NCBI RefSeq assembly: GCF_030815985.1 | Contig: NZ_JAUSXM010000001.1 | Location: 6,014,001-6,078,000 of the forward strand | Source of the DNA: Paenibacillus sp. W2I17 | GTDB lineage: Bacteria > Bacillota > Bacilli > Paenibacillales > Paenibacillaceae | DNA: 64,000 nt | Direction: 5' to 3' | Shown: piece after piece, positions 1 to 64,000 of the stretch | How positions within the stretch are numbered: position 1 is the stretch's first letter | How the letters are laid out: every line of letters begins with the position of its first letter | Program-made: the position numbers and the translations under genes | The notes under the pieces: generated by a model | The model's input: only the letters and a program-made list of their open reading frames with translations | What the model was told of the DNA's origin: nothing | The model's database searches: none

Positions 1-2
1 TA

Positions 3-188
3 TACGGGGTATGCCGGGGTTCGGGGTACTCGTTTACCGCCTTGTATTATCGCGATGATCTGGGATGGAATCTGAACGATACCCACGGGATTGGCATTGT
101 GCTCTTGGCTGGCATTGAAGCGCATAAAATGAATCAGCAGCTCCGTGAGGCGCATATCGATTCTTCGGTTACAGCCGCACAGCGCTGA
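3..188 (+). CDS. C-terminal fragment of a probable GH88/GH105 unsaturated glycuronyl hydrolase
   Basis: An open frame enters from the left edge and ends at TGA 186-188, giving 61 residues. It contains YYRDDLGWNLNDTHGIGIVL followed by LAGIEAHKM. A 'YYRD...NDxHGxGxxLLAxxE' end resembles the C-terminus of GH88/GH105 enzymes (YteR/YesR-type), which hydrolyse unsaturated rhamnogalacturonan or glycuronyl disaccharides in the cytoplasm. That match is from memory of the family and the fragment has no catalytic residues. A rho-independent terminator follows 63 bases later, so this is the last gene of its transcript. The family call is tentative; the presence of a real gene end is fairly secure. Confidence 0.45.
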   Translation, partial: YGVCRGSGYSFTALYYRDDLGWNLNDTHGIGIVLLAGIEAHKMNQQLREAHIDSSVTAAQR

Positions 189-250
189 TGTTTGACGCAA
201 CGAAACGAATGTATGTGGATAGTCTTCTATAGGTAGATTACCAGCTAAAG

Positions 251-284
251 AAAGCGGCAATGCCCTCAGGCTTGCCGCTTTTAG
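251..284 (+). terminator. Rho-independent terminator after the partial glycosidase gene
   Basis: The arms AAAGCGGCAA (251-260) and TTGCCGCTTT (272-281) pair perfectly around an 11-base loop, and T residues follow. It ends the rightward gene at the window edge. Confidence 0.75.
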
Positions 285-379
285 TTTTATTCCAATCCCG
301 AATCTGATCTGCATAATAACAATATATAAATACACTTACCTTCACCCAATAATATGAATAACTCCGTTTTTAGCACGCA

Positions 380-1255
380 TTAAAATAGCTCCAGTTGCTC
401 CGGTCCTTCTTCCTGCTCTGGTTCAGTACGGTCAGGAAAAGGCTTCACTGGCTGGTCCAGCAGGTCCATCATCATCTGGGCATTCGCCGCTGCATCGCCA
501 CCGGAGTTGTTGTTGAAAATAACGTAGACATCCTTGCTTTGCTCCTGCAATTGCTCCAGATAACCTTTCCACTCCAACAGCTCTTCCTTATTGTAACGGT
601 ACAAATAACGGGTCTCGCGCCAATTGGGCGCACCATTCTGATGCCAGCCGGACACGTTGCGTCCGTGCATGCGAACCAGTGTCATCTCCGAATCCGTCGC
701 CTGTGGAACGATGGGAATGGAACCTGGACCCGCCTGAGGTTCGTCACAGACGCTGTGAATCCATCCTTGCTCTTTCAGGAACGCAAGCGTGCGCTCTCGC
801 ATGTCACCTTCATACCAGCTACGATGACGAAATTCGAGGGCACACGGAATACCTTCCATTCTCAGTTTCACTTCACGAAGCTCTTTCACGTTGTCCTTAT
901 TGCACTCAAACCAGGGCGGATATTGAAACAAGGCTGCCTGCATCTTGCCGGCTTCAATGACCGGTTCCAGTGATTCCCGAAAAGCCTTATACATCTCCGA
1001 CGTGCTGGTGAAGTAGGGCTTGCCCCGTAAATGTCCGGTCATTCCCTGATAGGCTTTGATGATAAAAGCAAAGGATTCGGGCGTCTCTGCAGCCCACCGT
1101 GCCATTCGATCCCGCGGCTGAACGGCGTAGAAGGAACTATCCACCTCCACGGTGGAGAAGTACTGTCCGTATAGACTGAGCTTGTCTTTGGCTTTGGTAC
1201 GGTTTGGATAGAGATCTTCCTGATCCCCCCATCCGGTAAGTCCGATGCGAATCAT
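380..1255 (-). CDS. DUF72 family protein (YecE-like)
   Basis: 291 residues starting MIRIGLTGWGDQEDLYP. The N-terminal 'G.xGW' strand, the 'FSTVEVDSSFYAVQP' segment and the later 'ALEFRHRSWYEGD' and 'VIFNNNSGGDAAANAQ' motifs are the hallmarks of DUF72, a TIM-barrel family of unknown function. Length is slightly above the usual 240-280 because of an acidic tail (PEQEEGPEQLELF). The ATG start is preceded by AGGAGGTG on the minus strand. The gene is monocistronic and transcribed against its right-hand neighbours. Family membership is clear. The biochemical role is unknown; an endonuclease-like or nucleic-acid role has been suggested for relatives but nothing here tests it. Confidence 0.85.
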   Translation of the reverse strand: MIRIGLTGWGDQEDLYPNRTKAKDKLSLYGQYFSTVEVDSSFYAVQPRDRMARWAAETPESFAFIIKAYQGMTGHLRGKPYFTSTSEMYKAFRESLEPVIEAGKMQAALFQYPPWFECNKDNVKELREVKLRMEGIPCALEFRHRSWYEGDMRERTLAFLKEQGWIHSVCDEPQAGPGSIPIVPQATDSEMTLVRMHGRNVSGWHQNGAPNWRETRYLYRYNKEELLEWKGYLEQLQEQSKDVYVIFNNNSGGDAAANAQMMMDLLDQPVKPFPDRTEPEQEEGPEQLELF

Positions 1256-1328
1256 AAGAACACCTCCTGTTGCTTTTTGAACAACCTCTTATAATTAACC
1301 GATTTACAGGCATATGTCTAACATTATA

Positions 1329-1578
1329 TCGTGTGAATTTTGGCTCTTCAATGTTGGAAAATTACTGGAATTTTTTTGAGTTTGCAGAATAAAGACGTTA
1401 CAATACATTAAAGCTAGGGGAAATGATCAGGCCTGTACAAAGCGTACTATAGATAGAGAGCCAGTGACCAAGTGGAGGGCGAGAATGGAGGACGGAGAAC
1501 AACTGAAAGTATTACGTGCCATTCATCGTATGCTTCGCCCGGGTGGCAGCTTTATAATTGATTTTATGAATACGGCTT
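1329..1578 (+). pseudogene. Internally deleted duplicate of the methyltransferase gene at 4211 and its upstream region
   Basis: Bases 1329-1489 repeat the sequence upstream of the intact methyltransferase gene (3890-3914 and 4086-4211), including its ribosome binding site. Bases 1486-1578 repeat codons from the middle of that gene (4560-4652) with only a base change or so. The two parts join at TGGA, which occurs at both 4208-4211 and 4560-4563 of the intact copy, so about 352 bases were lost between short direct repeats. The copy also lacks the MITE found in the other one. The reading frame is destroyed, and sequence unrelated to the methyltransferase begins at 1579. No product is expected. 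Confidence 0.88.
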
Positions 1579-1657
1579 TGATGTCCATGAATTGATAAAT
1601 TAATTTGTATAAAAGATAATATAATAATACCTTTAAATTATAAGGAGGATACTTAGA

Positions 1658-2125
1658 GTGGATCATGTTGATAACCAAATCCTTTTACACCTTCAAAATC
1701 AAGCTAGGATTTCCATGACTGAACTCGGTAGATTGGTGGGGCTATCCCAACCTGCTGTAACGGAAAGAGTCAAACGGATGGAGGAAAAGGGAATTATTCA
1801 GGAATATCGCACGATCATTTCTCCGCAAAAAACCGGAAAAAATGTTGCCGCCTATTTCCTGTTTAGTACTAGAAACTGTAATATTTTTCTCGATTTTGCT
1901 CGGTCGTCCCCCTTTGTTGTCGAGTGTCATCGTATAAGCGGAGAACACAATTTTTTAATGAAAGTCATTGCCGACTCTACATACGCACTTGAAGAGTTCG
2001 GCAATGACTGTGATAAATATGGAACGTATACGATTCTAATTGTTATGTCTTCACCCATTGATTATAAACCCATCATTCCATCTCTCGAAGAGTTGAAAAA
2101 TGAGTCTATCCACTCTTTGTTGTGA
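1658..2125 (+). CDS. Lrp/AsnC family transcriptional regulator
   Basis: 155 residues with a GTG start behind AAGGAGGAT. Residues 3-60 form the winged helix-turn-helix of Lrp/AsnC regulators (DNQILLHLQNQARISMTEL, then GLSQPAVTERVKRMEEKGII). The rest matches the AsnC ligand-binding (RAM) domain, including the 'ECHRISGEHNFLMKV' strand-turn typical of the family. Such proteins bind amino acids and control transport or metabolism genes. It converges with the MFS gene and overlaps its 3' end by 20 bases, a pairing that suggests the regulator controls this exporter (inference). The gene is visibly richer in A+T than its neighbours and lies between duplicated sequences, both hints of acquisition by transfer. 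Confidence 0.9.
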   Translation: MDHVDNQILLHLQNQARISMTELGRLVGLSQPAVTERVKRMEEKGIIQEYRTIISPQKTGKNVAAYFLFSTRNCNIFLDFARSSPFVVECHRISGEHNFLMKVIADSTYALEEFGNDCDKYGTYTILIVMSSPIDYKPIIPSLEELKNESIHSLL

Positions 2126-3311
2126 ATCCATGTTCTTTCGCTTTCCATACTACGAGTAGCGCAATGAGTACGAGAATAAGCATAACCCATGGAAATGAGA
2201 GGACATCAACTGTTACAAGAAGGGCCGCACCAATTAACCCGCCAGCGCTTACAGCCAAATTCCATGCTGTTACCAGCATAGACTGAGCCACGTCCACATT
2301 ATCACCAGAAGCTTCAGCTACAGCCGTTTGAAGCAGTGAAGCGGCTCCGCCAAAAGTCAGCCCCCACAATGCAGCAGCCAAAAAGATCCCTACTGGCTGA
2401 CTGCTACTTATCCCAAACATCATAGATGCTAGGGCAAAACCCGCAAGGCTGCATAGTATCAATGGACGAAGCATGCGGTCAATCCATATTCCTGTAATCC
2501 AGAGCCCCACAACCGATGCAATACCAAAAACAAATAGTATAATGTCAACACGTTGACCAAGCCCAACTTGAGCGAGGTAAGGCGTAATATATGTGTATAG
2601 AATATTGTGAGCTAGTACCCATATTAGTACGACAAACAAGATAGGGCGAATCCCCGGTTTAACGAAAACTTTATGAAGGGGAAGTCTCTTATTCGTTGAT
2701 TGACCAGCAAAGTCTGGAACTTTTAAGAGTATCCAGACGATTAACAAGACAGTAAACACTGACATGATTCCAAAAACTGTACGCCAGCCTACAAGATTAC
2801 CGAGTATTGTTCCTGCGGGGACACCAAGCGCCATAGCCAAAGGTGTACCTATTCCTGCTACCGCCATAGCTCGACCTTTGAGCGAATCAGGTACCATGCG
2901 GCTAGCATAACCTGCTAACATTCCCCACAAAACACCTCCGGCTGCACCTGCCAAGAATCGGGCAATAAGAGTTATTGTGTAACTGGAAGATAGAGCTGTA
3001 ACACTGTTAAACAAGAAAAAACAAATCAAGCTTAGCAACAACAGTGGCCGCCTCCGCCAACCGCGTGTAGCTGTAGTTAGGGGAATTGCTGCCAAGACAG
3101 AGCCAAGGGCATACAACGTTATGAATTGCCCAGCTAATGCCTCTGAGATTCCAAGTCCTTCGCTTATCTGTGGCAATAAACCAGCCGGAATGATTTCAGT
3201 TAAGAGACTTATAAATCCAGCTAAGGCAAGCGGAATTAGCCCTACCCATGGGAGGCGGACAGAAGATGCAGCATCCGCAGTGTTACTATGTGTGGTTTTA
3301 AGTTTTTTCAA
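2106..3311 (-). CDS. MFS transporter, DHA1 (AraJ/NepI-like) family
   Basis: About 401 residues with 12 predicted membrane segments. I place the start at the TTG at 3311-3309 (MKKLKTTHSN), because AGGAGAGGG lies just upstream; a longer open frame to 3395 has no ribosome binding site. Motif A of the drug:H+ antiporter-1 class is recognisable in loop 2-3 as 'LTTATRGWRRRPLLLLS', and motif C-like 'GIGTPLAMALGVPAGTILG' lies in helix 5. Relatives export sugars, purine nucleosides or drugs; substrate cannot be read from sequence. It is convergent with the Lrp-type gene at 1658, its probable regulator. Base composition is A+T-rich compared with the flanking genes. Confidence 0.85.
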   Translation of the reverse strand: MKKLKTTHSNTADAASSVRLPWVGLIPLALAGFISLLTEIIPAGLLPQISEGLGISEALAGQFITLYALGSVLAAIPLTTATRGWRRRPLLLLSLICFFLFNSVTALSSSYTITLIARFLAGAAGGVLWGMLAGYASRMVPDSLKGRAMAVAGIGTPLAMALGVPAGTILGNLVGWRTVFGIMSVFTVLLIVWILLKVPDFAGQSTNKRLPLHKVFVKPGIRPILFVVLIWVLAHNILYTYITPYLAQVGLGQRVDIILFVFGIASVVGLWITGIWIDRMLRPLILCSLAGFALASMMFGISSSQPVGIFLAAALWGLTFGGAASLLQTAVAEASGDNVDVAQSMLVTAWNLAVSAGGLIGAALLVTVDVLSFPWVMLILVLIALLVVWKAKEHGFTTKSG

Positions 3312-3889
3312 TTTATGCCCTCTCCTTTTGAAAATCTTGTACTTACAAAAATATTGCTCAATTGGCATATATAAGCTTATCAAATCAAATAGCAACCTTA
3401 CATAATCGAATTAAAGTAAATGTATTTTTAAACCTATATATTATATTTAGAATGAGGATATTTCCTTTGATTTTAATGTAAGCGTTGTTGCCACTTAAAA
3501 ATTCATGAATCAGATCCATAACAGATTAACTGTTACAGACAATATTTGAGACTTATAAATAGATACCTCTACAGATTATGTTAAACAACCTCTCTAAGAA
3601 GGGAAAAACTTCTATTCCTCGAATTTTTTTGATTATGTATTTAAAATTAATGAACAGAATACGATTCAAAAATAAGCTATAAGTTAACTGAAATAAAGAT
3701 AGGAAAAGAAGGTAGTCCAGAATAAAATTCTGGCTACCTTCTTTATTCAAACGGTTCTTTCTATTAAAGCTGGGTTTTTATTAACGTTGATTTGTGTAAA
3801 TATTATTCATTTATGTACATGTTTTAAGTGCTCAAGGTTAATTATGTACATTTTAATAATGTTGTACATTCAATAAACAGAGTATTCCC
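3312..3889. other. A+T-rich intergenic stretch with a strong hairpin
   Basis: No convincing gene. A 65-codon open frame on the minus strand (3553-3750) has no ribosome binding site and low complexity. The only clear structure is the inverted repeat at 3705-3744, annotated separately. The composition matches the Lrp/MFS cassette, so this stretch probably arrived with it. Confidence 0.55.
3705..3744. terminator. Long hairpin, possible bidirectional terminator
   Basis: AAAGAAGGTAGTCCAGAA (3705-3722) pairs with TTCTGGCTACCTTCTTT (3728-3744) around TAAAA with one bulged base. A-rich and T-rich ends would let it act in either direction. No gene clearly ends here, so it may be a relic. Confidence 0.5.
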
Positions 3890-4211
3890 TCGTGTGCATT
3901 TTGGCTCTTCAATGTAGGACGTGTCTCAAAACTCACTGAAGTACCTCTTTTACCGCCTTTTCGCCCCCTGCTGCGTCACTTTCCCTTGACGTGCCCCGGC
4001 ACGCCGGCGGATAACTTTCTGGCTTGGAACGAAAATTTGGCAAAATCCGCTTCCTTCAGAGTTTTTAGACACACCCTAGATGATCTACTGGAATTTTTTG
4101 AGTTTGCAGAATAAAGACGTTACAATACATTAAAGCTAGGGGAAATGATCAGGCCTGTACAAAGCGTACTACAGATAGAGAGCCAGTGACCAAGTGGAGG
4201 GCGAGAATGGA
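3890..4211 (+). repeat. Second copy of the duplicated upstream region (carries the MITE)
   Basis: The segments 3890-3914 and 4086-4211 are nearly identical to 1329-1353 and 1363-1489. The shared sequence contains GGAATTTTTTGAGTTTGCAG, a long unit upstream of the methyltransferase start and that gene's ribosome binding site. The two copies stand in direct orientation about 2.6 kb apart with the Lrp/MFS cassette between them. Promoter function is plausible but unproven. Confidence 0.85.
3917..4076. mobile_element. 160-bp MITE-like element with TA target duplication
   Basis: The ends are imperfect inverted repeats: GGACGTGTCTCAAAACTC at the left, and GGGTGTGTCTAAAAACTC reading inward from the right. 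TA flanks both ends (3915-3916 and 4077-4078), as expected for Tc1/mariner or IS630-type transposition. The duplicate region at 1329 lacks this insert, providing an empty-site comparison. There is no coding capacity, so movement would need a transposase in trans. The interior is notably G+C-rich (CCCCGGCACGCCGGCGG). Confidence 0.72.
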
Positions 4212-4954
4212 TGACGGAATGGTATGAAAAGAGTTTTGGAGAAGATTATCTGCTCGTATACAAGCACCGGGATGTGCAGGGTGCCTATCAGGAAGTACAT
4301 AAAATGATCAATTGGTTGAAGCTTGAGCCTAACTCTGAAGTATTGGATCTATGCTGCGGTATGGGACGGCACTCATTGGCACTTGCTGATGCGGGATTAC
4401 GAGTGACCGGAGTTGATCTGTCCGATGTGCTTCTACGTGAAGCGCGCCTAATGGACACCGAACACCGAGTATCGTGGTGTCATGCAGACATGCGTGAACT
4501 GCCGTTGAAAGGTGGCTTTGACGCTGTAGTTAATCTGTTCACATCGTTTGGTTATTTCCTGGAGGACGGAGAACAACTGAAAGTATTACATGCCATTCAT
4601 CGTATGCTTCGCCCGGGTGGCAGCTTTATAATTGATTTTATGAATACGGCTTATGTGACTCGGCATCTGGTGCCACACTCCGTCCGAGAGGATGAGGGGC
4701 AGCGGATTGAGGAGTATCGCAAGATTGAGGATGGATTTGTGCAAAAGGAGATTCGCATTACGGATACCGCATCCGGACATGAACCGCGGGTATATCAGGA
4801 GCGTGTGAAGTTGTACACACGGGATCAACTGAGTCAGATGTTAAGTGCCGCCGGACTCCGGGTAGATCAGGTACATGGCGGCTATGACGAAGAGAAATAT
4901 GACGAGCAGACTTCTCCACGCATGATTTTTGTGGGTCGTCGTCCTGTCGAGTGA
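4211..4954 (+). CDS. Class I SAM-dependent methyltransferase
   Basis: 247 residues starting ATG 4211 with GGAGGG eight bases upstream. Motif I is VLDLCCGMGRHSLALADAG (residues ~45-63), followed by the acidic motif II GVDLSD and the motif 'HADMRELPLKGGFDAVVNLF', all standard for Rossmann-fold methyltransferases of the Methyltransf_25 type. The motif IV/post-I region 'LRPGGSFIIDFMN' follows. The substrate is unknown. The gene runs into the metallo-beta-lactamase gene 27 bases downstream and probably shares its transcript. Part of it (4560-4652) and its 5' region are duplicated as a broken copy at 1329. Confidence 0.88.
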   Translation: MTEWYEKSFGEDYLLVYKHRDVQGAYQEVHKMINWLKLEPNSEVLDLCCGMGRHSLALADAGLRVTGVDLSDVLLREARLMDTEHRVSWCHADMRELPLKGGFDAVVNLFTSFGYFLEDGEQLKVLHAIHRMLRPGGSFIIDFMNTAYVTRHLVPHSVREDEGQRIEEYRKIEDGFVQKEIRITDTASGHEPRVYQERVKLYTRDQLSQMLSAAGLRVDQVHGGYDEEKYDEQTSPRMIFVGRRPVE

Positions 4955-4981
4955 ACAGAGACAGTCTGGAAGGGGGATAAC

Positions 4982-5965
4982 ATGAAGCGAACAGAAGAGA
5001 TGCCCATGACAGAGGGCATACACCGGGTTAAGATCAGCATGTCGTTTCCCTTACGATGGGTGAACAGTTATGTGTTATCAGAACCGGATGGAAAGATAAC
5101 CATTATAGATCCGGGACCGCGTAATTCGGAAACAGAACAGGAGTGGAGTGAAGCACTGGCAGATCTTGGCCGGACCTTTAGCGATATTCGTCAAATTGTA
5201 CTCACCCACCATCACCCCGATCATCTTGGGTTGTCGGGTTGGATGCAACAGATGATGGGGGCACCCGTTCGAATGTCCACACGCTCCCGCCAAGAGGCCG
5301 ATTATATGTGGGGACCAGATTCACGCATTAATACAAAATTACCTGATTTTTATGGTCGTCATGGTATGCCGGAAGACAAGACTGAGCAGATACATGAACA
5401 TATGAAGGCATTTACTTCGCAGATCACGCCACTTCCAAATGTGACACCCATTGAAGATGGCGAGTGGCTCGATATGGGCGGGAGACGTTGGGTTGCTGTG
5501 GAGACGGGTGGACATGCCCCAGGCCATTTATCCTTTTATGCGCCGGAGTCCATGGAGATTCTGTGCGGAGATGCAGTTTTGCCACAGATTTCACCAAATA
5601 TCAGTCTGCAACCCGGCAGTGACCCTCAGCCATTATTGTCTTATATGGAAGGATTGCAACGTCTCGGGGAGCTGAACGTCAAGCAGGCGTATCCGGGGCA
5701 TCGGAATCCTTTTGCCCAGTTCACCGAACGGACAGTTCAATTGCTGGCTCATCACGAGGAACGTCTTCAGAAGATGACGGAGCGAATTCAGGAGTCACCG
5801 GCGAATGCTTATGACATCTGTGTGCACATGTTTGGGAATCGGCTGGGTACCCATCAACTGCGGTTTGCCATGAGTGAGACGTTAGCCCATTTGCAGGAGT
5901 TAATTCGACGCGAAGTAGTGAAGCAAGAGCAACAACCGGATGGCGCGTTCTATTTTCGATTTTAA
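4982..5965 (+). CDS. Metallo-beta-lactamase fold hydrolase
   Basis: 327 residues; ATG preceded by AAGGGGG. The zinc-binding signature is LTHHHPDHLG (residues ~75-84), followed by a second histidine in 'ETGGHAPGHLSFY', an aspartate in 'LCGDAVLP' and a C-terminal histidine in 'YPGHRNP'. That is a complete HxHxDH...H...D...H set. A C-terminal helical extension (residues ~240-327) resembles the winged-helix-like tail of the LACTB2/GloB-like group. Substrates in this group range from thioesters to RNA, so the activity is not predictable. It follows the methyltransferase gene closely and is followed by a terminator, suggesting a two-gene operon. Confidence 0.88.
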   Translation: MKRTEEMPMTEGIHRVKISMSFPLRWVNSYVLSEPDGKITIIDPGPRNSETEQEWSEALADLGRTFSDIRQIVLTHHHPDHLGLSGWMQQMMGAPVRMSTRSRQEADYMWGPDSRINTKLPDFYGRHGMPEDKTEQIHEHMKAFTSQITPLPNVTPIEDGEWLDMGGRRWVAVETGGHAPGHLSFYAPESMEILCGDAVLPQISPNISLQPGSDPQPLLSYMEGLQRLGELNVKQAYPGHRNPFAQFTERTVQLLAHHEERLQKMTERIQESPANAYDICVHMFGNRLGTHQLRFAMSETLAHLQELIRREVVKQEQQPDGAFYFRF

Positions 5966-6014
5966 CGGAATGATGATATCGATATGAAATGATAATACGA
6001 TCTTATATAGAGGC

Positions 6015-6049
6015 TCGGGACAGGAAATTCACCTGTTCGGGGTCTTTTT
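6015..6049 (+). terminator. Probable rho-independent terminator
   Basis: CGGGACAGG and CCTGTTCGG pair around AAATTCA with one mismatch, and GTCTTTTT follows. It separates the metallo-hydrolase gene from the next cassette. Confidence 0.55.
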
Positions 6050-6138
6050 AGCCTTTCTTAACGGTTCATTCATCTATTTTTAAGCCAGCGCGCCTATGAT
6101 ACATCTATGAACTTCGCTAAAGAAAGCAGGGAAGAGCG

Positions 6139-6555
6139 ATGACCAGAAGAAAACGGAATCAATGGAGAAAATGGCAAGCTTCAGCGGCAGCAACGTTGAC
6201 TGTGGCTGCACTCTTTCAATATGTAAGAACTTCGGATGCCTTTGATGTGGCCTATGCAGCAGCGAATGGCACAGATACAAGTGTTACTGCTTCAAGCCAA
6301 GTGGATACGCATGATGATGTGATGGATGAATGGATCAACAGTACAACGGACAGCAACAACTGGAACACGCAGGACAATGACAATGATGATAGTCAATATA
6401 ATGGAACATCTGATAGCACACAAGCAGCTCAGCCAGATCAGAGCGTGAGTAACAAGGATAATTATTCAGATTCTCAGCGTTTTGGACAAAATAACCAAAG
6501 TACAGACTCCGGATACAGCAGTGGCAGCTATCAGTCACGTACAGGTGCATCATGA
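6139..6555 (+). CDS. Small secreted Ser/Asn/Asp-rich protein of unknown function, coupled to apbE
   Basis: 138 residues. The N-terminus is strongly basic (MTRRKRNQWRKW), then hydrophobic (ASAAATLTVAALF), then AYA-AA, a plausible signal peptidase site near residue 45. The mature part is low-complexity and rich in Ser, Asn, Asp and Gln, with no domain I recognise. It ends with the residues QSRTGAS. The stop codon overlaps the apbE start (ATGA), so the two are translationally coupled. The T-G-A-S end resembles the core of flavinylation targets (D-x-x-S/T-G-A-S/T), although the aspartate is replaced by Gln. A role as FMN carrier is therefore a hypothesis only. Confidence 0.6.
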   Translation: MTRRKRNQWRKWQASAAATLTVAALFQYVRTSDAFDVAYAAANGTDTSVTASSQVDTHDDVMDEWINSTTDSNNWNTQDNDNDDSQYNGTSDSTQAAQPDQSVSNKDNYSDSQRFGQNNQSTDSGYSSGSYQSRTGAS

Positions 6556-7595
6556 GCCGCACAGAGCAAGTTGCTCGTCCGCTCCGATTTCAATTCCGTG
6601 CGATGAACACGGATGTTGAAGTGCAACTGTCCGCTGGGCGGGAAGAAGCTGAACATGCAGCAACCGTGGTGAAGAATTGGTTTGAGACGCAGGAGCAGCG
6701 CTTCAGCCGATTTGTGGCAGACAGTGAACTGAATCGTCTGAATGGTTCGACCGGATGGATGCCCATCTCCGCTGCGATGGATGAAGTTTTGAGTCTAGCC
6801 TATGGATATATTGGACTGACTGAAGGGATTTTTCAACCGGGTATCTCGCAGGCTCTTCAGGCTTCGGGATATGATCTAAGCTTCGAGAAGGTGCAGCAAC
6901 GACAATTGCAACGTCCATTAATTGAACGCATATTGCGAACGAGAACACCTGAATCATCAGGCGGGATGGAAGATCGATATGACCACAGCCGTCCGAGCTG
7001 GATTCAGCGGGAAGGTAGTCGGATGGTTCATCTGGACCCCGGAGCTGAGTTGGACCTGGGAGGCATTGTTAAGGGCTGGGCAGTGGAGCGTATCGCAGAC
7101 TGGTTGCAGCGAACATTGCATATTCCAGCGGGTCTGATTAACGCGGGTGGAGATATCCAAGTATGGGGCACATCAGACCATCCCCAGTGGACCTTGGAAG
7201 TAGCAGATCCTTTGCATGATCAGGAGAATGTGTCAGGTGTGGTTCGTTTACAGCGAGGAGCTGTTGCCACTTCGGGTATTTCCCGCAGACAATGGCAGAA
7301 TACGGATGGAAGCTGTGCACACCACCTCATTGACCCCCGGACGATGGAGTCGGCAGATACGGACGTATTGCAGTGTACCGTTATGGGACAGCATGCTTCG
7401 CAATGCGAGATCATTGCCAAGACGGTATGCATTCTGGGAAGTGCCGAAGCCGTGGGCTGGTTAAACCGACATTACGATCGGCATGACGTCCTGTGGATGA
7501 CAAGGGAAGGGATTACTTATTTTAGAGGGAATACGGATACGCTTGCTGAGCACTGGCTCGGTTTTGATCCGGATCATCGCTTCAGTCTGATATAA
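6552..7595 (+). CDS. apbE: FAD:protein FMN transferase (ApbE family)
   Basis: 347 residues. ApbE enzymes move FMN from FAD onto a Ser/Thr of a partner protein, using Mg2+. Family motifs visible are FRAMNTDVEV near the N-terminus, AELDLGGIVKGWAVERI (~residues 160-176), INAGGDIQVWG (~195) and ATSGISRRQW followed by HHLIDPRT (~235-260). I see no signal peptide or lipobox, which is unusual because many ApbE proteins act outside the membrane. The gene overlaps the stop of the small secreted protein gene and is followed 36 bases later by a ferric-reductase-like membrane protein, the layout of an extracytosolic electron-transfer module. Confidence 0.9.
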   Translation: MSRTEQVARPLRFQFRAMNTDVEVQLSAGREEAEHAATVVKNWFETQEQRFSRFVADSELNRLNGSTGWMPISAAMDEVLSLAYGYIGLTEGIFQPGISQALQASGYDLSFEKVQQRQLQRPLIERILRTRTPESSGGMEDRYDHSRPSWIQREGSRMVHLDPGAELDLGGIVKGWAVERIADWLQRTLHIPAGLINAGGDIQVWGTSDHPQWTLEVADPLHDQENVSGVVRLQRGAVATSGISRRQWQNTDGSCAHHLIDPRTMESADTDVLQCTVMGQHASQCEIIAKTVCILGSAEAVGWLNRHYDRHDVLWMTREGITYFRGNTDTLAEHWLGFDPDHRFSLI

Positions 7596-7631
7596 ACGAG
7601 GACAAGTCTAACAGATATGGGGGAGCCGGTT

Positions 7632-8285
7632 ATGGCACAATGGATTGTAGATTACCTGCCGACGTGGAATATCATTCGAATTAGTGGGATAGCTGCTTAT
7701 GTACTGCTCTTTGCTGGTGTGTTTCTGGGCATTGCGCAAGGGATGCCTATGGCCAAAGGTAAACCAAAAGCAGCCATGTTCAAATGGCATACTCGAACGA
7801 CCTGGCTCGCCTTCGGACTTGGACTCGTGCACGCATTAACGTTATATATTGATCACTATAGCCCGTTTACCTGGGGAGAACTTCTGATTCCTTTTACAGC
7901 TTCCGTGCATCCGATCGGCAGTGGTCTGGGAACGTTAGCCTTCTACGGATTAGTGATTGTCCTGTTATCCAGTGATCTGCGGAACAAGCTGGGCCGTAAA
8001 TGGTGGTTCATGTTCCACCTGTTGTCCTATCCGGTGTTCATTGGTCTGCTGGTTCACGGCATGGTTACCGGAACGGATTCTGGCAATATCATCATGCGGA
8101 TGATGTATGTATTTACCGGACTCAGCATCGTTGGAATCACTGTGCTGCGTGGCATGTTGCGAGAACGCAAAGGCCCGGAAATCACGATTGGACCGAAACG
8201 GGCAACATCTGGTTCACCTTCCGAGCAGAATTGGGTTGAAGGTTTTGGTTTGGTGGGAACGGTACGACCTAAACATCTGAAATAA
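7632..8285 (+). CDS. Ferric-reductase-like transmembrane protein (cytochrome b family)
   Basis: About 217 residues from ATG 7632, chosen because GGGGGAG lies eight bases upstream; an in-frame ATG at 7617 lacks such a site. There are five to six hydrophobic helices. Histidines in 'KWHTRTTWLAFGLGLVHAL' and in 'MFHLLSYPVFIGLLVHGM' sit at the spacing of haem ligands in the ferric reductase/YedZ/NOX membrane domain. It probably carries electrons from the cytoplasmic side across the membrane. With apbE upstream it suggests a flavinylated redox partner outside the cell. A strong terminator follows. Confidence 0.8.
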   Translation: MAQWIVDYLPTWNIIRISGIAAYVLLFAGVFLGIAQGMPMAKGKPKAAMFKWHTRTTWLAFGLGLVHALTLYIDHYSPFTWGELLIPFTASVHPIGSGLGTLAFYGLVIVLLSSDLRNKLGRKWWFMFHLLSYPVFIGLLVHGMVTGTDSGNIIMRMMYVFTGLSIVGITVLRGMLRERKGPEITIGPKRATSGSPSEQNWVEGFGLVGTVRPKHLK

Positions 8286-8327
8286 TAACATGTGGATTAT
8301 CCAATATGTTCGTTACACATGCAAAAG

Positions 8328-8351
8328 AAGCGGCCATCAGGCCGCTTTTTT
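8328..8351. terminator. Rho-independent terminator between convergent genes
   Basis: AAGCGGCC (8328-8335) and GGCCGCTT (8340-8347) form a perfect stem with an ATCA loop, then T residues. It ends the apbE cassette, and its A-rich left side could also serve the convergent yutG-like gene. Confidence 0.85.
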
Positions 8352-8443
8352 CATGAATAGTTATTTCCTCAAACAGTTATTTCACGAAGCATCCACACAT
8401 GTCCAATGTTCCACATGGCTTCAGATATGAAACGGGTTACGCA

Positions 8444-9010
8444 TTATACAGCGTCATCACTGACAGGTTTTTCTCCCAGTGCTTCTTCAAGCTCGGATTG
8501 TTTGCGATGTGCGATCCGACTGCTTGCTGCCGATGCAATCGCACCGACAATATCATCGAAGAACGTGTGGACAGGGCCCAGGCTCTTGTCATTCAGTCGT
8601 TCAAGCACCCCTGGTTTCAGCTTGTCCACATAACCATAATTCGTAAATCCAATGCTGCCATATACATTGACGATGGAGAATGCCAAAATCTCATCCACGC
8701 CATACAGTCCTTCATCGTTCTCAATCATCTCCTGCAAAGGAGATATGAGCTGCCCCTGTTCTGCCAGAATATCAAGCTGAATCCCGGTCAGAACAGCGTT
8801 CTGTACCTCGCGTTTACGGAGAACCATCTCCACATTTTCAATACATTCTTCCATCGTAAGACCTGGATAATATTTTTTCTGCAATAACATGACCAGCTCT
8901 GCGATCTCAGGGATCGTGACGCCCCGCTTATGCAGCCATTCCCTTGTTGCCTCCGCGACCTTGCGGCTATTCAGGCTGTAAGGGATTTTTTCTTGCTCAG
9001 GATGTTCCAT
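8444..9010 (-). CDS. YutG/PgpA-like phosphatidylglycerophosphatase family protein
   Basis: 188 residues from the ATG at 9010, which has GAGGAGGA seven bases upstream; a longer frame to 9037 lacks a site. The C-terminal half carries the PgpA-type signature: YGYVDKLKPGVLERLN then VHTFFDDIVGAIASAASSR, including the metal-binding acidic residues. In Bacillus the YutG group is annotated as a phosphatidylglycerophosphatase A relative, dephosphorylating PGP to make phosphatidylglycerol. However, this branch is soluble-looking, with no clear membrane segments, and its substrate is unsettled. The gene stands alone. Confidence 0.75.
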   Translation of the reverse strand: MEHPEQEKIPYSLNSRKVAEATREWLHKRGVTIPEIAELVMLLQKKYYPGLTMEECIENVEMVLRKREVQNAVLTGIQLDILAEQGQLISPLQEMIENDEGLYGVDEILAFSIVNVYGSIGFTNYGYVDKLKPGVLERLNDKSLGPVHTFFDDIVGAIASAASSRIAHRKQSELEEALGEKPVSDDAV

Positions 9011-9198
9011 GGGCGATTCCTCCTCTGAAGTTAGCAATGTCCCTACTCTTGCTTCCTAATACGTTATTAACCTGTTTTACGTTTCTTTAAGATAATATAT
9101 AAGTTTTCAGCAAAGCGATTATCTTTTAGTTATTTTTTGGACAAAGGCTCGTATACATGGTAGTACAAACTGTAAAAATGATGAGGGGGAACGTGATC

Positions 9199-10254
9199 AT
9201 GAGAAAGATCCAATCTTTGCGTACGGTATCGGCAGCAGCGCTGCTGAGTATTCCTATGGTATTGTCAGGCTGCGGCATGTTTGGAGCACAGTCTTCCGAA
9301 GCTGTTGATCCACCACCGCCCATTCAGGAAGCAGCCATGATTCAGGCAGCCGAAGGAAATGGTGCACTCGCAACGCTCCCATTAACGACGGTATATCTGC
9401 AAGACCAGCAGGGGCTGCTCGCTCCGGTATCCCTGACACTTCCTTCTGGAACAGACGCAAGCAGTCCAAAGACAGCACTGGATACACTTGTCACAGGCGG
9501 GGCCTATGCGGGTATGCTGCCTGAAGGATTCCAGGGCGTTCTCCCGCAGGGAACGGTTGTGCAGAATGTAACGATTCACGCGGATGACAAGCTGGCGGTT
9601 GTTGAGTTCTCGGGTAATTTTGCCAAGTATGATGCGAAGGAAGAACGGAAAATGCTAGAAGCTGTCACGTGGACATTGACGGGAACACCTGATGTGGAGA
9701 ATGTGCAGATCTGGGTGGATGGCAAAAAGTTAACGCAAATGCCGGTAAACAGCACGCCGCTGCCTGAACCGCTGAATCGGGCTGTGGGAATCAATCTGGA
9801 TCTGGGTGATACGTTTGTGACGAACAGCAGCCCGGTCACGGTCTATTTCTCCGCTGCTTCACCAGCAGGCATCCAATATTATGTTCCGGTGACACGTCTG
9901 GTTACACCTGGTGAAGATCGGGTGCAGGCAGCATTGAACGAACTCATCAAAGGACCTGACAAAGGTGGAGAACTGGAAGAGGTCATGACAGGCGGAACGG
10001 AGCTGCAATCGGTCAAAACGGCAGAGGATGGCACGGTCACGGTTGCCTTGAAAGATGATATGTTTGCCGAAGGGGATATCGTGCCAAGCGAGCTGTTACA
10101 GTCTGTCGTATTAACCACTGCGGAGAACACAGCAAGCAAGGATGCCAAAGTACAGATCGAATGGAACGGCCAAAAAACGGTCATGGGTGACGACAACAGG
10201 GATTACAGTGCGCCGGTTTCCAAGCCTGAATATATCAACGAAATTCCGATTTAA
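9199..10254 (+). CDS. gerM: GerM-like spore germination lipoprotein with two GerMN domains
   Basis: 351 residues from ATG 9199, preceded by AGGGGG; an upstream in-frame start at 9157 would bury the signal peptide. The N-terminus is a lipoprotein signal with lipobox VLSGC. Two GerMN repeats follow (~residues 60-190 and ~205-340); each has the 'VYLxD...V' strand and a 'ALxxLxxG' helix, seen as PKTALDTLVTGGA and VQAALNELIKGP. GerM is needed for normal germination and spore envelope assembly. The gerM-rph-rdgB order is the same as in Bacillus subtilis, which supports the name. Confidence 0.88.
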   Translation: MRKIQSLRTVSAAALLSIPMVLSGCGMFGAQSSEAVDPPPPIQEAAMIQAAEGNGALATLPLTTVYLQDQQGLLAPVSLTLPSGTDASSPKTALDTLVTGGAYAGMLPEGFQGVLPQGTVVQNVTIHADDKLAVVEFSGNFAKYDAKEERKMLEAVTWTLTGTPDVENVQIWVDGKKLTQMPVNSTPLPEPLNRAVGINLDLGDTFVTNSSPVTVYFSAASPAGIQYYVPVTRLVTPGEDRVQAALNELIKGPDKGGELEEVMTGGTELQSVKTAEDGTVTVALKDDMFAEGDIVPSELLQSVVLTTAENTASKDAKVQIEWNGQKTVMGDDNRDYSAPVSKPEYINEIPI

Positions 10255-10325
10255 TGAACGCAGAATGCTTAAGGATGCTTTTAACCGAACTCTTTGGTAA
10301 AATATAAGGGATTCGTAAAATACGT

Positions 10326-10528
10326 GTTCAAAAAGATCGGTTTTCAGGACCGAGAAGATGGGATGAAGCTAGAAATGGAGTAGCGGAGCGTAGGCAAACT
10401 ACGTGAGCAACTACAATGTTTCCGAAGGAAACATACTTCGTAAGCTTATGCTTATTCGGCTGAATTCCATATTCGATGCTGATGATGCCTTAAGGCATTT
10501 TTCGTAATCAAAAGCGAGCTTTTTGAAC
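10326..10528. repeat. Hairpin-rich intergenic repeat with terminal inverted repeats
   Basis: The left end GTTCAAAAAGATCGGTTTT and the inward-reading right end GTTCAAAAAGCTCGCTTTT match at 17 of 19 positions. The interior holds CGTAG/CTACG, the perfect hairpin ATGTTTCC-GAA-GGAAACAT and CTTCGTAAGCTTATGCT. No open frame is present. This looks like a non-coding mobile repeat with RNA structure. The CGGAGC...CTTCG core recurs at 23388, 23517, near 30650 and near 52830. It fills most of the 337-base gerM-rph gap. Confidence 0.65.
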
Positions 10529-10591
10529 AATCTCTAAAAGTGTGAATAAGTTCAACATTACAGGATGCTTAAGTCGTAGGAGGCAGAAAAT

Positions 10592-11347
10592 ATGAGATCA
10601 AACGGACGAACCAGCGAACAGCTGCGCCCGCTGAATTTAACAGTGAACATGAATAAATACGCCGAGGGTTCTGTACTGATTGAAGTTGGAGATACAAAGG
10701 TGATCTGTACAGCTACAGTGGAGGAACGTGTTCCTCCCTTTATGAAAGGGCAAGGAAAAGGCTGGGTAACAGCTGAATATTCCATGCTGCCACGTGCAAC
10801 ACATACCCGGAACCAACGTGAAGCCAATCGCGGCAAATTAACTGGACGCACCATGGAAATTCAGCGTCTGATTGGTCGGGCACTGCGCTCGGTAGTTAAT
10901 CTGCAGGCTCTTGGTGAGCGTACGATTACCTTGGACTGTGATGTTATTCAAGCCGATGGAGGCACACGCACAACGTCCATTACCGGTGCGTTTGTAGCGC
11001 TGGCGCTTGCCGTGAACAAAATCTCCCAACAGCACAAACTGCAAGTGTTCCCAATTACGGATTTCATTGCCGCAGTAAGTGTGGGTGTTGTGGGTGAACA
11101 GCCTGTACTGGATCTGAACTATGATGAAGATTCCAAAGCCAAGGTGGACATGAACCTGGTGATGACAGGCGGCGGTAAATACGTCGAGCTTCAGGGAACA
11201 GGTGAGGAAGCACCATTTGATCGCCGTGAGCTGAACGCCATGTTGGAACTGGGCGAACAGGGAATTCTGGAAATGATCGAGCGTCAAAAAGAAGTGCTCG
11301 GACCGATTGCGCTCAAGATCGGCGCGCGTGGATTAGGGGAAGCCTAA
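10592..11347 (+). CDS. rph: Ribonuclease PH
   Basis: 251 residues; ATG with AGGAGG upstream. RNase PH removes nucleotides after the CCA end of tRNA precursors by phosphorolysis and works as a hexamer. Signatures are [20 protein letters not shown] at the start, [20 protein letters not shown] (phosphate and RNA-binding arginines), [20 protein letters not shown] (active site) and the C-terminal [10 protein letters not shown]. Length is typical. The next gene, rdgB, starts one base after the stop codon, so the pair is translationally linked as in other Bacillales. Confidence 0.97.
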
Positions 11348-11348
11348 G

Positions 11349-11972
11349 ATGAGTTTGGACAGCCCAATCCTCATTGTTGCAACCCGTAATGCGGGTAAAG
11401 TCCGTGAATTCGCTCATGCTTTCGCACCGCTTGGCAAAGAGGTTAAGAGCATGTTTGACTACCCGGAGCTGCCGGATGTGGTAGAAGATGGCGTAACGTT
11501 TGCGGAGAATGCTTGGAAGAAAGCCAAGGCGGTTGGTGATGCGCTTGGATTGCCTGTTCTGGCAGACGATTCAGGACTTTGCGTAGACCTGTTGGATGGT
11601 GAGCCAGGGGTATATTCAGCGAGATATGCAGGCGAAGGAGCAACGGATGCACAGAATAATGCGAAGTTGCTGGAGACACTGGAATCGTTGAAATCCGGTG
11701 AGGACACCGAGCAGCCGCTACTAAGTCCGGCTCGTTTTGTCTGTGCGTTGGTACTGTACGATCCGACAACAGGTGATAAGTATGAATCGGAAGGCACTGC
11801 GGAAGGCTGGATCACGGCTCAAGCTGCAGGTGCTGGCGGTTTTGGATATGACCCACTCTTCTATGTACCTGAATACGAGATGACGATGGCAGAGCTGACG
11901 CTTGAGCAAAAACAGGCGATTAGCCACCGTGGTCATGCGCTGAGAGCGCTTGTATCCAGACTTGAAGGCTGA
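11349..11972 (+). CDS. rdgB: XTP/dITP diphosphatase (RdgB/HAM1 family)
   Basis: 207 residues. The enzyme hydrolyses dITP, ITP and XTP to monophosphates and keeps them out of nucleic acids. Motifs are IVATRNAGKVREF at the N-terminus, TFAENAWKKAKA, LADDSGLCVDLLDGEPGVYSARYAG in pieces, GFGYDPLFYVPE (the Phe-Gly-Tyr-Asp-Pro signature) and SHRGHALR near the C-terminus, a complete set. It begins one base after rph and ends just before a strong terminator, so gerM-rph-rdgB form one unit. Confidence 0.96.
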   Translation: MSLDSPILIVATRNAGKVREFAHAFAPLGKEVKSMFDYPELPDVVEDGVTFAENAWKKAKAVGDALGLPVLADDSGLCVDLLDGEPGVYSARYAGEGATDAQNNAKLLETLESLKSGEDTEQPLLSPARFVCALVLYDPTTGDKYESEGTAEGWITAQAAGAGGFGYDPLFYVPEYEMTMAELTLEQKQAISHRGHALRALVSRLEG

Positions 11973-12017
11973 GACTAAACGAAACATCTTGATTTAACTT
12001 CATGATATGTGAACATC

Positions 12018-12080
12018 AAAGCGTTAATGGAAGGACAGAAGCATTCCGAAGGGATGGTTCATCCGCCATTAACGCTTTTT
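12018..12080 (+). terminator. Rho-independent terminator after rdgB
   Basis: AAAGCGTTAATGG (12018-12030) pairs with CCATTAACGCTTT around a ~35-base loop that has its own small GCATTCC/GGGATG-like stem; five T follow. It ends the gerM-rph-rdgB unit. Confidence 0.75.
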
Positions 12081-12087
12081 GTATGAA

Positions 12088-12273
12088 ATGAAGTATTTGA
12101 TCGGGTTAGGTGAAGGTCCATCCATATACCTAATTGAAGATAGCTATTTCTGCGATTACATATCAGAACGTATGTTCTTGTACCTACATGAGAAATGGTT
12201 TACATTGCACGATTGGGAATCTCATTGGGACTGGAGTTGGAAGAAGTTGCAAGCCTTGTGTGGTATGGGTTAA
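12088..12273 (+). CDS. Orphan 61-codon open frame, possibly a gene remnant
   Basis: Translation begins MKYLIGLGEGPSIYLIED and is rich in Trp and Tyr (WFTLHDWESHWDWSWKKL), which is not typical of random sequence. There is no ribosome binding site, and it starts just after the rdgB terminator, so it may be a truncated gene rather than an expressed one. I do not recognise the family. It occupies most of the 350-base gap before the radical SAM operon. Confidence 0.25.
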   Translation: MKYLIGLGEGPSIYLIEDSYFCDYISERMFLYLHEKWFTLHDWESHWDWSWKKLQALCGMG

Positions 12274-12322
12274 CATTCAAACTAACGAATCACATATGAA
12301 CCTTAAACGGAGGGATCTACTC

Positions 12323-13165
12323 ATGCAAGAAGTGAAGCTTGTTGTATCTTACGATGATTATGAGGACGGCATTCGTATGGAAAAATTAATTAAGGAACTG
12401 GCAGCTAAACCGGAGGCTAGCTCATTGGAAAGTCTGGTCATCGGAGATTGGGGGCAGGCTTATGAAAATTCGCCTGATGAGTTTATTGGTACGCTCGTCG
12501 AGTCTGCTCCAAGCTTTCCGTCATTGAAGAAACTGTTTATTGGAGATATGGGATTCGAAGAATGTGAAGTATCGTGGATTATCCAGACAAATCTCACACC
12601 ACTGTTAGGTGCTTTTCCAGAATTAAAATCATTCTCTGTAATGGGCAGTAGCGGCCTCAGTCTGGAACCACTACAGCATGCCAAGCTTGAAGAATTAATT
12701 ATTATTTGTGGTGGTCTCCCGAAAGAAGTCTTATCTTCAATCACCCATGCCAAGTTGCCTGAATTGCGTAAACTGGAACTGTACCTGGGTGTGGATAATT
12801 ATGGTTTCAATGGATCACTTGAAGATGTACTCCCGTTGTTAGAAAAAGGATTGTTTCCAAAGCTGGTTTACTTGGGTCTGAAAGACAGTGAAATTCAGGA
12901 TGAGATTGCCAAAGCAGCAGCTGAAGCACCTATTCTGGATCAACTTGAAGTACTGGATCTATCGCAAGGAACGTTGTCCGATGAAGGGGCTAAGGCGTTG
13001 CTTGCCAGTGACAAGATCAAGAAACTGAAACATCTTGATCTAAGTTACCATTACATGACCAATGAAATGATCATTCGCTGGAACCAATTGGGTATATCTG
13101 TAGATGTTAGTGACCAGCAACAGAGTGATGAGGATGACTGGCGCTATCCATCGTTAACGGAATAG
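12323..13165 (+). CDS. STM4015-family leucine-rich-repeat-like protein
   Basis: 280 residues from ATG 12323, placed by CGGAGGG eight bases upstream; a longer frame to 12134 lacks one. The chain is a series of irregular leucine-rich repeats such as FPSLKKLFIGDMGF, LPELRKLELYLGV, FPKLVYLGLKDSEI, LDQLEVLDLSQGTLSDEGAKAL and IKKLKHLDLSYHYMT. It ends with an acidic-aromatic tail, QSDEDDWRYPSLTE. This order and content match the STM4015 family, recalled from NCBI family names built on Salmonella tags; no function is known to me. It is the first gene of a five-gene operon and touches the next gene. It may act as scaffold, partner or substrate of the radical SAM enzymes (inference). Confidence 0.75.
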   Translation: MQEVKLVVSYDDYEDGIRMEKLIKELAAKPEASSLESLVIGDWGQAYENSPDEFIGTLVESAPSFPSLKKLFIGDMGFEECEVSWIIQTNLTPLLGAFPELKSFSVMGSSGLSLEPLQHAKLEELIIICGGLPKEVLSSITHAKLPELRKLELYLGVDNYGFNGSLEDVLPLLEKGLFPKLVYLGLKDSEIQDEIAKAAAEAPILDQLEVLDLSQGTLSDEGAKALLASDKIKKLKHLDLSYHYMTNEMIIRWNQLGISVDVSDQQQSDEDDWRYPSLTE

Positions 13166-13168
13166 TTG

Positions 13169-14437
13169 ATGTCAGGCGTAAAGGAAATGAATGAGAGTCT
13201 GCATCAACCAATAGATGTACCTGATCTAACGGAAGATCAGCCCTTTTTATTGATCGGAAACCCTGATAACCGACGAACACAAGGGCTGCAAGAGGCGAGG
13301 CATAGATTGGGTTTGAAACCTGCGGTTGTACTGCCATATGCTCAATTGCTCCAGAATTGGAGACACGGTCGAACCATCGCTGATACAGTAGATTCCAATC
13401 TGCCCGTACCCCTGATTCGTATTGATGCTCCTGGAGAGGATTGGGAAGTGGAACGTGAACTACTGTTCCTTGGAGCTATGAACGATTCATCAACATTAAC
13501 GGGTGGAATGGGTACAGAAGCATTTTCCGCAGAACAGGCACTTGCGCTGGAACAGGAGTGGGGAAGGATTTACGCTCCTGCCCAGTGGTTTCGTGGTTGG
13601 AAAGCATGTCTGGATCGAATCGGCCGTGAGTCTCGGGAAATATGGCCTGAAGTCCGATTCATGAATGATCCCGCTGAGATCCAATTGATGTTTGACAAAA
13701 GAACATGCCAGCAGCATCTATCTTCACATGGAGTTGATGTACCTCCTGCGCTTCAATCTTCGCAGCCAATCCGCAATTATACGGACTTGCGTAGCTCAAT
13801 GAAGGCTACCGAGATGCATCGTGTGTTTGTGAAGCTTGCGTACGGCTCCGGGGCTTCAGGAGTTGTTGCCTATCAAATCAATCCCCGAACGGGTGATGAA
13901 ATCGCTGTAACAACGATGGGGATGGAACAGAGACAGGGCAAGAGGATTTTCTTCAATGAAGGACGTCTACGCAAGTATACCCGCAGTGAAGAGATTGCTA
14001 CGCTGATGAACTGGTTATGTGCAGAAGGTGCACAGATTGAACGATGGATGCCCAAAGCCACGCTTGATCAACGGGCCTATGATATCCGCCAACTGGTTGC
14101 GGGTGGACAGGCAGGTCATGCGATTATGCGGCTGAGCCATACGCCAATTACCAATCTGCATCTGCGCAATGAACGTATGCTGCCTGCTGAAGCAGGGCTG
14201 GGTGAACAGCGGATGTCGCTGGTTCAGTCGGCAGCGCAAGCAGCCATGTCTGCATTTCCCAACTCGTGGTCAGCCGGGATTGATGTGATGCTTACTAGTG
14301 GTTCGAATCGGCGTGCCTATGTGCTGGATGTGAATCCATTTGGAGATCTGTTATACAGGGTTGAGCATCATGGCCTCGGAACCTATGAGTGGGAAATGGA
14401 ACTTTTACGAAAGGAGGAGCCTATTCAACATGCCTGA
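13169..14437 (+). CDS. STM4014-family ATP-grasp-like protein
   Basis: About 422 residues; start is ambiguous between TTG 13166, ATG 13169 and ATG 13187, all within seven codons. The C-terminal two thirds look like an ATP-grasp fold: RVFVKLAYGSGASGVVAYQ (~residues 220-238) is the glycine-rich nucleotide loop, QRAYDIRQLVAGGQAGHAIM provides the core strand, and AYVLDVNPFGDLLY near the C-terminus supplies the metal-binding Asp/Asn. ATP-grasp enzymes join a carboxylate to an amine or thiol through an acyl phosphate. The N-terminal third has no recognisable domain. It is second in the STM4015-4011 operon and overlaps the next start by eight bases. Substrate unknown. Confidence 0.75.
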   Translation: MSGVKEMNESLHQPIDVPDLTEDQPFLLIGNPDNRRTQGLQEARHRLGLKPAVVLPYAQLLQNWRHGRTIADTVDSNLPVPLIRIDAPGEDWEVERELLFLGAMNDSSTLTGGMGTEAFSAEQALALEQEWGRIYAPAQWFRGWKACLDRIGRESREIWPEVRFMNDPAEIQLMFDKRTCQQHLSSHGVDVPPALQSSQPIRNYTDLRSSMKATEMHRVFVKLAYGSGASGVVAYQINPRTGDEIAVTTMGMEQRQGKRIFFNEGRLRKYTRSEEIATLMNWLCAEGAQIERWMPKATLDQRAYDIRQLVAGGQAGHAIMRLSHTPITNLHLRNERMLPAEAGLGEQRMSLVQSAAQAAMSAFPNSWSAGIDVMLTSGSNRRAYVLDVNPFGDLLYRVEHHGLGTYEWEMELLRKEEPIQHA

Positions 14438-15215
14438 TATGAACACCATTGTGGGCTCCCATGATCTGTTAATGATTACGCTGGATACGTTACGCTATGA
14501 CGTAGCCAAGCTGGAAGAGGAGAATTGTCCTAATCTGTGTGGTTCGGGTCCGTGGGAGAAACGTCATACCCCAGGCAGTTTTACATATGCGGCGCACCAT
14601 GCTTTTTTTGGTGGTTTTATGCCGACTCCTGCCAATACAGATAAGGCATCTCATGTAAGGCTATTTCATTCCCGGAATACCGGACTCAAGACACATCCGC
14701 ACACCTGGCTGTTTGATACACCGGATATCGTATCTGGGTTCGCAGCTGAAGGTTACCGTACCATCTGTATTGGCGGTGTCATCTTTTTTACGAAAAAAAA
14801 CCCGCTTGCAAAAGTATTGCCTGGCTATTTCCAACAGAGCTACTGGCGAATGAACTTTGGGGTAACCAACCCCAAATCAACAGAGCATCAGGTACAGCAT
14901 GCATTGAAGTTGCTTGAACAGACATCGCCGGATGAAAAGATATTTATGTTTTTGAACGTGTCTGCCATTCATGGACCCAATGGTTACTTTGTAGAAGGAG
15001 CCAAGGAGGACTCGGTGGAGACTCAGCGGGCTGCACTTCGATATGTAGATGAGGCTCTTGGACCATTGTTCGAGGCGATGAGGAAACGCGCCCGGCCTGC
15101 GTATTGCCTGGCTTTTTCCGATCATGGTACAGCTTACGGTGAAGACGGGTATCAAGGACACCGGCTTGCGCATGATGTCGTCTGGACGGTGCCTTACCGT
15201 GAATTTTTAGTATAG
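14430..15215 (+). CDS. STM4013-family sulfatase/alkaline-phosphatase-fold hydrolase
   Basis: 261 residues from ATG 14430, which follows AAAGGAGG; a longer frame to 14340 overlaps the previous gene deeply. LLMITLDTLRYD (residues ~13-24) is the metal-binding start of the sulfatase/phosphonate-hydrolase fold, and AFSDHGTAYGED plus GHRLAHDVVWTVPYREF near the end supply the second metal site and closing strand. The usual C/S-x-P-x-R nucleophile motif is absent; the equivalent region reads GSFTYAAHHAFFGGF, so a Thr or Ser may serve instead. At 261 residues it is a minimal version of the fold. Third gene of the operon; substrate unknown. Confidence 0.75.
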   Translation: MPDMNTIVGSHDLLMITLDTLRYDVAKLEEENCPNLCGSGPWEKRHTPGSFTYAAHHAFFGGFMPTPANTDKASHVRLFHSRNTGLKTHPHTWLFDTPDIVSGFAAEGYRTICIGGVIFFTKKNPLAKVLPGYFQQSYWRMNFGVTNPKSTEHQVQHALKLLEQTSPDEKIFMFLNVSAIHGPNGYFVEGAKEDSVETQRAALRYVDEALGPLFEAMRKRARPAYCLAFSDHGTAYGEDGYQGHRLAHDVVWTVPYREFLV

Positions 15216-15262
15216 AATGTATTGATCTTATGAGGACAACAACCGGAGACAGGAGGGAACCG

Positions 15263-16651
15263 ATGGAGAAACATATACAACATACAACAACAGGCCATTC
15301 CACACAGTCCGGATCCAATATTGCTACAAGTCTCAGTGAAGTACTGGCATTCCCTTATCGTTCTTACTTATACTCGTACCCGCACAAGACCGCCTATCGG
15401 GAGCTTGACCCACCACTGCCGTTAGGGCCACTGTGGGAACGAGAGAATACCGATACGTATTTTTTATATATGCACATTCCCTTTTGCGCTGCTCGTTGCG
15501 GATTCTGTAATCTGTTCACACTGCCGGATCGACGGGATGATACGCATGAACGCTATGTAGATGCACTAGAACGTCAGGCGAAGCAGTGGGCACTCATTAC
15601 ATCTCGAAGGCCGTATTCGAGGTTCGCGATTGGTGGAGGAACGCCTACGTTATTAAATGAGGTTCAGTTGAATCGTCTGTTTGATATTGCTGAACATGTG
15701 ATGGGGCTGGACCCTGCGCAAGCATCGATATCGGTGGAAACGTCGCCGGATACCGTTACGGAAGCCAAGCTGGCCATCATGAAGGAACGAAGTGTGGATC
15801 GTATCAGTATGGGTATCCAGAGTTTTATCGAAGCTGAAGCATCTGCCATCTATCGTCCACAAAAACCGCAGGAGGTCGAACGAGCGCTTGAGAAGCTTAC
15901 TCGGTATGATTTCCCGTTGTTGAATCTGGATCTGATCTATGGTCTGCCAGGACAAACGGTGGAATCGTGGATCTATTCATTGGAAAGAGTTCTGGCCTAC
16001 GAACCAGGCGAAATCTTTATCTATCCCTTGTATACACGGGAAAATACAATCGTGAAGCCTGATGATATTCGCCGTCAGGGACCTGACATCCGGATGGAAT
16101 TGTATAAAGCTGCACGTGAGACTTTAAAAAGTAAAGGTTATGTGCAATATTCGATGCGCAGATTTGCCAAAGAACAGTCGTCCTCCAAAGTGCTTCTGCC
16201 TTATAGCTGTCAGGAGGAGGGCATGGTTGGTCTGGGATGTGGCGCACGCTCTTATACGAGTGAAGTACATTATGCTTCCAAGTATGGCGTGAGTTACAAG
16301 GCCACACAAAGCATCATTGCCGATTATGTGGCGACCGAGCGCTACGATGTGGCGGATTATGGCATCGTGTTAAGCCGTGAGGAACAGAGACGGCGCTTTA
16401 TTCTGAAAGCCTTGCTGCATCGGGAGGGATTGACGTTGTCTGACTACCAACAGCGCTTTGGTACCGATGTGATGTCCGACTATGTCTGGTTGGCTGAACT
16501 GTTGACAGAGGGCATGGCGGAGTTGGAGAGCGATGAGGGCAAGCAGGTGCTGCGTCTGACAGAAGAAGGACTGGGTTACTCCGATGCGATTGGAGATTGG
16601 CTTATATCTGCTGAAATTCGTGAACAGATGGAAGGGTTTGTTTTCTCATGA
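15263..16651 (+). CDS. STM4012-family radical SAM protein (HemN-like)
   Basis: 462 residues from ATG 15263, chosen for AGGAGGG upstream; the frame is open to 15230. The cluster motif is HIPFCAARCGFCNLF (~residues 70-84), followed by FAIGGGTPTLL and VETSPDTV, then SMGIQSF and DLIYGLPGQT, a full HemN/HemW-type radical SAM core. A HemN-C-like domain follows (ILKALLHREGLTL...). Automatic annotation often calls such proteins coproporphyrinogen oxidase, but the CxxxCxxCxC pattern of true HemN is not present and the setting is not a haem operon. Fourth gene of the STM4015-4011 operon, with a four-base overlap to the next. Confidence 0.8.
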   Translation: MEKHIQHTTTGHSTQSGSNIATSLSEVLAFPYRSYLYSYPHKTAYRELDPPLPLGPLWERENTDTYFLYMHIPFCAARCGFCNLFTLPDRRDDTHERYVDALERQAKQWALITSRRPYSRFAIGGGTPTLLNEVQLNRLFDIAEHVMGLDPAQASISVETSPDTVTEAKLAIMKERSVDRISMGIQSFIEAEASAIYRPQKPQEVERALEKLTRYDFPLLNLDLIYGLPGQTVESWIYSLERVLAYEPGEIFIYPLYTRENTIVKPDDIRRQGPDIRMELYKAARETLKSKGYVQYSMRRFAKEQSSSKVLLPYSCQEEGMVGLGCGARSYTSEVHYASKYGVSYKATQSIIADYVATERYDVADYGIVLSREEQRRRFILKALLHREGLTLSDYQQRFGTDVMSDYVWLAELLTEGMAELESDEGKQVLRLTEEGLGYSDAIGDWLISAEIREQMEGFVFS

Positions 16652-17508
16652 GAGCGACTTTGTATTATCGGGGGAAGTTGTCTTCCTGTAATTACGACTG
16701 TCCATACTGCCCTTTTAGCAAAACCGTGGATTCCAAAGAGACGTTGGAAGTGGATGAACAACAATTGCGGCAATTTGTAAATTGGGTCAGGGAGCAAGAG
16801 AGTGCCGGGCATCAATTTTCGATTTTCTTCAATCCCTACGGTGAAGCTTTGGTGCGCCGTTGGTACCGGGAAGCGATGGTTGAGCTGTCACATATGCCAC
16901 ATGTGGATAAAGTTGCAATTCAAACCAACCTGTCCGTCAAACTGGATTGGGCGAGGGAGCTGGATGCGAATAAAGCAGCCTTTTGGGCGACGTATCATCC
17001 TCGTGAGACAAAAGAGGCTTCTTTTGTAAAACAATGTCTGACCTTGCGTCAGATGGGACTTGCTTTTAGTGTCGGTACTGTCGGACTTCGTAGTGCTTTC
17101 CCCGCAATTGAGTCCATGAGACAGGCTTTGCCGGATGATGTGTATATGTGGGTAAATGCCTTCAAAGATCGGCCCAAGTATTACACACCGGAAGAGATTC
17201 AGTTTTTACGTGGGCTTGATCCGCTTTTTGAAGGTAATCTGCAGGATTATGAGAGCTTGGGCAAACGATGTGCTGCCGGTTCGGAAGTGTTTTATGTACA
17301 GGGGTCCGGGCATGTGAAGAGGTGTTACAAGGATCGTCGAATCATTGGACATCTATATCGCGATGGTTTGCAGGCTTTGTCTGAGGATCGGCCTTGTCGC
17401 ATGAAAAAATGTGGCTGTTACATCGGTTATATCCATATGGAGGATTCCCCGTTCAGGGAAACGTTTGGCAGCGGGTTGCTTGAACGAAATCCGGCCATGA
17501 TTCGTTGA
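16648..17508 (+). CDS. STM4011-family radical SAM protein with C-terminal cysteine cluster
   Basis: 286 residues; ATG overlaps the previous stop (ATGA). The radical SAM motif is SSCNYDCPYCPF (residues ~12-23), unusually close to the N-terminus. The C-terminal region has KRC followed by DRPCRMKKCGCYIGY (~residues 230-265), four or more cysteines in a SPASM/twitch-like pattern for an auxiliary iron-sulfur cluster. Auxiliary clusters of this type are common in enzymes that modify peptides, though other substrates occur. It differs clearly from the HemN-like enzyme next to it, so the operon encodes two separate radical steps. Last gene of the operon; terminator-like hairpins follow. Confidence 0.8.
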   Translation: MRATLYYRGKLSSCNYDCPYCPFSKTVDSKETLEVDEQQLRQFVNWVREQESAGHQFSIFFNPYGEALVRRWYREAMVELSHMPHVDKVAIQTNLSVKLDWARELDANKAAFWATYHPRETKEASFVKQCLTLRQMGLAFSVGTVGLRSAFPAIESMRQALPDDVYMWVNAFKDRPKYYTPEEIQFLRGLDPLFEGNLQDYESLGKRCAAGSEVFYVQGSGHVKRCYKDRRIIGHLYRDGLQALSEDRPCRMKKCGCYIGYIHMEDSPFRETFGSGLLERNPAMIR

Positions 17509-17607
17509 CCGGCATTTCATATTTAGCTATTCCACTGGGGAGCTAGAATATTGTTTATCCGTTTCTAAACCACATATCAGCGTAACTTCAAATGCATCTT
17601 TTAGTAT

Positions 17608-17658
17608 AGGCAGGATCAGACCTTTGGTTTGGACTTGCCTTCTGGAAGGTGTTTTTTT
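17608..17658 (+). terminator. Two overlapping hairpins after the radical SAM operon
   Basis: A 15-pair stem with one mismatch spans 17608-17640 (AGGCAGGATCAGACC with GGTTTGGACTTGCCT). A shorter hairpin, GCCTT-CTGG-AAGGT, uses the last bases of that stem and is followed by seven T (17652-17658). The short one looks like a terminator, and the two cannot form together. The remaining sequence to 17920 is A+T-rich and likely holds the chemoreceptor promoter, for which I cannot fix a -10 box. Confidence 0.55.
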
Positions 17659-17920
17659 GTTTTACCGGACCAGAGTTAGTGTTTGTGTTCTTTATTAAAA
17701 GGGCCTTGACAATTTTGAAAAATAATATTTTTAAGTTTATGATTCAAATTTTATATTTTATGGGTTAGTATGAATAGGAAAAAAGACCCTGTTATGAATA
17801 GTATTTGTACATATAATCGCGAATTATATTTTTAATTGGGTCTAAAGTCTCAATTTAATTGAAAGGAGGGTGGATGTAAGAAGTATCATGCACGTTATCT
17901 GAACTTTCGGGGGAGTACAC

Positions 17921-19618
17921 ATGAAAAAAATCTCAATTAGCCGTAAATTACTTATGGGTTTCTCATCTGTGCTGTTATTATTGGTGGCTATAACGGTTAT
18001 AACATATACGCAGTTTATAGCCGTTGAGAAAACGTATACAGAATTAATTAATGATAGAACAAGCAAACTATTACTCATTAAAAATATGTCGATTGATCTT
18101 AAATCACAGCAGATTGCTTTGAGAAATTATATTCTGGAAGACAGTGCGGAGAACGAACAGGCATTTAATAAAGCTTATGAAGATTACATAGCATTAAATG
18201 AAGAATTAAAATCAACTGTTTCAAGTTCAAAGATGAAAGATTACCTTTCACGATCGGATGAAGCGATGAGCCAATATTATGAACTTGCGCAGCAGATTAT
18301 GACATTGACAAGACAGGGGAATAACAGTGAAATCTCAAGATTACTGAAGGATACAGCCCCAAGTCTGATCTCTGAATTTGAAGGCATTGTGGAAGGTATG
18401 GAAACACATCAACAAGATGCCATGAACTCAGGCGTTGTGGAGGCTAATCTTCAGATTGTGCAGGTCCTTAGGTGGATTGCAATTATTGGAGTGGCTTCTC
18501 TTCTAATCGGGGCACTTGTGGCGTATGTCATTGGCAGAATGATATCCTTGCCTGTTGCTGCTGTTGCCCAATCCGCGAGCCGAATTGCAGACGGAGATCT
18601 GACTGGTGAGCCTATTGTGGTCCGTAACAAGGATGAGATTGGTGATCTCGCCCAAGCCTTTAACATCATGTCTGCAAATTTGCGTACACTCATTCATCAG
18701 GTAGGAGACAGTGCAGAACGGGTAGCTGCCTCTTCAGAGGAGTTGACGGCAAGCACCGAACAGACAGCAACCGCCACAGAGCAAGTGGCCATCACAATGG
18801 GTGAGATTGCAACAGGTATGGATACACAGGTTCGAATGGCGAGTGATGGATTCCAGACGATGAATGAGTTAACGACAGGCTTTCAGCAAGTTACGGAGAA
18901 CACACTCCATATGTCTGAAGAAGCTACCAAAGTCTCCGTAAAAACAATATCGGGTAGCGAGTCAGTTCAGTCTGCGATAGGTCAAATGAATTCTATACAA
19001 GGGACGGTGTCGAATCTGTCGGTCGTGATCCAGGAACTGAGCAGACACTCTCAGGATATTGTGAAAATGGTGGACAGCATCTCGGAAATATCAGCACAGA
19101 CGAATCTCCTATCCCTTAATGCTGCTATTGAGGCTGCACGAGCTGGCGAACAGGGAAGAGGGTTTCAGGTTGTTGCTACAGAGGTGCGGAAGCTGTCTGA
19201 GCAGTCTGCGCTTTCTGCTAATCAAATTGTTCCATTGGTGGCATCGATTGAGAAGGGAATGCGAAATGCTGCTGAATCTATGGTGGTTGTATCCGCAGAG
19301 GTTCAAGAGGGGATTACACTTGTTCACCAGGCGGGAGCCACATTTGAAGAAATTCGTGAGGCGGTTGGGGGCGTAGCGGGGCAAACACAGGAAGTCTCTG
19401 CTTCAATTGAGCAAATGTCAACAGGGGTAGAACAGATTAATAGGTCTATGAAAACAATCATGGAAGTGACCGAAACGGAGGCCGCTGGAACAGAAGAAGT
19501 GAGTGCATCTTCAGAGGAGCAGTTGTCTGCGATGCAGGAGATTGCTTCCGCAGCCAATGATCTCTCCTTGATGGCAGAACAGTTGCAACAGACCGTCAGT
19601 CGTTTCAAAGTGCAATAA
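17921..19618 (+). CDS. Methyl-accepting chemotaxis protein
   Basis: 565 residues; ATG after GGGGGAG. Residues ~10-32 are the first membrane helix, ~33-185 an extracytoplasmic four-helix-bundle sensor (4HB_MCP-like), ~188-210 the second helix ([20 protein letters not shown]), ~211-265 a HAMP domain ([19 protein letters not shown] region, here [10 protein letters not shown]) and the rest the signalling coiled coil. The hairpin tip reads [20 protein letters not shown] then [20 protein letters not shown], the conserved CheA/CheW contact. The ligand is unknown. It is transcribed alone and ends at a strong terminator. Confidence 0.95.
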
Positions 19619-19687
19619 ATCGAACTGAGTGGAATGTGGATGAAGAACGAGCGCATACGTACAGAGATTCTTATAAAAAAGTAATAA

Positions 19688-19727
19688 AAGGGTGTCCGAA
19701 CACAGTAGTTACTGTTTGGGCACCCTT
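19688..19727. terminator. Bidirectional terminator between MCP and asnB
   Basis: AAGGGTGTCCGAACA and TGTTTGGGCACCCTT pair almost perfectly around CAGTAGTTAC. It lies between two convergent genes, and A and T runs on either side suit both directions. Confidence 0.85.
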
Positions 19728-19765
19728 AAATAATTCATCATGCTGAATCAATGCATAACTTGATC

Positions 19766-21610
19766 TTAACGAATAGCGACTTTATATGTCCGCAACCAGG
19801 TATTGATCTGAGTCAGATAAGCAAATAACTGGGGACCCGACATTAACTGTCCAAACCAGGGGAGATTGGAAGCTGCATCTGGTGAAGACGCAAGGTTCCG
19901 GATCTGAGTTTTGTCGATCAAAGGCAAAATCGGCGAAGTGGGATCATCCAGGATATCAAGTACCTGCTGTTTGACCGCGGCCAGATATTGCGGATTATGT
20001 GTTTTTGGGTACGGACTCTTTTTGCGATATAACACATCGTCAGGCAGGACACCTTCGAGTGCTTTACGCAGAATACCTTTTTCCCGTCCACCCGTTATTT
20101 TCATTTCCCAAGGGATGTTAAACACATACTGGATCAGACGATGGTCACAGTAAGGTACCCGCACTTCCAGTCCTGCCCCCATGCTCATCCGGTCTTTGCG
20201 ATCCAGAAGTGTAGGCATGAAACGTGTAATGTTCAGGTAGGACATCACCCGCATTTGTGCAGCTTTACCCGTTTCCCCGTCCAACAGAGGCACTTCAGCC
20301 ACTGCATCCGAATAGCGGTCTGACAAATAATCGAGTGGCCGAATCCATTCCCGAATATCCGGGGATAACAACGCTGCTCGCATATCAGGCGCTACAGACC
20401 ACGGAAACGTACCGGAGTTCAGCATATCTTCTCGATGAAACCAGGGGTAACCGCCAAACACTTCATCCGCTGCTTCGCCTGAAATGGCAACCGTGGCTCC
20501 TTTTTTGATTTCTTTACAGAACAAATAGAGCGAGGAGTCTACATCCGCCATACCTGGCAGATCCCTTACTAGCATGGCCTGTGTCAGTGCATGAACCAGT
20601 TCTCCGTTCTCAATCTCAATCCAGTGATGGTCGGTCTTGAGTTCATCCACCATTCGCTTAATCCAGGGACCATCTGCACCCGGCTGAAAGGAATGCGCCT
20701 GAAAATGCTTGGCGTTATCCACATAATCGACCGAATACGTACTGACTTGGCCTTGCCCAGTCCGGTTGTAATAATCTACGGCTAATGCAGACAAGGCACT
20801 GGAGTCCAGTCCTCCTGATAAAAGAGAGCATACCGGAACATCCGAAGCCAACTGGCGCTCCAGTGTATCTTGCAAGAGAGTTCGCACCTCGGCTGCCGTC
20901 TCTTCCAGGTTATGTTCGTGATTCTGGCTTTCCAGTTTCCAGTAGGCATAGGTTCGGATCCCGTTTCGGTTGTAGATCAACGCGTGCGCAGGCTTGAGTT
21001 CGCTCAGTGAAGAGTATACGCCGTGTCCTGGTGTCCGTGCAGGCCCTACGATAAACACTTCGGCCAATCCTTCCGGGCCAACAGCCGCTTCCACATCCGG
21101 GTGAATAAGCAGAGCTTTGGGCTCAGAGCCAAATACGAGTGTGTCTTTGGCATTACTGTAGAACAAAGGTTTCACGCCGAGGCGATCTCGTGCGATAAAA
21201 ACCTGTTCGCGTCCCCCATCCCATATGGCAAAAGCAAAAATACCGTTAAACCGGTCAACACATGCCGGTCCCCACTCAATATAAGAGGCGAGCAACACTT
21301 CCGTATCACATTGCGTGCGGAACTGATGCCCTCGCTGGAGTAATTCCTTTTTCAACTCGGGTGCATTGTATAGTTCTCCGTTATACACGACGGTATAGGA
21401 GGTATCTCCCTGTAACGCATGCATGGGCTGTGCGCCGTTCTCGGGGTCCATTACACTAAGACGCCGATGTCCAAAGGCACAAGGATTGGAGATCCATGTA
21501 CCTGAAGCGTCGGGCCCCCGGTTCGACAAGCTATCCGTCATACGGACCAGCAGCTCTGATTCCTGGGTCAAATCCCGATTCCACTGTATGAAGCCGGTAA
21601 TACCGCACAT
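19766..21610 (-). CDS. asnB: Asparagine synthetase (glutamine-hydrolysing)
   Basis: 614 residues. The start is the ATG at 21610, because processing must expose the catalytic Cys2 (MCGITGF); the frame is open a further ten codons. The N-terminal class II glutamine amidotransferase domain (1-~210) shows SNRGPDASG and VVYNGELYN. The synthetase domain carries the PPi loop VCSLLSGGLDSSALSAL (~residues 255-270) and SGEAADEVFGGYPWF. It makes asparagine from aspartate, glutamine and ATP. AAAGGAT precedes the start. No T-box is visible upstream. It stands alone between a chemoreceptor gene and small unknown genes. Confidence 0.95.
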   Translation of the reverse strand: MCGITGFIQWNRDLTQESELLVRMTDSLSNRGPDASGTWISNPCAFGHRRLSVMDPENGAQPMHALQGDTSYTVVYNGELYNAPELKKELLQRGHQFRTQCDTEVLLASYIEWGPACVDRFNGIFAFAIWDGGREQVFIARDRLGVKPLFYSNAKDTLVFGSEPKALLIHPDVEAAVGPEGLAEVFIVGPARTPGHGVYSSLSELKPAHALIYNRNGIRTYAYWKLESQNHEHNLEETAAEVRTLLQDTLERQLASDVPVCSLLSGGLDSSALSALAVDYYNRTGQGQVSTYSVDYVDNAKHFQAHSFQPGADGPWIKRMVDELKTDHHWIEIENGELVHALTQAMLVRDLPGMADVDSSLYLFCKEIKKGATVAISGEAADEVFGGYPWFHREDMLNSGTFPWSVAPDMRAALLSPDIREWIRPLDYLSDRYSDAVAEVPLLDGETGKAAQMRVMSYLNITRFMPTLLDRKDRMSMGAGLEVRVPYCDHRLIQYVFNIPWEMKITGGREKGILRKALEGVLPDDVLYRKKSPYPKTHNPQYLAAVKQQVLDILDDPTSPILPLIDKTQIRNLASSPDAASNLPWFGQLMSGPQLFAYLTQINTWLRTYKVAIR

Positions 21611-21803
21611 GGTTTGTTCATCCTTTCTTGGTCGAGTCATTCATCCGTATGGCTGCTTAGTTACTGGCAACCAGCAAATGTTGTCTTTTTAGTCAGAGGT
21701 CGTAACAAATATATGCCGAAAGCAGGCATAAAATGTCTGTCCTCTTCGGAAACTAGTTCTAGGGACAACGGCCTCAACATGCCTGTGAAGGAGAGAACAT
21801 GCA

Positions 21804-22103
21804 ATGGACAGTATGAAGTATTATGTGTCTGTCATGGGCCGCTCCGTTATTCCGGATCCGTCGGTAACATCATATGAATGGATCATTCAGGCAACGCCGC
21901 AGGAAGCGGAGCAATTACTGGGACTGCTGAGCCTCATGCAGGAAAAGGAGGAAGAGGCCTTTCCTGGCATGGTATTCCCATGGCCAGATACACCGGAGGA
22001 GTCCGTAAACCGAGCGTATGAAACGGTATTACAACAGGTGTATCGGGAAATTTACCGATTGGGCACACCAGAGACACGATACCAGATTGAACAAAGTACA
22101 TGA
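21804..22103 (+). CDS. Hypothetical protein, 99 residues
   Basis: ATG 21804 has GAAGGAGA upstream. The product (MDSMKYYVSVMGRSVIPDPS...) is soluble with a helical middle (TPQEAEQLLGLLSLMQEKEEEAF) and an aromatic stretch PGMVFPWPDTPEES. I do not recognise a domain. It is followed 31 bases later by another small gene on the same strand, and the two probably share a transcript ending at the terminator at 22600. Divergent from asnB. Confidence 0.7.
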   Translation: MDSMKYYVSVMGRSVIPDPSVTSYEWIIQATPQEAEQLLGLLSLMQEKEEEAFPGMVFPWPDTPEESVNRAYETVLQQVYREIYRLGTPETRYQIEQST

Positions 22104-22134
22104 TAAGCACAAAGGAAAAGGAGCGCGATGACGA

Positions 22135-22491
22135 ATGTATGCCATTCAAGATGCCAAAATACGCAGATTAACCGAGGTAGATGGATTGTCCTGTGCAGAG
22201 GTTGAAGTGCAGCCTGGAAATGCCGGAGATCCGTCGTTACTTGTATACGTGGCCTCAACACAGCCCGGAAATTCGCTGGAAGTCGTTCGAATTGTACGCA
22301 ATCACTCCGATTCGGCGATCGACTGGTATAACAATAATATGCATACCGCGTTTGAAGAGGCGACAGATACCGCATTTGAGAACAGCGAAGGTATGACAGT
22401 CGAAGAAGATAAAGCTAGGTTTCAAAGTGAGTTGTTTGCCTTTGGTTTGCTTGGTCCAACACTTCAGCGTTATCTAATCGGGCAGGCTTAA
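22135..22491 (+). CDS. Hypothetical protein, 118 residues
   Basis: ATG 22135 follows AAAAGGAG by about ten bases. The protein (MYAIQDAKIRRLTEVDGLS...) has alternating beta-like strands in the first half (CAEVEVQPG, LLVYVASTQPG, LEVVRIVRN) and an acidic helical second half. No known family is apparent. Its downstream terminator and the small gene upstream suggest a two-gene operon of unknown role. Confidence 0.7.
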   Translation: MYAIQDAKIRRLTEVDGLSCAEVEVQPGNAGDPSLLVYVASTQPGNSLEVVRIVRNHSDSAIDWYNNNMHTAFEEATDTAFENSEGMTVEEDKARFQSELFAFGLLGPTLQRYLIGQA

Positions 22492-22599
22492 CAGGTAACG
22501 CTCCAGCAACACATGTGGCGATAGTGGGATAGAATTTAATGTCGAGCATACGTAAACAGTGACCTGTTGCTGGTTGCTGTGACAACATCTGTAACTGGA

Positions 22600-22630
22600 A
22601 AAACCCGCCGTTGTTGAACGGCGGGTTTTG
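22600..22630 (+). terminator. Strong rho-independent terminator
   Basis: AAACCCGCCGTT, GTTG loop and AACGGCGGGTTT make a perfect 12-pair stem followed by TG. It closes the two small genes before it. Confidence 0.85.
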
Positions 22631-22662
22631 TTATGCGATGGTCAGATCAGGTGGAGATGTGA

Positions 22663-22956
22663 TCAAGCATACTCGCGCAGTACTTGAATCCCTTTAACCA
22701 CATTGTACACAAAGCTTAATCCGTAAATCACAAAGAATAGAATGACAAACCCAACGGCGGAACCCAGACTATGCGCAGTTACGAAGAAATAAAATAACGG
22801 AATGGCAGCGAGAAAGGGGAATACATGTGAGAATAAGGCACGTTTTGCATGTCCCTCAATGTAATCATCCTTGGCAACAATCCATATAATGATCGGAAAC
22901 AGGAACGGAGCAAAGAAAATACTAAAGTAGGATAGGGCTGATAAAAGTTGTCTCAT
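22663..22956 (-). CDS. Small membrane protein, DUF4870-like
   Basis: 97 residues from ATG 22956, preceded by AAGGAGAG; the frame is open six codons further. Three hydrophobic segments (SYFSIFFAPFLFPIIIWIVA, VFPFLAAIPLFYFFVTA and GFVILFFVIYGLSFVYNVV) and the 'HAKRALFSH' loop fit the DUF4870 (Tic20-like) group of small membrane proteins. In these the 'HA(K/R)xAL' stretch between helices 1 and 2 is characteristic. Function unknown. Monocistronic. Confidence 0.7.
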   Translation of the reverse strand: MRQLLSALSYFSIFFAPFLFPIIIWIVAKDDYIEGHAKRALFSHVFPFLAAIPLFYFFVTAHSLGSAVGFVILFFVIYGLSFVYNVVKGIQVLREYA

Positions 22957-23186
22957 GACGATTCTCTCCTTCAATGGATCATTGAATGTATGTATGCAAA
23001 AGATTACCCAGCAATTCTGACATTGAAAATGTCTGATGTTAATCTTACTCTAAATGTCCCAATCTCCTCAATATAACCTGGTTCAAGCTATCATATTCTC
23101 AAAGGGGCTGGAGTATGAGAGTAACACCGAAAAGTACATGTTTGAGCCCGCATTTAAGTATAATTATTAATTTTTTTATAAAACTA

Positions 23187-23214
23187 TTGAAAAATATAGA
23201 AATCAGAGTATAAT
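23187..23214 (+). promoter_or_regulatory. Sigma-A-type promoter of the tRNA-Arg gene
   Basis: TTGAAA (23187-23192) and TATAAT (23209-23214) are separated by 16 bases. The tRNA begins 34 bases after the -10 box, consistent with a short 5' leader removed by RNase P. Confidence 0.7.
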
Positions 23215-23247
23215 AAGAACCGCGCCGAAAATTTATTATACATATTT

Positions 23248-23308
<61 letters not shown>

Positions 23309-23321
<13 letters not shown>

Positions 23322-23643
23322 TAAAAAGAAAACTTCCTTCGGGAAGTTTTTTTGCGTTCAGGGGAAGAGAACCACCAATGGTTCGTCGGAGCATCCCCTT
23401 CGTTAGCGCTACTTCGCAGTCTCGACTGCAAGGAGAGTATCCCTCCTGGGACGTAAAAAGAAAACTTCCTTCGGGAAGTTTTTTTGCGTTCAGAGGAAGA
23501 GAACCCCCAATGGTTCGTCGGAGCATCTGCTTCGTTAGCACTACATCGCAGTCTCGACTGGAAAGGGAGTATTCCTCCTGGGGCGTATTAAAAAGAAACT
23601 TCCTTCGGGAGTTTTTTTTCGTTCAGAGGAAGTCTTCTATTGG
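23309..23643 (+). repeat. Tandem array built on the tRNA 3' end plus terminator
   Basis: Three direct units begin at about 23309, 23441 and 23573. Each starts with the tRNA-Arg 3' end (TCCCTCCTGGGACG; third TTCCTCCTGGGGCG), continues with the hairpin CTTCC-TTCG-GGAAG and T run, and in the first two units goes on with GGTTCGTCGGAGCAT and CAGTCTCGACTG. Units one and two are ~131 bases long and highly similar; the third is truncated and diverged. It is not a CRISPR array: units are long and abut. Likely formed by tandem duplication at the tRNA end. Confidence 0.82.
23331..23353 (+). terminator. Terminator of tRNA-Arg
   Basis: AACTTCC-TTCG-GGAAGTT with a T run, using the very stable C(UUCG)G tetraloop. 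Copies recur at 23464 and 23597 inside the tandem array, and as AAGCTTCC-TTCG-GGAAGCTT after the second tRNA. Confidence 0.88.
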
Positions 23644-23717
23644 TTATACCTATAAATAATATAGAATTTATATATTTAAAGAATAAACAATTCTATGCCA
23701 CAATGAGGATATCAATA

Positions 23718-24509
23718 ATGAAAGCGACGGTGGTATCCATGAAATCATTAAATCAATGGCAAGCAGATGAGTATGACAACAAACTGGCTTTTGTGTCCGG
23801 ATACGGCAAAAACCTGATCTCTTGGCTTCAACCCCAAAAAGGGGAATACATTCTTGATCTGGGGTGCGGGACGGGGGATTTGACGTATGAAATTTCTCTG
23901 GCCGAAGCTGAAGTTATCGGCATGGATGCATCGACGGATATGATTCGCCATGCGAGGGAGAAATTCCCTGAACTTGAGTTTGTGGAAGGAGACGGTCATC
24001 AGTTTGAGACAAATAGACTTTATGATGCCGTCTTCTCCAATGCAGCCCTGCACTGGATGCGAAGCCCGCGATTAGTAGTCGATAGTATATGGAAATCTTT
24101 GAAGACCGGAGGGCGTTTTGTCGCAGAATTTGGTGGTAAAGGGAATGTGCAGACCATTGTGAATGCATTAGAGCAGGTTATGGAGCGAAACACGGGCATT
24201 CGTGCATCGGAACGCAATCCTTGGTATTTTCCTTCGATCGGAGAATATAGCCATATTTTAGAGCAACGTGGTTTTGTGGTGCGTCATGCCTATCACTATG
24301 ACCGTCCTACCAGACTGGCAGATGGTGAGCAGGGTATAGTAGGCTGGTTGGCTCATTTTGGAGGCGACTATTTTGCAGGTCTCAGTCATGAAGAGATACA
24401 ACAAATATGCCATGAAACCAGTCAGATCGTGATGCCTCACCTTTGGAAAGATGATGCTCTGTATGCCGATTACAAGCGTCTGCGTATTGAAGCCGTGAAG
24501 CCAGAATAA
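23718..24509 (+). CDS. SAM-dependent methyltransferase (trans-aconitate methyltransferase-like)
   Basis: About 263 residues from ATG 23718; an ATG at 23739 is an alternative and the frame opens further upstream without a site. Motif I is ILDLGCGTGDLTYEIS, followed by VIGMDASTDMIRHAREKFP, FVEGDGHQF, YDAVFSNAALHWM and LKTGGRFVAEFGG. The 'AALHWM' motif and overall order match the Tam/Methyltransf_11 group, which methylates small carboxylates; the true substrate is unknown. It sits inside the segment framed by the two tRNA-Arg genes and has its own terminator. Confidence 0.85.
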   Translation: MKATVVSMKSLNQWQADEYDNKLAFVSGYGKNLISWLQPQKGEYILDLGCGTGDLTYEISLAEAEVIGMDASTDMIRHAREKFPELEFVEGDGHQFETNRLYDAVFSNAALHWMRSPRLVVDSIWKSLKTGGRFVAEFGGKGNVQTIVNALEQVMERNTGIRASERNPWYFPSIGEYSHILEQRGFVVRHAYHYDRPTRLADGEQGIVGWLAHFGGDYFAGLSHEEIQQICHETSQIVMPHLWKDDALYADYKRLRIEAVKPE

Positions 24510-24597
24510 AGTGGAATCTTGTGAAATGTAGCAATTTTTATAGATGTTAGACGAATTATGGTGATCCTTTGTATACCAACCACGCTTCCCCTATACA

Positions 24598-24637
24598 CCA
24601 GGAATCTCTTTCGGATAAAGAGGCTCTTGGTTTTTTT
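24598..24637 (+). terminator. Terminator after the methyltransferase gene
   Basis: CCAGGAATCTCTTT and AAAGAGGCTCTTGG pair with wobbles and one mismatch around CGGAT, then seven T. The 265 bases between it and the protease gene are A+T-rich with no gene seen. Confidence 0.7.
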
Positions 24638-24902
24638 GATGCATTATTTTAAAAATGAAATATTCAAACGACAAATAATTACAAATGGATATTTTTATCA
24701 TACTCAAGACCCATATAAGTAATTTCTATATCATAATTGTAAGTATTTAGAAGGAAAATGTGGTATTTTGATAGAATAATTTACCAAGGGTCAATCTCTC
24801 TTGCAGATAGGCGGTGAAATTGGAGTGCGTATTGCAGTACGAACTAACAGCAGGAACCCATCATTTGGTGACGTATTCACATTTAAAAGGAGGGGCTAAG
24901 TC

Positions 24903-27900
24903 TTGAGTAAACGATTGATATCCACGTTATTAAGTGTTCTGATGGTCTTTTCCATTATTCTCCCCGCGGCTGGAGCCGCTCCCGCAGATTCAGTTATTCA
25001 GCTTGAGAACTTACCAAGTACAGCCGAAGCCAAACAATGGAGAGAGATTCTTGCAGGACGGGAATCAAAACTTGCCGCAGATCCATTTTTGGATAAAAGC
25101 TTGAAAGGTCTGGGTGGAGAGAACACCCGAGTGATCGTTGAGCTTTCCAATAAACCTGTTGCAGTAGCGCAAGGTGAATCAACCCTCTCCGGAAAATCTT
25201 TTACCTCCTCTATGGAAACAAAGGCTGTGACTCAAGTTGAGCAACAACAACAGTCATTTGTACATAGCCTCACTCAGAAGAAAATCAAACATGAAGTATT
25301 GGAAGAATATGCATATGCCCTGAATGGTGTAGCGATTGAGCTTAAAGGAAACCAGGTGGGACAATTGCTTCAAATACCTGGCGTGGTCAGCGTATATCCA
25401 GACCTTGAAATTACAATAGCGCCCGAGACAGATGAAGTGAACCCGTACATGAAAGACACAGCTCCTTTTATTGGTGCACCTGAAGTATGGGATCTGGGTT
25501 ACAAAGGAAATGGCATTAAAGTCGGCGTCATTGATACAGGTATTGACTATGAACATCCTAATTTGCAAGAAGCCTACAAAGGTGGATGGGATTTTGTTGG
25601 AAACGACAATGATCCGTATGAAACAACATATCAAGAATGGAAAGGATCGGGCGAGCCTGAGCTTAACGAGCTTGGAAGCCCCTATTACACATCTCACGGT
25701 ACACACGTAGCGGGTACCGTTGCTGCTCGCGAAGCGGGGGACTACGGTATTGTTGGTGTTGCTCCTGAAGCAGATATCTATGCTTACCGTGTACTTGGAC
25801 CGTATGGTAGTGGTCAAACCTCATGGGTACTCGGCGGGATTGATCGTTCTGTTCAAGATGGCATGGACGTAATCAATCTCTCGTTGGGTAACGCCGCCAA
25901 CGACCCAAGTTATATTACTTCAGTTGCCCTGAACAATGCGATGTTGTCTGGTGTGACAGCGGTTGTAGCAAGTGGTAACAGCGGACCTAACCGTTATACA
26001 CTCGGTTCTCCGGGTGCGTCTGCAATGGCCATTACGGTAGGTAACTCTACAGGACCTAGCCAGGTGATTACAGCTGATACTCACTTCTGGATTGGTGAGG
26101 AAGGCGAAGAGACACAACCTGAACAACAACCGGTGCCAGAGGTTGAACAATCTCCTGAACTGGGGACGGCACCTGGAACAGAAGCACCAGAAGTTTCAGA
26201 GCAAGGTGTACCCGTAACTGCTGATGAGGAAAGTGCAGCAGCTGTGGAGGACGCGGTTTCCGACGAAGCTGAAGTTCCGAATGTAGAAGAAGCTACAACA
26301 GAAGAAAATACTCCATCTGTATCACCTTCTGCACCCGTTGAAGCTTCTCCTGAAGCTGCCCCTGTGGAAGAAGAGTCTGTAATTGCTCCGACTGAAGCTC
26401 CACTGGCTATTACAGAGTCGGTTTACCGTCTGGATCTGATGGGATGGAGCCTGTCAGCAGACCCTGAAACTGTTTTGACAGGGAAATATGAGCTTGAATA
26501 TGCAGCACTGGGTAAGCCAACTGATTTTGAAGGTAAGGATTTTACAGGTAAAGTGGTATTAATACAGCGTGGTGAAATCGCATTTGTAGAGAAAATCGCC
26601 AATGCTAAAGCGGCCGGAGCCTTGGCTGTTATTGTATATAACAACATTCCTGGCCCAATCGGTGTAAGTCTGGGCGATAACTTTGAACTCATTCCAACAC
26701 TGAGCATGTCCAAGGAAGATGGAGATGTGATCAAGGCTGAGCTGGACGCAGGCCAAGCCGTTGAAGTGAGCTTTAGTGATTTTGAACGTTCCCAAACTCC
26801 GGGCGATGAAATGAATTCATCCAGTTCGCGTGGACCTGCAAAGGTAACACTGGACATCAAACCGGATATTGTTGCACCAGGTACAAGCATTTTGTCTACG
26901 ATTCCTGCCTACGGCAAGGATGAGCCAGACGCAGATTACGCACAAGCTTATGATCGTAAATCAGGTACAAGTATGGCTACACCTCATGTAGCAGGTTTGA
27001 TTGCGCTTCTGATCGAGAAGCATCCGGAATGGACACCATTTGATATCAAAGTTGCACTGATGAACAATAGTAAGGTGCTGGATACAACCAAGTTTGATGT
27101 ATTTGATCAAGGTGCTGGCCGTATTCAGGCTGTGAATACCATTGATCCTGCGGCTTTTGTCAAAGTGCTTGATGTAACTCAATACACAGAAAGTGGCTCT
27201 GTTGTTGAAAAGGAGAATATCACGGGAAGTATCAACTACGGTAATTTCCTGAGCACAGATGAAAAGACGATTACCAAAACGATTAAAGTTGAAGCGCTGA
27301 ATGGTAGTGGTGGGGATTACACCGTAAATGTGAATCCAACTCGTAATGTCGCTGGTGTATCCGTTGCCGTGGACAAGAGTTCCTTCACATTGAATGGTGA
27401 GGAAGAACTTGCAGTAACAATCACCGTTCCACGAGGGGTTACTGCAACTACAGAAGCACAAGGATACATTGAGTTCTCAAACGGAACCAATACTTTTACT
27501 GTGCCATATGTTGCTCATTTCAACGTTACGTTGAGTGGAGTTAAGTATATTGAAACCGTAAAAGGCACTGAGAAAAATCCATTCCACTATCCATTGAAGG
27601 CTGATGGTACGTTGGATACCCTTAATGTAGCGATGGAATTCTATAATCCGATGACATTTGCCCTGATTGAGATCTATGATGGTCTTAATCCGGAAGGTGG
27701 ATATTATCAAGATGGTTATATTGGCTCCATCTTTGGTAACTATTTCAACTTCAATGCCAATGCAAGATACAATCTTGCTTGGGACGGCTCCTATGCAGAT
27801 TACACAACCGATGAAGTGACTGAGATTCCGGATGGTTTATATACGGTAGACATCACTACTATTGGTACAGACGGCAAAACCTATAAGGAAGACACTTCGC

Positions 27901-28862
27901 CATTTTTGGTGAAAAAGACAGCTCCGGCTGTAACTGCACCAGAAGCGTTGGAGTTCAAAGAGGATGAGTCTGTTGTCCTTAACGGTAGCGTGGAAGACTT
28001 GTACTTCCGTGTAGCTCCTGCGCTTGCCAGCGGCTGGGACATCACGTTTGATCCGGCCGCTTCCCTGGAAGCAACGTATGTTGTGAAAAAAGAGGATGGT
28101 TCGGTTTATAAAGAAGGAGTCTTTGAAGTACAAGCTGATGGCAGCTTCAGCCTTCCTTTGGAGGGGATTGTAGCGGGTGAGTATGCTGTTGAACTTACGG
28201 TAAAAGACCAACAGGGGCTTTCGGGTACAGCCAATACGGCACTGAAATTGGAAGCCGTGGAGACCGAACCTGAAACTCCGGCAACCAAGGCCCCAGGTAC
28301 GCCTGTATTGTCTCACAATAACTGGGTAGGCAACGGCTTACCAGAGGGCGCGTATATCGTTACAATGAACCTGTGGTGGGGCGAGAACGCAACTAGCTAC
28401 AAGTTATATGAGGACGGGGTTTTGGTAGATACGCAGAAGTTGACTTACAACGCGCCTTGGGCGCAGTTTGCTCAGACGAAGATCACGGGCAAAGCCAATG
28501 GCACGTATACGTACGTGGCTGAGCTGACCAACGACAAGGGAACAACGCGTAGTCAGACGTTGACTGTTCGGGTTACCAACGCAACGCCAGGCAAAGCGGT
28601 TATTTCTCACGATAACTGGGATGGCGATGGCCATTATAAGGTGACCATGAACCTGTGGTGGGGGACCAACGCTACAGAGTATCGTCTCTATGAAAATGAT
28701 AAGTTGATCGATACGCAAGAACTCCGTTCGGCTACACCTTATGCACAAAGTGCTGTGACTACACTGTCCGGGAAAACATCGGGCACGTATACGTATCGGG
28801 CAGAGTTAATTAACGCAGGCGGTGTTACCAGCACAGACACGATTAAGGTAAAAGTGAAGTAA
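24903..28862 (+). CDS. Secreted subtilisin-family serine protease (Vpr-like) with PA domain and C-terminal repeats
   Basis: 1319 residues with TTG start behind AAAAGGAGGGG. Signal peptide 1-26 (ILPAAGAAPA), I9-type propeptide ~70-170, catalytic domain with Asp211 (GVIDTGIDYEHPNL), His265 (SHGTHVAGT) and Ser690 (GTSMATPHVAG). Between them lie a Pro/Glu/Ala-rich insert (~400-505) and a PA domain (~510-630; GKVVLIQRGEIAFVEKI). After the catalytic domain come beta-sandwich modules, and residues ~1135-1319 are two tandem copies of a ~90-residue module with MNLWWG...YKLYEDG and MNLWWG...YRLYEND, a presumed carbohydrate- or wall-binding repeat. It probably degrades external protein. A terminator follows, so it is transcribed alone. 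Confidence 0.92.
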   Translation: MSKRLISTLLSVLMVFSIILPAAGAAPADSVIQLENLPSTAEAKQWREILAGRESKLAADPFLDKSLKGLGGENTRVIVELSNKPVAVAQGESTLSGKSFTSSMETKAVTQVEQQQQSFVHSLTQKKIKHEVLEEYAYALNGVAIELKGNQVGQLLQIPGVVSVYPDLEITIAPETDEVNPYMKDTAPFIGAPEVWDLGYKGNGIKVGVIDTGIDYEHPNLQEAYKGGWDFVGNDNDPYETTYQEWKGSGEPELNELGSPYYTSHGTHVAGTVAAREAGDYGIVGVAPEADIYAYRVLGPYGSGQTSWVLGGIDRSVQDGMDVINLSLGNAANDPSYITSVALNNAMLSGVTAVVASGNSGPNRYTLGSPGASAMAITVGNSTGPSQVITADTHFWIGEEGEETQPEQQPVPEVEQSPELGTAPGTEAPEVSEQGVPVTADEESAAAVEDAVSDEAEVPNVEEATTEENTPSVSPSAPVEASPEAAPVEEESVIAPTEAPLAITESVYRLDLMGWSLSADPETVLTGKYELEYAALGKPTDFEGKDFTGKVVLIQRGEIAFVEKIANAKAAGALAVIVYNNIPGPIGVSLGDNFELIPTLSMSKEDGDVIKAELDAGQAVEVSFSDFERSQTPGDEMNSSSSRGPAKVTLDIKPDIVAPGTSILSTIPAYGKDEPDADYAQAYDRKSGTSMATPHVAGLIALLIEKHPEWTPFDIKVALMNNSKVLDTTKFDVFDQGAGRIQAVNTIDPAAFVKVLDVTQYTESGSVVEKENITGSINYGNFLSTDEKTITKTIKVEALNGSGGDYTVNVNPTRNVAGVSVAVDKSSFTLNGEEELAVTITVPRGVTATTEAQGYIEFSNGTNTFTVPYVAHFNVTLSGVKYIETVKGTEKNPFHYPLKADGTLDTLNVAMEFYNPMTFALIEIYDGLNPEGGYYQDGYIGSIFGNYFNFNANARYNLAWDGSYADYTTDEVTEIPDGLYTVDITTIGTDGKTYKEDTSPFLVKKTAPAVTAPEALEFKEDESVVLNGSVEDLYFRVAPALASGWDITFDPAASLEATYVVKKEDGSVYKEGVFEVQADGSFSLPLEGIVAGEYAVELTVKDQQGLSGTANTALKLEAVETEPETPATKAPGTPVLSHNNWVGNGLPEGAYIVTMNLWWGENATSYKLYEDGVLVDTQKLTYNAPWAQFAQTKITGKANGTYTYVAELTNDKGTTRSQTLTVRVTNATPGKAVISHDNWDGDGHYKVTMNLWWGTNATEYRLYENDKLIDTQELRSATPYAQSAVTTLSGKTSGTYTYRAELINAGGVTSTDTIKVKVK

Positions 28863-28925
28863 GTTCATTCCTCATTGAAATTGATTAAAATGGATTCAAT
28901 TAATGAAGGAATTGTTCTATGCATA

Positions 28926-28971
28926 AACGGCCTCCATCCTGATTTGCAGGATGGAGGCCGTTTTGTTTTTT
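28926..28971. terminator. Strong terminator between protease and MFS genes
   Basis: AACGGCCTCCATCCT pairs perfectly with AGGATGGAGGCCGTT around GATTTGC-type loop sequence; T runs follow. It serves the protease gene and possibly the convergent MFS gene. Confidence 0.9.
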
Positions 28972-28989
28972 TATAAATGAATTGTATGG

Positions 28990-30219
28990 CTAACCGATCA
29001 TTCTATTTTTGCTGGCCTGAATCCCTGCGATTAACAAAGCGATGGCCAGAATGACCTGTATTAGCAACGGCAGGGTCCATCCTTTTGTCCAGTCATGAAG
29101 CATACCGAACAGTAAAGGTCCAACTGCCGCTAGCATATATCCGAAGGACTGGGCCATACCGGACAGGCTGGCAGCTTGTCTGGCATCTTTTGTGCGAAGG
29201 ACGAAGAACATCGTTACCATTCCAAATGAAGCTCCAGCGCCTATTCCTGCCAACGTGACACCGATGGTAACGAGCGAAGCGATACCACTTAACAATAAAG
29301 CATACCCGACAATTAAAGAAGAGCACGTTATCGCGGTTAGAACACGCTGATCTCGCGTTCGGCCGGCGAGGATTGGAACGATAAAGGTAGCCGGTACACT
29401 AACCATCTGCATTAGGGATAGCATCCACCCTGCTGAGGTGGGGCTGAATCCTTGCTCAGCAAGAATTTCGGGAAGCCAGGTAATCGTTGTATAGAATATT
29501 AGAGATTGCAGACCCATAAATAAAGTAATGAACCAGGCCAGGGAAGAGGTCCGTAGACGTACAGGCGTCCCTTCACTCTGTGTGGCTATGAATAACATTC
29601 GCTGACGTCCTGCGGCGATCTGGGGGAGCCACAAGAGAAGTGCCAATATGGACAACAAGGCCCACATGCCTAACGAAGCACGCCAACCCATAGATGTGGC
29701 TCCTGCTACGGGCACACTCACACCTGAGGCGATGGCGCCAAATATGTTCATGGATACAGAGTATAATCCGGTGACGATACCTACCCGTAATGGGAAATCA
29801 CGTTTGATCAAACTTGGCAAAAGCACGTTGCTTAATGCAATGCCGCACCCCAAAATTGCGGTTCCTACATATAAGGATAGAACGGAAGGCAACAAGCGTA
29901 AGGCAACCCCAACGGTTACAATCATAACAGCCAATAGCAGAGCAGATTCGAGTCCTAAACGTTTGGCAAGACGTGGTGCAAAAGGAGAGACTGCTGCAAA
30001 GGCGAGCAAAGGAAGTGAGGTCAGAAGCCCGACCATCGTATGGCCGATACCTGTATCTGAGCGGATCATCTCCACTACAGGTCCGGTTGCTGTAATCGGT
30101 GACCTCATGGTAGCGGCGATAACGATAATGCCTGCTAATAACAGGCCGAATCTTTTGGATGTCGAAGAATGTTCTTCCTCAGTATGGATAGATGAGTGTT
30201 GCTGTATTGAAGATGACAT
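28990..30219 (-). CDS. MFS transporter, CynX/NimT family
   Basis: 409 residues, ATG at 30219 with AGGAG upstream. After a hydrophilic N-terminus (~1-22) come 12 predicted membrane helices. The 'AATMRSPITATGPVVEMI' segment in helix 1 and 'LGCGIALSNVLLPSLIKRDF' around helix 4 are typical of the CynX/NimT branch, named for cyanate and 2-nitroimidazole transporters. The actual substrate cannot be inferred. It is alone on the minus strand, inside the tRNA-flanked segment. Confidence 0.85.
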   Translation of the reverse strand: MSSSIQQHSSIHTEEEHSSTSKRFGLLLAGIIVIAATMRSPITATGPVVEMIRSDTGIGHTMVGLLTSLPLLAFAAVSPFAPRLAKRLGLESALLLAVMIVTVGVALRLLPSVLSLYVGTAILGCGIALSNVLLPSLIKRDFPLRVGIVTGLYSVSMNIFGAIASGVSVPVAGATSMGWRASLGMWALLSILALLLWLPQIAAGRQRMLFIATQSEGTPVRLRTSSLAWFITLFMGLQSLIFYTTITWLPEILAEQGFSPTSAGWMLSLMQMVSVPATFIVPILAGRTRDQRVLTAITCSSLIVGYALLLSGIASLVTIGVTLAGIGAGASFGMVTMFFVLRTKDARQAASLSGMAQSFGYMLAAVGPLLFGMLHDWTKGWTLPLLIQVILAIALLIAGIQASKNRMIG

Positions 30220-30360
30220 TGATAAAATCTCCTGTTTTCTAAGAAGTTAATATGTATGGATTGTTACATAATCCACTCCGTAAGCATAACATTCTATGTC
30301 AATATTGAGCAATGAAATGAAAAAACACCCAATGGATCGTGGGTGCCTTGACTAGCCTGT

Positions 30361-30513
30361 GAATTCTAACGAATCCACGAGGTCTTATAATGGGTAAAAC
30401 TGCTATTTTCAGATTCTAACGAAACTCAGCGACGTTAATCAGGCTATGAAGTGCGAATAAGTGAGTTAATACCCCAGAATTGGTGAGATAAGCTCTCTAA
30501 GATTCGTTAGAAT
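30361..30513. repeat. Three copies of an ATTCTAACGAA motif
   Basis: ATTCTAACGAA occurs at 30363-30373 and 30413-30423, and its reverse complement TTCGTTAGAAT at 30503-30513. The first and third could pair across 130 bases. No gene lies in 30220-30719. Spacing is irregular, so this is not a CRISPR; it resembles a short palindromic intergenic repeat. Confidence 0.5.
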
Positions 30514-30589
30514 TCCATGATGCTGAATTTGGAGCAAATAAAGTGTCCTATGTTCGTAAGAACATCGATACTTTCAACGTGTTGCTTAT

Positions 30590-30683
30590 AGAGTGAGCGA
30601 ATGCGGACGCTCCAATGCAGCGACATAGAGCATGTAACGAAGCGAATGCTCCGACAAACGGTTGGGGTTATCATCCCTAGAAC
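30590..30683 (-). repeat. CGGAGCATTCGCTTCG-type intergenic repeat next to the second tRNA-Arg
   Basis: On the minus strand it reads GTCGGAGCATTCGCTTCGTT and then ...TGGAGCGTCCGCATTCGCTC. The first part matches GTCGGAGCAT...CTTCGTTAGC in the array at 23388 and 23517. It is therefore the corresponding sequence downstream of the other tRNA-Arg gene, diverged further. Confidence 0.55.
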
Positions 30684-30710
30684 GCAAAAAAAGCTTCCCG
30701 AAGGAAGCTT
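30684..30710 (-). terminator. Terminator of the second tRNA-Arg
   Basis: On the minus strand AAGCTTCC-TTCG-GGAAGCTT is followed by seven T. It is the counterpart of the terminator at 23331, with two compensating base changes in the stem. Confidence 0.88.
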
Positions 30711-30719
30711 CTTTTAATA

Positions 30720-30793
<74 letters not shown>

Positions 30794-31028
30794 ATGAATT
30801 TTTTTCAAGCAAAATTGATTTTATCATATGCAAACAGGAATATCAAGCATTTTATTTTAAACTATTTTTCGTATATGATATTTGGCGGCAGTAACGTTTT
30901 TTTCATTATATTTAAGGTTATGTTAGAATATCAGGAGAACTCAGAAAATAGATCAACAATCGTTTTAATATATACATCTATTTATGTTGATTCCGACTGG
31001 AGATTCAGGATATAGAGGAGGTGCTCCC

Positions 31029-31964
31029 ATTAAGGAATCCACGACCCCGGAAACCGAGCATAACAACAATATTGTGCTGTTTCCTAAGACGCTGGACTAT
31101 TACCAGATTCAATTGACAGTTATGCTTGAAAATGAACGGTATGGTGAAGCGATGAAATTGCTTCACTTTTTGCTGCAATGTCAGGGACAGGAAGAGCGCC
31201 ACTATGATGAATGGCGGGCTCTGCTCGAATGGCTTCAGGCTGCGTTTCCTCAATATGAAGAAACCTCGCCTGCCGTTCTTGAAGAACGAGAAGAGGAAGA
31301 AGAGATTAGTGAGGAAGACATGGCACGGCAGCATGCCCGAATGAAGCTTGAACAGGATGATGGCTATGCTGATAAGATGCTTCGCACAGTAATGGAAGAG
31401 CCGCTGTCTGAACAGACGATGCTGGCTTTGGAGCAGCTGGCCTATCTTGATCTACCGAAGATTGACGAGGCACTTACCAGTTGGTTAAAAGATAAGTCGC
31501 TTCACCCTCTGCTTCAATTTCGGGTGCTGCAAACCTTGCGTCGACGAGGTGTTCAAGGTATGATCCTGTTTACGAGAGGCGAAGAGCAGGTTGAAGTCGA
31601 GATCGACACCGTGCCTCTTAGACCAGAGGAATTCCCGCTCCAAATCGTTCAGATTCTGGAACGAGTGGCAGATCAGACGGAGGTTCATGAACCTACGCTC
31701 TTTTATTTTGCCCAGGAACTGTGGATACAATATGTCATGGCGGTGTATGGAACCCGTGATTATGTATCGATGCTGGAAGAAAATGATTCCATGACAGATA
31801 TATGGGCAGCAGCTCTACATATGACCGTTGCAGACAGTCTGGGTGGTTCTCATGATGAGGAAAATACCCGCTCAATGTATGCTGTGACAGGCGCGATGCG
31901 CTTTCGACTGGAGCAGGCTTATCGTTCCATGAAACAATTTGTATCTGCCGGTTTGGATGGTTAA
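31029..31964 (+). CDS. ysoA: YsoA-like TPR/helical-repeat protein, apparently with an ATT start codon
   Basis: 311 residues if translation starts at ATT 31029, which sits exactly seven bases after AGGAGG (31016-31021). The only in-frame ATG upstream, 30984, has no ribosome binding site. The product begins (M)KESTTPETEHNN and is all-helical: LDYYQIQLTVMLENERYGEA then MKLLHFLLQC is a TPR-like pair, followed by an acidic Glu-rich linker (~85-105). It lies directly upstream of tig, the position of ysoA in B. subtilis, which supports the name. Function unknown. ATT would make it a rare non-canonical start. Confidence 0.72.
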   Translation: MKESTTPETEHNNNIVLFPKTLDYYQIQLTVMLENERYGEAMKLLHFLLQCQGQEERHYDEWRALLEWLQAAFPQYEETSPAVLEEREEEEEISEEDMARQHARMKLEQDDGYADKMLRTVMEEPLSEQTMLALEQLAYLDLPKIDEALTSWLKDKSLHPLLQFRVLQTLRRRGVQGMILFTRGEEQVEVEIDTVPLRPEEFPLQIVQILERVADQTEVHEPTLFYFAQELWIQYVMAVYGTRDYVSMLEENDSMTDIWAAALHMTVADSLGGSHDEENTRSMYAVTGAMRFRLEQAYRSMKQFVSAGLDG

Positions 31965-32102
31965 TCGAGGCCGGAAACGTTTTCCTTAAACCGTATCAAG
32001 GGATTCCCCTTGAAAAAGAATCTAATCTTGTTTATACTAAAATGGTTATTTTGTACGTGATTGCCTACGTGAACATGTGAATTTTGGAGGGGAAAGTATA
32101 CA

Positions 32103-33443
32103 ATGAAAGCAACTTGGGAAAAGATAGAGAAGAACCTTGGGGTTCTTGAGGTTGAAGTGGATGCAGATCGTGTAACTGCAGCACTCGACAAAGCTTTTAA
32201 TAAAGTGGTTAAACAAGCAAACGTACCTGGATTCCGTAAAGGTAAAGTACCACGTTCCATTTTCGAAGCACGTTTTGGTGTAGAGAGCCTTTATCAAGAA
32301 GCAATCGACATTTTGCTTCCTGAAGCTTATACAGAAGCAATCGACCAAACGGATATCTTCCCGGTTGATCGTCCTGACGTAGATGTTGAACAATTTGCTA
32401 AAGGACAAACATTCAAGTTCAAAGCAAAAGTAACTGTGAAACCTGAAGTTACCCTGGGTGACTACAAAGGAATCGAAGTTGCTGTAGCAAAAGGCGAAGT
32501 AACTGACGCAGAAGTGGCTGAAGAACTTGAGCGTCTTCAACAACGTCACGCTGAACTCGTTGTAATCGACGAAGGTTCCGCTGCTAACGGCGACGTTGCA
32601 GTAATCGACTTCGACGGTTCCGTTGATGGTGTACCTTTCGAAGGTGGACAAGCTGAGCGTTATTCCCTCGAACTGGGTTCCAACACATTCATTCCTGGAT
32701 TTGAAGAACAAGTTGTGGGTCTGTCCACAGGTGACTTCAAAGACGTAGAAGTGACTTTCCCAGAGAGCTACCATGCAGCAGAACTTGCTGGCAAACAAGC
32801 GGTATTCAAAGTGAAAATTCACGAAATCAAACGCAAACAGCTTCCTGCATTGGATGATGAGTTTGCTAAAGATGTTAGCGAATTCGACACACTGGAAGAG
32901 TACAAAGCTGACCTGAAAACACAATTGGAATCCCGTAAAGCTGACGAAGCCAAAGCTGCACAAGAAAATGCAGTTGTAGAAAAAGTGGCTGAGAACGCTG
33001 AAGTGGACATTCCAGCTGCAATGGTTGACAGCGAAGTACAAAACATGATGCGTGATTTCGATAACCGTTTGCGTAACCAAGGTATGAACCTTGAAATGTT
33101 CCTGAGCTTCTCTGGCCAGACTCAAGCTGACCTGAGAGGACAAATGCAAGAAGATGCTTCCAAACGTGTTCGCAACAACCTGGTGCTTGAAGCTGTAGGT
33201 AAAGCGGAAAACATTGAAGTATCTGACGAAGAAGTGAATCAAGAACTCGAGAAAATGGCTGAATCTTACAAGCGTCCTGCTGATGAGATCCGTGGCATCC
33301 TCGAAGGTAATGGTTCCCTGGACAGCCTTCGCGATGAAGTGAAACTGCGTAAAACGATTGACGTTCTTGTTGAGAACAGCACAGTTGTTGAACCGGTTGA
33401 AGCTCCAGCTGAAGAAGTTGTTGCAGAAGCTGACGAAAAATAA
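32103..33443 (+). CDS. tig: Trigger factor (ribosome-associated chaperone, peptidyl-prolyl isomerase)
   Basis: 446 residues; ATG after GGAGGGG. The N-terminal ribosome-binding domain has the signature VPGFRKGKVPRSIFEARFG (residues ~39-57; GFRxGKxP loop). The FKBP domain is at ~150-245 (DVAVIDFDGSVDGVPFEGG), and the helical C-terminal domain fills the rest, ending in an acidic tail (EEVVAEADEK). It binds nascent chains at the ribosome exit. Codon choice is strongly biased, as expected of a highly expressed gene. It has its own terminator before clpP. Confidence 0.97.
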   Translation: MKATWEKIEKNLGVLEVEVDADRVTAALDKAFNKVVKQANVPGFRKGKVPRSIFEARFGVESLYQEAIDILLPEAYTEAIDQTDIFPVDRPDVDVEQFAKGQTFKFKAKVTVKPEVTLGDYKGIEVAVAKGEVTDAEVAEELERLQQRHAELVVIDEGSAANGDVAVIDFDGSVDGVPFEGGQAERYSLELGSNTFIPGFEEQVVGLSTGDFKDVEVTFPESYHAAELAGKQAVFKVKIHEIKRKQLPALDDEFAKDVSEFDTLEEYKADLKTQLESRKADEAKAAQENAVVEKVAENAEVDIPAAMVDSEVQNMMRDFDNRLRNQGMNLEMFLSFSGQTQADLRGQMQEDASKRVRNNLVLEAVGKAENIEVSDEEVNQELEKMAESYKRPADEIRGILEGNGSLDSLRDEVKLRKTIDVLVENSTVVEPVEAPAEEVVAEADEK

Positions 33444-33478
33444 GACAAGCTGTTATCAACTTGTCAGTTGAATAAACG

Positions 33479-33513
33479 ATAAGGCACGTGAATTATTGCG
33501 TGCCTTATTTTTA
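33479..33513 (+). terminator. Terminator after tig
   Basis: ATAAGGCACG and CGTGCCTTAT pair perfectly around TGAATTATTG-type loop, then TTTTT. A smaller hairpin GACAAG/CTTGTC lies just before it. The following 309 bases to clpP contain no gene; no CtsR-type tandem heptad box was seen. Confidence 0.82.
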
Positions 33514-33822
33514 AATTATTACATCCATTTTATAGAAAATGAAGTAATTATATGGATGAACACTAATTTTATTGATCCACGTACACTTTTTACATACCTA
33601 TGTACTTCATGCAAATAAAAAACGGCAAGACGGCATAGGATGGCTTCAATTTGCACATACATAGAAAACATGGTTAAATATGATCAGGCTAAAAAAGTAA
33701 ACAAACGGATGTCTGACCCCTCTTGTGAAAAATGACATTGTCACAGGAAAGTGTTAGAATGAATTTGGGTTTGCTTTACAGGTGGCCTATGTCTAATTAC
33801 ATGTAGAAAAGAGGTTGGTCTC

Positions 33823-34413
33823 ATGAGTCTGGTGCCAATGGTTATAGAACAAACCAATCGAGGCGAGCGGTCTTACGATATATATTCACGTTTGCTGAAA
33901 GATCGCATTATCTTTCTAACCAGTGCGATTGATGACGATGTAGCCAATCTTGTCATAGCACAGCTTTTGTTTTTGGCAGCCGACGATCCTGAGAAGGATA
34001 TCAGCTTGTACATTAACTCACCTGGTGGTTCTGTCACCGCAGGGATGGGTATATACGATACGATGCAATTTATCAAGCCGGATGTATCTACCATTTGCGT
34101 TGGGATGGCAGCGAGCATGGGCTCGTTATTGCTGACAGCCGGTGCACCTGGCAAGAGATATGCGCTGACAAACAGCGAAGTTATGATTCATCAGCCGCTT
34201 GGCGGCATTCAAGGACAGGCTGCGGATATTAAGATACACGCAGAATGGATTATTAAAACACGTCAGAAACTGAATCAAATATACGTTGATCGTACGGGTC
34301 AGCCTCTTGAGAAAATTGAGCGGGATACAGACCGTGACTTCTTCATGAGCGCTGAAGAAGCTAAGACGTACGGCATTATTGACCAGGTGCTCAGTAGACC
34401 GATCAATTCCTAA
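33823..34413 (+). CDS. clpP: ATP-dependent Clp protease proteolytic subunit
   Basis: 196 residues; ATG after AGAGG. Catalytic Ser is in [15 protein letters not shown] (~Ser98) and His in [14 protein letters not shown] (~His123), with Asp in [11 protein letters not shown] (~Asp172). The N-terminus [20 protein letters not shown] is the standard axial-loop sequence. It forms the tetradecameric chamber fed by ClpX, whose gene begins 12 bases downstream; the two are surely co-transcribed. In B. subtilis clpP is elsewhere, so the clpP-clpX pairing here follows the arrangement of many other bacteria. Confidence 0.98.
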
Positions 34414-34425
34414 AGGGGTGGTTTC

Positions 34426-35679
34426 ATGTTTAAGTTTAACGATGAGAAAGGGCAACTGAAATGCTCTTTTTGCGGTAAATCTCAGGAGCAGGTACGCAAG
34501 TTGGTCGCTGGACCAGGCGTGTACATTTGTGATGAATGTATCGAACTTTGCACCGAAATCGTTGAGGAAGAACTTGGTCATGATGAAGAAGTAGACCTGA
34601 AAGATATTCCGAAACCAAAAGAAATTCGTAATATTCTGGATCAATATGTTATTGGACAGGAACAAGCGAAAAAATCATTGTCTGTTGCCGTGTATAATCA
34701 CTACAAACGGATCAACACACAAAGCAAGATTGAAGATGTTGAACTGTCGAAGAGTAACATTTTGCTGTTAGGACCTACGGGTTCTGGTAAAACGTTGCTT
34801 GCGCAAACGATGGCAAAAATTTTGAATGTTCCTTTTGCTATTGCGGATGCTACGTCATTAACAGAAGCGGGTTATGTAGGTGAGGATGTAGAGAATATCC
34901 TGCTGAAACTGATTCAAGCTGCTGATTATGATGTGGAAAAAGCAGAGCGTGGCATTATTTATATCGATGAGATTGATAAAGTAGCGCGTAAATCCGAAAA
35001 CCCATCCATTACTCGTGATGTATCGGGCGAAGGTGTGCAACAGGCTCTCTTGAAAATTCTTGAAGGAACTGTGGCTTCTGTACCACCACAAGGTGGTCGT
35101 AAACACCCTCATCAAGAATTCATTCAGATCGATACAACGAACATCCTGTTCATTTGCGGCGGTGCCTTTGATGGTCTGGAGCAAATGATCAAACGCCGGA
35201 TCGGTAAAAAAGTCATTGGCTTCAATACCGTTTCTGAGCAAAAAGATCTGAAACCAGGTGAATACCTGGGTATGGTATTGCCGGAAGATTTGCTGAAATT
35301 TGGTCTGATTCCGGAATTTGTAGGCCGTCTGCCAGTCATCTCCACTTTGGAGCCATTGGATGAAGATACGCTGGTACGGATTCTTTCCGAACCAAAAAAC
35401 GCGCTTACCAAACAGTACCAAAAACTGCTTGAGCTGGATAATGTGAATCTGGTATTTGAACCAGCTGCATTGCTTGCGATTGCCAAAGAAGCAATTAAAC
35501 GTAACACAGGTGCACGTGGATTACGTGCCATCATTGAAGGTATCATGCTTGAAATCATGTATGAAGTGCCTTCACGTGATGATGTTACGAACTGTGTCAT
35601 TACCGAAGAAGTTGTTGAAAAAAGAGTCGTGCCTGAACTAAGCCAATCGAAGGACGATAAGCAGGAAGAGAGCGCCTAA
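34426..35679 (+). CDS. clpX: ATP-dependent Clp protease ATP-binding subunit ClpX
   Basis: 417 residues; ATG after AAAGGGGTGG. The N-terminal zinc domain has CSFCGKSQ and CDECIELC (residues ~13-40). The AAA+ domain shows Walker [17 protein letters not shown], the pore loop GYVGEDVE, Walker [13 protein letters not shown] and a sensor-2 '[10 protein letters not shown]'. The IGF-type loop that docks to ClpP is visible in '[12 protein letters not shown]'. It unfolds substrates for ClpP. Forms an operon with clpP; ispG starts 120 bases downstream. Confidence 0.98.
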
Positions 35680-35799
35680 TAAAGGCCTGAATCCCGTTGA
35701 ACTCTGAAATATAGACTTGTCAGTTCTCCACTTTGGCAGAAGGCGAATTCATGTCTCTGTCAGGGTGGAGCTTTGACGTTGTGGGGAGAGAAATCACTC

Positions 35800-36897
35800 A
35801 TGTATTTAAGACAGGATACACGTCCCGTAAAAGTGGGAAACGTAACGATCGGTGGCAGTAACGAAGTCATTATCCAAAGTATGTGTACAACCAAAACGGC
35901 AGACGTTGAAGCAACGGTTGCAGAGATTCTGCGACTGGAAGAAGCAGGTTGTCAAGTGGTACGTGTAACGGTGAATAATGAGGAAGCTGCCGCAGCCATC
36001 AAGGAAATCAAAAAACGCATTCATATACCGCTCGTAGCGGACATTCATTTCAACTATAAGCTGGCTTTGCTTGCGATTGAGAACGGCATCGATAAAGTTC
36101 GGATTAATCCAGGTAACATTGGTAAACGTGCAAAAGTGGAAGAAGTGGTTAAGGCTTGTAAAGACCGCGGCATTCCGATTCGGATTGGAGTAAATGCGGG
36201 GTCTTTGGAAAACCATCTGCTTGAGAAGTACGGGTACCCGACGGCTGATGCTATGGTAGAAAGTGCATTGTATCACATTGGTATTTTGGAAGAGCTTGAT
36301 TTCCATGATATCATCGTGTCTCTCAAAGCATCGGATGTGCCGATGGCGATTGAGGCTTATACCAAAGCAGCTCAAATCATTCCGTATCCGTTGCATCTCG
36401 GGATTACCGAAGCAGGTACACTGTTCTCGGGTACGATCAAAAGCTCCGCAGGTATGGGAGCCTTGCTCTCTATGGGTATTGGTTCAACGATGCGGATCTC
36501 ACTGAGTGCGGACCCGGTAGAAGAAATCAAGGTTGCTCGTGATCTGCTCAAAACATTTGGACTCATTACAAATGCAGCCACATTGATCTCCTGCCCAACG
36601 TGTGGACGTTTGGATATCGACCTGTTCTCCATTGCCAACGAAGTGGAAGAGTATATCTCCAAACTGAAGGTGCCGATTAAAGTATCGGTGTTGGGTTGTG
36701 CGGTTAATGGTCCAGGTGAGGCCAAAGAAGCGGATATCGGGATTGCCGGTGCGCGTGGAGAAGGTCTCTTGTTCCGTCACGGCAAGATGATCCGTAAAGT
36801 GCCTGAAGAAATCATGGTTGAGGAATTAAAAAAAGAGATCGACAAAATCGTCGAAGCCTACGAAGAGACAGGTGTTATTCCTGGTCGTTCGCACTGA
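35800..36897 (+). CDS. ispG: 4-hydroxy-3-methylbut-2-enyl diphosphate synthase (flavodoxin/ferredoxin-type)
   Basis: 365 residues from ATG 35800, with GGGGAGA upstream; the frame is open nine codons further. IspG reductively converts MEcPP to HMBPP in the methylerythritol phosphate pathway. The N-terminal TIM barrel shows [15 protein letters not shown] and [13 protein letters not shown]. The C-terminal reductase domain has the [4Fe-4S] ligands in [13 protein letters not shown] and [17 protein letters not shown], a CPTCG...C pattern. Short, single-barrel bacterial form. Placement between clpX and lonB differs from B. subtilis. A terminator follows. Confidence 0.97.
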
Positions 36898-36919
36898 TTG
36901 ATTCATATCTTGTTACAAC

Positions 36920-36948
36920 AAAAGCTCGCCAGCGATGGCGGGCTTTTT
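36920..36948 (+). terminator. Terminator after ispG
   Basis: AAAGCTCGCC and GGCGGGCTTT form the stem (one wobble) and T residues follow. Confidence 0.8.
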
Positions 36949-37064
36949 ATTTTCTCGCATACAAATTCCGCATCGCCCGTTTACGTCGCGTCGAAAAGGC
37001 TATACTACCAAGTATTAGCATGATCTCATATGAGAATAGTGACAAAATAGGAGGATGTGAAGAC

Positions 37065-38819
37065 ATGGAATTTGGTATGGTCATCATGTTGATTCAGTTA
37101 TTTTTTGGAGTGGTGATTGGTTTGTATTTCTGGAACCTGCTGCGTGGTCAGAAAACAAACCGCAGTGCCGTTGAGCGTGAATCTCGCAAGGAACTGGAGA
37201 AGCTGCGCAAGCTGCGTTCGATCTCACTCACCAAACCGCTTTCGGAGAAGACGCGTCCAGCTACCATTAACGATATTGTTGGGCAAAAAGATGGGTTGCG
37301 TGCCCTTAAAGCTGCATTATGCAGTGCAAATCCGCAACATGTTATCATTTATGGCCCACCCGGAGTCGGGAAGACAGCTGCCGCAAGGGTTGTGTTGGAA
37401 GAGGCTAAGAAGAATCCATCTTCTCCATTCAAGCCAGACGCCAAATTCACGGAGCTGGATGCAACAACAGCCCGTTTTGATGAGCGTGGTATTGCGGACC
37501 CCTTAATTGGTTCGGTTCATGATCCGATATATCAGGGAGCAGGAGCTATGGGCGTTGCTGGTATTCCCCAACCAAAACCGGGCGCTGTGACAAAAGCGCA
37601 TGGGGGAATGCTTTTTATTGATGAAATTGGTGAATTACATTCGATTCAGATGAATAAGCTGTTGAAAGTGTTGGAGGATCGCAAGGTGTTTTTGGAGAGT
37701 GCGTACTATAACTCGGAAGACACGCATACTCCTGCTTATATCCACGATATTTTTCAAAATGGCCTACCGGCCGATTTCCGTCTTGTTGGAGCAACGACAC
37801 GATCGCCTCATGAACTGCCACCAGCTTTGCGTTCACGCTGCATGGAAGTTTATTTCCGTCCTTTGTTGCCTGAGGAGATTGGGCGAATTGCAGAGGATGC
37901 TGTTCAGAAAATAGGGTTCAGTCCATGTCCGGATGCCGTTGATGTGGTCAAGCGATATGCAACCAATGGACGTGAAGCGGTTAATATCATCCAGCTGGCT
38001 GCTGGACTTGCGCTGACAGAGAAGCGTGAGACGCTTCAGGCGTCTGATGTGGAGTGGGTGGCGGGTAGCAGCCAGATTCAGCCACGGCCTGATCGGAAGG
38101 TCCCTACAAAGCCCCAAGTGGGGTTTGTTAACGGCTTGGCGGTATACGGACCGAATATGGGAACCATTTTGGAGATCGAAGTGTCTGCTGTTCCGGCTCT
38201 TAAAGATCAAGGCCGAATCAACATTACAGGCGTTGTGGATGAAGAAGAGATTGGAGGCGGTTCGCGTACACTCCGGCGAAAAAGTATGGCCAAAGGCTCG
38301 GTTGAAAATGTGTTAACCGTATTAAAAGCCATGGGTATTCGTCCGAATGATTACGATTTACACGTGAATTTCCCAGGTGGGACGCCTATTGATGGTCCAT
38401 CCGCCGGGATCGCGATGGCGACTGCCATTACATCAGCCATTCAGAGGCGTCCTGTGGATCATGAGACAGCGATGACTGGCGAGATCAGTATTCATGGTCG
38501 GGTTAAGCCTATCGGTGGCGTGCTGGCCAAGGTCGAGGCTGCCTTTCAGGCAGGAGCGAAGACCGTTATTATTCCCGCGGAGAACTGGCAGTCCATTTTT
38601 GAGAATCTGGATGGCTTGCGCGTTATCCCGGTAGATACGGTACAGGACGTATTCCGTGAAGTATTTGCCTGGGTTCCGGAATCACAACAGATGGAACAAA
38701 CGAAGCTTGCAGAGGAGACAGTTGCACCTGCACCGGAGATTTTTCCACCGGCATCCGCTTCTTATTTACGGGCGGACGTGCCTCGTCCAGGACAGGTTAC
38801 AGATTCGGGAAGCTGCTAA
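37065..38819 (+). CDS. lonB: Membrane-anchored sporulation-type Lon protease LonB
   Basis: 584 residues from ATG 37065, selected for AGGAGG; the frame is open 15 codons upstream. Residues 1-25 are a membrane anchor (MVIMLIQLFFGVVIGLYFW). The AAA+ core has Walker A YGPPGVGKTAAA and Walker B MLFIDEIGEL. The C-terminal S16 protease domain has catalytic Ser in GTPIDGPSAGIAMAT and Lys in RVKPIGGVLAKVEAAFQAGA. The Lon N-terminal substrate domain is missing, which defines LonB. In B. subtilis lonB is a forespore gene under sigma-F. It lies immediately before lonA, as in that species. Confidence 0.95.
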   Translation: MEFGMVIMLIQLFFGVVIGLYFWNLLRGQKTNRSAVERESRKELEKLRKLRSISLTKPLSEKTRPATINDIVGQKDGLRALKAALCSANPQHVIIYGPPGVGKTAAARVVLEEAKKNPSSPFKPDAKFTELDATTARFDERGIADPLIGSVHDPIYQGAGAMGVAGIPQPKPGAVTKAHGGMLFIDEIGELHSIQMNKLLKVLEDRKVFLESAYYNSEDTHTPAYIHDIFQNGLPADFRLVGATTRSPHELPPALRSRCMEVYFRPLLPEEIGRIAEDAVQKIGFSPCPDAVDVVKRYATNGREAVNIIQLAAGLALTEKRETLQASDVEWVAGSSQIQPRPDRKVPTKPQVGFVNGLAVYGPNMGTILEIEVSAVPALKDQGRINITGVVDEEEIGGGSRTLRRKSMAKGSVENVLTVLKAMGIRPNDYDLHVNFPGGTPIDGPSAGIAMATAITSAIQRRPVDHETAMTGEISIHGRVKPIGGVLAKVEAAFQAGAKTVIIPAENWQSIFENLDGLRVIPVDTVQDVFREVFAWVPESQQMEQTKLAEETVAPAPEIFPPASASYLRADVPRPGQVTDSGSC

Positions 38820-38905
38820 GCGCTTCCCTTCATTGGTTTTTTATGTGAACATTTGATAGAATAATGAATGACTACAACCTGAGAGCCATTGGAGGTGCGA
38901 AAGCG

Positions 38906-41246
38906 ATGGGACCGAGCAAAGCGAAAGGTCGTCGTTTTCCTTTACTGCCTTTAAGAGGACTTCTCGTCTACCCGAGTATGGTACTGCATCTCGATGTGGG
39001 CCGGGAGAAATCGGTCAAGGCTTTAGAAAAAGCGATGGTAGAAGAACATCTGATTCTCCTATGTTCCCAAGCCGAAGTAAATATTGAAGAACCAACACAA
39101 GAGGACATTTTCAGAATCGGAACCGTGGCCAAGGTCAGACAGATGCTGAAGCTTCCGAACGGTACGATTCGTGTACTCGTGGAAGGCTTGGAACGGGCTG
39201 AAATTATTGAATATACGGACAACGAGGAATATTATGAAGTACTGGCTAAAGAGCTGCCTGAAGAGGAGAATACCCATCCGGAGACGGATGCCTTGATGCG
39301 TACTGTTCTGAACCAGTTCGAGAATTATATTAATCTGTCCAAAAAAGTCACACCAGAGACACTCGCAGCGGTGTCTGACATCGAAGAACCAGGGCGTCTG
39401 GCTGATGTTATCACGAGTCACCTGTCCTTGAAGATCAAGGATAAACAGGAAATTCTGGAGACCATCGACGTTCGGGAACGTCTGGAGAAATTGCTGGATA
39501 TCCTGAACAATGAGCGCGAAGTGCTGGAGCTTGAACGCAAGATCAGCCAACGTGTGAAGAAACAGATGGAGAAAACGCAGAAGGAATATTATTTGCGCGA
39601 GCAGATGAAAGCGATCCAGAAAGAACTGGGTGAAAAAGAAGGCCGTGCGGGTGAGGTCGAGGAACTTCGCACTCAGATGGAAGAACTCGGTTTGCCGGAC
39701 AAGGTGAAAGAGAAGGTCGAGAAAGAAATTGATCGACTGGAGAAAATGCCTGCAAGTTCAGCCGAGGGCGGAGTCATTCGCAACTACGTGGATTGGCTGC
39801 TTGGCCTTCCTTGGAGTCAGATGACAGCGGATGATCTGGATATCCAAAAAGCCGAAGATGTGCTCAATGCAGATCATTACGGACTGGAAAAGCCCAAAGA
39901 GCGTGTGCTTGAATATCTGGCTGTCCAGAAGCTCGTCAAGAAGCTCAAAGGGCCAATTCTCTGTCTGGTTGGACCTCCAGGGGTCGGTAAAACATCACTT
40001 GCCCGTTCGATCGCCAGATCGCTGGGCCGGGAGTTTGTAAGAATATCTCTTGGCGGCGTGCGTGATGAAGCCGAGATCCGTGGTCACCGACGCACCTATG
40101 TAGGGGCTATGCCTGGGCGTATCATCCAGGGGATGAAAACGGCTGGTTCACTTAATCCGGTATTCCTGCTGGACGAGATTGATAAGATGGCTTCAGACTT
40201 CCGCGGAGATCCTTCCGCAGCGTTACTTGAGGTACTTGATCCGGAACAGAATAATACGTTTAGTGATCACTTTGTAGAATTGCCGTTTGACTTATCCAAC
40301 GTTATGTTTATAACAACTGCCAACACGGTACACAATATTCCGCGTCCATTGCTGGATCGGATGGAAATGCTCAACATTCCTGGTTACACGGAGCTGGAGA
40401 AGCTGCAAATTGCGGAAAAACTATTTGTTGCCCAAACAGAAGCAGGACCATGGTCTGGAAGAAGAGCAATTGGAAATCCCGGATGACGCGTTGTTGCGTG
40501 TAATTCGTGAATATACACGGGAGTCAGGTGTGCGTAATCTGGAACAGCAGATGGCTTCGTTGTGCCGGAAAGCTGCCAAGAACATCGTATCTGGTGTGGA
40601 AGGTCAGATTAACATCTCATCAGATGAGATCAAAGACTATCTTGGACCGGGCAAGTTCCGTTATGGTATGGCCGAACTGGAAGATCAGATTGGTACCGTA
40701 ACGGGTCTGGCGTGGACTGAAGTGGGTGGAGATACCCTTATCATTGAAGTGACTGTTGTGCCTGGAACAGGTAAATTGACTCTCACAGGTAAACTGGGGG
40801 ATGTCATGAAGGAATCGGCACAAGCCGCATTCAGTTACACCCGTTCCAAAGCTACACAGCTTGGAATTTCGCCTGACTTCCATGAGAAGAACGATATCCA
40901 TATCCACGTTCCGGAAGGAGCGATTCCGAAGGATGGTCCATCTGCCGGGATTACGATGGCAACAGCTTTAATCTCAGCCTTGACGAACAAACATGTGTCC
41001 AAGGATATCGCCATGACTGGTGAAATAACACTGCGTGGACGGGTACTGCCGATTGGTGGTCTGAAAGAGAAATCACTGGCAGCCCATCGTGCCGGCTATA
41101 AAAAAATATTATTGCCTAAGGATAACGAACGGGACCTGCGTGACATTCCAGACAGCATCAAGGAAGATGTGGAGTTTGTCCCTGTAGCCCATATGGATCA
41201 GGTATTGCAGCATGCACTTGTTGAACAGACAGGAATTCACCTGTAA
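38906..41246 (+). pseudogene. lon: ATP-dependent protease LonA, split by a one-base frameshift
   Basis: Start ATG 38906 follows GGAGGTG; an ATG at 38864 is an alternative. The first frame gives the N-terminal substrate domain, coiled coil and AAA+ domain with Walker A LVGPPGVGKTSLARSIA and Walker B VFLLDEIDKM. At GCGGAAAAACTATTTG (40412-40427) the frame breaks. The next frame continues with [17 protein letters not shown] and the S16 domain, with catalytic Ser in [13 protein letters not shown], to 41246. Compared with the familiar 'IAxxHLLPKQ' of Lon, one base is extra here, probably in the run of five A. All domains are otherwise complete at about 778 residues, so a sequencing error is likelier than gene loss. 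Confidence 0.88.
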
Positions 41247-41279
41247 TCCACGTATCCGAAAGGTTCGTATGAAGATTAG

Positions 41280-41324
41280 ACCGTTCTGCGGAGGCTTCGG
41301 CGTCCGCTGGAACGGTTTTTTTTG
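41280..41324 (+). terminator. Terminator after lon
   Basis: ACCGTTC-TGCGGA and TCCGCTGGAACGGT pair with minor mismatches around GGCTTCGGCG; eight T follow. Confidence 0.85.
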
Positions 41325-41403
41325 GTATGATAGAACAATCCATGGCATAATACCTTCAACAGGTGATGCATAGCACAGGTTTTCAAGAGAGGAAAGATAC
41401 AAT

Positions 41404-42060
41404 ATGAAAGTAAATCAATCTGAATTTATTATCAGTGCCGTTCGGCCTGAACAATACCCCGATGACGGTCTGCCAGAGATTGCTTTGGCGGGACGCTCCA
41501 ATGTGGGGAAATCTTCCTTGATCAACCGTTTGATCAATCGTAAAAATTTGGCTCGGACGAGCTCTACACCGGGTAAGACACAGCAACTCAACTATTATAA
41601 AATTAATCAGGATCTCTACTTCGTCGATTTCCCGGGATATGGCTACGCTAAAGTTTCCAAAGAGCAACGCTTTGCCTGGGGCAAAATGATGGAGAAATAT
41701 TTGTTGGGACGCGAGGAATTGAAACTGGTCATGCAGATGGTGGATATGAGACATGAACCGTCCAAGGAGGACAAGATGATGAACGAATGGCTTCGTCATA
41801 ATGGACTGCCTTTGGTTGTAGTAGCAACCAAGATGGACAAGATTCCAAAAACACGCAGAGCCAAATATATCAAAGTCATTAAGGAATCACTGGGTCTTCG
41901 TTCAGGGGATTTGTTTGTGCCGTTTTCATCCGAAGAGGGATTGGGGAAAGAAGAGTTATGGGACATCATTACCCGCCATGCCCGGATAGATAAGTATGCA
42001 CCAGTGCTGGATGCAGAGGGTGCTTCTGATGAGGAAGAAACCAACGAAATTAACGGATAA
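41404..42060 (+). CDS. ysxC: Ribosome biogenesis GTPase YsxC/EngB
   Basis: 218 residues; ATG after GAGAGGAAAG. GTPase motifs: G1 [14 protein letters not shown] (~30), G2 [10 protein letters not shown]3 [11 protein letters not shown]4 ATKMDK and G5 VPFSSEEG. YihA/EngB proteins assist late assembly of the 50S subunit and are essential in B. subtilis. The C-terminal tail ([16 protein letters not shown]) is acidic. Same position relative to lonA and hemA as in B. subtilis. The following 267 bases before the next gene hold no clear gene. Confidence 0.97.
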
Positions 42061-42327
42061 CCGAGATAGTATCCCGTTTTAGTGCAGGAAAGTGAGCATG
42101 CTAAGTGAATCTTTGATGAGATCCAGATTAATCCGGTTTTTTAAGGAATTTCGTGACAATTCATCATCTGGGTCTGGAGAAAAATAACGTTAGGGTAGTG
42201 TATAATGAGCATAGGTGCATATTGCCAACAGTACCAAAATTACCGGCCATGCCGGCCTGAAGAATTTTGAGATGACTGCTACATGTGCAGGAAGACAAAA
42301 CAATCGGGAAAGAATTGAGGGATTTGT

Positions 42328-42915
42328 ATGGCTCAGCGGTTAGCCACAGAGTACGTTAAGGCCACTATGAAATTGTCAGAACCCCAGATGCATCAGTTTT
42401 TGCGCATGACAGAAGACGGCAGGCTTCATCACCGGGTTAAGGTGTTGGACAATGGTTGTCAGGAGGTTGTGCTGGGGGATGTAAGTGGAGAAGAAGTGCA
42501 TTTCCCTTTTGACCGCATAGAAGGGTTTTATATCTGTGAGTTATCTTGCCGCCTGGTGAACCTGCATCTGACCAACGTTGTCCGGAAGCTCTTTGTGACT
42601 TTTAAAGGTGACGGGGTCGTTCATCGGATCTATAAAGGGTTCACCATGACGTATGTTTATGCTCAAGGCACTGTCCACAAAATTGTGGAGAAGACCGGGG
42701 AGAACACCCGAGTGATCTATGAATACAAAAATACGTTGCTTGAATTGCAACATCTGTTCCAGGCCAGAGATGTAGAACGCGAAATCAACCGTGTGTATGC
42801 CGAGATCGATTCACTGCTGGACACTAGAAAAGATGCGACTGCTGAACAGCTCCATCAGATTGATGAGACCCTTGCTCGTCATCAAAAACGGTTGTTTGAG
42901 CTTGAAGCTTATTAA
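42328..42915 (+). CDS. Conserved-looking hypothetical protein, 195 residues
   Basis: ATG follows a GAGGGA site. The first ~125 residues are beta-rich (HHRVKVLDNGCQEVVLGDVS, RKLFVTFKGDGVVHRIYKGF). The last ~65 form a charged coiled coil (LFQARDVEREINRVYAEIDS and LHQIDETLARHQKRLFELEA). I recognise no domain. It lies between ysxC and speD, has its own large terminator, and is probably expressed alone. Function unknown. Confidence 0.75.
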   Translation: MAQRLATEYVKATMKLSEPQMHQFLRMTEDGRLHHRVKVLDNGCQEVVLGDVSGEEVHFPFDRIEGFYICELSCRLVNLHLTNVVRKLFVTFKGDGVVHRIYKGFTMTYVYAQGTVHKIVEKTGENTRVIYEYKNTLLELQHLFQARDVEREINRVYAEIDSLLDTRKDATAEQLHQIDETLARHQKRLFELEAY

Positions 42916-42954
42916 CTTAAAATTGTATGTTTATAAACGTATATGAATGTAATC

Positions 42955-43026
42955 AATCCCCTTGTTTCTTCCGGGCAGTGGCACTCGCCAATGTGGAGGT
43001 TTCAGGGGGATTTTTTGATGTGAGAT
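42955..43026 (+). terminator. Long-stem terminator
   Basis: AATCCCCTTG (42955-42964) pairs with CAGGGGGATT (43013-43022) around a ~48-base loop containing an inner GGC...GCC stem; T residues follow. Between it and speD (43027-43250) I see no gene. Confidence 0.6.
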
Positions 43027-43250
43027 CGAATATTCCGATTAGAAAATATTTATTTTACAATCTTTTGGAAAAGGGTTGATTTCACTCTGATTCAATGTTA
43101 TTTTTAATCTCGTTGAAAACAATATAGGAACCAGGATTCACTCAGGACATTATATGTTGCGAGAGATTTTTCCCTCGGGAAGTGAATGACGTAGGTCCTA
43201 GCGGATGAAATTTTTCAAACATTTTATTCCTAGGAAGGGGGAACCGAAGG

Positions 43251-43652
43251 ATGGAATATTCAACTTTCGGAAGACACGTTGCTGTTGATACTTGGGGTGT
43301 CGACTTTAATCTACTGAACAATGCAGAGTATCTGGAAGCCCAAATGATTGAAGCAGCGGAGGCATGTGGCGCGACAGTGATGTCCGTACAGTCCAAGCAG
43401 TTTGATCCACAGGGAGCGACCGTACTTGTACTATTGTCTGAGAGCCATCTCTCCATTCATACGTATCCTGAGAGAGGTTTTGCAGCGATTGATTGTTACA
43501 CTTGTGGGGAGACTGTAGATCCACAGCTTGCTATTGACTACCTGGTATCCGTATTAAAGCCTGAAAAAACGTATGCAAAGAAGTTGGTACGTGGATTGGG
43601 CGAATTGCAAGTTGAAACACCAGAGATGAACAACCAGACTGAACGGGTTTAA
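43251..43652 (+). CDS. speD: S-adenosylmethionine decarboxylase proenzyme
   Basis: 133 residues; ATG after AAGGGGG. The self-cleavage site is ESHLSIHTYPERGFAAIDCY, in which Ser (~residue 66) becomes the pyruvoyl group of the alpha chain; the catalytic Cys is in AIDCYTCG. The enzyme makes decarboxylated SAM, the aminopropyl donor for spermidine. Size fits the short prokaryotic class (B. subtilis SpeD-type). It stands alone in front of the haem operon. Confidence 0.96.
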   Translation: MEYSTFGRHVAVDTWGVDFNLLNNAEYLEAQMIEAAEACGATVMSVQSKQFDPQGATVLVLLSESHLSIHTYPERGFAAIDCYTCGETVDPQLAIDYLVSVLKPEKTYAKKLVRGLGELQVETPEMNNQTERV

Positions 43653-43907
43653 ATAAAAAGTATATTGCATACACAATGTTCACATATCGGGATGGACACA
43701 TAACCTCCCAAACTCTAATAGTCATGGAATAATTCCATGGCTATTTGTTTTAATATGCGTATCGTTATGAATATTCATAATCGACACTTTTTAACGCATA
43801 ACGGTGAACTTTGGTGAGACACTACAATAAATGACAGTGCATATGATGATGAACATGGTGATTTCATAAACATTTCATAAAAATGACCCGGTCACGGCTA
43901 TGATGTG

Positions 43908-43916
43908 TGATATAAT
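43908..43916 (+). promoter_or_regulatory. Extended -10 promoter element of the hem operon
   Basis: TGATATAAT is a perfect TGnTATAAT extended -10 box 79 bases before hemA. No good -35 is visible at the usual distance, which extended -10 promoters tolerate. The rest of 43653-43907 shows no gene or known riboswitch. Confidence 0.5.
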
Positions 43917-43994
43917 TAACCATGTCAATCATAAATGGATAGACATATGCAGTAAGCACTTTGATTGGAAATTTATTAGGCAGGTGAACTTGCA

Positions 43995-45380
43995 ATGCAC
44001 ATCGTTGTCGTTGGTTTGAATTATCGCACGGCGCCTGTAGAGGTTAGGGAACGATTCACATTTGCAGAAAAGGATTTGTCTGAAGCGCTGCAGCAGCTCA
44101 AGCTGACCAAGAGTGTATTGGAAGGTGTAATCGTAGCCACATGTAACCGTACCGAGTTGTATGTTGTGGTGGACCGTCTTCACATGTGTGGTTATTTTAT
44201 TCGAACATTCATGGAACAATGGTTTAATGTACCACGGGAAGAATTTACGCAACACTTATATATATATGAAGATGATCAAGCCATGCGCCATTTGTTCCGT
44301 GTCATCTGCGGACTAGATTCCATGGTCATTGGTGAGACTCAGATTCTTGGACAGGTGAAACAGGCTTTTCTTAAAGCGCAGGAAGAGAAATCAACAGGTA
44401 CCTGGTTTAATAAGTTATTTAAGCAGGCAGTTACATTGGGCAAACGGGCACATTCGGAGACTTCCATTGGGGAGAGCGCCGTATCTGTCAGTTATGCTGC
44501 TGTTGAACTCGGTAAGAGGATTTTTGGCATGTTCACAGATAAGAAGGTGCTCATTTTGGGTGCCGGCAAGATGAGTGAACTAACCGTGAAACATCTCTAT
44601 GCCAACGGGGCATCTGAGGTCATTGTGGCGAATCGCACGCTCGCAAGAGCTGAAGAATTGGCAGCCAAGTTCCGGGGTACACCTTGTACGATGGAACAGG
44701 CATTAGATCGACTTAATGAAGTTGATATTGTGATAAGTTCCACTGGAGCTGAACGTTATGTCATGGATGCAGCAGTGGTACGAGAGAGTATGAAGCGTCG
44801 TCAATCTCGTCCATTGTTCCTGATTGATATTGCGGTTCCACGCGATATTGATCCGGCGATAGGTGAATTATCCAACGTATTTCTCTATGACATTGATGAT
44901 CTGGAAGGAATCGTGGAGAGCAACCTGGAGATGCGTAAGGTGGAAGCTGCCAAAATTGAGAGAATGATTGAGCTTGAGATGGAGGATTATTACCATTGGC
45001 TCAAAACGTTGGGTGTTCGTCCCGTTATTCGCGCTTTGCAGGAAAAAGGTGTCTCCATTCATGAAGAAACGATGGATAGCCTGTTTAATAAACTGCCTGA
45101 GCTCGATGAACATCAACGGAAAGTCATTCGTCGTTTGACCAAGAGTATTGTGAACCAAATGACAACAGATCCGATTAATCGGATTAAGGAAATGGCAGGC
45201 ACGAAGCAAGGTGATGAAGCTCTGCGCATGTTTACTCAGATTTTCGCTCTGGAAGATGCAGTAGAGATGGCCGCTGAAAAAGTGAGTCAGAGTGATGCTA
45301 CAGCTCTGGCGAAACCAGCTGCTCACCTTAACGAAAACCGGCAAGACCCCGTGCCGGCTTATGCTCCGGCAGGCGTATAA
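43995..45380 (+). CDS. hemA: Glutamyl-tRNA reductase
   Basis: 461 residues; ATG after AGGTGAAC. The catalytic Cys is in VIVATCNRTELYVV (~Cys50). Further signatures are ICGLDSMVIGETQILGQVK, SETSIGESAVSVSYAAVEL, the NADPH loop VLILGAGKMSEL and the C-terminal helical dimerisation domain. It commits glutamyl-tRNA to 5-aminolevulinate synthesis. The N-terminus has no Lys-Lys degradation tag of the enteric type. First gene of the haem operon; hemX follows within 15 bases. Confidence 0.97.
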   Translation: MHIVVVGLNYRTAPVEVRERFTFAEKDLSEALQQLKLTKSVLEGVIVATCNRTELYVVVDRLHMCGYFIRTFMEQWFNVPREEFTQHLYIYEDDQAMRHLFRVICGLDSMVIGETQILGQVKQAFLKAQEEKSTGTWFNKLFKQAVTLGKRAHSETSIGESAVSVSYAAVELGKRIFGMFTDKKVLILGAGKMSELTVKHLYANGASEVIVANRTLARAEELAAKFRGTPCTMEQALDRLNEVDIVISSTGAERYVMDAAVVRESMKRRQSRPLFLIDIAVPRDIDPAIGELSNVFLYDIDDLEGIVESNLEMRKVEAAKIERMIELEMEDYYHWLKTLGVRPVIRALQEKGVSIHEETMDSLFNKLPELDEHQRKVIRRLTKSIVNQMTTDPINRIKEMAGTKQGDEALRMFTQIFALEDAVEMAAEKVSQSDATALAKPAAHLNENRQDPVPAYAPAGV

Positions 45381-45394
45381 GGCGGGTGGGCAGC

Positions 45395-46222
45395 TTGACC
45401 CTTGCTGAACAAGTTTATGAAGCTCTAATCTATATGTATGCCCTGAGCCTACTGTTCTATTTCTCGGACTGCATTCGACGCAATGCGGGGGCGAAGCGGA
45501 CAGGCACAGGGTTTCTTGTCGTTGTTTGGGGATTGCAGGTAACGCATGTCATATTGCGCATGTGGACTGAAGGCCATTTCCCCATCTATACCACCTTTGA
45601 TTTTTTGTTTATATTTTCATTCAGTATTGTGCTGATGTCTCTCGTTATGACTCGCATCCAGCGTTCCGAATTTGTGATTTTGTTGCTGAATGTTGTAGGT
45701 TTTTCCGTTACGGTATTAAATCGACTGTGGTTTACGGCCGGAGAGATATCACTGCATAACTGGCAAACGGTACATGGATTACTCATTATGCATATTACCT
45801 TGGCGAATCTTGGTTTTGCGGCGTTAACCGTTGCTACGGTATTTGCCTTGTTATATCTGTTCTTGCACCGTAAGTTGAAGAAAAAAAAGTGGAATGATAC
45901 GATGCGACGGCTGCCAAGCCTGGAAGTGATCGGTAAGTATATGGATGGTGCTACGTTGATAGGAACACCGCTCCTTGGTGTTTCTGTGATGCTTGCCGTA
46001 TTATCCATTGTGGCGGAAAGACGCTGGATTCTGCTCTTGGATCTCAAAGTTATTTCGACAGGTCTTGCTATAGCCATCTATGTGGGTTATTTCGTATCCA
46101 AGAGAAGGAAACAGTTCTCTACGATTATCATGGCAAGATGGACACTGATCGGGTACGGATTTGTCATTATAAGTTTTTTATCCAATGCGTATTCAGCGTT
46201 TCATCGTTGGACGGGAGAGTGA
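45395..46222 (+). CDS. hemX: HemX-like cytochrome c assembly (CcsA-type) membrane protein
   Basis: About 275 residues; I favour TTG 45395 (nine bases after AGGCGG) over GTG 45386, but cannot exclude the latter. Eight predicted membrane helices and the core 'NWQTVHGLLIMHITLANLGFA' resemble the CcsA/CcmF-type haem-handling domain. In B. subtilis HemX lowers HemA level and sits in the same operon slot. Tryptophan-rich WWD is not evident. Downstream gene starts six bases later. Confidence 0.88.
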   Translation: MTLAEQVYEALIYMYALSLLFYFSDCIRRNAGAKRTGTGFLVVVWGLQVTHVILRMWTEGHFPIYTTFDFLFIFSFSIVLMSLVMTRIQRSEFVILLLNVVGFSVTVLNRLWFTAGEISLHNWQTVHGLLIMHITLANLGFAALTVATVFALLYLFLHRKLKKKKWNDTMRRLPSLEVIGKYMDGATLIGTPLLGVSVMLAVLSIVAERRWILLLDLKVISTGLAIAIYVGYFVSKRRKQFSTIIMARWTLIGYGFVIISFLSNAYSAFHRWTGE

Positions 46223-46227
46223 AGGAG

Positions 46228-46878
46228 ATGGACCGTTACACACCGATATTTGTGAATACTTCAGGCAAGAAGTGCTGCGTGGTTGGTGGTGGACGTGTTG
46301 CCGAACGTAAAATTAAGGGATTGCTGCATGCCGAGGCACAGATTACGGTCATTAGTCCGGAGCTTACTCCCGTATTAAAACAACTGCATCATGAATCCCG
46401 AATTCAATGGATAGACCGGTCCTACCGCAATGGAGATTTGCGGGGGGCCTTTCTCGTATATGCAGCGACTGACCATTCAGAGGTCAATTCAACTGTGGTT
46501 CGGGATGCTGAGGCTGCGGGCATATTGGTGAATGACGCAATGTCTTCGGAGCACAGCAGCTTTATTACGCCAAGCGTGGTAAGGCGCGGGAGATTAAGTA
46601 TAGCGATATCCACAGCAGGAGCGGGACCGGCAGCAGCTGCTGAGATACGTGCCACACTCGAACGACAGTTCGGTGATGAGTATGAGACGTACCTTGAGTT
46701 TTTGCACCAGATGAGGACCGAGGTGAAGTCACGCGTATCTTCTTCAAGTCTCAGAAGTACGTTGCTTCGGCAATTAACTGAAATGCACATATTAGAAGAT
46801 ATTCGTACAGGCCATTTTCGGTGGTGGACCGAAGAAGAAATCGGGGACTGGATATCCCGCAATCAGGAGGAAGTGTAG
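46228..46878 (+). CDS. Precorrin-2 dehydrogenase (SirC/CysG-N type)
   Basis: 216 residues from ATG 46228, beside GGGAGAGTGAAGGAG; the frame opens earlier inside hemX. The NAD-binding loop is [18 protein letters not shown], then [11 protein letters not shown], and the sirohaem synthase middle domain shows [20 protein letters not shown] then [16 protein letters not shown]. It oxidises precorrin-2 to sirohydrochlorin. Short form without chelatase residues evident. Its place between hemX and hemC with the CobA/HemD fusion downstream gives the operon a sirohaem branch. Confidence 0.9.
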
Positions 46879-46880
46879 AT

Positions 46881-47837
46881 ATGCGTACAATTAAAGTTGG
46901 AAGTAGACAGAGCGCGCTTGCGCTAACCCAGACAGGCCATGTCATTCAGGATTTACGCGATATTTGTGAGCGGGAAGGATTAGCTTTTGACTTTGAAGTA
47001 CATAAGATTGTTACCAAGGGAGATCTCATTCTGGATGTAACGTTGTCAAAAGTGGGAGGCAAAGGTTTGTTTGTGAAAGAGATTGAGCAAGCGATGCTTG
47101 ATCGTACCATTGATATGGCTGTGCATAGTATGAAGGATATGCCTTCCGAGTTACCCGAAGGATTAATCAATGGTGCTATTCCCCGTCGTGCAGATCCACG
47201 GGATGCGCTGATCTCCAACGGTGGACTTACTCTGGATCAACTGCCAGAAGGAGCTAGAGTTGGAACAAGCAGTCTGCGCCGGTCGAGTCAATTAAAGGCC
47301 TATCGTCCAGATTTGCAATTGGAATCGATTCGAGGCAATATTGATTCCCGTCTGCGGAAGCTGGAGACCGAAGGATTCGATGCGATTATTCTGGCAGCTG
47401 CCGGATTGTACCGTATGGGCTGGGAAGACCGGATCACAGAGTACTTGACGGAAACAGCTTGCCTTCCTGCTGTGGGCCAGGGTGCACTTGGGATCGAATG
47501 TCGTGAAGACGATGAGGAACTGTTGCACTTACTGCAGCTGTATAACGATCCCGAGACAGCATTTCCTGTACAGGCGGAACGTCGTTTTCTCAGTGTATTA
47601 AATGGGGGCTGTCAGGTTCCGATCGGTGCTCATGCGGTGTGGGTGCCTCAGCAAGATGCAGATTCCCTGAATGGTGAAAACACGTTACAATTAACAGGTA
47701 TGGTCGGCACGCCGGATGGTGGACTGATTCTTAAGGAAGCTATGATCGGCAAGGACCCGGTTCGTCTGGGTGAAGAAGTGGCGTGGAGATTGATCGAACG
47801 GGGAGCAGAGCAGATACTGGCAGAAGTTAGGGGATGA
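46881..47837 (+). CDS. hemC: Porphobilinogen deaminase (hydroxymethylbilane synthase)
   Basis: 318 residues from ATG 46881 (AGGAGG upstream), two bases after the previous stop. It joins four porphobilinogens into hydroxymethylbilane. Signatures: [62 protein letters not shown] and the cofactor-attachment Cys in [14 protein letters not shown] (~Cys243). Length typical. Fourth gene of the haem operon. Confidence 0.97.
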
Positions 47838-47841
47838 AGAC

Positions 47842-49404
47842 ATGGTGGGAAAGGTCTTTTTGGTAGGGGCAGGTCCCGGGGATGCAAAGCTGATTACGGT
47901 AAAAGGGTGGGAATCCATCGGTAAAGCCGATGCTGTAGTCTATGATCGTTTGGCAAGTCCGAGATTGTTGAAACAAATGAAACCCGGCGCAGTCAAGATT
48001 TACGTGGGCAAGCGCCCGGATCGGCATACGATGAAACAGGAAGAGATCAATCAACTGTTGGTTGATCTGGCGCTTGAAGGCAAGGTTGTGGTTCGGCTTA
48101 AGGGCGGCGATCCAACTATCTTTGGACGCGTGGGCGAAGAGGCGGGTTTGCTGCATAAAAACGGAATTCCGTTTGAAATTGTACCTGGGGTTACCGCTGC
48201 AATAAGTGTACCTGCGTATGCCGGAATTCCCGTCACTCACCGTGACTATGCATCTTCCATCTCTATTATTACGGGGCATGAGAGTCCGGACAAGCTTGAT
48301 CGCAGTATCCATTGGGATAAAGTGACGAATGCAACGGGCACACTTGTATTTATGATGGGGGTTGCCAAAATTGGATATATCAGCGAACAATTGATTCGTC
48401 ATGGTCGTCCAGCGCAAACACCGGTAGCTCTGATTCGTTGGGGAACACGAGCGGAACAGGATACCCTTACAGGTACCCTTGAAGATATAGAAGCGAAAGT
48501 GATTGCAGCCAATTTCCAACCGCCAGCTGTTATTGTGGTGGGGGATGTCGTCAATCAAAGGGAACAATTGAAATGGGCAGAAGCGCTGCCGTTGTTTGGC
48601 AAACGAATTCTGGTAACCCGTGCTCGCAGTCAGGCGAGTGAACTGGTGAATCGCATTGAGGAACTCGGCGGCGAACCGTATGAGTTTCCGGTTATTGAGA
48701 CGGTCATGCCGTCCAGTGAATCTGCGCAGCAAAGTGTCAAAGACGCCTTCAGTGCTTTAAATACCTATGACTGGGTGTTTTTCACAAGTGTGAACGGCGT
48801 GGAGTTTTTCTTCCGCCATCTGGAACAGGAAGGCAAGGACATTCGCTCGATTCATCAAGCGAGAATTGCTGCCGTAGGACCTTCTACAGCAGACGCTTTA
48901 CGCAAACATGGCATCGTTGCAGAGGTTGTCAAAGGTCCTTTCCAGGCCGAAGGCATGCTTGAGGCTTTTGAAAGTGAACTGAAGGAAGGTCAGAGAGTAC
49001 TGCTTCCGCACGGTGATCTTGCACGTACGTGGTTGCGCGACCAGTTGAGAGAACGAGGACTTCATGTCACCGAAGCCATCACCTACGATACGATCCTCGC
49101 TGGTGAGGATGATGATGAACTGCTTAAGTTGCTTGAAGAAGGTGGCATTCATGCGGTGACCTTTACAAGTTCATCGACGGTTACCAACTTCATGAGTATG
49201 TTGAAACGTATGGGGTTGCAAGATCCGCTGCCTTTATTGAAAGATGTGGAGGTTGCGTGTATCGGACCTGTTACAGCGAGGACGGCAGAAGCCGCTGGAC
49301 TTAAGGTTACACTGATGGCAGAGGAAGCAACGATGGATAGCTTGATCACAGTGCTATGCGACTGGAAACGGACAGGCACCAAAGAAGGCGCTCTTCGAAA
49401 TTAA
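47842..49404 (+). CDS. Fused uroporphyrinogen-III C-methyltransferase / uroporphyrinogen-III synthase
   Basis: 520 residues; start four bases after hemC. Residues 1-~245 are the CobA/SirA methyltransferase: VFLVGAGPGDAKLITVKG, VVVRLKGGDPTIFGR, VPGVTAAISVPAYAGIPVTH. Residues ~255-515 are HemD: GKRILVTRARSQASELVNRI, DWVFFTSVNGVEFFF, AVGPSTADALR and TFTSSSTVTNF. HemD cyclises hydroxymethylbilane, and CobA methylates the product to precorrin-2. The fusion puts the branch-point enzymes for haem and sirohaem in one chain. A possible terminator separates it from hemB. Confidence 0.95.
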   Translation: MVGKVFLVGAGPGDAKLITVKGWESIGKADAVVYDRLASPRLLKQMKPGAVKIYVGKRPDRHTMKQEEINQLLVDLALEGKVVVRLKGGDPTIFGRVGEEAGLLHKNGIPFEIVPGVTAAISVPAYAGIPVTHRDYASSISIITGHESPDKLDRSIHWDKVTNATGTLVFMMGVAKIGYISEQLIRHGRPAQTPVALIRWGTRAEQDTLTGTLEDIEAKVIAANFQPPAVIVVGDVVNQREQLKWAEALPLFGKRILVTRARSQASELVNRIEELGGEPYEFPVIETVMPSSESAQQSVKDAFSALNTYDWVFFTSVNGVEFFFRHLEQEGKDIRSIHQARIAAVGPSTADALRKHGIVAEVVKGPFQAEGMLEAFESELKEGQRVLLPHGDLARTWLRDQLRERGLHVTEAITYDTILAGEDDDELLKLLEEGGIHAVTFTSSSTVTNFMSMLKRMGLQDPLPLLKDVEVACIGPVTARTAEAAGLKVTLMAEEATMDSLITVLCDWKRTGTKEGALRN

Positions 49405-49429
49405 TACACATGTAATCATGTCAACATAT

Positions 49430-49473
49430 GAAGCGTGCTGAATTCGATAGGATACCAGCGCGCTTCCCTTTTT
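49430..49473 (+). terminator. Hairpin between cobA/hemD and hemB, possible internal terminator
   Basis: GAAGCGTGCTG pairs with CAGCGCGCTTC (one wobble) around a 15-base loop, then CCCTTTTT. Inside the haem operon it may reduce transcription of hemB and hemL. Confidence 0.6.
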
Positions 49474-49506
49474 GCTCTATTTAACTTTCAGGGAGGTTTT
49501 ACTCGT

Positions 49507-50508
49507 ATGAGTTTTCCAATTGTACGGCATCGCCGTTTACGTCAATCCACAGGTATTCGTAATATGGTCAGAGAGACCCATCTAACCGTGGACGACTTTA
49601 TTCAACCGATCTATGTGACGTATGGAGAAAATGTAAAGTCTGAAATTAAATCCATGCCTGGCGTATTCCGCTTCTCGCTGGATCGTCTTCAGGAGGAAGT
49701 AACGGAAATTGCCGAGCTGGGAATTCCAGCCGTGTTATTGTTTGGTATTCCCGAGACTAAGGACAGTGTGGGTTCATCTGGCTTCGCTGAAGATGGCATT
49801 GTGCAAGAAGCAACGAGATTGATCAAATCCTGGTATCCAGAACTGCTGGTTGTTGCTGACACTTGTCTGTGTGAATTCACGGATCACGGTCACTGCGGTA
49901 TGGTACACACCGTGGAGATTGACGGTCACATCTGCGGAGATGTGTTAAATGACGAATCACTTGATCTGCTCGTGCAAACGGCAGTGTCTCAAGCCAAAGC
50001 AGGAGCGGACATTATTGCACCATCCAACATGATGGATGGATTTGTACAAGCGATCCGTGCCGGGCTGGATGAGAATGGATTCAGTCATATTCCGATTATG
50101 TCTTACTCTGTTAAATATGCATCCGCATTTTATGGTCCATTCCGTGAAGCCGCGGATTCCACACCACAATTCGGAGACCGCAAGTCGTATCAGATGGACC
50201 CGGCGAACGCGCGTGAAGCCTTGCGTGAAGCAGAGACGGATGTGCTCGAAGGAGCGGACATGTTGATGGTAAAACCATCCCTTTCCTATCTTGATGTCAT
50301 GCGTACGATTAAGGATCAATTTGATCTTCCGCTTGTTGCCTATAATGTAAGTGGCGAGTATGCCATGGTGAAGGCGGCGGCGATTCAAGGCTGGATCGAT
50401 GAGAAAAAAGTTGCTATGGAAATCCTGCTCAGCATGAAACGCGCAGGTGCAGATATGATCATTACCTACTACGGAAAAGACGCTTCACGCTGGCTGGCTG
50501 AGAAATAA
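49507..50508 (+). CDS. hemB: Delta-aminolevulinic acid dehydratase (porphobilinogen synthase)
   Basis: 333 residues from ATG 49507 (AGGGAGG upstream). It condenses two aminolevulinates to porphobilinogen. The zinc site is in [17 protein letters not shown], with three cysteines, so this is the Zn-dependent class. The active lysines are in [20 protein letters not shown] and [29 protein letters not shown] is also typical. Sixth gene of the haem operon; hemL follows 26 bases later. Confidence 0.97.
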
Positions 50509-50534
50509 AATAAATTACATTAAGGAGGATATTC

Positions 50535-51839
50535 ATGACTGCACAACAAGGTAATCATCGCAAAGATGAGCGCTCACGCAGCGCGTTTGAGGAAGCGAAG
50601 CAGTACATACCCGGGGGTGTGAACAGCCCTGTACGCGCATTCAAATCGGTGGGACTTACTCCGATCTATGCAGAACGCGGCGAAGGGTCCAAAATCTACG
50701 ATATTGATGGCAATGTTTTTATTGACTATGTAGGATCGTGGGGCCCACTCATTATGGGGCATGCACACCCTGACGTTGTAGAAGCTTTGCGTGAGACAGC
50801 TTTGAAAGGAACAAGCTTTGGTGCACCGACTTTGCTGGAGACCGAGATGGCAAAACTGGTCTGTGAGCGTGTACCTTCTATCGATATCGTGCGGATGGTT
50901 AATTCCGGTACGGAAGCAACGATGAGTGCCATTCGACTGGCACGCGGGGTAACCGGACGCAGTAAAATTCTGAAGTTTGAAGGATCATATCATGGACATG
51001 CCGACAGCTTGCTGATCAAGGCGGGTTCAGGTGTTGCAACACTGGGTCTACCGGATAGTCCAGGTGTACCTGAAGGTGTAGCTGTGAATACAATTACGGT
51101 ACCTTACAACGATCTGGAGTCCGTTAAGCTTGCTTTTGAACGTTATGGTGAAGAACTGGCCGCTGTTATTGTGGAACCTGTGGCAGGTAACATGGGGGTT
51201 GTACCTCCGGCTTCCGGTTTCCTTGAAGGCCTGCGCAGTTTGACGACCCAATATGGCAGCCTGCTTATTTTTGATGAAGTCATGACTGGTTTCCGCGTAG
51301 GGTTGAACTGTGCTCAGGGACGGTATGGGGTTACACCTGACCTGACTTGTCTTGGTAAAGTTATCGGTGGCGGACTCCCGGTTGGTGCTTATGGTGGTCG
51401 TCGGGATCTGATGGAACAGATTGCTCCAACAGGACCGATCTATCAGGCGGGTACACTTAGTGGGAACCCGCTGGCTATGGCAGCAGGATATACCACGCTC
51501 AAATTGTTAACACCAGAGGTCTATGACCGTCTGGAGACATTGTCTGCACGTCTGCAAGCCGGATTCGAGAAAAATGCAGCTGAGACGGGTGTTGCCATAA
51601 CTATTAACCGTGTGGGTTCCATGGTTTGTCCATTCTTCAGTGCTGTTCCAGTAACCAATTATGATATTGCCAAAGAAAGCAATCTGGATCAATTCCGTCG
51701 TTATTTTGCGGCCATGATTGATCAAGGTGTGAGTGTTGCGCCTTCGCAATACGAAGGCATGTTTGTCTCTGGTGTGCACACAGAGCAGGATATTGACGAT
51801 ACGATTGAGGCGAATCGTAAAGCTCTTCAATCGCTATGA
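50535..51839 (+). CDS. hemL: Glutamate-1-semialdehyde 2,1-aminomutase
   Basis: 434 residues; ATG after AAGGAGGAT. It converts glutamate-1-semialdehyde to aminolevulinate using pyridoxal phosphate. Signatures: [62 protein letters not shown] and the PLP lysine in [16 protein letters not shown]. Length typical. Overlaps the next start codon by four bases, making that gene part of the transcript. Confidence 0.97.
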
Positions 51840-52744
51840 CCATCAAAAGTTGGAAACGCCGCGGGGAATGGCTTGAGCTGATGCCAGGGAAAGCCGTAAC
51901 AAGCAGTTCGGACAAACCGATGGCTGCAGAGCAGTGGCTATTGTCTGAGCTGCAGTTTCCAGTGAAACTGCTCCGTCAGCTGAAAGAAAACCAAGGAATA
52001 CAACTTGCAGGGGACCGGCTTCGGCTGGCCCTTTTTGCGTCCCAGCCAATCGATGTTGAGCCACGCTGGGCTGATGTGGATGTATTGTATGAGGATGATT
52101 TCTGTCTGGTTATGCACAAACCGGCAGGCATGAAACTGCATCCAGATGGAAGCCGTGCTGATCAGGCCATCACGCTGGATCATGTGGTTGCCTCTTATTA
52201 TGAAATGAACGGAATACAGGCGAGCGTACGCCATGTTCATCGACTGGATGAGGATACAACCGGACCTGTCCTGTATGCCAAAAATGCTTTTGCCCTCGCC
52301 AAACTGGATGAAGCGATGCGTCGCAAAGAGATTGGCCGCCATTATGTAGCCATTGCAGGTGGACAAATCCCCCTTGAACTCCACAAAATTGATGCTCCGA
52401 TTGGCAAGGACAGACATCACAAACAGCGCAGACGTGTCTCCGAAGGTGGACAGGAAGCTGTTACTCATGTGGAGATCGTCGAAGTATGGGAACGAGCAAG
52501 CCTTGTACGATTAAAGCTGGATACAGGACGAACACACCAAATTCGTGTACACCTGAGTTATGCTGGACACCCGCTTATTGGTGATGCGTTGTATGGAGGT
52601 AGAGCGGATGCCATTGGGCGACAAGCACTTCACGGAGAGGTGCTTAAGTTTAGTCATCCTTTAACCGGAGCGATGATTGAAGTGAACGACCCGTGGCCGT
52701 CCGATTTCACACAATTGGCAGAGCGTGAAAAGATGTATTCATAA
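51836..52744 (+). CDS. RluA-family RNA pseudouridine synthase
   Basis: 302 residues; ATGA overlap with hemL. The catalytic Asp is in [19 protein letters not shown] (HRLDxxTxG, ~residue 139). [12 protein letters not shown] and [20 protein letters not shown] then [11 protein letters not shown] are the other RluA motifs. The N-terminal ~85 residues resemble an S4-like region without clear signature. Targets in this subfamily (YjbO/YlyB-like) are rRNA or tRNA; which is unknown. Operon with hemL. Confidence 0.92.
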
Positions 52745-52789
52745 ATGATATAAAGCGAACTTTAACAGTTACACGAGAATGGAGAGGAC

Positions 52790-52985
52790 AGAAATAACGT
52801 GAAGAAGCGGAGCGTTCGCCTAAAAGCTTTCTGAAAGAAAGCTGCTTCGGAAGCATAAGCTATCCCGGGATTTTCCCTTTGAAGGAGGGAATCAAAAAAA
52901 TCTGGATAACAGTGATCGGAAGGTTATCCTGTCATCGAAGTGGCTAGGTGCAACATTCTCTATTTCGCTTTATATAACAAGGTTT
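52790..52985. repeat. Hairpin-rich intergenic element related to the one at 10326
   Basis: It contains GCGGAGCGT, then the hairpin AGCTTTCT-GAA-AGAAAGCT, CTTCGGAAGCATAAGCT, GATTTTCCC...GGGAATC and GGATAAC...GTTATCC. The first half has the same order of parts as 10388-10453, but the main stem has a different sequence around the same GAA loop. There is no gene between 52745 and 53107. Confidence 0.55.
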
Positions 52986-53107
52986 TTCAAAAGGTGGCAT
53001 GCTCCTCTCATTCAAGGCATATAGATGGGGTAACGAAGGATTTGGACCATGGATCAGTCCCATGAGAAGGATCATGGTGAACATATGCCGAAAGGAGGAC
53101 GCCACCT

Positions 53108-54692
53108 TTGTTGAATCAACCTTATGGTTTGCGGTTCGATATTTATGAGCGCGTTCATTTGTCTGAGGGAGTCCCTGCGATTGAGGAATTGGAGGAGATT
53201 GAACTATACCCGCGTATTCAAGTCATAGGACAGGATGATCATGCCACGTTAAGAGGGCATCTTTTACTTACAGGTGCGTACAGAGGAGAAAATGAGGCTT
53301 CAGAGGAACTCAAACATTTCATTCCCGTGGAGATCACAGTGCCGCTGAACCGGGTCAGATCGATTGAGGATATTTCCATCGAGATCGAAAATTTTGACGT
53401 GGATCTGTTATCCAATCGCAGTCTGAACATTACAGGCGTGTTGTCGCTACGAGGCATCGAAGGTTTTCCTGTTGAAGAGCCACAAGTGTGGTCAGCAGAT
53501 GAGTTTACAGTTGTCCACTCACCTGATGCTCAGCAATCCAACCGTTCCGATGAAGCAGCACAGACAGGCAGCGACCCCAACACATTTGCACAGGAGTACC
53601 TGCTCCAGCGGAGTGAGGAAGAGAGACTTGCGAATGCAGCAGAACTTGCCTATGGTGCTCCTGAATTCGCTGACCTGTCCACAAGGGAAGAGACATTAGG
53701 GAATAGCGAAGAATGGCAGCAGGAATATGCGAATTCGTCATTGGCCGAGCCACTTCAATCTGAGGAGCAAAGTGCGGAGTACGCTAACGAAAACAGACAA
53801 CCTGATGCAAACGAAGATCCCGCATCTCTGACAGCGAATGCAGATGAATTGGCATCTCATGAGCAATACAGCGAACCTTCTCCGATCTCATCATTTATGG
53901 CTGAGACCGCTGATCGGTTAGCTTCTTACCCTGAGTCGGAACCATTGCTGCCTCTGGAAGACGAGTCTTCGGGTTGGTCCGAGCCTTCCGTGGATGTATT
54001 GCCTGCGAACTCGAGAAGTGCAGATCAAGAAGTCTCAGAGCCTATTGCTCAATCATCTAATGAGTTGGCAGCACCGGATGTACCGGACACACCAGAGGTA
54101 TGGCACTTCGAATCAGCGAGATCTGTACCTCAGCAGGAGAATCAGGCAGTTGCCGATGTCCCGGGCGAATCACAGGCGGAGAACTGGCAAGGTGTATTTG
54201 CTTCGTCCGAATCAGGCAACGCTGAGGAAGACCGGCCGCCTTTTGAAGCGACTGGGGTAGACGAGTTCGTACAGAACGAAGCATTTGTTCCTGAACCTGT
54301 GGCTGAGACGGAAGACAAGCCGGAGCTGAAGGTTGCTTTTGGCAGCAAAAAAGAATCCGCACCACGGCAAGAAGAGGGCGTAGGTATCTCTTCCTTGTTA
54401 TCCTCGGGCAGAGCCGGCACGCGATGCTGAAGTGGAGAGAGGCGATGAGGTTCCTGCGGGTGTGGTACAGGAAGAAACGTATCCAGCTGATGATGTGGAA
54501 TGGAAGAACCTGTTCCTGGGAACGATCGTGGACCAGACCCCATTCCGCAAGGTGAAACTGTGCATCGTTCAGCGAGAAGATACACTGGATGCCATTGCAG
54601 ATCGATATCAATTGAGCACGAGGGAACTTCAGTTGTATAACCGATTATCTGAGCAGGTTGTGGAAGAAGGTCAGATATTGTACATCCCTTAA
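53108..54692 (+). pseudogene. spoVID: Spore coat assembly protein SpoVID-like, split by a frameshift
   Basis: TTG start 53108 lies eight bases after AAAGGAGG. The N-terminal ~125 residues (YGLRFDIYERVHLSEGVPAI) form the SpoVID coat-binding region. Then comes a long Glu/Ser/Pro-rich low-complexity middle. The first frame stops at 54430. The other frame carries AEPARDAEVERGDEVPAG and a C-terminal LysM domain (IVQREDTLDAIADRYQLSTR, ending ILYIP). Removing one G near TCCTCGGGCAG (54401-54410) joins them into ~527 residues. SpoVID with SafA encases the spore in coat. Position before valS agrees with B. subtilis. A base-call error is the simplest explanation. Confidence 0.82.
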
Positions 54693-54716
54693 TCCGTAGT
54701 TAAAGCCTTCGTTACG

Positions 54717-54748
54717 ACCCGTGATCCCCTTGAGGATTGCGGGTTTTT
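54717..54748 (+). terminator. Terminator after spoVID
   Basis: ACCCGTGATCC and GGATTGCGGGT pair with a TG/TG internal mismatch around CCTTGA; TTTTT follows. Confidence 0.7.
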
Positions 54749-54867
54749 GCATGATTCGTCCTAAACCTGCATTCCAGCGCTCTTTATCCGCTGTTGTCAG
54801 GTTGACTATCGCGCACGAGCAAGGTATGATGTGTGTAGGTTTTTTGAAGAACAACGTGGAACGGGAG

Positions 54868-55150
54868 TAGTAGACAGTATGACCTTTCAGAGAGTGGAAT
54901 TGCAGCGCTGTGAGATTCCGCAGGAACCAACTGATCGAAGTCGCCCGGGAGTTGCCTGTTTGAATACAAGGGATGAATGAGATTTATCGTCATTTATTTC
55001 TGAGGTAGGATGGGCCGGTAGCAGCCGTTATCTGCTTGAAGTGTCACGTCATGTACAGAGGGTGAAGTCTATCTTGCTGTAGGCGTGAAACAAAGGTGGT
55101 ACCGCGAAAGCTAACCTTTCGTCCTTTGATGGATGAAAGGTTTTTTTGTT
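54868..55150 (+). promoter_or_regulatory. T-box riboswitch leader of valS
   Basis: The T-box bulge sequence AAAGGTGGTACCGCG is at 55092-55106. Upstream, AGAGAGTGGAATTG (54889 onwards) is the stem I AG-bulge region. The terminator AACCTTTCGTCC/GGATGAAAGGTT with T run is at 55113-55148. Uncharged tRNA-Val is expected to pair and favour read-through into valS. A GTC in GAAGTCGCC (~54938) is a candidate specifier codon; I could not fold the leader to confirm it. Confidence 0.9.
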
Positions 55151-55189
55151 TTTTTTGGCGAAGATGATGAAGTAACGGAGGAATGACAC

Positions 55190-57856
55190 ATGTCTGAGGA
55201 AAAAAAATCAGCTGCAACAGAAATGCCGACTACTTACGATCCTAAGGCGGCAGAGGATAAATGGTACTCCACTTGGATGGAACGTGGATATTTCAAAGCC
55301 GGTCAACGTAAAGATGCCGAGCCGTATACGATTGTAATTCCACCCCCAAATGTGACCGGGATGCTGCACATTGGGCATGCGCTTGATTTTACACTGCAGG
55401 ATATTTTGATCCGCACCAAACGGATGCAAGGTTATGACGCACTGTGGCTTCCGGGTTCCGACCATGCAGGTATTGCTACCCAAACCAAAGTGGAGCAGAA
55501 GCTGCGTGAAGAAGGTCTGACTCGTTATGATCTGGGACGTGAGAAGTTTCTGGAGAAAGTATGGGACTGGAAAGATCAATATGCCACTACCATTCGTCAA
55601 CAATGGGGCAAAATGGGATTGTCGCTTGATTACTCACGTGAACGTTTTACGCTGGATGAAGGTCTGTCCCAAGCGGTTCGCAAAGTATTTGTTCAACTGT
55701 ATGAAAAAGGTCTTATTTACCGAGGCAAACGCATCATTAACTGGGACCCGGTGAACCGGACAGCTCTGTCCGACATTGAGGTTGAATATAAAGAGGTTCA
55801 GGGTCACTTGTACCATCTGCGTTACCCGCTCAAAGACGGAAGTGGCTACGTTACAGTGGCAACAACGCGTCCTGAAACGATGCTGGGTGATACAGCGGTT
55901 GCTGTACATCCGAAGGATGAGCGTTATGCAGATATGATTGGTAAAGTACTTGTACTGCCTATCATTGGACGCGAAATTCCAATTATCGCTGATGATTATG
56001 TGGATAAAGAGTTTGGAAGTGGTGCAGTTAAAATCACGCCTGCGCATGATCCAAATGACTTTGAAGTAGGTCTTCGTCATGATCTTCCTCAGATTACGGT
56101 AATGGATGAGAGCGGCACAATGAATGCTGAGGCTGGCAAGTATCAGGGACTGGATCGCAGTGATTGCCGCAAGCAGATTGTTGCTGACTTGAAAGAGCAG
56201 GGCGTATTGATCAATATCGAGGATCACACGCATCAGGTTGGACACAGTGAACGTACCGGAGCTGTTGTTGAGCCGTATCTGTCTACACAGTGGTTCGTTG
56301 AGATGAAGCCACTTGCAGAGAGAGCGATTAAAAAACAACAGAGCGGCGAAGGGGTTAATTTTGTTCCAGATCGTTTTGAGAAAACGTATCTGAACTGGAT
56401 TGAAAACGTTCGTGACTGGTGTATTTCTCGTCAACTGTGGTGGGGACATCGTATTCCTGCCTGGTATGATGAGGAAACGGGTGAAATCATCGTATCTGCT
56501 GAAGATCCAACAACGCTGCCAGAGAATGCTGGTCGCAAGCTCAGACAGGACGAAGACGTACTCGATACTTGGTTTAGCTCCGGTTTATGGCCATTCTCCA
56601 CATTGGGCTGGCCGGAGGATACGGAAGACCTGAAACGTTATTATCCGACAAGTGTACTTGTGACAGGGTATGACATCATATATTTCTGGGTTGCACGTAT
56701 GATTTTCACTGCATTGGAATTCACCGATGAGATTCCGTTCAAGGATGTACTGATGCATGGTCTTGTCCGTGATGCAGATGGACGCAAAATGTCCAAATCA
56801 CTGGGCAACGGTGTAGATCCGCTGGATGTGATTGAGAAATACGGCGCAGACGCAATGCGTTACATGATCTCAACTAGCAGCACGCCAGGTCAGGATCTGC
56901 GTTTCCGTTGGGAACGGGTGGAGCAGGCTCGTAATTTTGCCAACAAGATCTGGAATGCTTCGCGCTTTGCATTGATGAATCTGGAAGGATTCACCTATGA
57001 GGAACGTGACATCAGCGGAGAGCTTGGTACAGCGGATTATTGGATTTTGCATCGTCTGAACGAAACTTCCCGCGATATTACGCGTCTAATCGAAGCGTAT
57101 GAATTTGGGGAAACGGGTCGTGTGTTGTATAACTTTATCTGGGATGACCTGTGTGACTGGTACATTGAGTTTGCTAAACTGTCCTTCTATGGGGAAGATC
57201 CGGTTGCCAAGAAGAAAACACAATCCGTGCTTGCTTATGTGCTGGATCAGACCATGCGCCTGATTCATCCGTTTATGCCATACATCTCCGAAGAGATCTG
57301 GCAGCATCTGCCACATGAAGGTGAGACCATTACGCTGGCATCATGGCCGGTATATGATCCTGCTCTTGAGAACCCAGAGGCTGTTGCCGAGATGAACCTG
57401 CTCATGGATACCATTCGTGCAGTTCGAAATATTCGTGCAGAAGTGAACGTGCCGATGAGCAAAAAGATCGAGTTGATGGTCAAAGCAAATAGTGCTGAGA
57501 CGTCCAGCATCATTGCGCGTAACAGTCACTACATCAAACGTTTCTGTAATACGTCCGAGTTCGATAGTGGGCTGGATTTAAACTCACCGGATAAGGCAAT
57601 GACTGCGATCATTACGGGGGCAGAACTATACTTGCCGCTCGCAGGTCTTATTGATATCGAGCAGGAAGTGGCTCGTTTGGAGAAAGAGTTGGAGAACCTT
57701 GAGGGCGAAGTTCTCCGTGTAGAGAAAAAGCTGGCGAACGAAGGCTTTGTTGCCAAAGCTCCTGCCAAAGTTATTGAGGAAGAACGCGCCAAGCAAGCAG
57801 ATTATTCCGATAAACGGGATAAAGTGATTGCACGAATCAAGGAGCTTAAAGGTTAA
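55190..57856 (+). CDS. valS: Valyl-tRNA synthetase
   Basis: 888 residues; ATG after ACGGAGGA. Class I motifs: [18 protein letters not shown] (HIGH) and [19 protein letters not shown] (KMSKS). The editing domain shows [15 protein letters not shown]. The C-terminal coiled coil (~820-888; [20 protein letters not shown]) is the tRNA-binding arm typical of ValRS. It charges tRNA-Val and edits threonine. Expression is set by the T-box leader. A terminator follows before folC. Confidence 0.98.
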
Positions 57857-57867
57857 TATATTTGGGT

Positions 57868-57906
57868 CGGATGGAGAGCCATTATGCCATCCGGCCGCTT
57901 TTTTCA
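57868..57906 (+). terminator. Terminator after valS
   Basis: CGGATGG and CCATCCG pair around AGAGCCATTATG, then GCCGCTTTTTT. Confidence 0.75.
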
Positions 57907-57934
57907 CTCAAACTCGGGACCGAAGGTGAATTAG

Positions 57935-59312
57935 ATGACGGAATTAGACGGGACAGATGCAGCAGCTCCTTTACTTACGTATAACGAGGCCGTGGACTGG
58001 ATCAATGGCCTTATTCCTTTTGGCATCCGACCTGGATTGGAACGAATCGAGAGTCTGATGTCCATGTTAGGCAACCCACACCAACGTCTCAAATTTATTC
58101 ATGTCGCGGGAACGAACGGCAAAGGTTCGACTTGCGCTTTTTTGACGTCAGTGCTTCTTCAGGCTGGATATGATGTGGGTACCTTTACGTCGCCTTATAT
58201 CACCAAGTTTACAAACCGTTTTCAATACAACGGTGAGGATATTCCTGAAGAAATCCTGCTGAAGCTCTCGAACCGATTGCATCCACTGGTCGTGGAAATG
58301 GCCTCCACTCCGCTTGGATCACCCACGATGTTTGAGGTGTCCACGGCTCTCGCGCTTCTGTACTATGCAGAGGAGTGTTACCCTGACGTTGTGGTATGGG
58401 AGACGGGGCTAGGGAGGAAGGATGGACGTAACGAATATTGTCGCACCTGTTGTGTCCGTCATCACCAACATTGGTATGGATCATACGGATGTGCTTGGAG
58501 ATACGATTGAGCAGATTGCTGGAGAAAAGGCAGGTATTATCAAGCCGGGAGTACCCGTTGTGACTTGCGCGACTCAACCCGAAGCTGTGAAGGTGATTCA
58601 GGAGAAAGCACAGCAGCTTCAATCAAGCGTGTATTTGGCTGGAGATCAATTCTCTTATCATAGACTGGACAGCAATGAGAACGGACAATCTTTTCATTTT
58701 ACAGGCCCGTTTCGTGATCTGGACGTTCGCATACGCATGCAGGGCTCACATCAATGTGACAATGCAGCGGCCGCACTTATGGTGCTTGAATTGCTTAGAC
58801 AATACATGGCATTTATGCTGGATGACAACGATATTGCACTTGGACTGGAGAATGCTTTCTGGGCAGGAAGATTCGAAAAAGTCGTCGATGAACCCCGAAT
58901 TGTGCTTGATGGAGCACATAATCCGGAAGGTGCAGAGTCACTGGCCAAGAGCATTATGGATGTCTATCCGCACAACAAGTTAATTTTGATGATGGGTATG
59001 TTGGCAAATAAGCATCACGAAGCGTATTTGCAGCATATACTGCCACTAGTGGATACGCTGATCCTGACCGAGCCAGATTTCCGACGCAAAATGGATGCAG
59101 CCGAATTGCTGCAGATTGTCGAACGGGTACGTCCCGCCATTGCGAAGAAGGAACTGGAAATCATCGTCGAGCCCGAATGGGCAAAGGCACTTGATCTATT
59201 GAAGTCACGGACGGAAGCGGAAGATCTGGGGGTGGTCTCCGGCACACTGTACCTGATTGCGGATGTGCGGGCAGCCCTTTTGCATCAAACCGATTCTGAA
59301 AAAGGTTGGTGA
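57935..59312 (+). pseudogene. folC: Folylpolyglutamate synthase/dihydrofolate synthase, split by a frameshift
   Basis: ATG 57935 has a weak site (GACCGAAGG). The first frame gives GIRPGLERIESLMSMLGNPH, the P-loop HVAGTNGKGSTCAFL and VVVWETGLG, then breaks at GGGAGGAAGG (58412-58421). Dropping one A restores ETGLGGRMDVTNIVAPVVSV, the expected FolC motif, which continues in the other frame to 59312 (LDGAHNPEGAESLAKSIM, VSGTLYLIADVR). Total ~458 residues, a normal length. The enzyme adds glutamates to folates. It is essential in most bacteria, so an assembly error is more likely than a real mutation. Overlaps murC by a few bases. Confidence 0.88.
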
Positions 59313-60688
59313 AAGTTTTGTTAAATACATCGGAACACGTTCATTTTATAGGGATTGGCGGATATGGCATGAGTGCCATCGCAAGAGTTATGTTGGAAAT
59401 GGGATACACCGTTACCGGATCGGATGTCGCTTCACAGGAGTTGACCGAGAAGTTGGCAGCCAAGGGAGCGAAAATATATATCGGACATACAGCAGAGCAC
59501 GTCACTGGAGCAGATCTTGTTGTCTACTCTACGGCAGCGCCTGCTGATAATGTGGAACGGGTAGCAGCTGCAGAGCTGAACATTCCGATTCTGCATCGTT
59601 CCCAGATGCTTGCACGTTTGTTGAATGAACGTAAAGGTGTGGCTGTGGCGGGAGCTCACGGTAAAACTACCACCTCATCCATGATTGCACTTGTTATGGA
59701 TAAATGTGATACGGACCCGACATATATCATTGGCGGAGAAATCATGAATGTGGGCACCAACGCCAAGGCAGGCCAGGGAGACTGGGTAGTCGCTGAGGCG
59801 GACGAGAGCGATGGTTCATTTTTGCAGTACCATCCATGGCTCGGTATTGTAACCAATATTGAGGCAGATCATCTGGAGAATTACAACAGTGATTTTGAGG
59901 AGCTCAAAAAGGCTTATGTGCAGTTCTTGAGCCAGATTCGTCCGGAAGGAACAGCGATTGTGTGTTCTGACGACGAGAATGTTCAAGCGATTTTGCCAGA
60001 ACTCAAGTCACGGATTACAACCTATGGTATTGATCGTGCTGCAGATTATACGGCAACGGATATTGTATTGGGCGATCGCCGTATCTCCTTTACGATGAAT
60101 CATCAGGGTGCTGCTATGGGCATGGTGGAATTATCAGTGCCGGGTAAGCATAACGTTTATAATGCGATGGCTACTGTGATTACCTGTCTGGAAGCAGGTA
60201 TCCCATTTGAGAAGATTGTGGCAGCTATCATCCAGTTCCACGGAGCCAAACGCAGATTCCAGGTATTGGGCGAGGCGCGTGATATGCTGATCATCGATGA
60301 TTATGCTCATCACCCGACTGAGATTGAAGCTACCATTAGTGCCGCCAAAGCAACGGGCAAACGTATTATTGCGGTATTCCAGCCACAGCGTTATACGCGT
60401 ACGTTCTTCCTGCTGGATGCGTTCAGTCGTGCTTTCGCGGAAGCGGATGAGGTGCTTATTACGGATATCTATTCTCCTGCGGGCGAAAAACAGATCGAAG
60501 GGGTAACCTCAGCCAGACTGGTTGAACTGATCGTTCAAAACAGTAATGCTTCTGCACGTTACCTCCCTACAAAAGAAGAAGTTGTCGCTGATCTGCAGCA
60601 TCGTCTGCAGCCAGGAGATCTTGTGATTACGATGGGTGCAGGTGATATTTGGAAAGTCGGCGATACACTTGCCAAAGGTTTGAAATAG
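59306..60688 (+). CDS. murC: UDP-N-acetylmuramate-L-alanine ligase
   Basis: 460 residues. The start may be TTG 59306, GTG 59309 or TTG 59318; all overlap or abut folC. Motifs: HFIGIGGYGMSAIARVM at the N-terminus, P-loop AVAGAHGKTTTSSMIA (~107), ADESDGSFLQYHP, NIEADHLENY and IDDYAHHPTEIEATISAAK. It adds the first amino acid to UDP-MurNAc in peptidoglycan synthesis. Probably transcribed with folC. A perfect terminator follows. Confidence 0.96.
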   Translation: MVKVLLNTSEHVHFIGIGGYGMSAIARVMLEMGYTVTGSDVASQELTEKLAAKGAKIYIGHTAEHVTGADLVVYSTAAPADNVERVAAAELNIPILHRSQMLARLLNERKGVAVAGAHGKTTTSSMIALVMDKCDTDPTYIIGGEIMNVGTNAKAGQGDWVVAEADESDGSFLQYHPWLGIVTNIEADHLENYNSDFEELKKAYVQFLSQIRPEGTAIVCSDDENVQAILPELKSRITTYGIDRAADYTATDIVLGDRRISFTMNHQGAAMGMVELSVPGKHNVYNAMATVITCLEAGIPFEKIVAAIIQFHGAKRRFQVLGEARDMLIIDDYAHHPTEIEATISAAKATGKRIIAVFQPQRYTRTFFLLDAFSRAFAEADEVLITDIYSPAGEKQIEGVTSARLVELIVQNSNASARYLPTKEEVVADLQHRLQPGDLVITMGAGDIWKVGDTLAKGLK

Positions 60689-60702
60689 ATCAATTGAGAA
60701 AT

Positions 60703-60734
60703 CGCCTGTCTTCGATACGAAGCAGGCGTTTTTT
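60703..60734 (+). terminator. Terminator after murC
   Basis: CGCCTG-T-CTTCG and CGAAG-CAGGCG form an 11-pair stem with a single bulge and ATA loop; TTTTTT follows. Confidence 0.85.
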
Positions 60735-60804
60735 GCGTTATATGGAATGTATTCCCCAGTCTCTGCATATAGCTTATATAAATGGGACAAAGGAGAGGGT
60801 ACGG

Positions 60805-62034
60805 GTGAGCAATGCTAGAATGACGTTTCGCTTCGGGGATCATGAGTCGGACAAGCCTGAAAACAAGAGGATATCCGCGTCCAGTCCATTGGTGACGTTA
60901 AGTGAAGAATTACCGCATAATCAACCGCTAACGCCTAAGCAGATGGATACAACCCCATCATGGACGCCTGAGGATATCCCCGGAGACTGGGGAGAGACGG
61001 TGCTGACAAGCTCTACTGTACCTGAACCTGACGAGCGGGTGAGCCATGATTCGAACTTGAACTTGGATGAGGCCCATTATTTTGGGAACCGTACCGCTTA
61101 CGGTTATGTTAATCACACCGATAATCCGGAGGAAGAGCGTCGTGATCTGTCCAATACCCATGATGATCAAGGCCACGACTGGCTTGCAGATTCGGAGAAC
61201 TATTCCTATAAACGCAATCGCCCTCCAAGGGGATGGAAAATGATTGGTTCTGTCACTGGGGCACTTGTTACCGGAGCGCTTTTCGGCATGGTTATTCTTT
61301 CATTTTTCAATAAAGAAGGAGCCGTCAAGCCAGGCGACCTTCTTCCCGTCAATCAGGCAGTTTCCACTGTGACGGGTCAGGAGGGGGCTGCAGGTACAGA
61401 ACAGCAGGTTCAGACAGCGGCGACTGGCAGCACGTATTATGCACTTCAATACGGCGTGTTCAGTTCTCCAGAACGAGCTGAGCAGGCCAAGCTTGAGCTG
61501 GCTCAGGCAGGTATAGCCGCAGGTTCTGATCCTGAAGATGGCAATCGAGTATATGCAGGCATTTCGGCTGATCGTGAAGAGGCCAAGCTACTTAGCTCCA
61601 GGTTAAAAGCCCAGGGAGTTGAACTGTACGTCAAGGAGATCGTGAACCCTGAGGTCAATCCGGCTATATTCGGTGGCAAGCAAGAGGATGTGCAGCTTTT
61701 CTTCACAAACAGTTCTGCGCTGGTTGAACAATTATCTACCTTGTCCATTCAGCAGCTGGGACAGTCTGCTCCGGCAGCAGTCTCTACGGAAACGATGACC
61801 GCAATTCAGAATAAGCACGAGTCATGGCTGACGGGATTGAATAGTCTTACACCTGGCCTGACCGCAGATGTACAACCTATTATTGGTGGAATGGAGAAAT
61901 CAATGAACAGTGCAATTACGGCTATCGCGGAGTACAACAAAAACCCGGATGATGTGCACATGTGGTCCGTGCAGTCCGATCTGATGGAATATGTACTGCA
62001 GCAGAAAAAATGGCTCGAAGCGATAAAGCAGTAA
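60805..62034 (+). CDS. SPOR-domain membrane protein
   Basis: 409 residues from GTG 60805 (AAAGGAGAGGG upstream); the frame is open far upstream into murC's terminator, without a site. The N-terminal ~145 residues are hydrophilic and cytoplasmic. One membrane helix follows (MIGSVTGALVTGALFGMVIL, ~150-172). Outside, a SPOR-like domain reads YYALQYGVFSSPERAEQAKL and GIAAGSDPEDGNRVYAGIS. The C-terminal ~130 residues are helical. SPOR domains bind denuded peptidoglycan at division sites. In relatives a gene of this kind lies near maf-radC. Its exact role is unknown. Confidence 0.8.
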   Translation: MSNARMTFRFGDHESDKPENKRISASSPLVTLSEELPHNQPLTPKQMDTTPSWTPEDIPGDWGETVLTSSTVPEPDERVSHDSNLNLDEAHYFGNRTAYGYVNHTDNPEEERRDLSNTHDDQGHDWLADSENYSYKRNRPPRGWKMIGSVTGALVTGALFGMVILSFFNKEGAVKPGDLLPVNQAVSTVTGQEGAAGTEQQVQTAATGSTYYALQYGVFSSPERAEQAKLELAQAGIAAGSDPEDGNRVYAGISADREEAKLLSSRLKAQGVELYVKEIVNPEVNPAIFGGKQEDVQLFFTNSSALVEQLSTLSIQQLGQSAPAAVSTETMTAIQNKHESWLTGLNSLTPGLTADVQPIIGGMEKSMNSAITAIAEYNKNPDDVHMWSVQSDLMEYVLQQKKWLEAIKQ

Positions 62035-62069
62035 CATGCTCTTTCCCATAACAACGCTTGGAAATACCC

Positions 62070-62110
62070 ATCCGGCAAGGAACTGGAAATAGTTCCCCTT
62101 GCCGGATTTG
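62070..62110 (+). terminator. Terminator after the SPOR-domain gene
   Basis: ATCCGGCAAGG and CCTTGCCGGAT are perfectly complementary, with an inner GGAACT/AGTTCC-like pairing; TTTG follows. Confidence 0.8.
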
Positions 62111-62179
62111 TGTTTGTATTGACGTACAAAACCCCGTATAATAATGTGGGTGTCAAAAAATGGCGAGGGAAGATTACCG

Positions 62180-62422
62180 ATGAAAAAAAACTTCGGCATG
62201 TTATTGCTGTTTCTGCTGCTTGGCTGGATGGCCGGAGCGTGGATCGCCAAGGCACTGCAGCCTGTAAAGGCAGTAGCCTTTCTTACGAAAGCCACGACCA
62301 TACGTTGGTCGCCGCAGGCTGATCTGGATATTATCAGTTATGATATTTCACTTCAATTTCAAATGAGCCTTCTGAGTCTGATCGGTATGATTGCCGCTGT
62401 GTGGCTGTATCGCAGACTGTAG
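62180..62422 (+). CDS. DUF4321 small membrane protein
   Basis: 80 residues from ATG 62180 (GAGGGAAG upstream). Two membrane helices at the ends (FGMLLLFLLLGWMAGAWIAK and SLLSLIGMIAAVWLYRRL) flank a short polar middle ending in 'DISLQFQMSL'. Size, topology and the place before maf-radC match DUF4321, which is found beside maf in Clostridia and Paenibacillus. Function unknown. Confidence 0.75.
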   Translation: MKKNFGMLLLFLLLGWMAGAWIAKALQPVKAVAFLTKATTIRWSPQADLDIISYDISLQFQMSLLSLIGMIAAVWLYRRL

Positions 62423-62516
62423 GAGAATGACGAGTTATGACGAAAAAAATTAAACCAGTGACATCTATTATCGTGATCCGGACAGGATGTTGCCGTGGCA
62501 TAAGGAGCCGTTCATT

Positions 62517-63128
62517 TTGGATAACACACAACAGCGCCCTATTATTCTGGCCTCCACTTCGCCTCGGCGCAAAGAACTGATCGCATCACTCCACCTAGCG
62601 TTTGATGTAATACCAAGTCATGCCAATGAAGATACACCACCAGAGTGGACACCTGAACAGACGGTACAGGAGCTTGCTTTGCGCAAGGCGCTTGCCGTGT
62701 ATCGCGGGCTTGAAGGCCGCGAGCAGGAAGCCATTATTGTTGGTAGTGACACCGTTGTTGTTCTGGATGGTGAGATTCTAGGCAAACCTGTAGACGAAGC
62801 GGATGCTGAACGTATGTTATCCCGGCTGCAGGGCCGCGTACATCGGGTGTTTACGGGTGTCGCTTGTATTGATGCGGGCAATGGACAGTCGTTAGTTCAT
62901 TATCGCCAGACCGATGTAACGATGAAAGAGCTGTCGGATGCGACCATCCGTGCTTATGTGCAGACAGGTGAGCCTTTAGACAAGGCAGGATCATATGCCA
63001 TTCAGGGCATTGGTGCTTCACTGATCGACCGCATTGAAGGATGTTATTTTAATGTGGTTGGCTTGCCGCTATCCTTGCTAAGTGATATGTTGGACGGGTT
63101 CGGCGTACATGTGTTGCCACGAACATGA
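62517..63128 (+). CDS. maf: Maf-family nucleotide pyrophosphatase
   Basis: 203 residues from TTG 62517, which is nine bases after AAGGAG. The frame is open upstream to 62487 and beyond without a site. The conserved start ILASTSPRRKELIASL (S-x-R-R-x-E-L) is followed by VGSDTVVVLDGEILGKP, SRLQGRVHRVFTGVAC and GSYAIQGIGASLIDRIEGCY. Maf proteins hydrolyse dTTP, UTP or modified nucleotides and influence septum formation. A short alternative frame from ATG 62437 overlaps its 5' end; see findings. radC follows 37 bases later. Confidence 0.93.
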   Translation: MDNTQQRPIILASTSPRRKELIASLHLAFDVIPSHANEDTPPEWTPEQTVQELALRKALAVYRGLEGREQEAIIVGSDTVVVLDGEILGKPVDEADAERMLSRLQGRVHRVFTGVACIDAGNGQSLVHYRQTDVTMKELSDATIRAYVQTGEPLDKAGSYAIQGIGASLIDRIEGCYFNVVGLPLSLLSDMLDGFGVHVLPRT

Positions 63129-63165
63129 ATGAAGCCAAATGTTGTGAAATGAAAAGAGGGAACAT

Positions 63166-63855
63166 ATGGAGTCGCCTCAATACATGATGCGCGACATCCC
63201 CCAGGAAGAACGCCCGAGAGAACGCATGATGGAATACGGGGCGGGCGCCCTAAGCCATGCTGAATTGCTGGCAATTTTACTTCGAACAGGCACAAGACAG
63301 GAATCCGCGGTGCATATGGCACAGCGGATTCTGGCCGAAGCGGGTGGCATTCGCTCGTTGATGGATTTGAGTCTGGAAGAACTGACCGCGATGAAAGGGA
63401 TCGGCAATGCCAAGGCTGTGCAATTGAAAGCTGGCATTGAGCTGGGTCATCGGATTGCCAAGAGCAGACTCACACAGTCGACTTCAATTCGTACACCCCG
63501 TGATGCAGCTGATATCCTGATCGAACAATTGCGTTACTTGCAAAAAGAACATTTTGTGTGTCTCTTTCTGAATAGCAAAAATCATATTATTGCCCAGGAA
63601 ACACTCTCCATGGGCAGCCTTAACGCTTCGATTGTACATCCACGTGAAGTGTTCCGGGCTGCCATCAAATGCAGCAGCGCATCGATTGTGTGCGCACACA
63701 ACCATCCGAGTGGTGATCCTACGCCCAGTCCGGAGGATATCCAAATAACCAAGAGACTGATTGAAGCAGGCGCTATTGTTGGCATTGACGTGCTTGATCA
63801 TATTATTATCGGAGATGGAACGTACGTAAGTTTGAAGGAGAAGGGCTTAGTATAA
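63166..63855 (+). CDS. radC: RadC-family JAB/MPN domain protein
   Basis: 229 residues; ATG after AGAGGGAAC. The N-terminal helix-hairpin-helix region reads LTAMKGIGNAKAVQLKAGIE. The C-terminal JAB domain has the metal motif HNHPSGDPTPSPEDIQIT (HxHPSGxxxxSxxD) and an upstream Glu in IIAQETLSMGS. Often called a DNA-repair protein, but the activity is unproven. Its position after maf and, outside the window, presumably before mreB repeats the B. subtilis order. Confidence 0.94.
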   Translation: MESPQYMMRDIPQEERPRERMMEYGAGALSHAELLAILLRTGTRQESAVHMAQRILAEAGGIRSLMDLSLEELTAMKGIGNAKAVQLKAGIELGHRIAKSRLTQSTSIRTPRDAADILIEQLRYLQKEHFVCLFLNSKNHIIAQETLSMGSLNASIVHPREVFRAAIKCSSASIVCAHNHPSGDPTPSPEDIQITKRLIEAGAIVGIDVLDHIIIGDGTYVSLKEKGLV

Positions 63856-64000
63856 TATAATGGTTGGCGTTGATGTTTTCCTATGAATGTTAACGGCGTT
63901 GTCCGTAAAAGATAGGTTCACTTTACAAATGAAAAAAAACAAATGCGAATATTAGCTCCACGTGTTGCGTGGGAATGAAATTATTACGCTCTGGATCAGA
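63856..64000. other. Intergenic tail of the window
   Basis: No gene or clear terminator is seen. Short A+T-rich boxes such as TATAATATAATGG directly follow radC. The next gene probably begins beyond the edge. Confidence 0.4.

What the first reader, a model, noticed from the sequence alone, without database searches (positions are those of the whole stretch)
12323..17508. Five-gene operon with two radical SAM proteins, ATP-grasp, sulfatase-fold hydrolase and LRR-like protein (STM4015-STM4011 type)
Seen: five genes touching or overlapping by 4-8 bases (one 47-base gap), each with its own good ribosome binding site. They encode an LRR-like protein, an ATP-grasp-like protein, a minimal sulfatase-fold hydrolase, a HemN-like radical SAM and a second radical SAM with a C-terminal Cys cluster. 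Known: the same set exists in Salmonella as neighbouring tags STM4011-STM4015, and the families are named only by tag. Inference: this is a transferable biosynthetic or modification cassette (two radical steps, one ligation, one hydrolysis) placed between rdgB and ysoA, where core Bacillus order is broken. There is no transporter, obvious precursor peptide or regulator next to it, so a chemical modification of a cellular component or of the LRR protein is possible.
Basis: partly seen in the sequence, partly recalled or inferred. Interest (0 to 1): 0.88.

Follow-up and report, generated by a model that had tools for sequence, protein, structure and literature searches.

The report
Repeat-protein carrier with two radical enzymes
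A five-gene cassette shared by very distant bacteria may build something on the last amino acid of a leucine-rich-repeat protein: that residue is almost always glutamate, and the ligase beside it resembles enzymes that attach amino acids to exactly such an end.

Summary
The five genes (12323-17508) pass the NCBIfam cut-offs for STM4015, STM4014, STM4013, STM4012 and STM4011. STM4015, STM4014 and STM4011 occur in the identical 83 of 198 Paenibacillales genomes sampled, and the order recurs on plasmids of four phyla. No paper found in an open library describes a function.

New here: 353 of 360 STM4015 homologues end exactly in glutamate; the seven others look truncated or fused. The other four proteins have no such fixed end. 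Independently, STM4014's closest solved relatives by sequence, though remote, are LysX and RimK, ligases that act on a C-terminal Glu; they also head the fold list, nearly tied with other ATP-grasp enzymes.

Best reading: STM4015 is a leucine-rich-repeat carrier or substrate, STM4014 loads its C-terminal Glu, and two radical SAM enzymes modify the loaded end. STM4013 looks like a Thr-nucleophile phosphatase/phosphodiesterase, not a sulfatase.

The link is inferred. Donor, product and release are unknown. A predicted ordered tail and the lack of a peptidase count against it.

The parts
12323..13165 (+). STM4015-family leucine-rich-repeat protein, 280 aa: proposed carrier/substrate
13127..13162 (+). 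C-terminal tail DEDDWRYPSLTE ending in Glu280: proposed attachment site
   Evidence: 353 of 360 homologues end in Glu; these 353 have 161 distinct last-12 sequences; Glu280 is one of 18 invariant columns of a 21-sequence alignment
13169..14437 (+). STM4014-family ATP-grasp ligase (start uncertain: 13166, 13169 or 13187)
   Evidence: NF038074, 421 bits vs 175; closest solved relatives LysX and RimK; model pLDDT 89.6 with ArgX/LysX/RimK heading the fold list
14150..14158 (+). Thr-Asn-Leu, invariant in a 12-sequence STM4014 alignment, at the place of LysX TNTARGG and RimK SNLHRGG
   Evidence: alignments
14430..15215 (+). STM4013-family hydrolase, alkaline-phosphatase superfamily
   Evidence: NF038075, 400 bits vs 250; PF00884 39 bits vs 25
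14583..14585 (+). codon of Thr52, invariant in 11 sequences, at the nucleophile position; no sulfatase C/S-x-P-x-R motif
   Evidence: alignment A2 and alignment to 7n1s/2gsn
15263..16651 (+). STM4012-family HemN-like radical SAM enzyme
   Evidence: NF006067, 595 bits vs 380; HemN 1olt E 8e-56, NocN 9p2u E 8e-34
15485..15508 (+). CxxxCxxC cluster motif of STM4012 (Cys75, Cys79, Cys82), invariant in 11 sequences
   Evidence: alignment A3
16648..17508 (+). STM4011-family radical SAM enzyme with a twitch/SPASM-like C-terminus
   Evidence: NF038073, 403 bits vs 200; C-terminal part matches SkfB 6efn, E 0.0018
17269..17418 (+). second Cys set of STM4011 (Cys208, 226, 250, 255, 257), invariant in 10 sequences
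   Evidence: alignment A4

Best explanation
The cassette makes a modification, or a small amino-acid-derived product, on the C-terminal glutamate of the LRR protein STM4015. (1) Inferred: the ATP-grasp ligase STM4014 activates a carboxylate of the terminal Glu and joins an amine, probably an amino acid, to it, as LysX does on LysW and RimK on ribosomal protein S6. (2) Inferred: the two radical SAM enzymes, STM4011 (with an extra Cys-rich domain) and STM4012 (HemN-like, so perhaps using a second SAM), act on the tethered unit or the aromatic residues beside it. (3) Inferred: STM4013, and in some lineages a HAD phosphatase, removes a phosphate or phosphodiester. (4) Unknown: whether the product is cut off by an unlinked peptidase or stays on the LRR protein as the active form. 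Shown: gene content and order, co-occurrence, the near-invariant C-terminal Glu, the ligase's remote relationship, and the conserved active-site residues.
Against: No direct evidence that STM4014 touches STM4015. The ligase match is remote (E 6.5e-6 for the whole sequence; single stretches alone only E 0.07 to 9.2). PurK, glutathione synthetase, inositol-pyrophosphate kinases and D-Ala ligases follow within 1-3 Z units, and Foldseek itself ranks the graspetide ligase PsnB first. The Arg of LysX/RimK 'RGG' is Leu in STM4014. The STM4015 model shows the tail ordered (last block pLDDT 87) and 2ra8 aligns to the last model residue, so the tail is not a loose arm in those states. No peptidase lies in the cassette. 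Calothrix sp. PCC 7716 carries a lone STM4015-like gene on a plasmid (259 bits, under the 275 cut-off) that keeps the terminal Glu; its chromosome was not checked.
Confidence: 0.5

Rival explanations
1. RiPP-like maturation: the tail residues themselves (aromatic residue at -5 or -7, terminal Glu) are cross-linked or rearranged by the radical SAM enzymes, the LRR domain serves as a very large leader, and STM4014 makes a graspetide-like bond.
For: An aromatic residue lies at -7 to -5 in 352 of 353 tails. STM4011 resembles the C-terminal part of SkfB, a peptide-modifying radical SAM enzyme. Foldseek's first hit for STM4014 is the graspetide ligase PsnB.
Against: The aromatic position is not fixed: -5 and -7 in 210 of 353, -5 alone in 76, -7 alone in 50, other patterns in 17, whereas only Glu is invariant. 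No peptidase or transporter is part of the five-gene set.
Confidence: 0.2
2. The LRR protein is a non-substrate scaffold or recruiter. The enzymes make a free small molecule, and the C-terminal Glu is a docking motif for one of them.
For: LRR folds bind proteins (recalled); the STM4015 model and 2ra8 have an ordered tail. STM4013 and HAD look like enzymes for phosphate esters, which free metabolites often carry (inference).
Against: Exact conservation of the very last residue, with the residue before it always small, fits the LysW tail (EDWGE) better than a docking motif; the ligase relationship would then be coincidence.
Confidence: 0.2
3. STM4014 polyglutamylates STM4015 as RimK does S6, as a regulatory mark, and the radical SAM enzymes serve another substrate.
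For: STM4014 shares Asn-Leu-His with RimK (SNLHRGG) rather than Asn-Thr with LysX.
Against: STM4015, STM4014 and STM4011 co-occur as one unit, and all five are kept even when dispersed in G425, which argues for one pathway.
Confidence: 0.07

Closest known systems
LysW/LysX amino-group carrier system (and the secondary-metabolite AmCPs, e.g. Vzb22)
   Same: A carrier protein with an acidic tail and a conserved C-terminal Glu, and an ATP-grasp ligase; STM4014's best sequence matches include LysX, and ArgX/LysX top the fold list.
   Different: The proposed carrier is a 280-aa LRR protein, not a 54-residue zinc protein; the tail is not EDWGE; the ligase motif is TNL, not TNT; the partner enzymes are radical SAM enzymes plus a phosphatase-type hydrolase, not LysZ, LysY, LysJ and LysK.
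RimK, ribosomal protein S6-L-glutamate ligase
   Same: An ATP-grasp ligase acting on a protein C-terminus; shared Asn-Leu-His.
   Different: No radical SAM partners known to me; the Arg after NLH is Leu in STM4014; STM4014 is longer (about 415 against about 300 residues).
Pearlins (3-thiaglutamate, 3-thiahomoleucine)
   Same: The logic: an amino acid is added to a carrier C-terminus, then modified in place, including by a radical SAM enzyme (PMC9303977, passages).
   Different: Loading there is by a tRNA-dependent PEARL, the carrier is a peptide and a protease releases the product; none of these is in the five-gene set.
HemN and HemN-like radical SAM methyltransferases (NocN)
   Same: STM4012 aligns over most of HemN, with the CxxxCxxC motif and a HemN_C domain.
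   Different: Far below the HemN, HemZ and ChuW/HutW cut-offs and below that of HemW.

Membership tests
STM4011-STM4015 cassette (NCBIfam) | each protein over its curated cut-off | tested here: met
   five of five
STM4011-STM4015 cassette (NCBIfam) | conserved co-occurrence | tested here: met
   identical 83 of 198 genomes for STM4015, STM4014 and STM4011; STM4012 and STM4013 not scanned in that set
LysW / amino-group carrier protein | C-terminal Glu at the exact end | tested here: met
   353 of 360
LysW / amino-group carrier protein | small zinc-binding domain with Cys and an EDWGE tail | tested here: not met
   LRR fold; tails; defining motif from PMC10433800 (passages)
LysX / RimK ligase | match to a curated LysX or RimK model | tested here: not met
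   only NF038074 matched at E<=0.01
LysX / RimK ligase | ATP-grasp fold nearest to LysX/RimK | tested here: inconclusive
   top eight rows, but other enzymes within 1-3 Z; Foldseek puts PsnB first
LysX / RimK ligase | ligation to a protein C-terminal Glu | not testable with these tools
   needs biochemistry
Sulfatase | C/S-x-P-x-R formylglycine motif | tested here: not met
   invariant Thr52, followed by Tyr-Ala-Ala-His in the window protein; motif recalled
HemN / HemW | curated cut-off | tested here: not met
   145 vs 325 and 161 vs 205 bits
SPASM/twitch radical SAM | C-terminal auxiliary-cluster Cys set | tested here: inconclusive
   five invariant Cys; weak match to SkfB; no Pfam SPASM hit for the window protein, a sub-threshold one for the Bacteroides relative
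Anti-phage defence | PADLOC model match | tested here: inconclusive
   four of five proteins have none; STM4012 hits one candidate model (PDC-M51A, E 1.8e-11) over a 111-residue stretch of the protein

The most novel reading that the evidence does not exclude
A biosynthetic logic I did not find described: a leucine-rich-repeat solenoid acts as a covalent carrier, loaded by an ATP-grasp ligase at a C-terminal glutamate, on which two radical SAM enzymes build an amino-acid-derived product. The five-gene cassette was seen in four phyla, with a broken copy in Bacteroidota and a lone LRR gene in Cyanobacteriota.
Probability: 0.35. Interest if true: 0.87.

Novelty: new variant of a known kind. Interest (0 to 1): 0.73.

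Why it matters
The families are named only by locus tag although they occur in Salmonella, Streptomyces, Deinococcus and 83 of 198 sampled Paenibacillales. The conserved C-terminal Glu beside a LysX/RimK-like ligase turns 'function unknown' into one cheap test: co-express two proteins and weigh the LRR protein. If it gains mass, a new class of carrier and probably a new radical-SAM-made metabolite or protein modification follow.

Tried and rejected
Rejected: sulfatase function (Thr at the nucleophile position). Rejected: coproporphyrinogen oxidation or heme chaperoning by STM4012 (cut-offs not met). Not supported: anti-phage defence (one partial PADLOC hit). Not pursued: the 64-aa ORF upstream of the operon as a precursor peptide; relatives among ORFs of 60 aa or more turned up in only 5 of 80 loci, and shorter ORFs were not looked at. 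Not informative: promoter-like sites are no more frequent than in shuffles (6 against a mean of 9.4), terminator-like sites about as frequent (7 against 5.1). Lone STM4015 was a worry: G425 proved to hold the other four genes elsewhere; Calothrix stays open. The cassette has no fixed chromosomal site: an rdgB relative lies in 31 of the 80 loci and the chemotaxis receptor in 18 (receptor counts may include paralogues). Literature: the locus tags occur in two papers, as table entries: a sigma-54 binding site listed under STM4013.S (PMC3844500) and STM4015 in a list of selected genes (PMC2784778); passages only. A megablast of the Salmonella cassette against complete E. coli genomes found nothing, although protein hits labelled Escherichia at about 70% identity exist, so absence is not shown. 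A search for papers on the 2ra8 structure found none. Rank order in the fold lists is partly tied, so the fold alone does not select LysX/RimK.

Full report
WHAT IS THERE. The window holds five co-directional genes, 12323-17508. All five pass the curated NCBIfam cut-offs for STM4015, STM4014, STM4013, STM4012 and STM4011. The host is a Paenibacillus: the nearest relatives include P. xylanexedens and P. amylolyticus, and the window lies in a 7.0-Mb single-contig assembly.

DISTRIBUTION. Of 107 related stretches in GTDB genomes, the best 80 were kept, all Paenibacillaceae by title. The five genes lie in order in 79 of these; the 80th (L003) has all five with STM4015 and STM4013 split into two ORF pieces. 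In a sample of 198 genomes of the window's order, STM4011, STM4015 and STM4014 exceed their cut-offs in 83 genomes each, and the three sets are identical. STM4012 and STM4013 were not scanned in that set. In 398 genomes drawn from the phylum, STM4015 and STM4014 each exceed the cut-off in the same eight (compared by eye). Genome G425 has the five genes on three contigs: STM4015, STM4014, and STM4013-STM4012-STM4011, so they stay together without being neighbours. In the plasmid collection STM4015 is in 14 records and STM4011 in 13. I fetched 13 of the 14 (the second Salmonella record was left out). Ten have all five in order, by annotation or ORF scan: Paenibacillus, three Deinococcus, Salmonella, Methylobacterium, two Streptomyces, one Embleya, Nonomuraea. 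The Bacteroides finegoldii copy has lost the middle. The other Embleya record (L114) shows no STM4014 ORF in my scan. The Calothrix plasmid has an STM4015-like gene alone, under the family cut-off. Trees of STM4011-STM4014 from 11 cassettes separate Salmonella plus genome G345 from the Paenibacillus/Deinococcus/Streptomyces/Methylobacterium rows in all four, with long branches flagged by the tool. G345 is of the window's phylum, so that phylum falls in both groups, as horizontal transfer would give.

THE C-TERMINAL GLUTAMATE. Of 360 STM4015 homologues from three searches (the best 120 of 1043, 235 and 2139 hits), 353 end exactly in Glu. Six of the seven others are 177-237 aa long and one (319 aa) ends in STM4014 sequence, so all seven look truncated, frame-broken or fused. 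The 353 have 161 distinct last-12 sequences, in which the other eleven positions vary. The residue before Glu is T, S, G or A in 353 of 353, and an aromatic residue lies at -7 to -5 in 352. The aromatic position shifts. Controls: none of the other four cassette proteins has a fixed last residue, though STM4013 ends in Leu in 70 of 98, and 62 of 1114 other long ORFs from the same loci end in Glu (mechanical ORFs, so a rough figure). In the fetched loci the hits to my STM4015 profile that do not end in Glu were the frame-broken L003 piece and two weak LRR hits of another kind. Second copies in Deinococcus, Streptomyces, Embleya and Nonomuraea that I examined keep the tail.

THE OTHER ENZYMES. 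STM4012 aligns to HemN (E 8e-56) and NocN (E 8e-34) but is below HemN and HemW cut-offs; HemN-like enzymes in natural-product pathways can use a SAM methylene radical (PMC9570651, passages). STM4011 has the CxxxCxxC motif and five further invariant Cys; its C-terminal part matches SkfB weakly (E 0.0018). STM4013 has an invariant Thr52 aligned with a Thr of nucleotide pyrophosphatase/phosphodiesterases, which I recall as the nucleophile; the Cys/Ser motif of sulfatases is absent. A HAD phosphatase gene follows STM4011 in Salmonella, and a HAD domain is fused to STM4011 in Bacteroides and genome G345. In G425 the STM4011 open frame is also long, 519 aa, its extra part not scanned. These suggest a phosphorylated intermediate (inference).

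READING. Two independent observations, a C-terminal Glu kept on the LRR protein and a neighbouring ligase closest to enzymes that use a C-terminal Glu, fit one model: STM4015 is a covalent carrier or substrate. What is loaded, what the radical enzymes do, and whether the product leaves are unknown. Against: the tail is ordered in the model (pLDDT 87 in the last block) and 2ra8 aligns to its last residue; no peptidase is in the set; the ligase relationship is remote.

LITERATURE. Full-text searches of the open library for the locus tags, family names and combined terms turned up no description of function in what I saw (listings, and passages of the papers named here); two papers list a tag in tables (passages). 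Subscription papers were not searched. In the CDC123/ATP-grasp survey (PMC4431377) the terms 'leucine-rich' and 'radical' do not occur, and in the graspetide survey (PMC8939145) 'LRR', 'leucine' and 'sulfatase' do not occur.

Noticed in passing
L105, L106, L110, L111, L112, L113 beside the cassette: A protein annotated DUF6745 (checked by Pfam for L105 only) and a ~100-aa protein with invariant GE-x-TGH-x-H and HxEH residues (metal-binding look) accompany the cassette in three Deinococcus, one Methylobacterium and two Streptomyces plasmids. Not seen beside L104 (Paenibacillus) or L107 (Salmonella); the other Paenibacillus loci were not scanned for it.
   Followed up: partly
L108 9832-11775: The Bacteroides finegoldii plasmid copy lacks the part from within STM4013 to near the end of STM4012; STM4011 there is fused to a HAD phosphatase domain.
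   Followed up: partly
L128 and L129 (genome G160): The cassette is split within STM4013 into two places 1.4 Mb apart, with an ORF that looks like a transposase by eye (not searched) next to one broken end.
   Followed up: partly
P0139: A Salmonella Typhi protein matches STM4015 over 70% of it and ends in STM4014 sequence, so this record looks like a fused or decayed copy.
   Followed up: no
L101 8544-9650; L108 7758-8831: STM4015 with an N-terminal WGR domain (Pfam for L101; L108 by resemblance in the alignment). The only solved family structure, 2ra8, has about 77 residues before the LRR part and is probably of this kind.
   Followed up: partly
window 54848-55129 +: T-box leader (RF00230), 109.9 bits.
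   Followed up: no
L127 6585-8063: In G425 the STM4014 gene, away from the other four, follows a DUF6138 protein gene.
   Followed up: no
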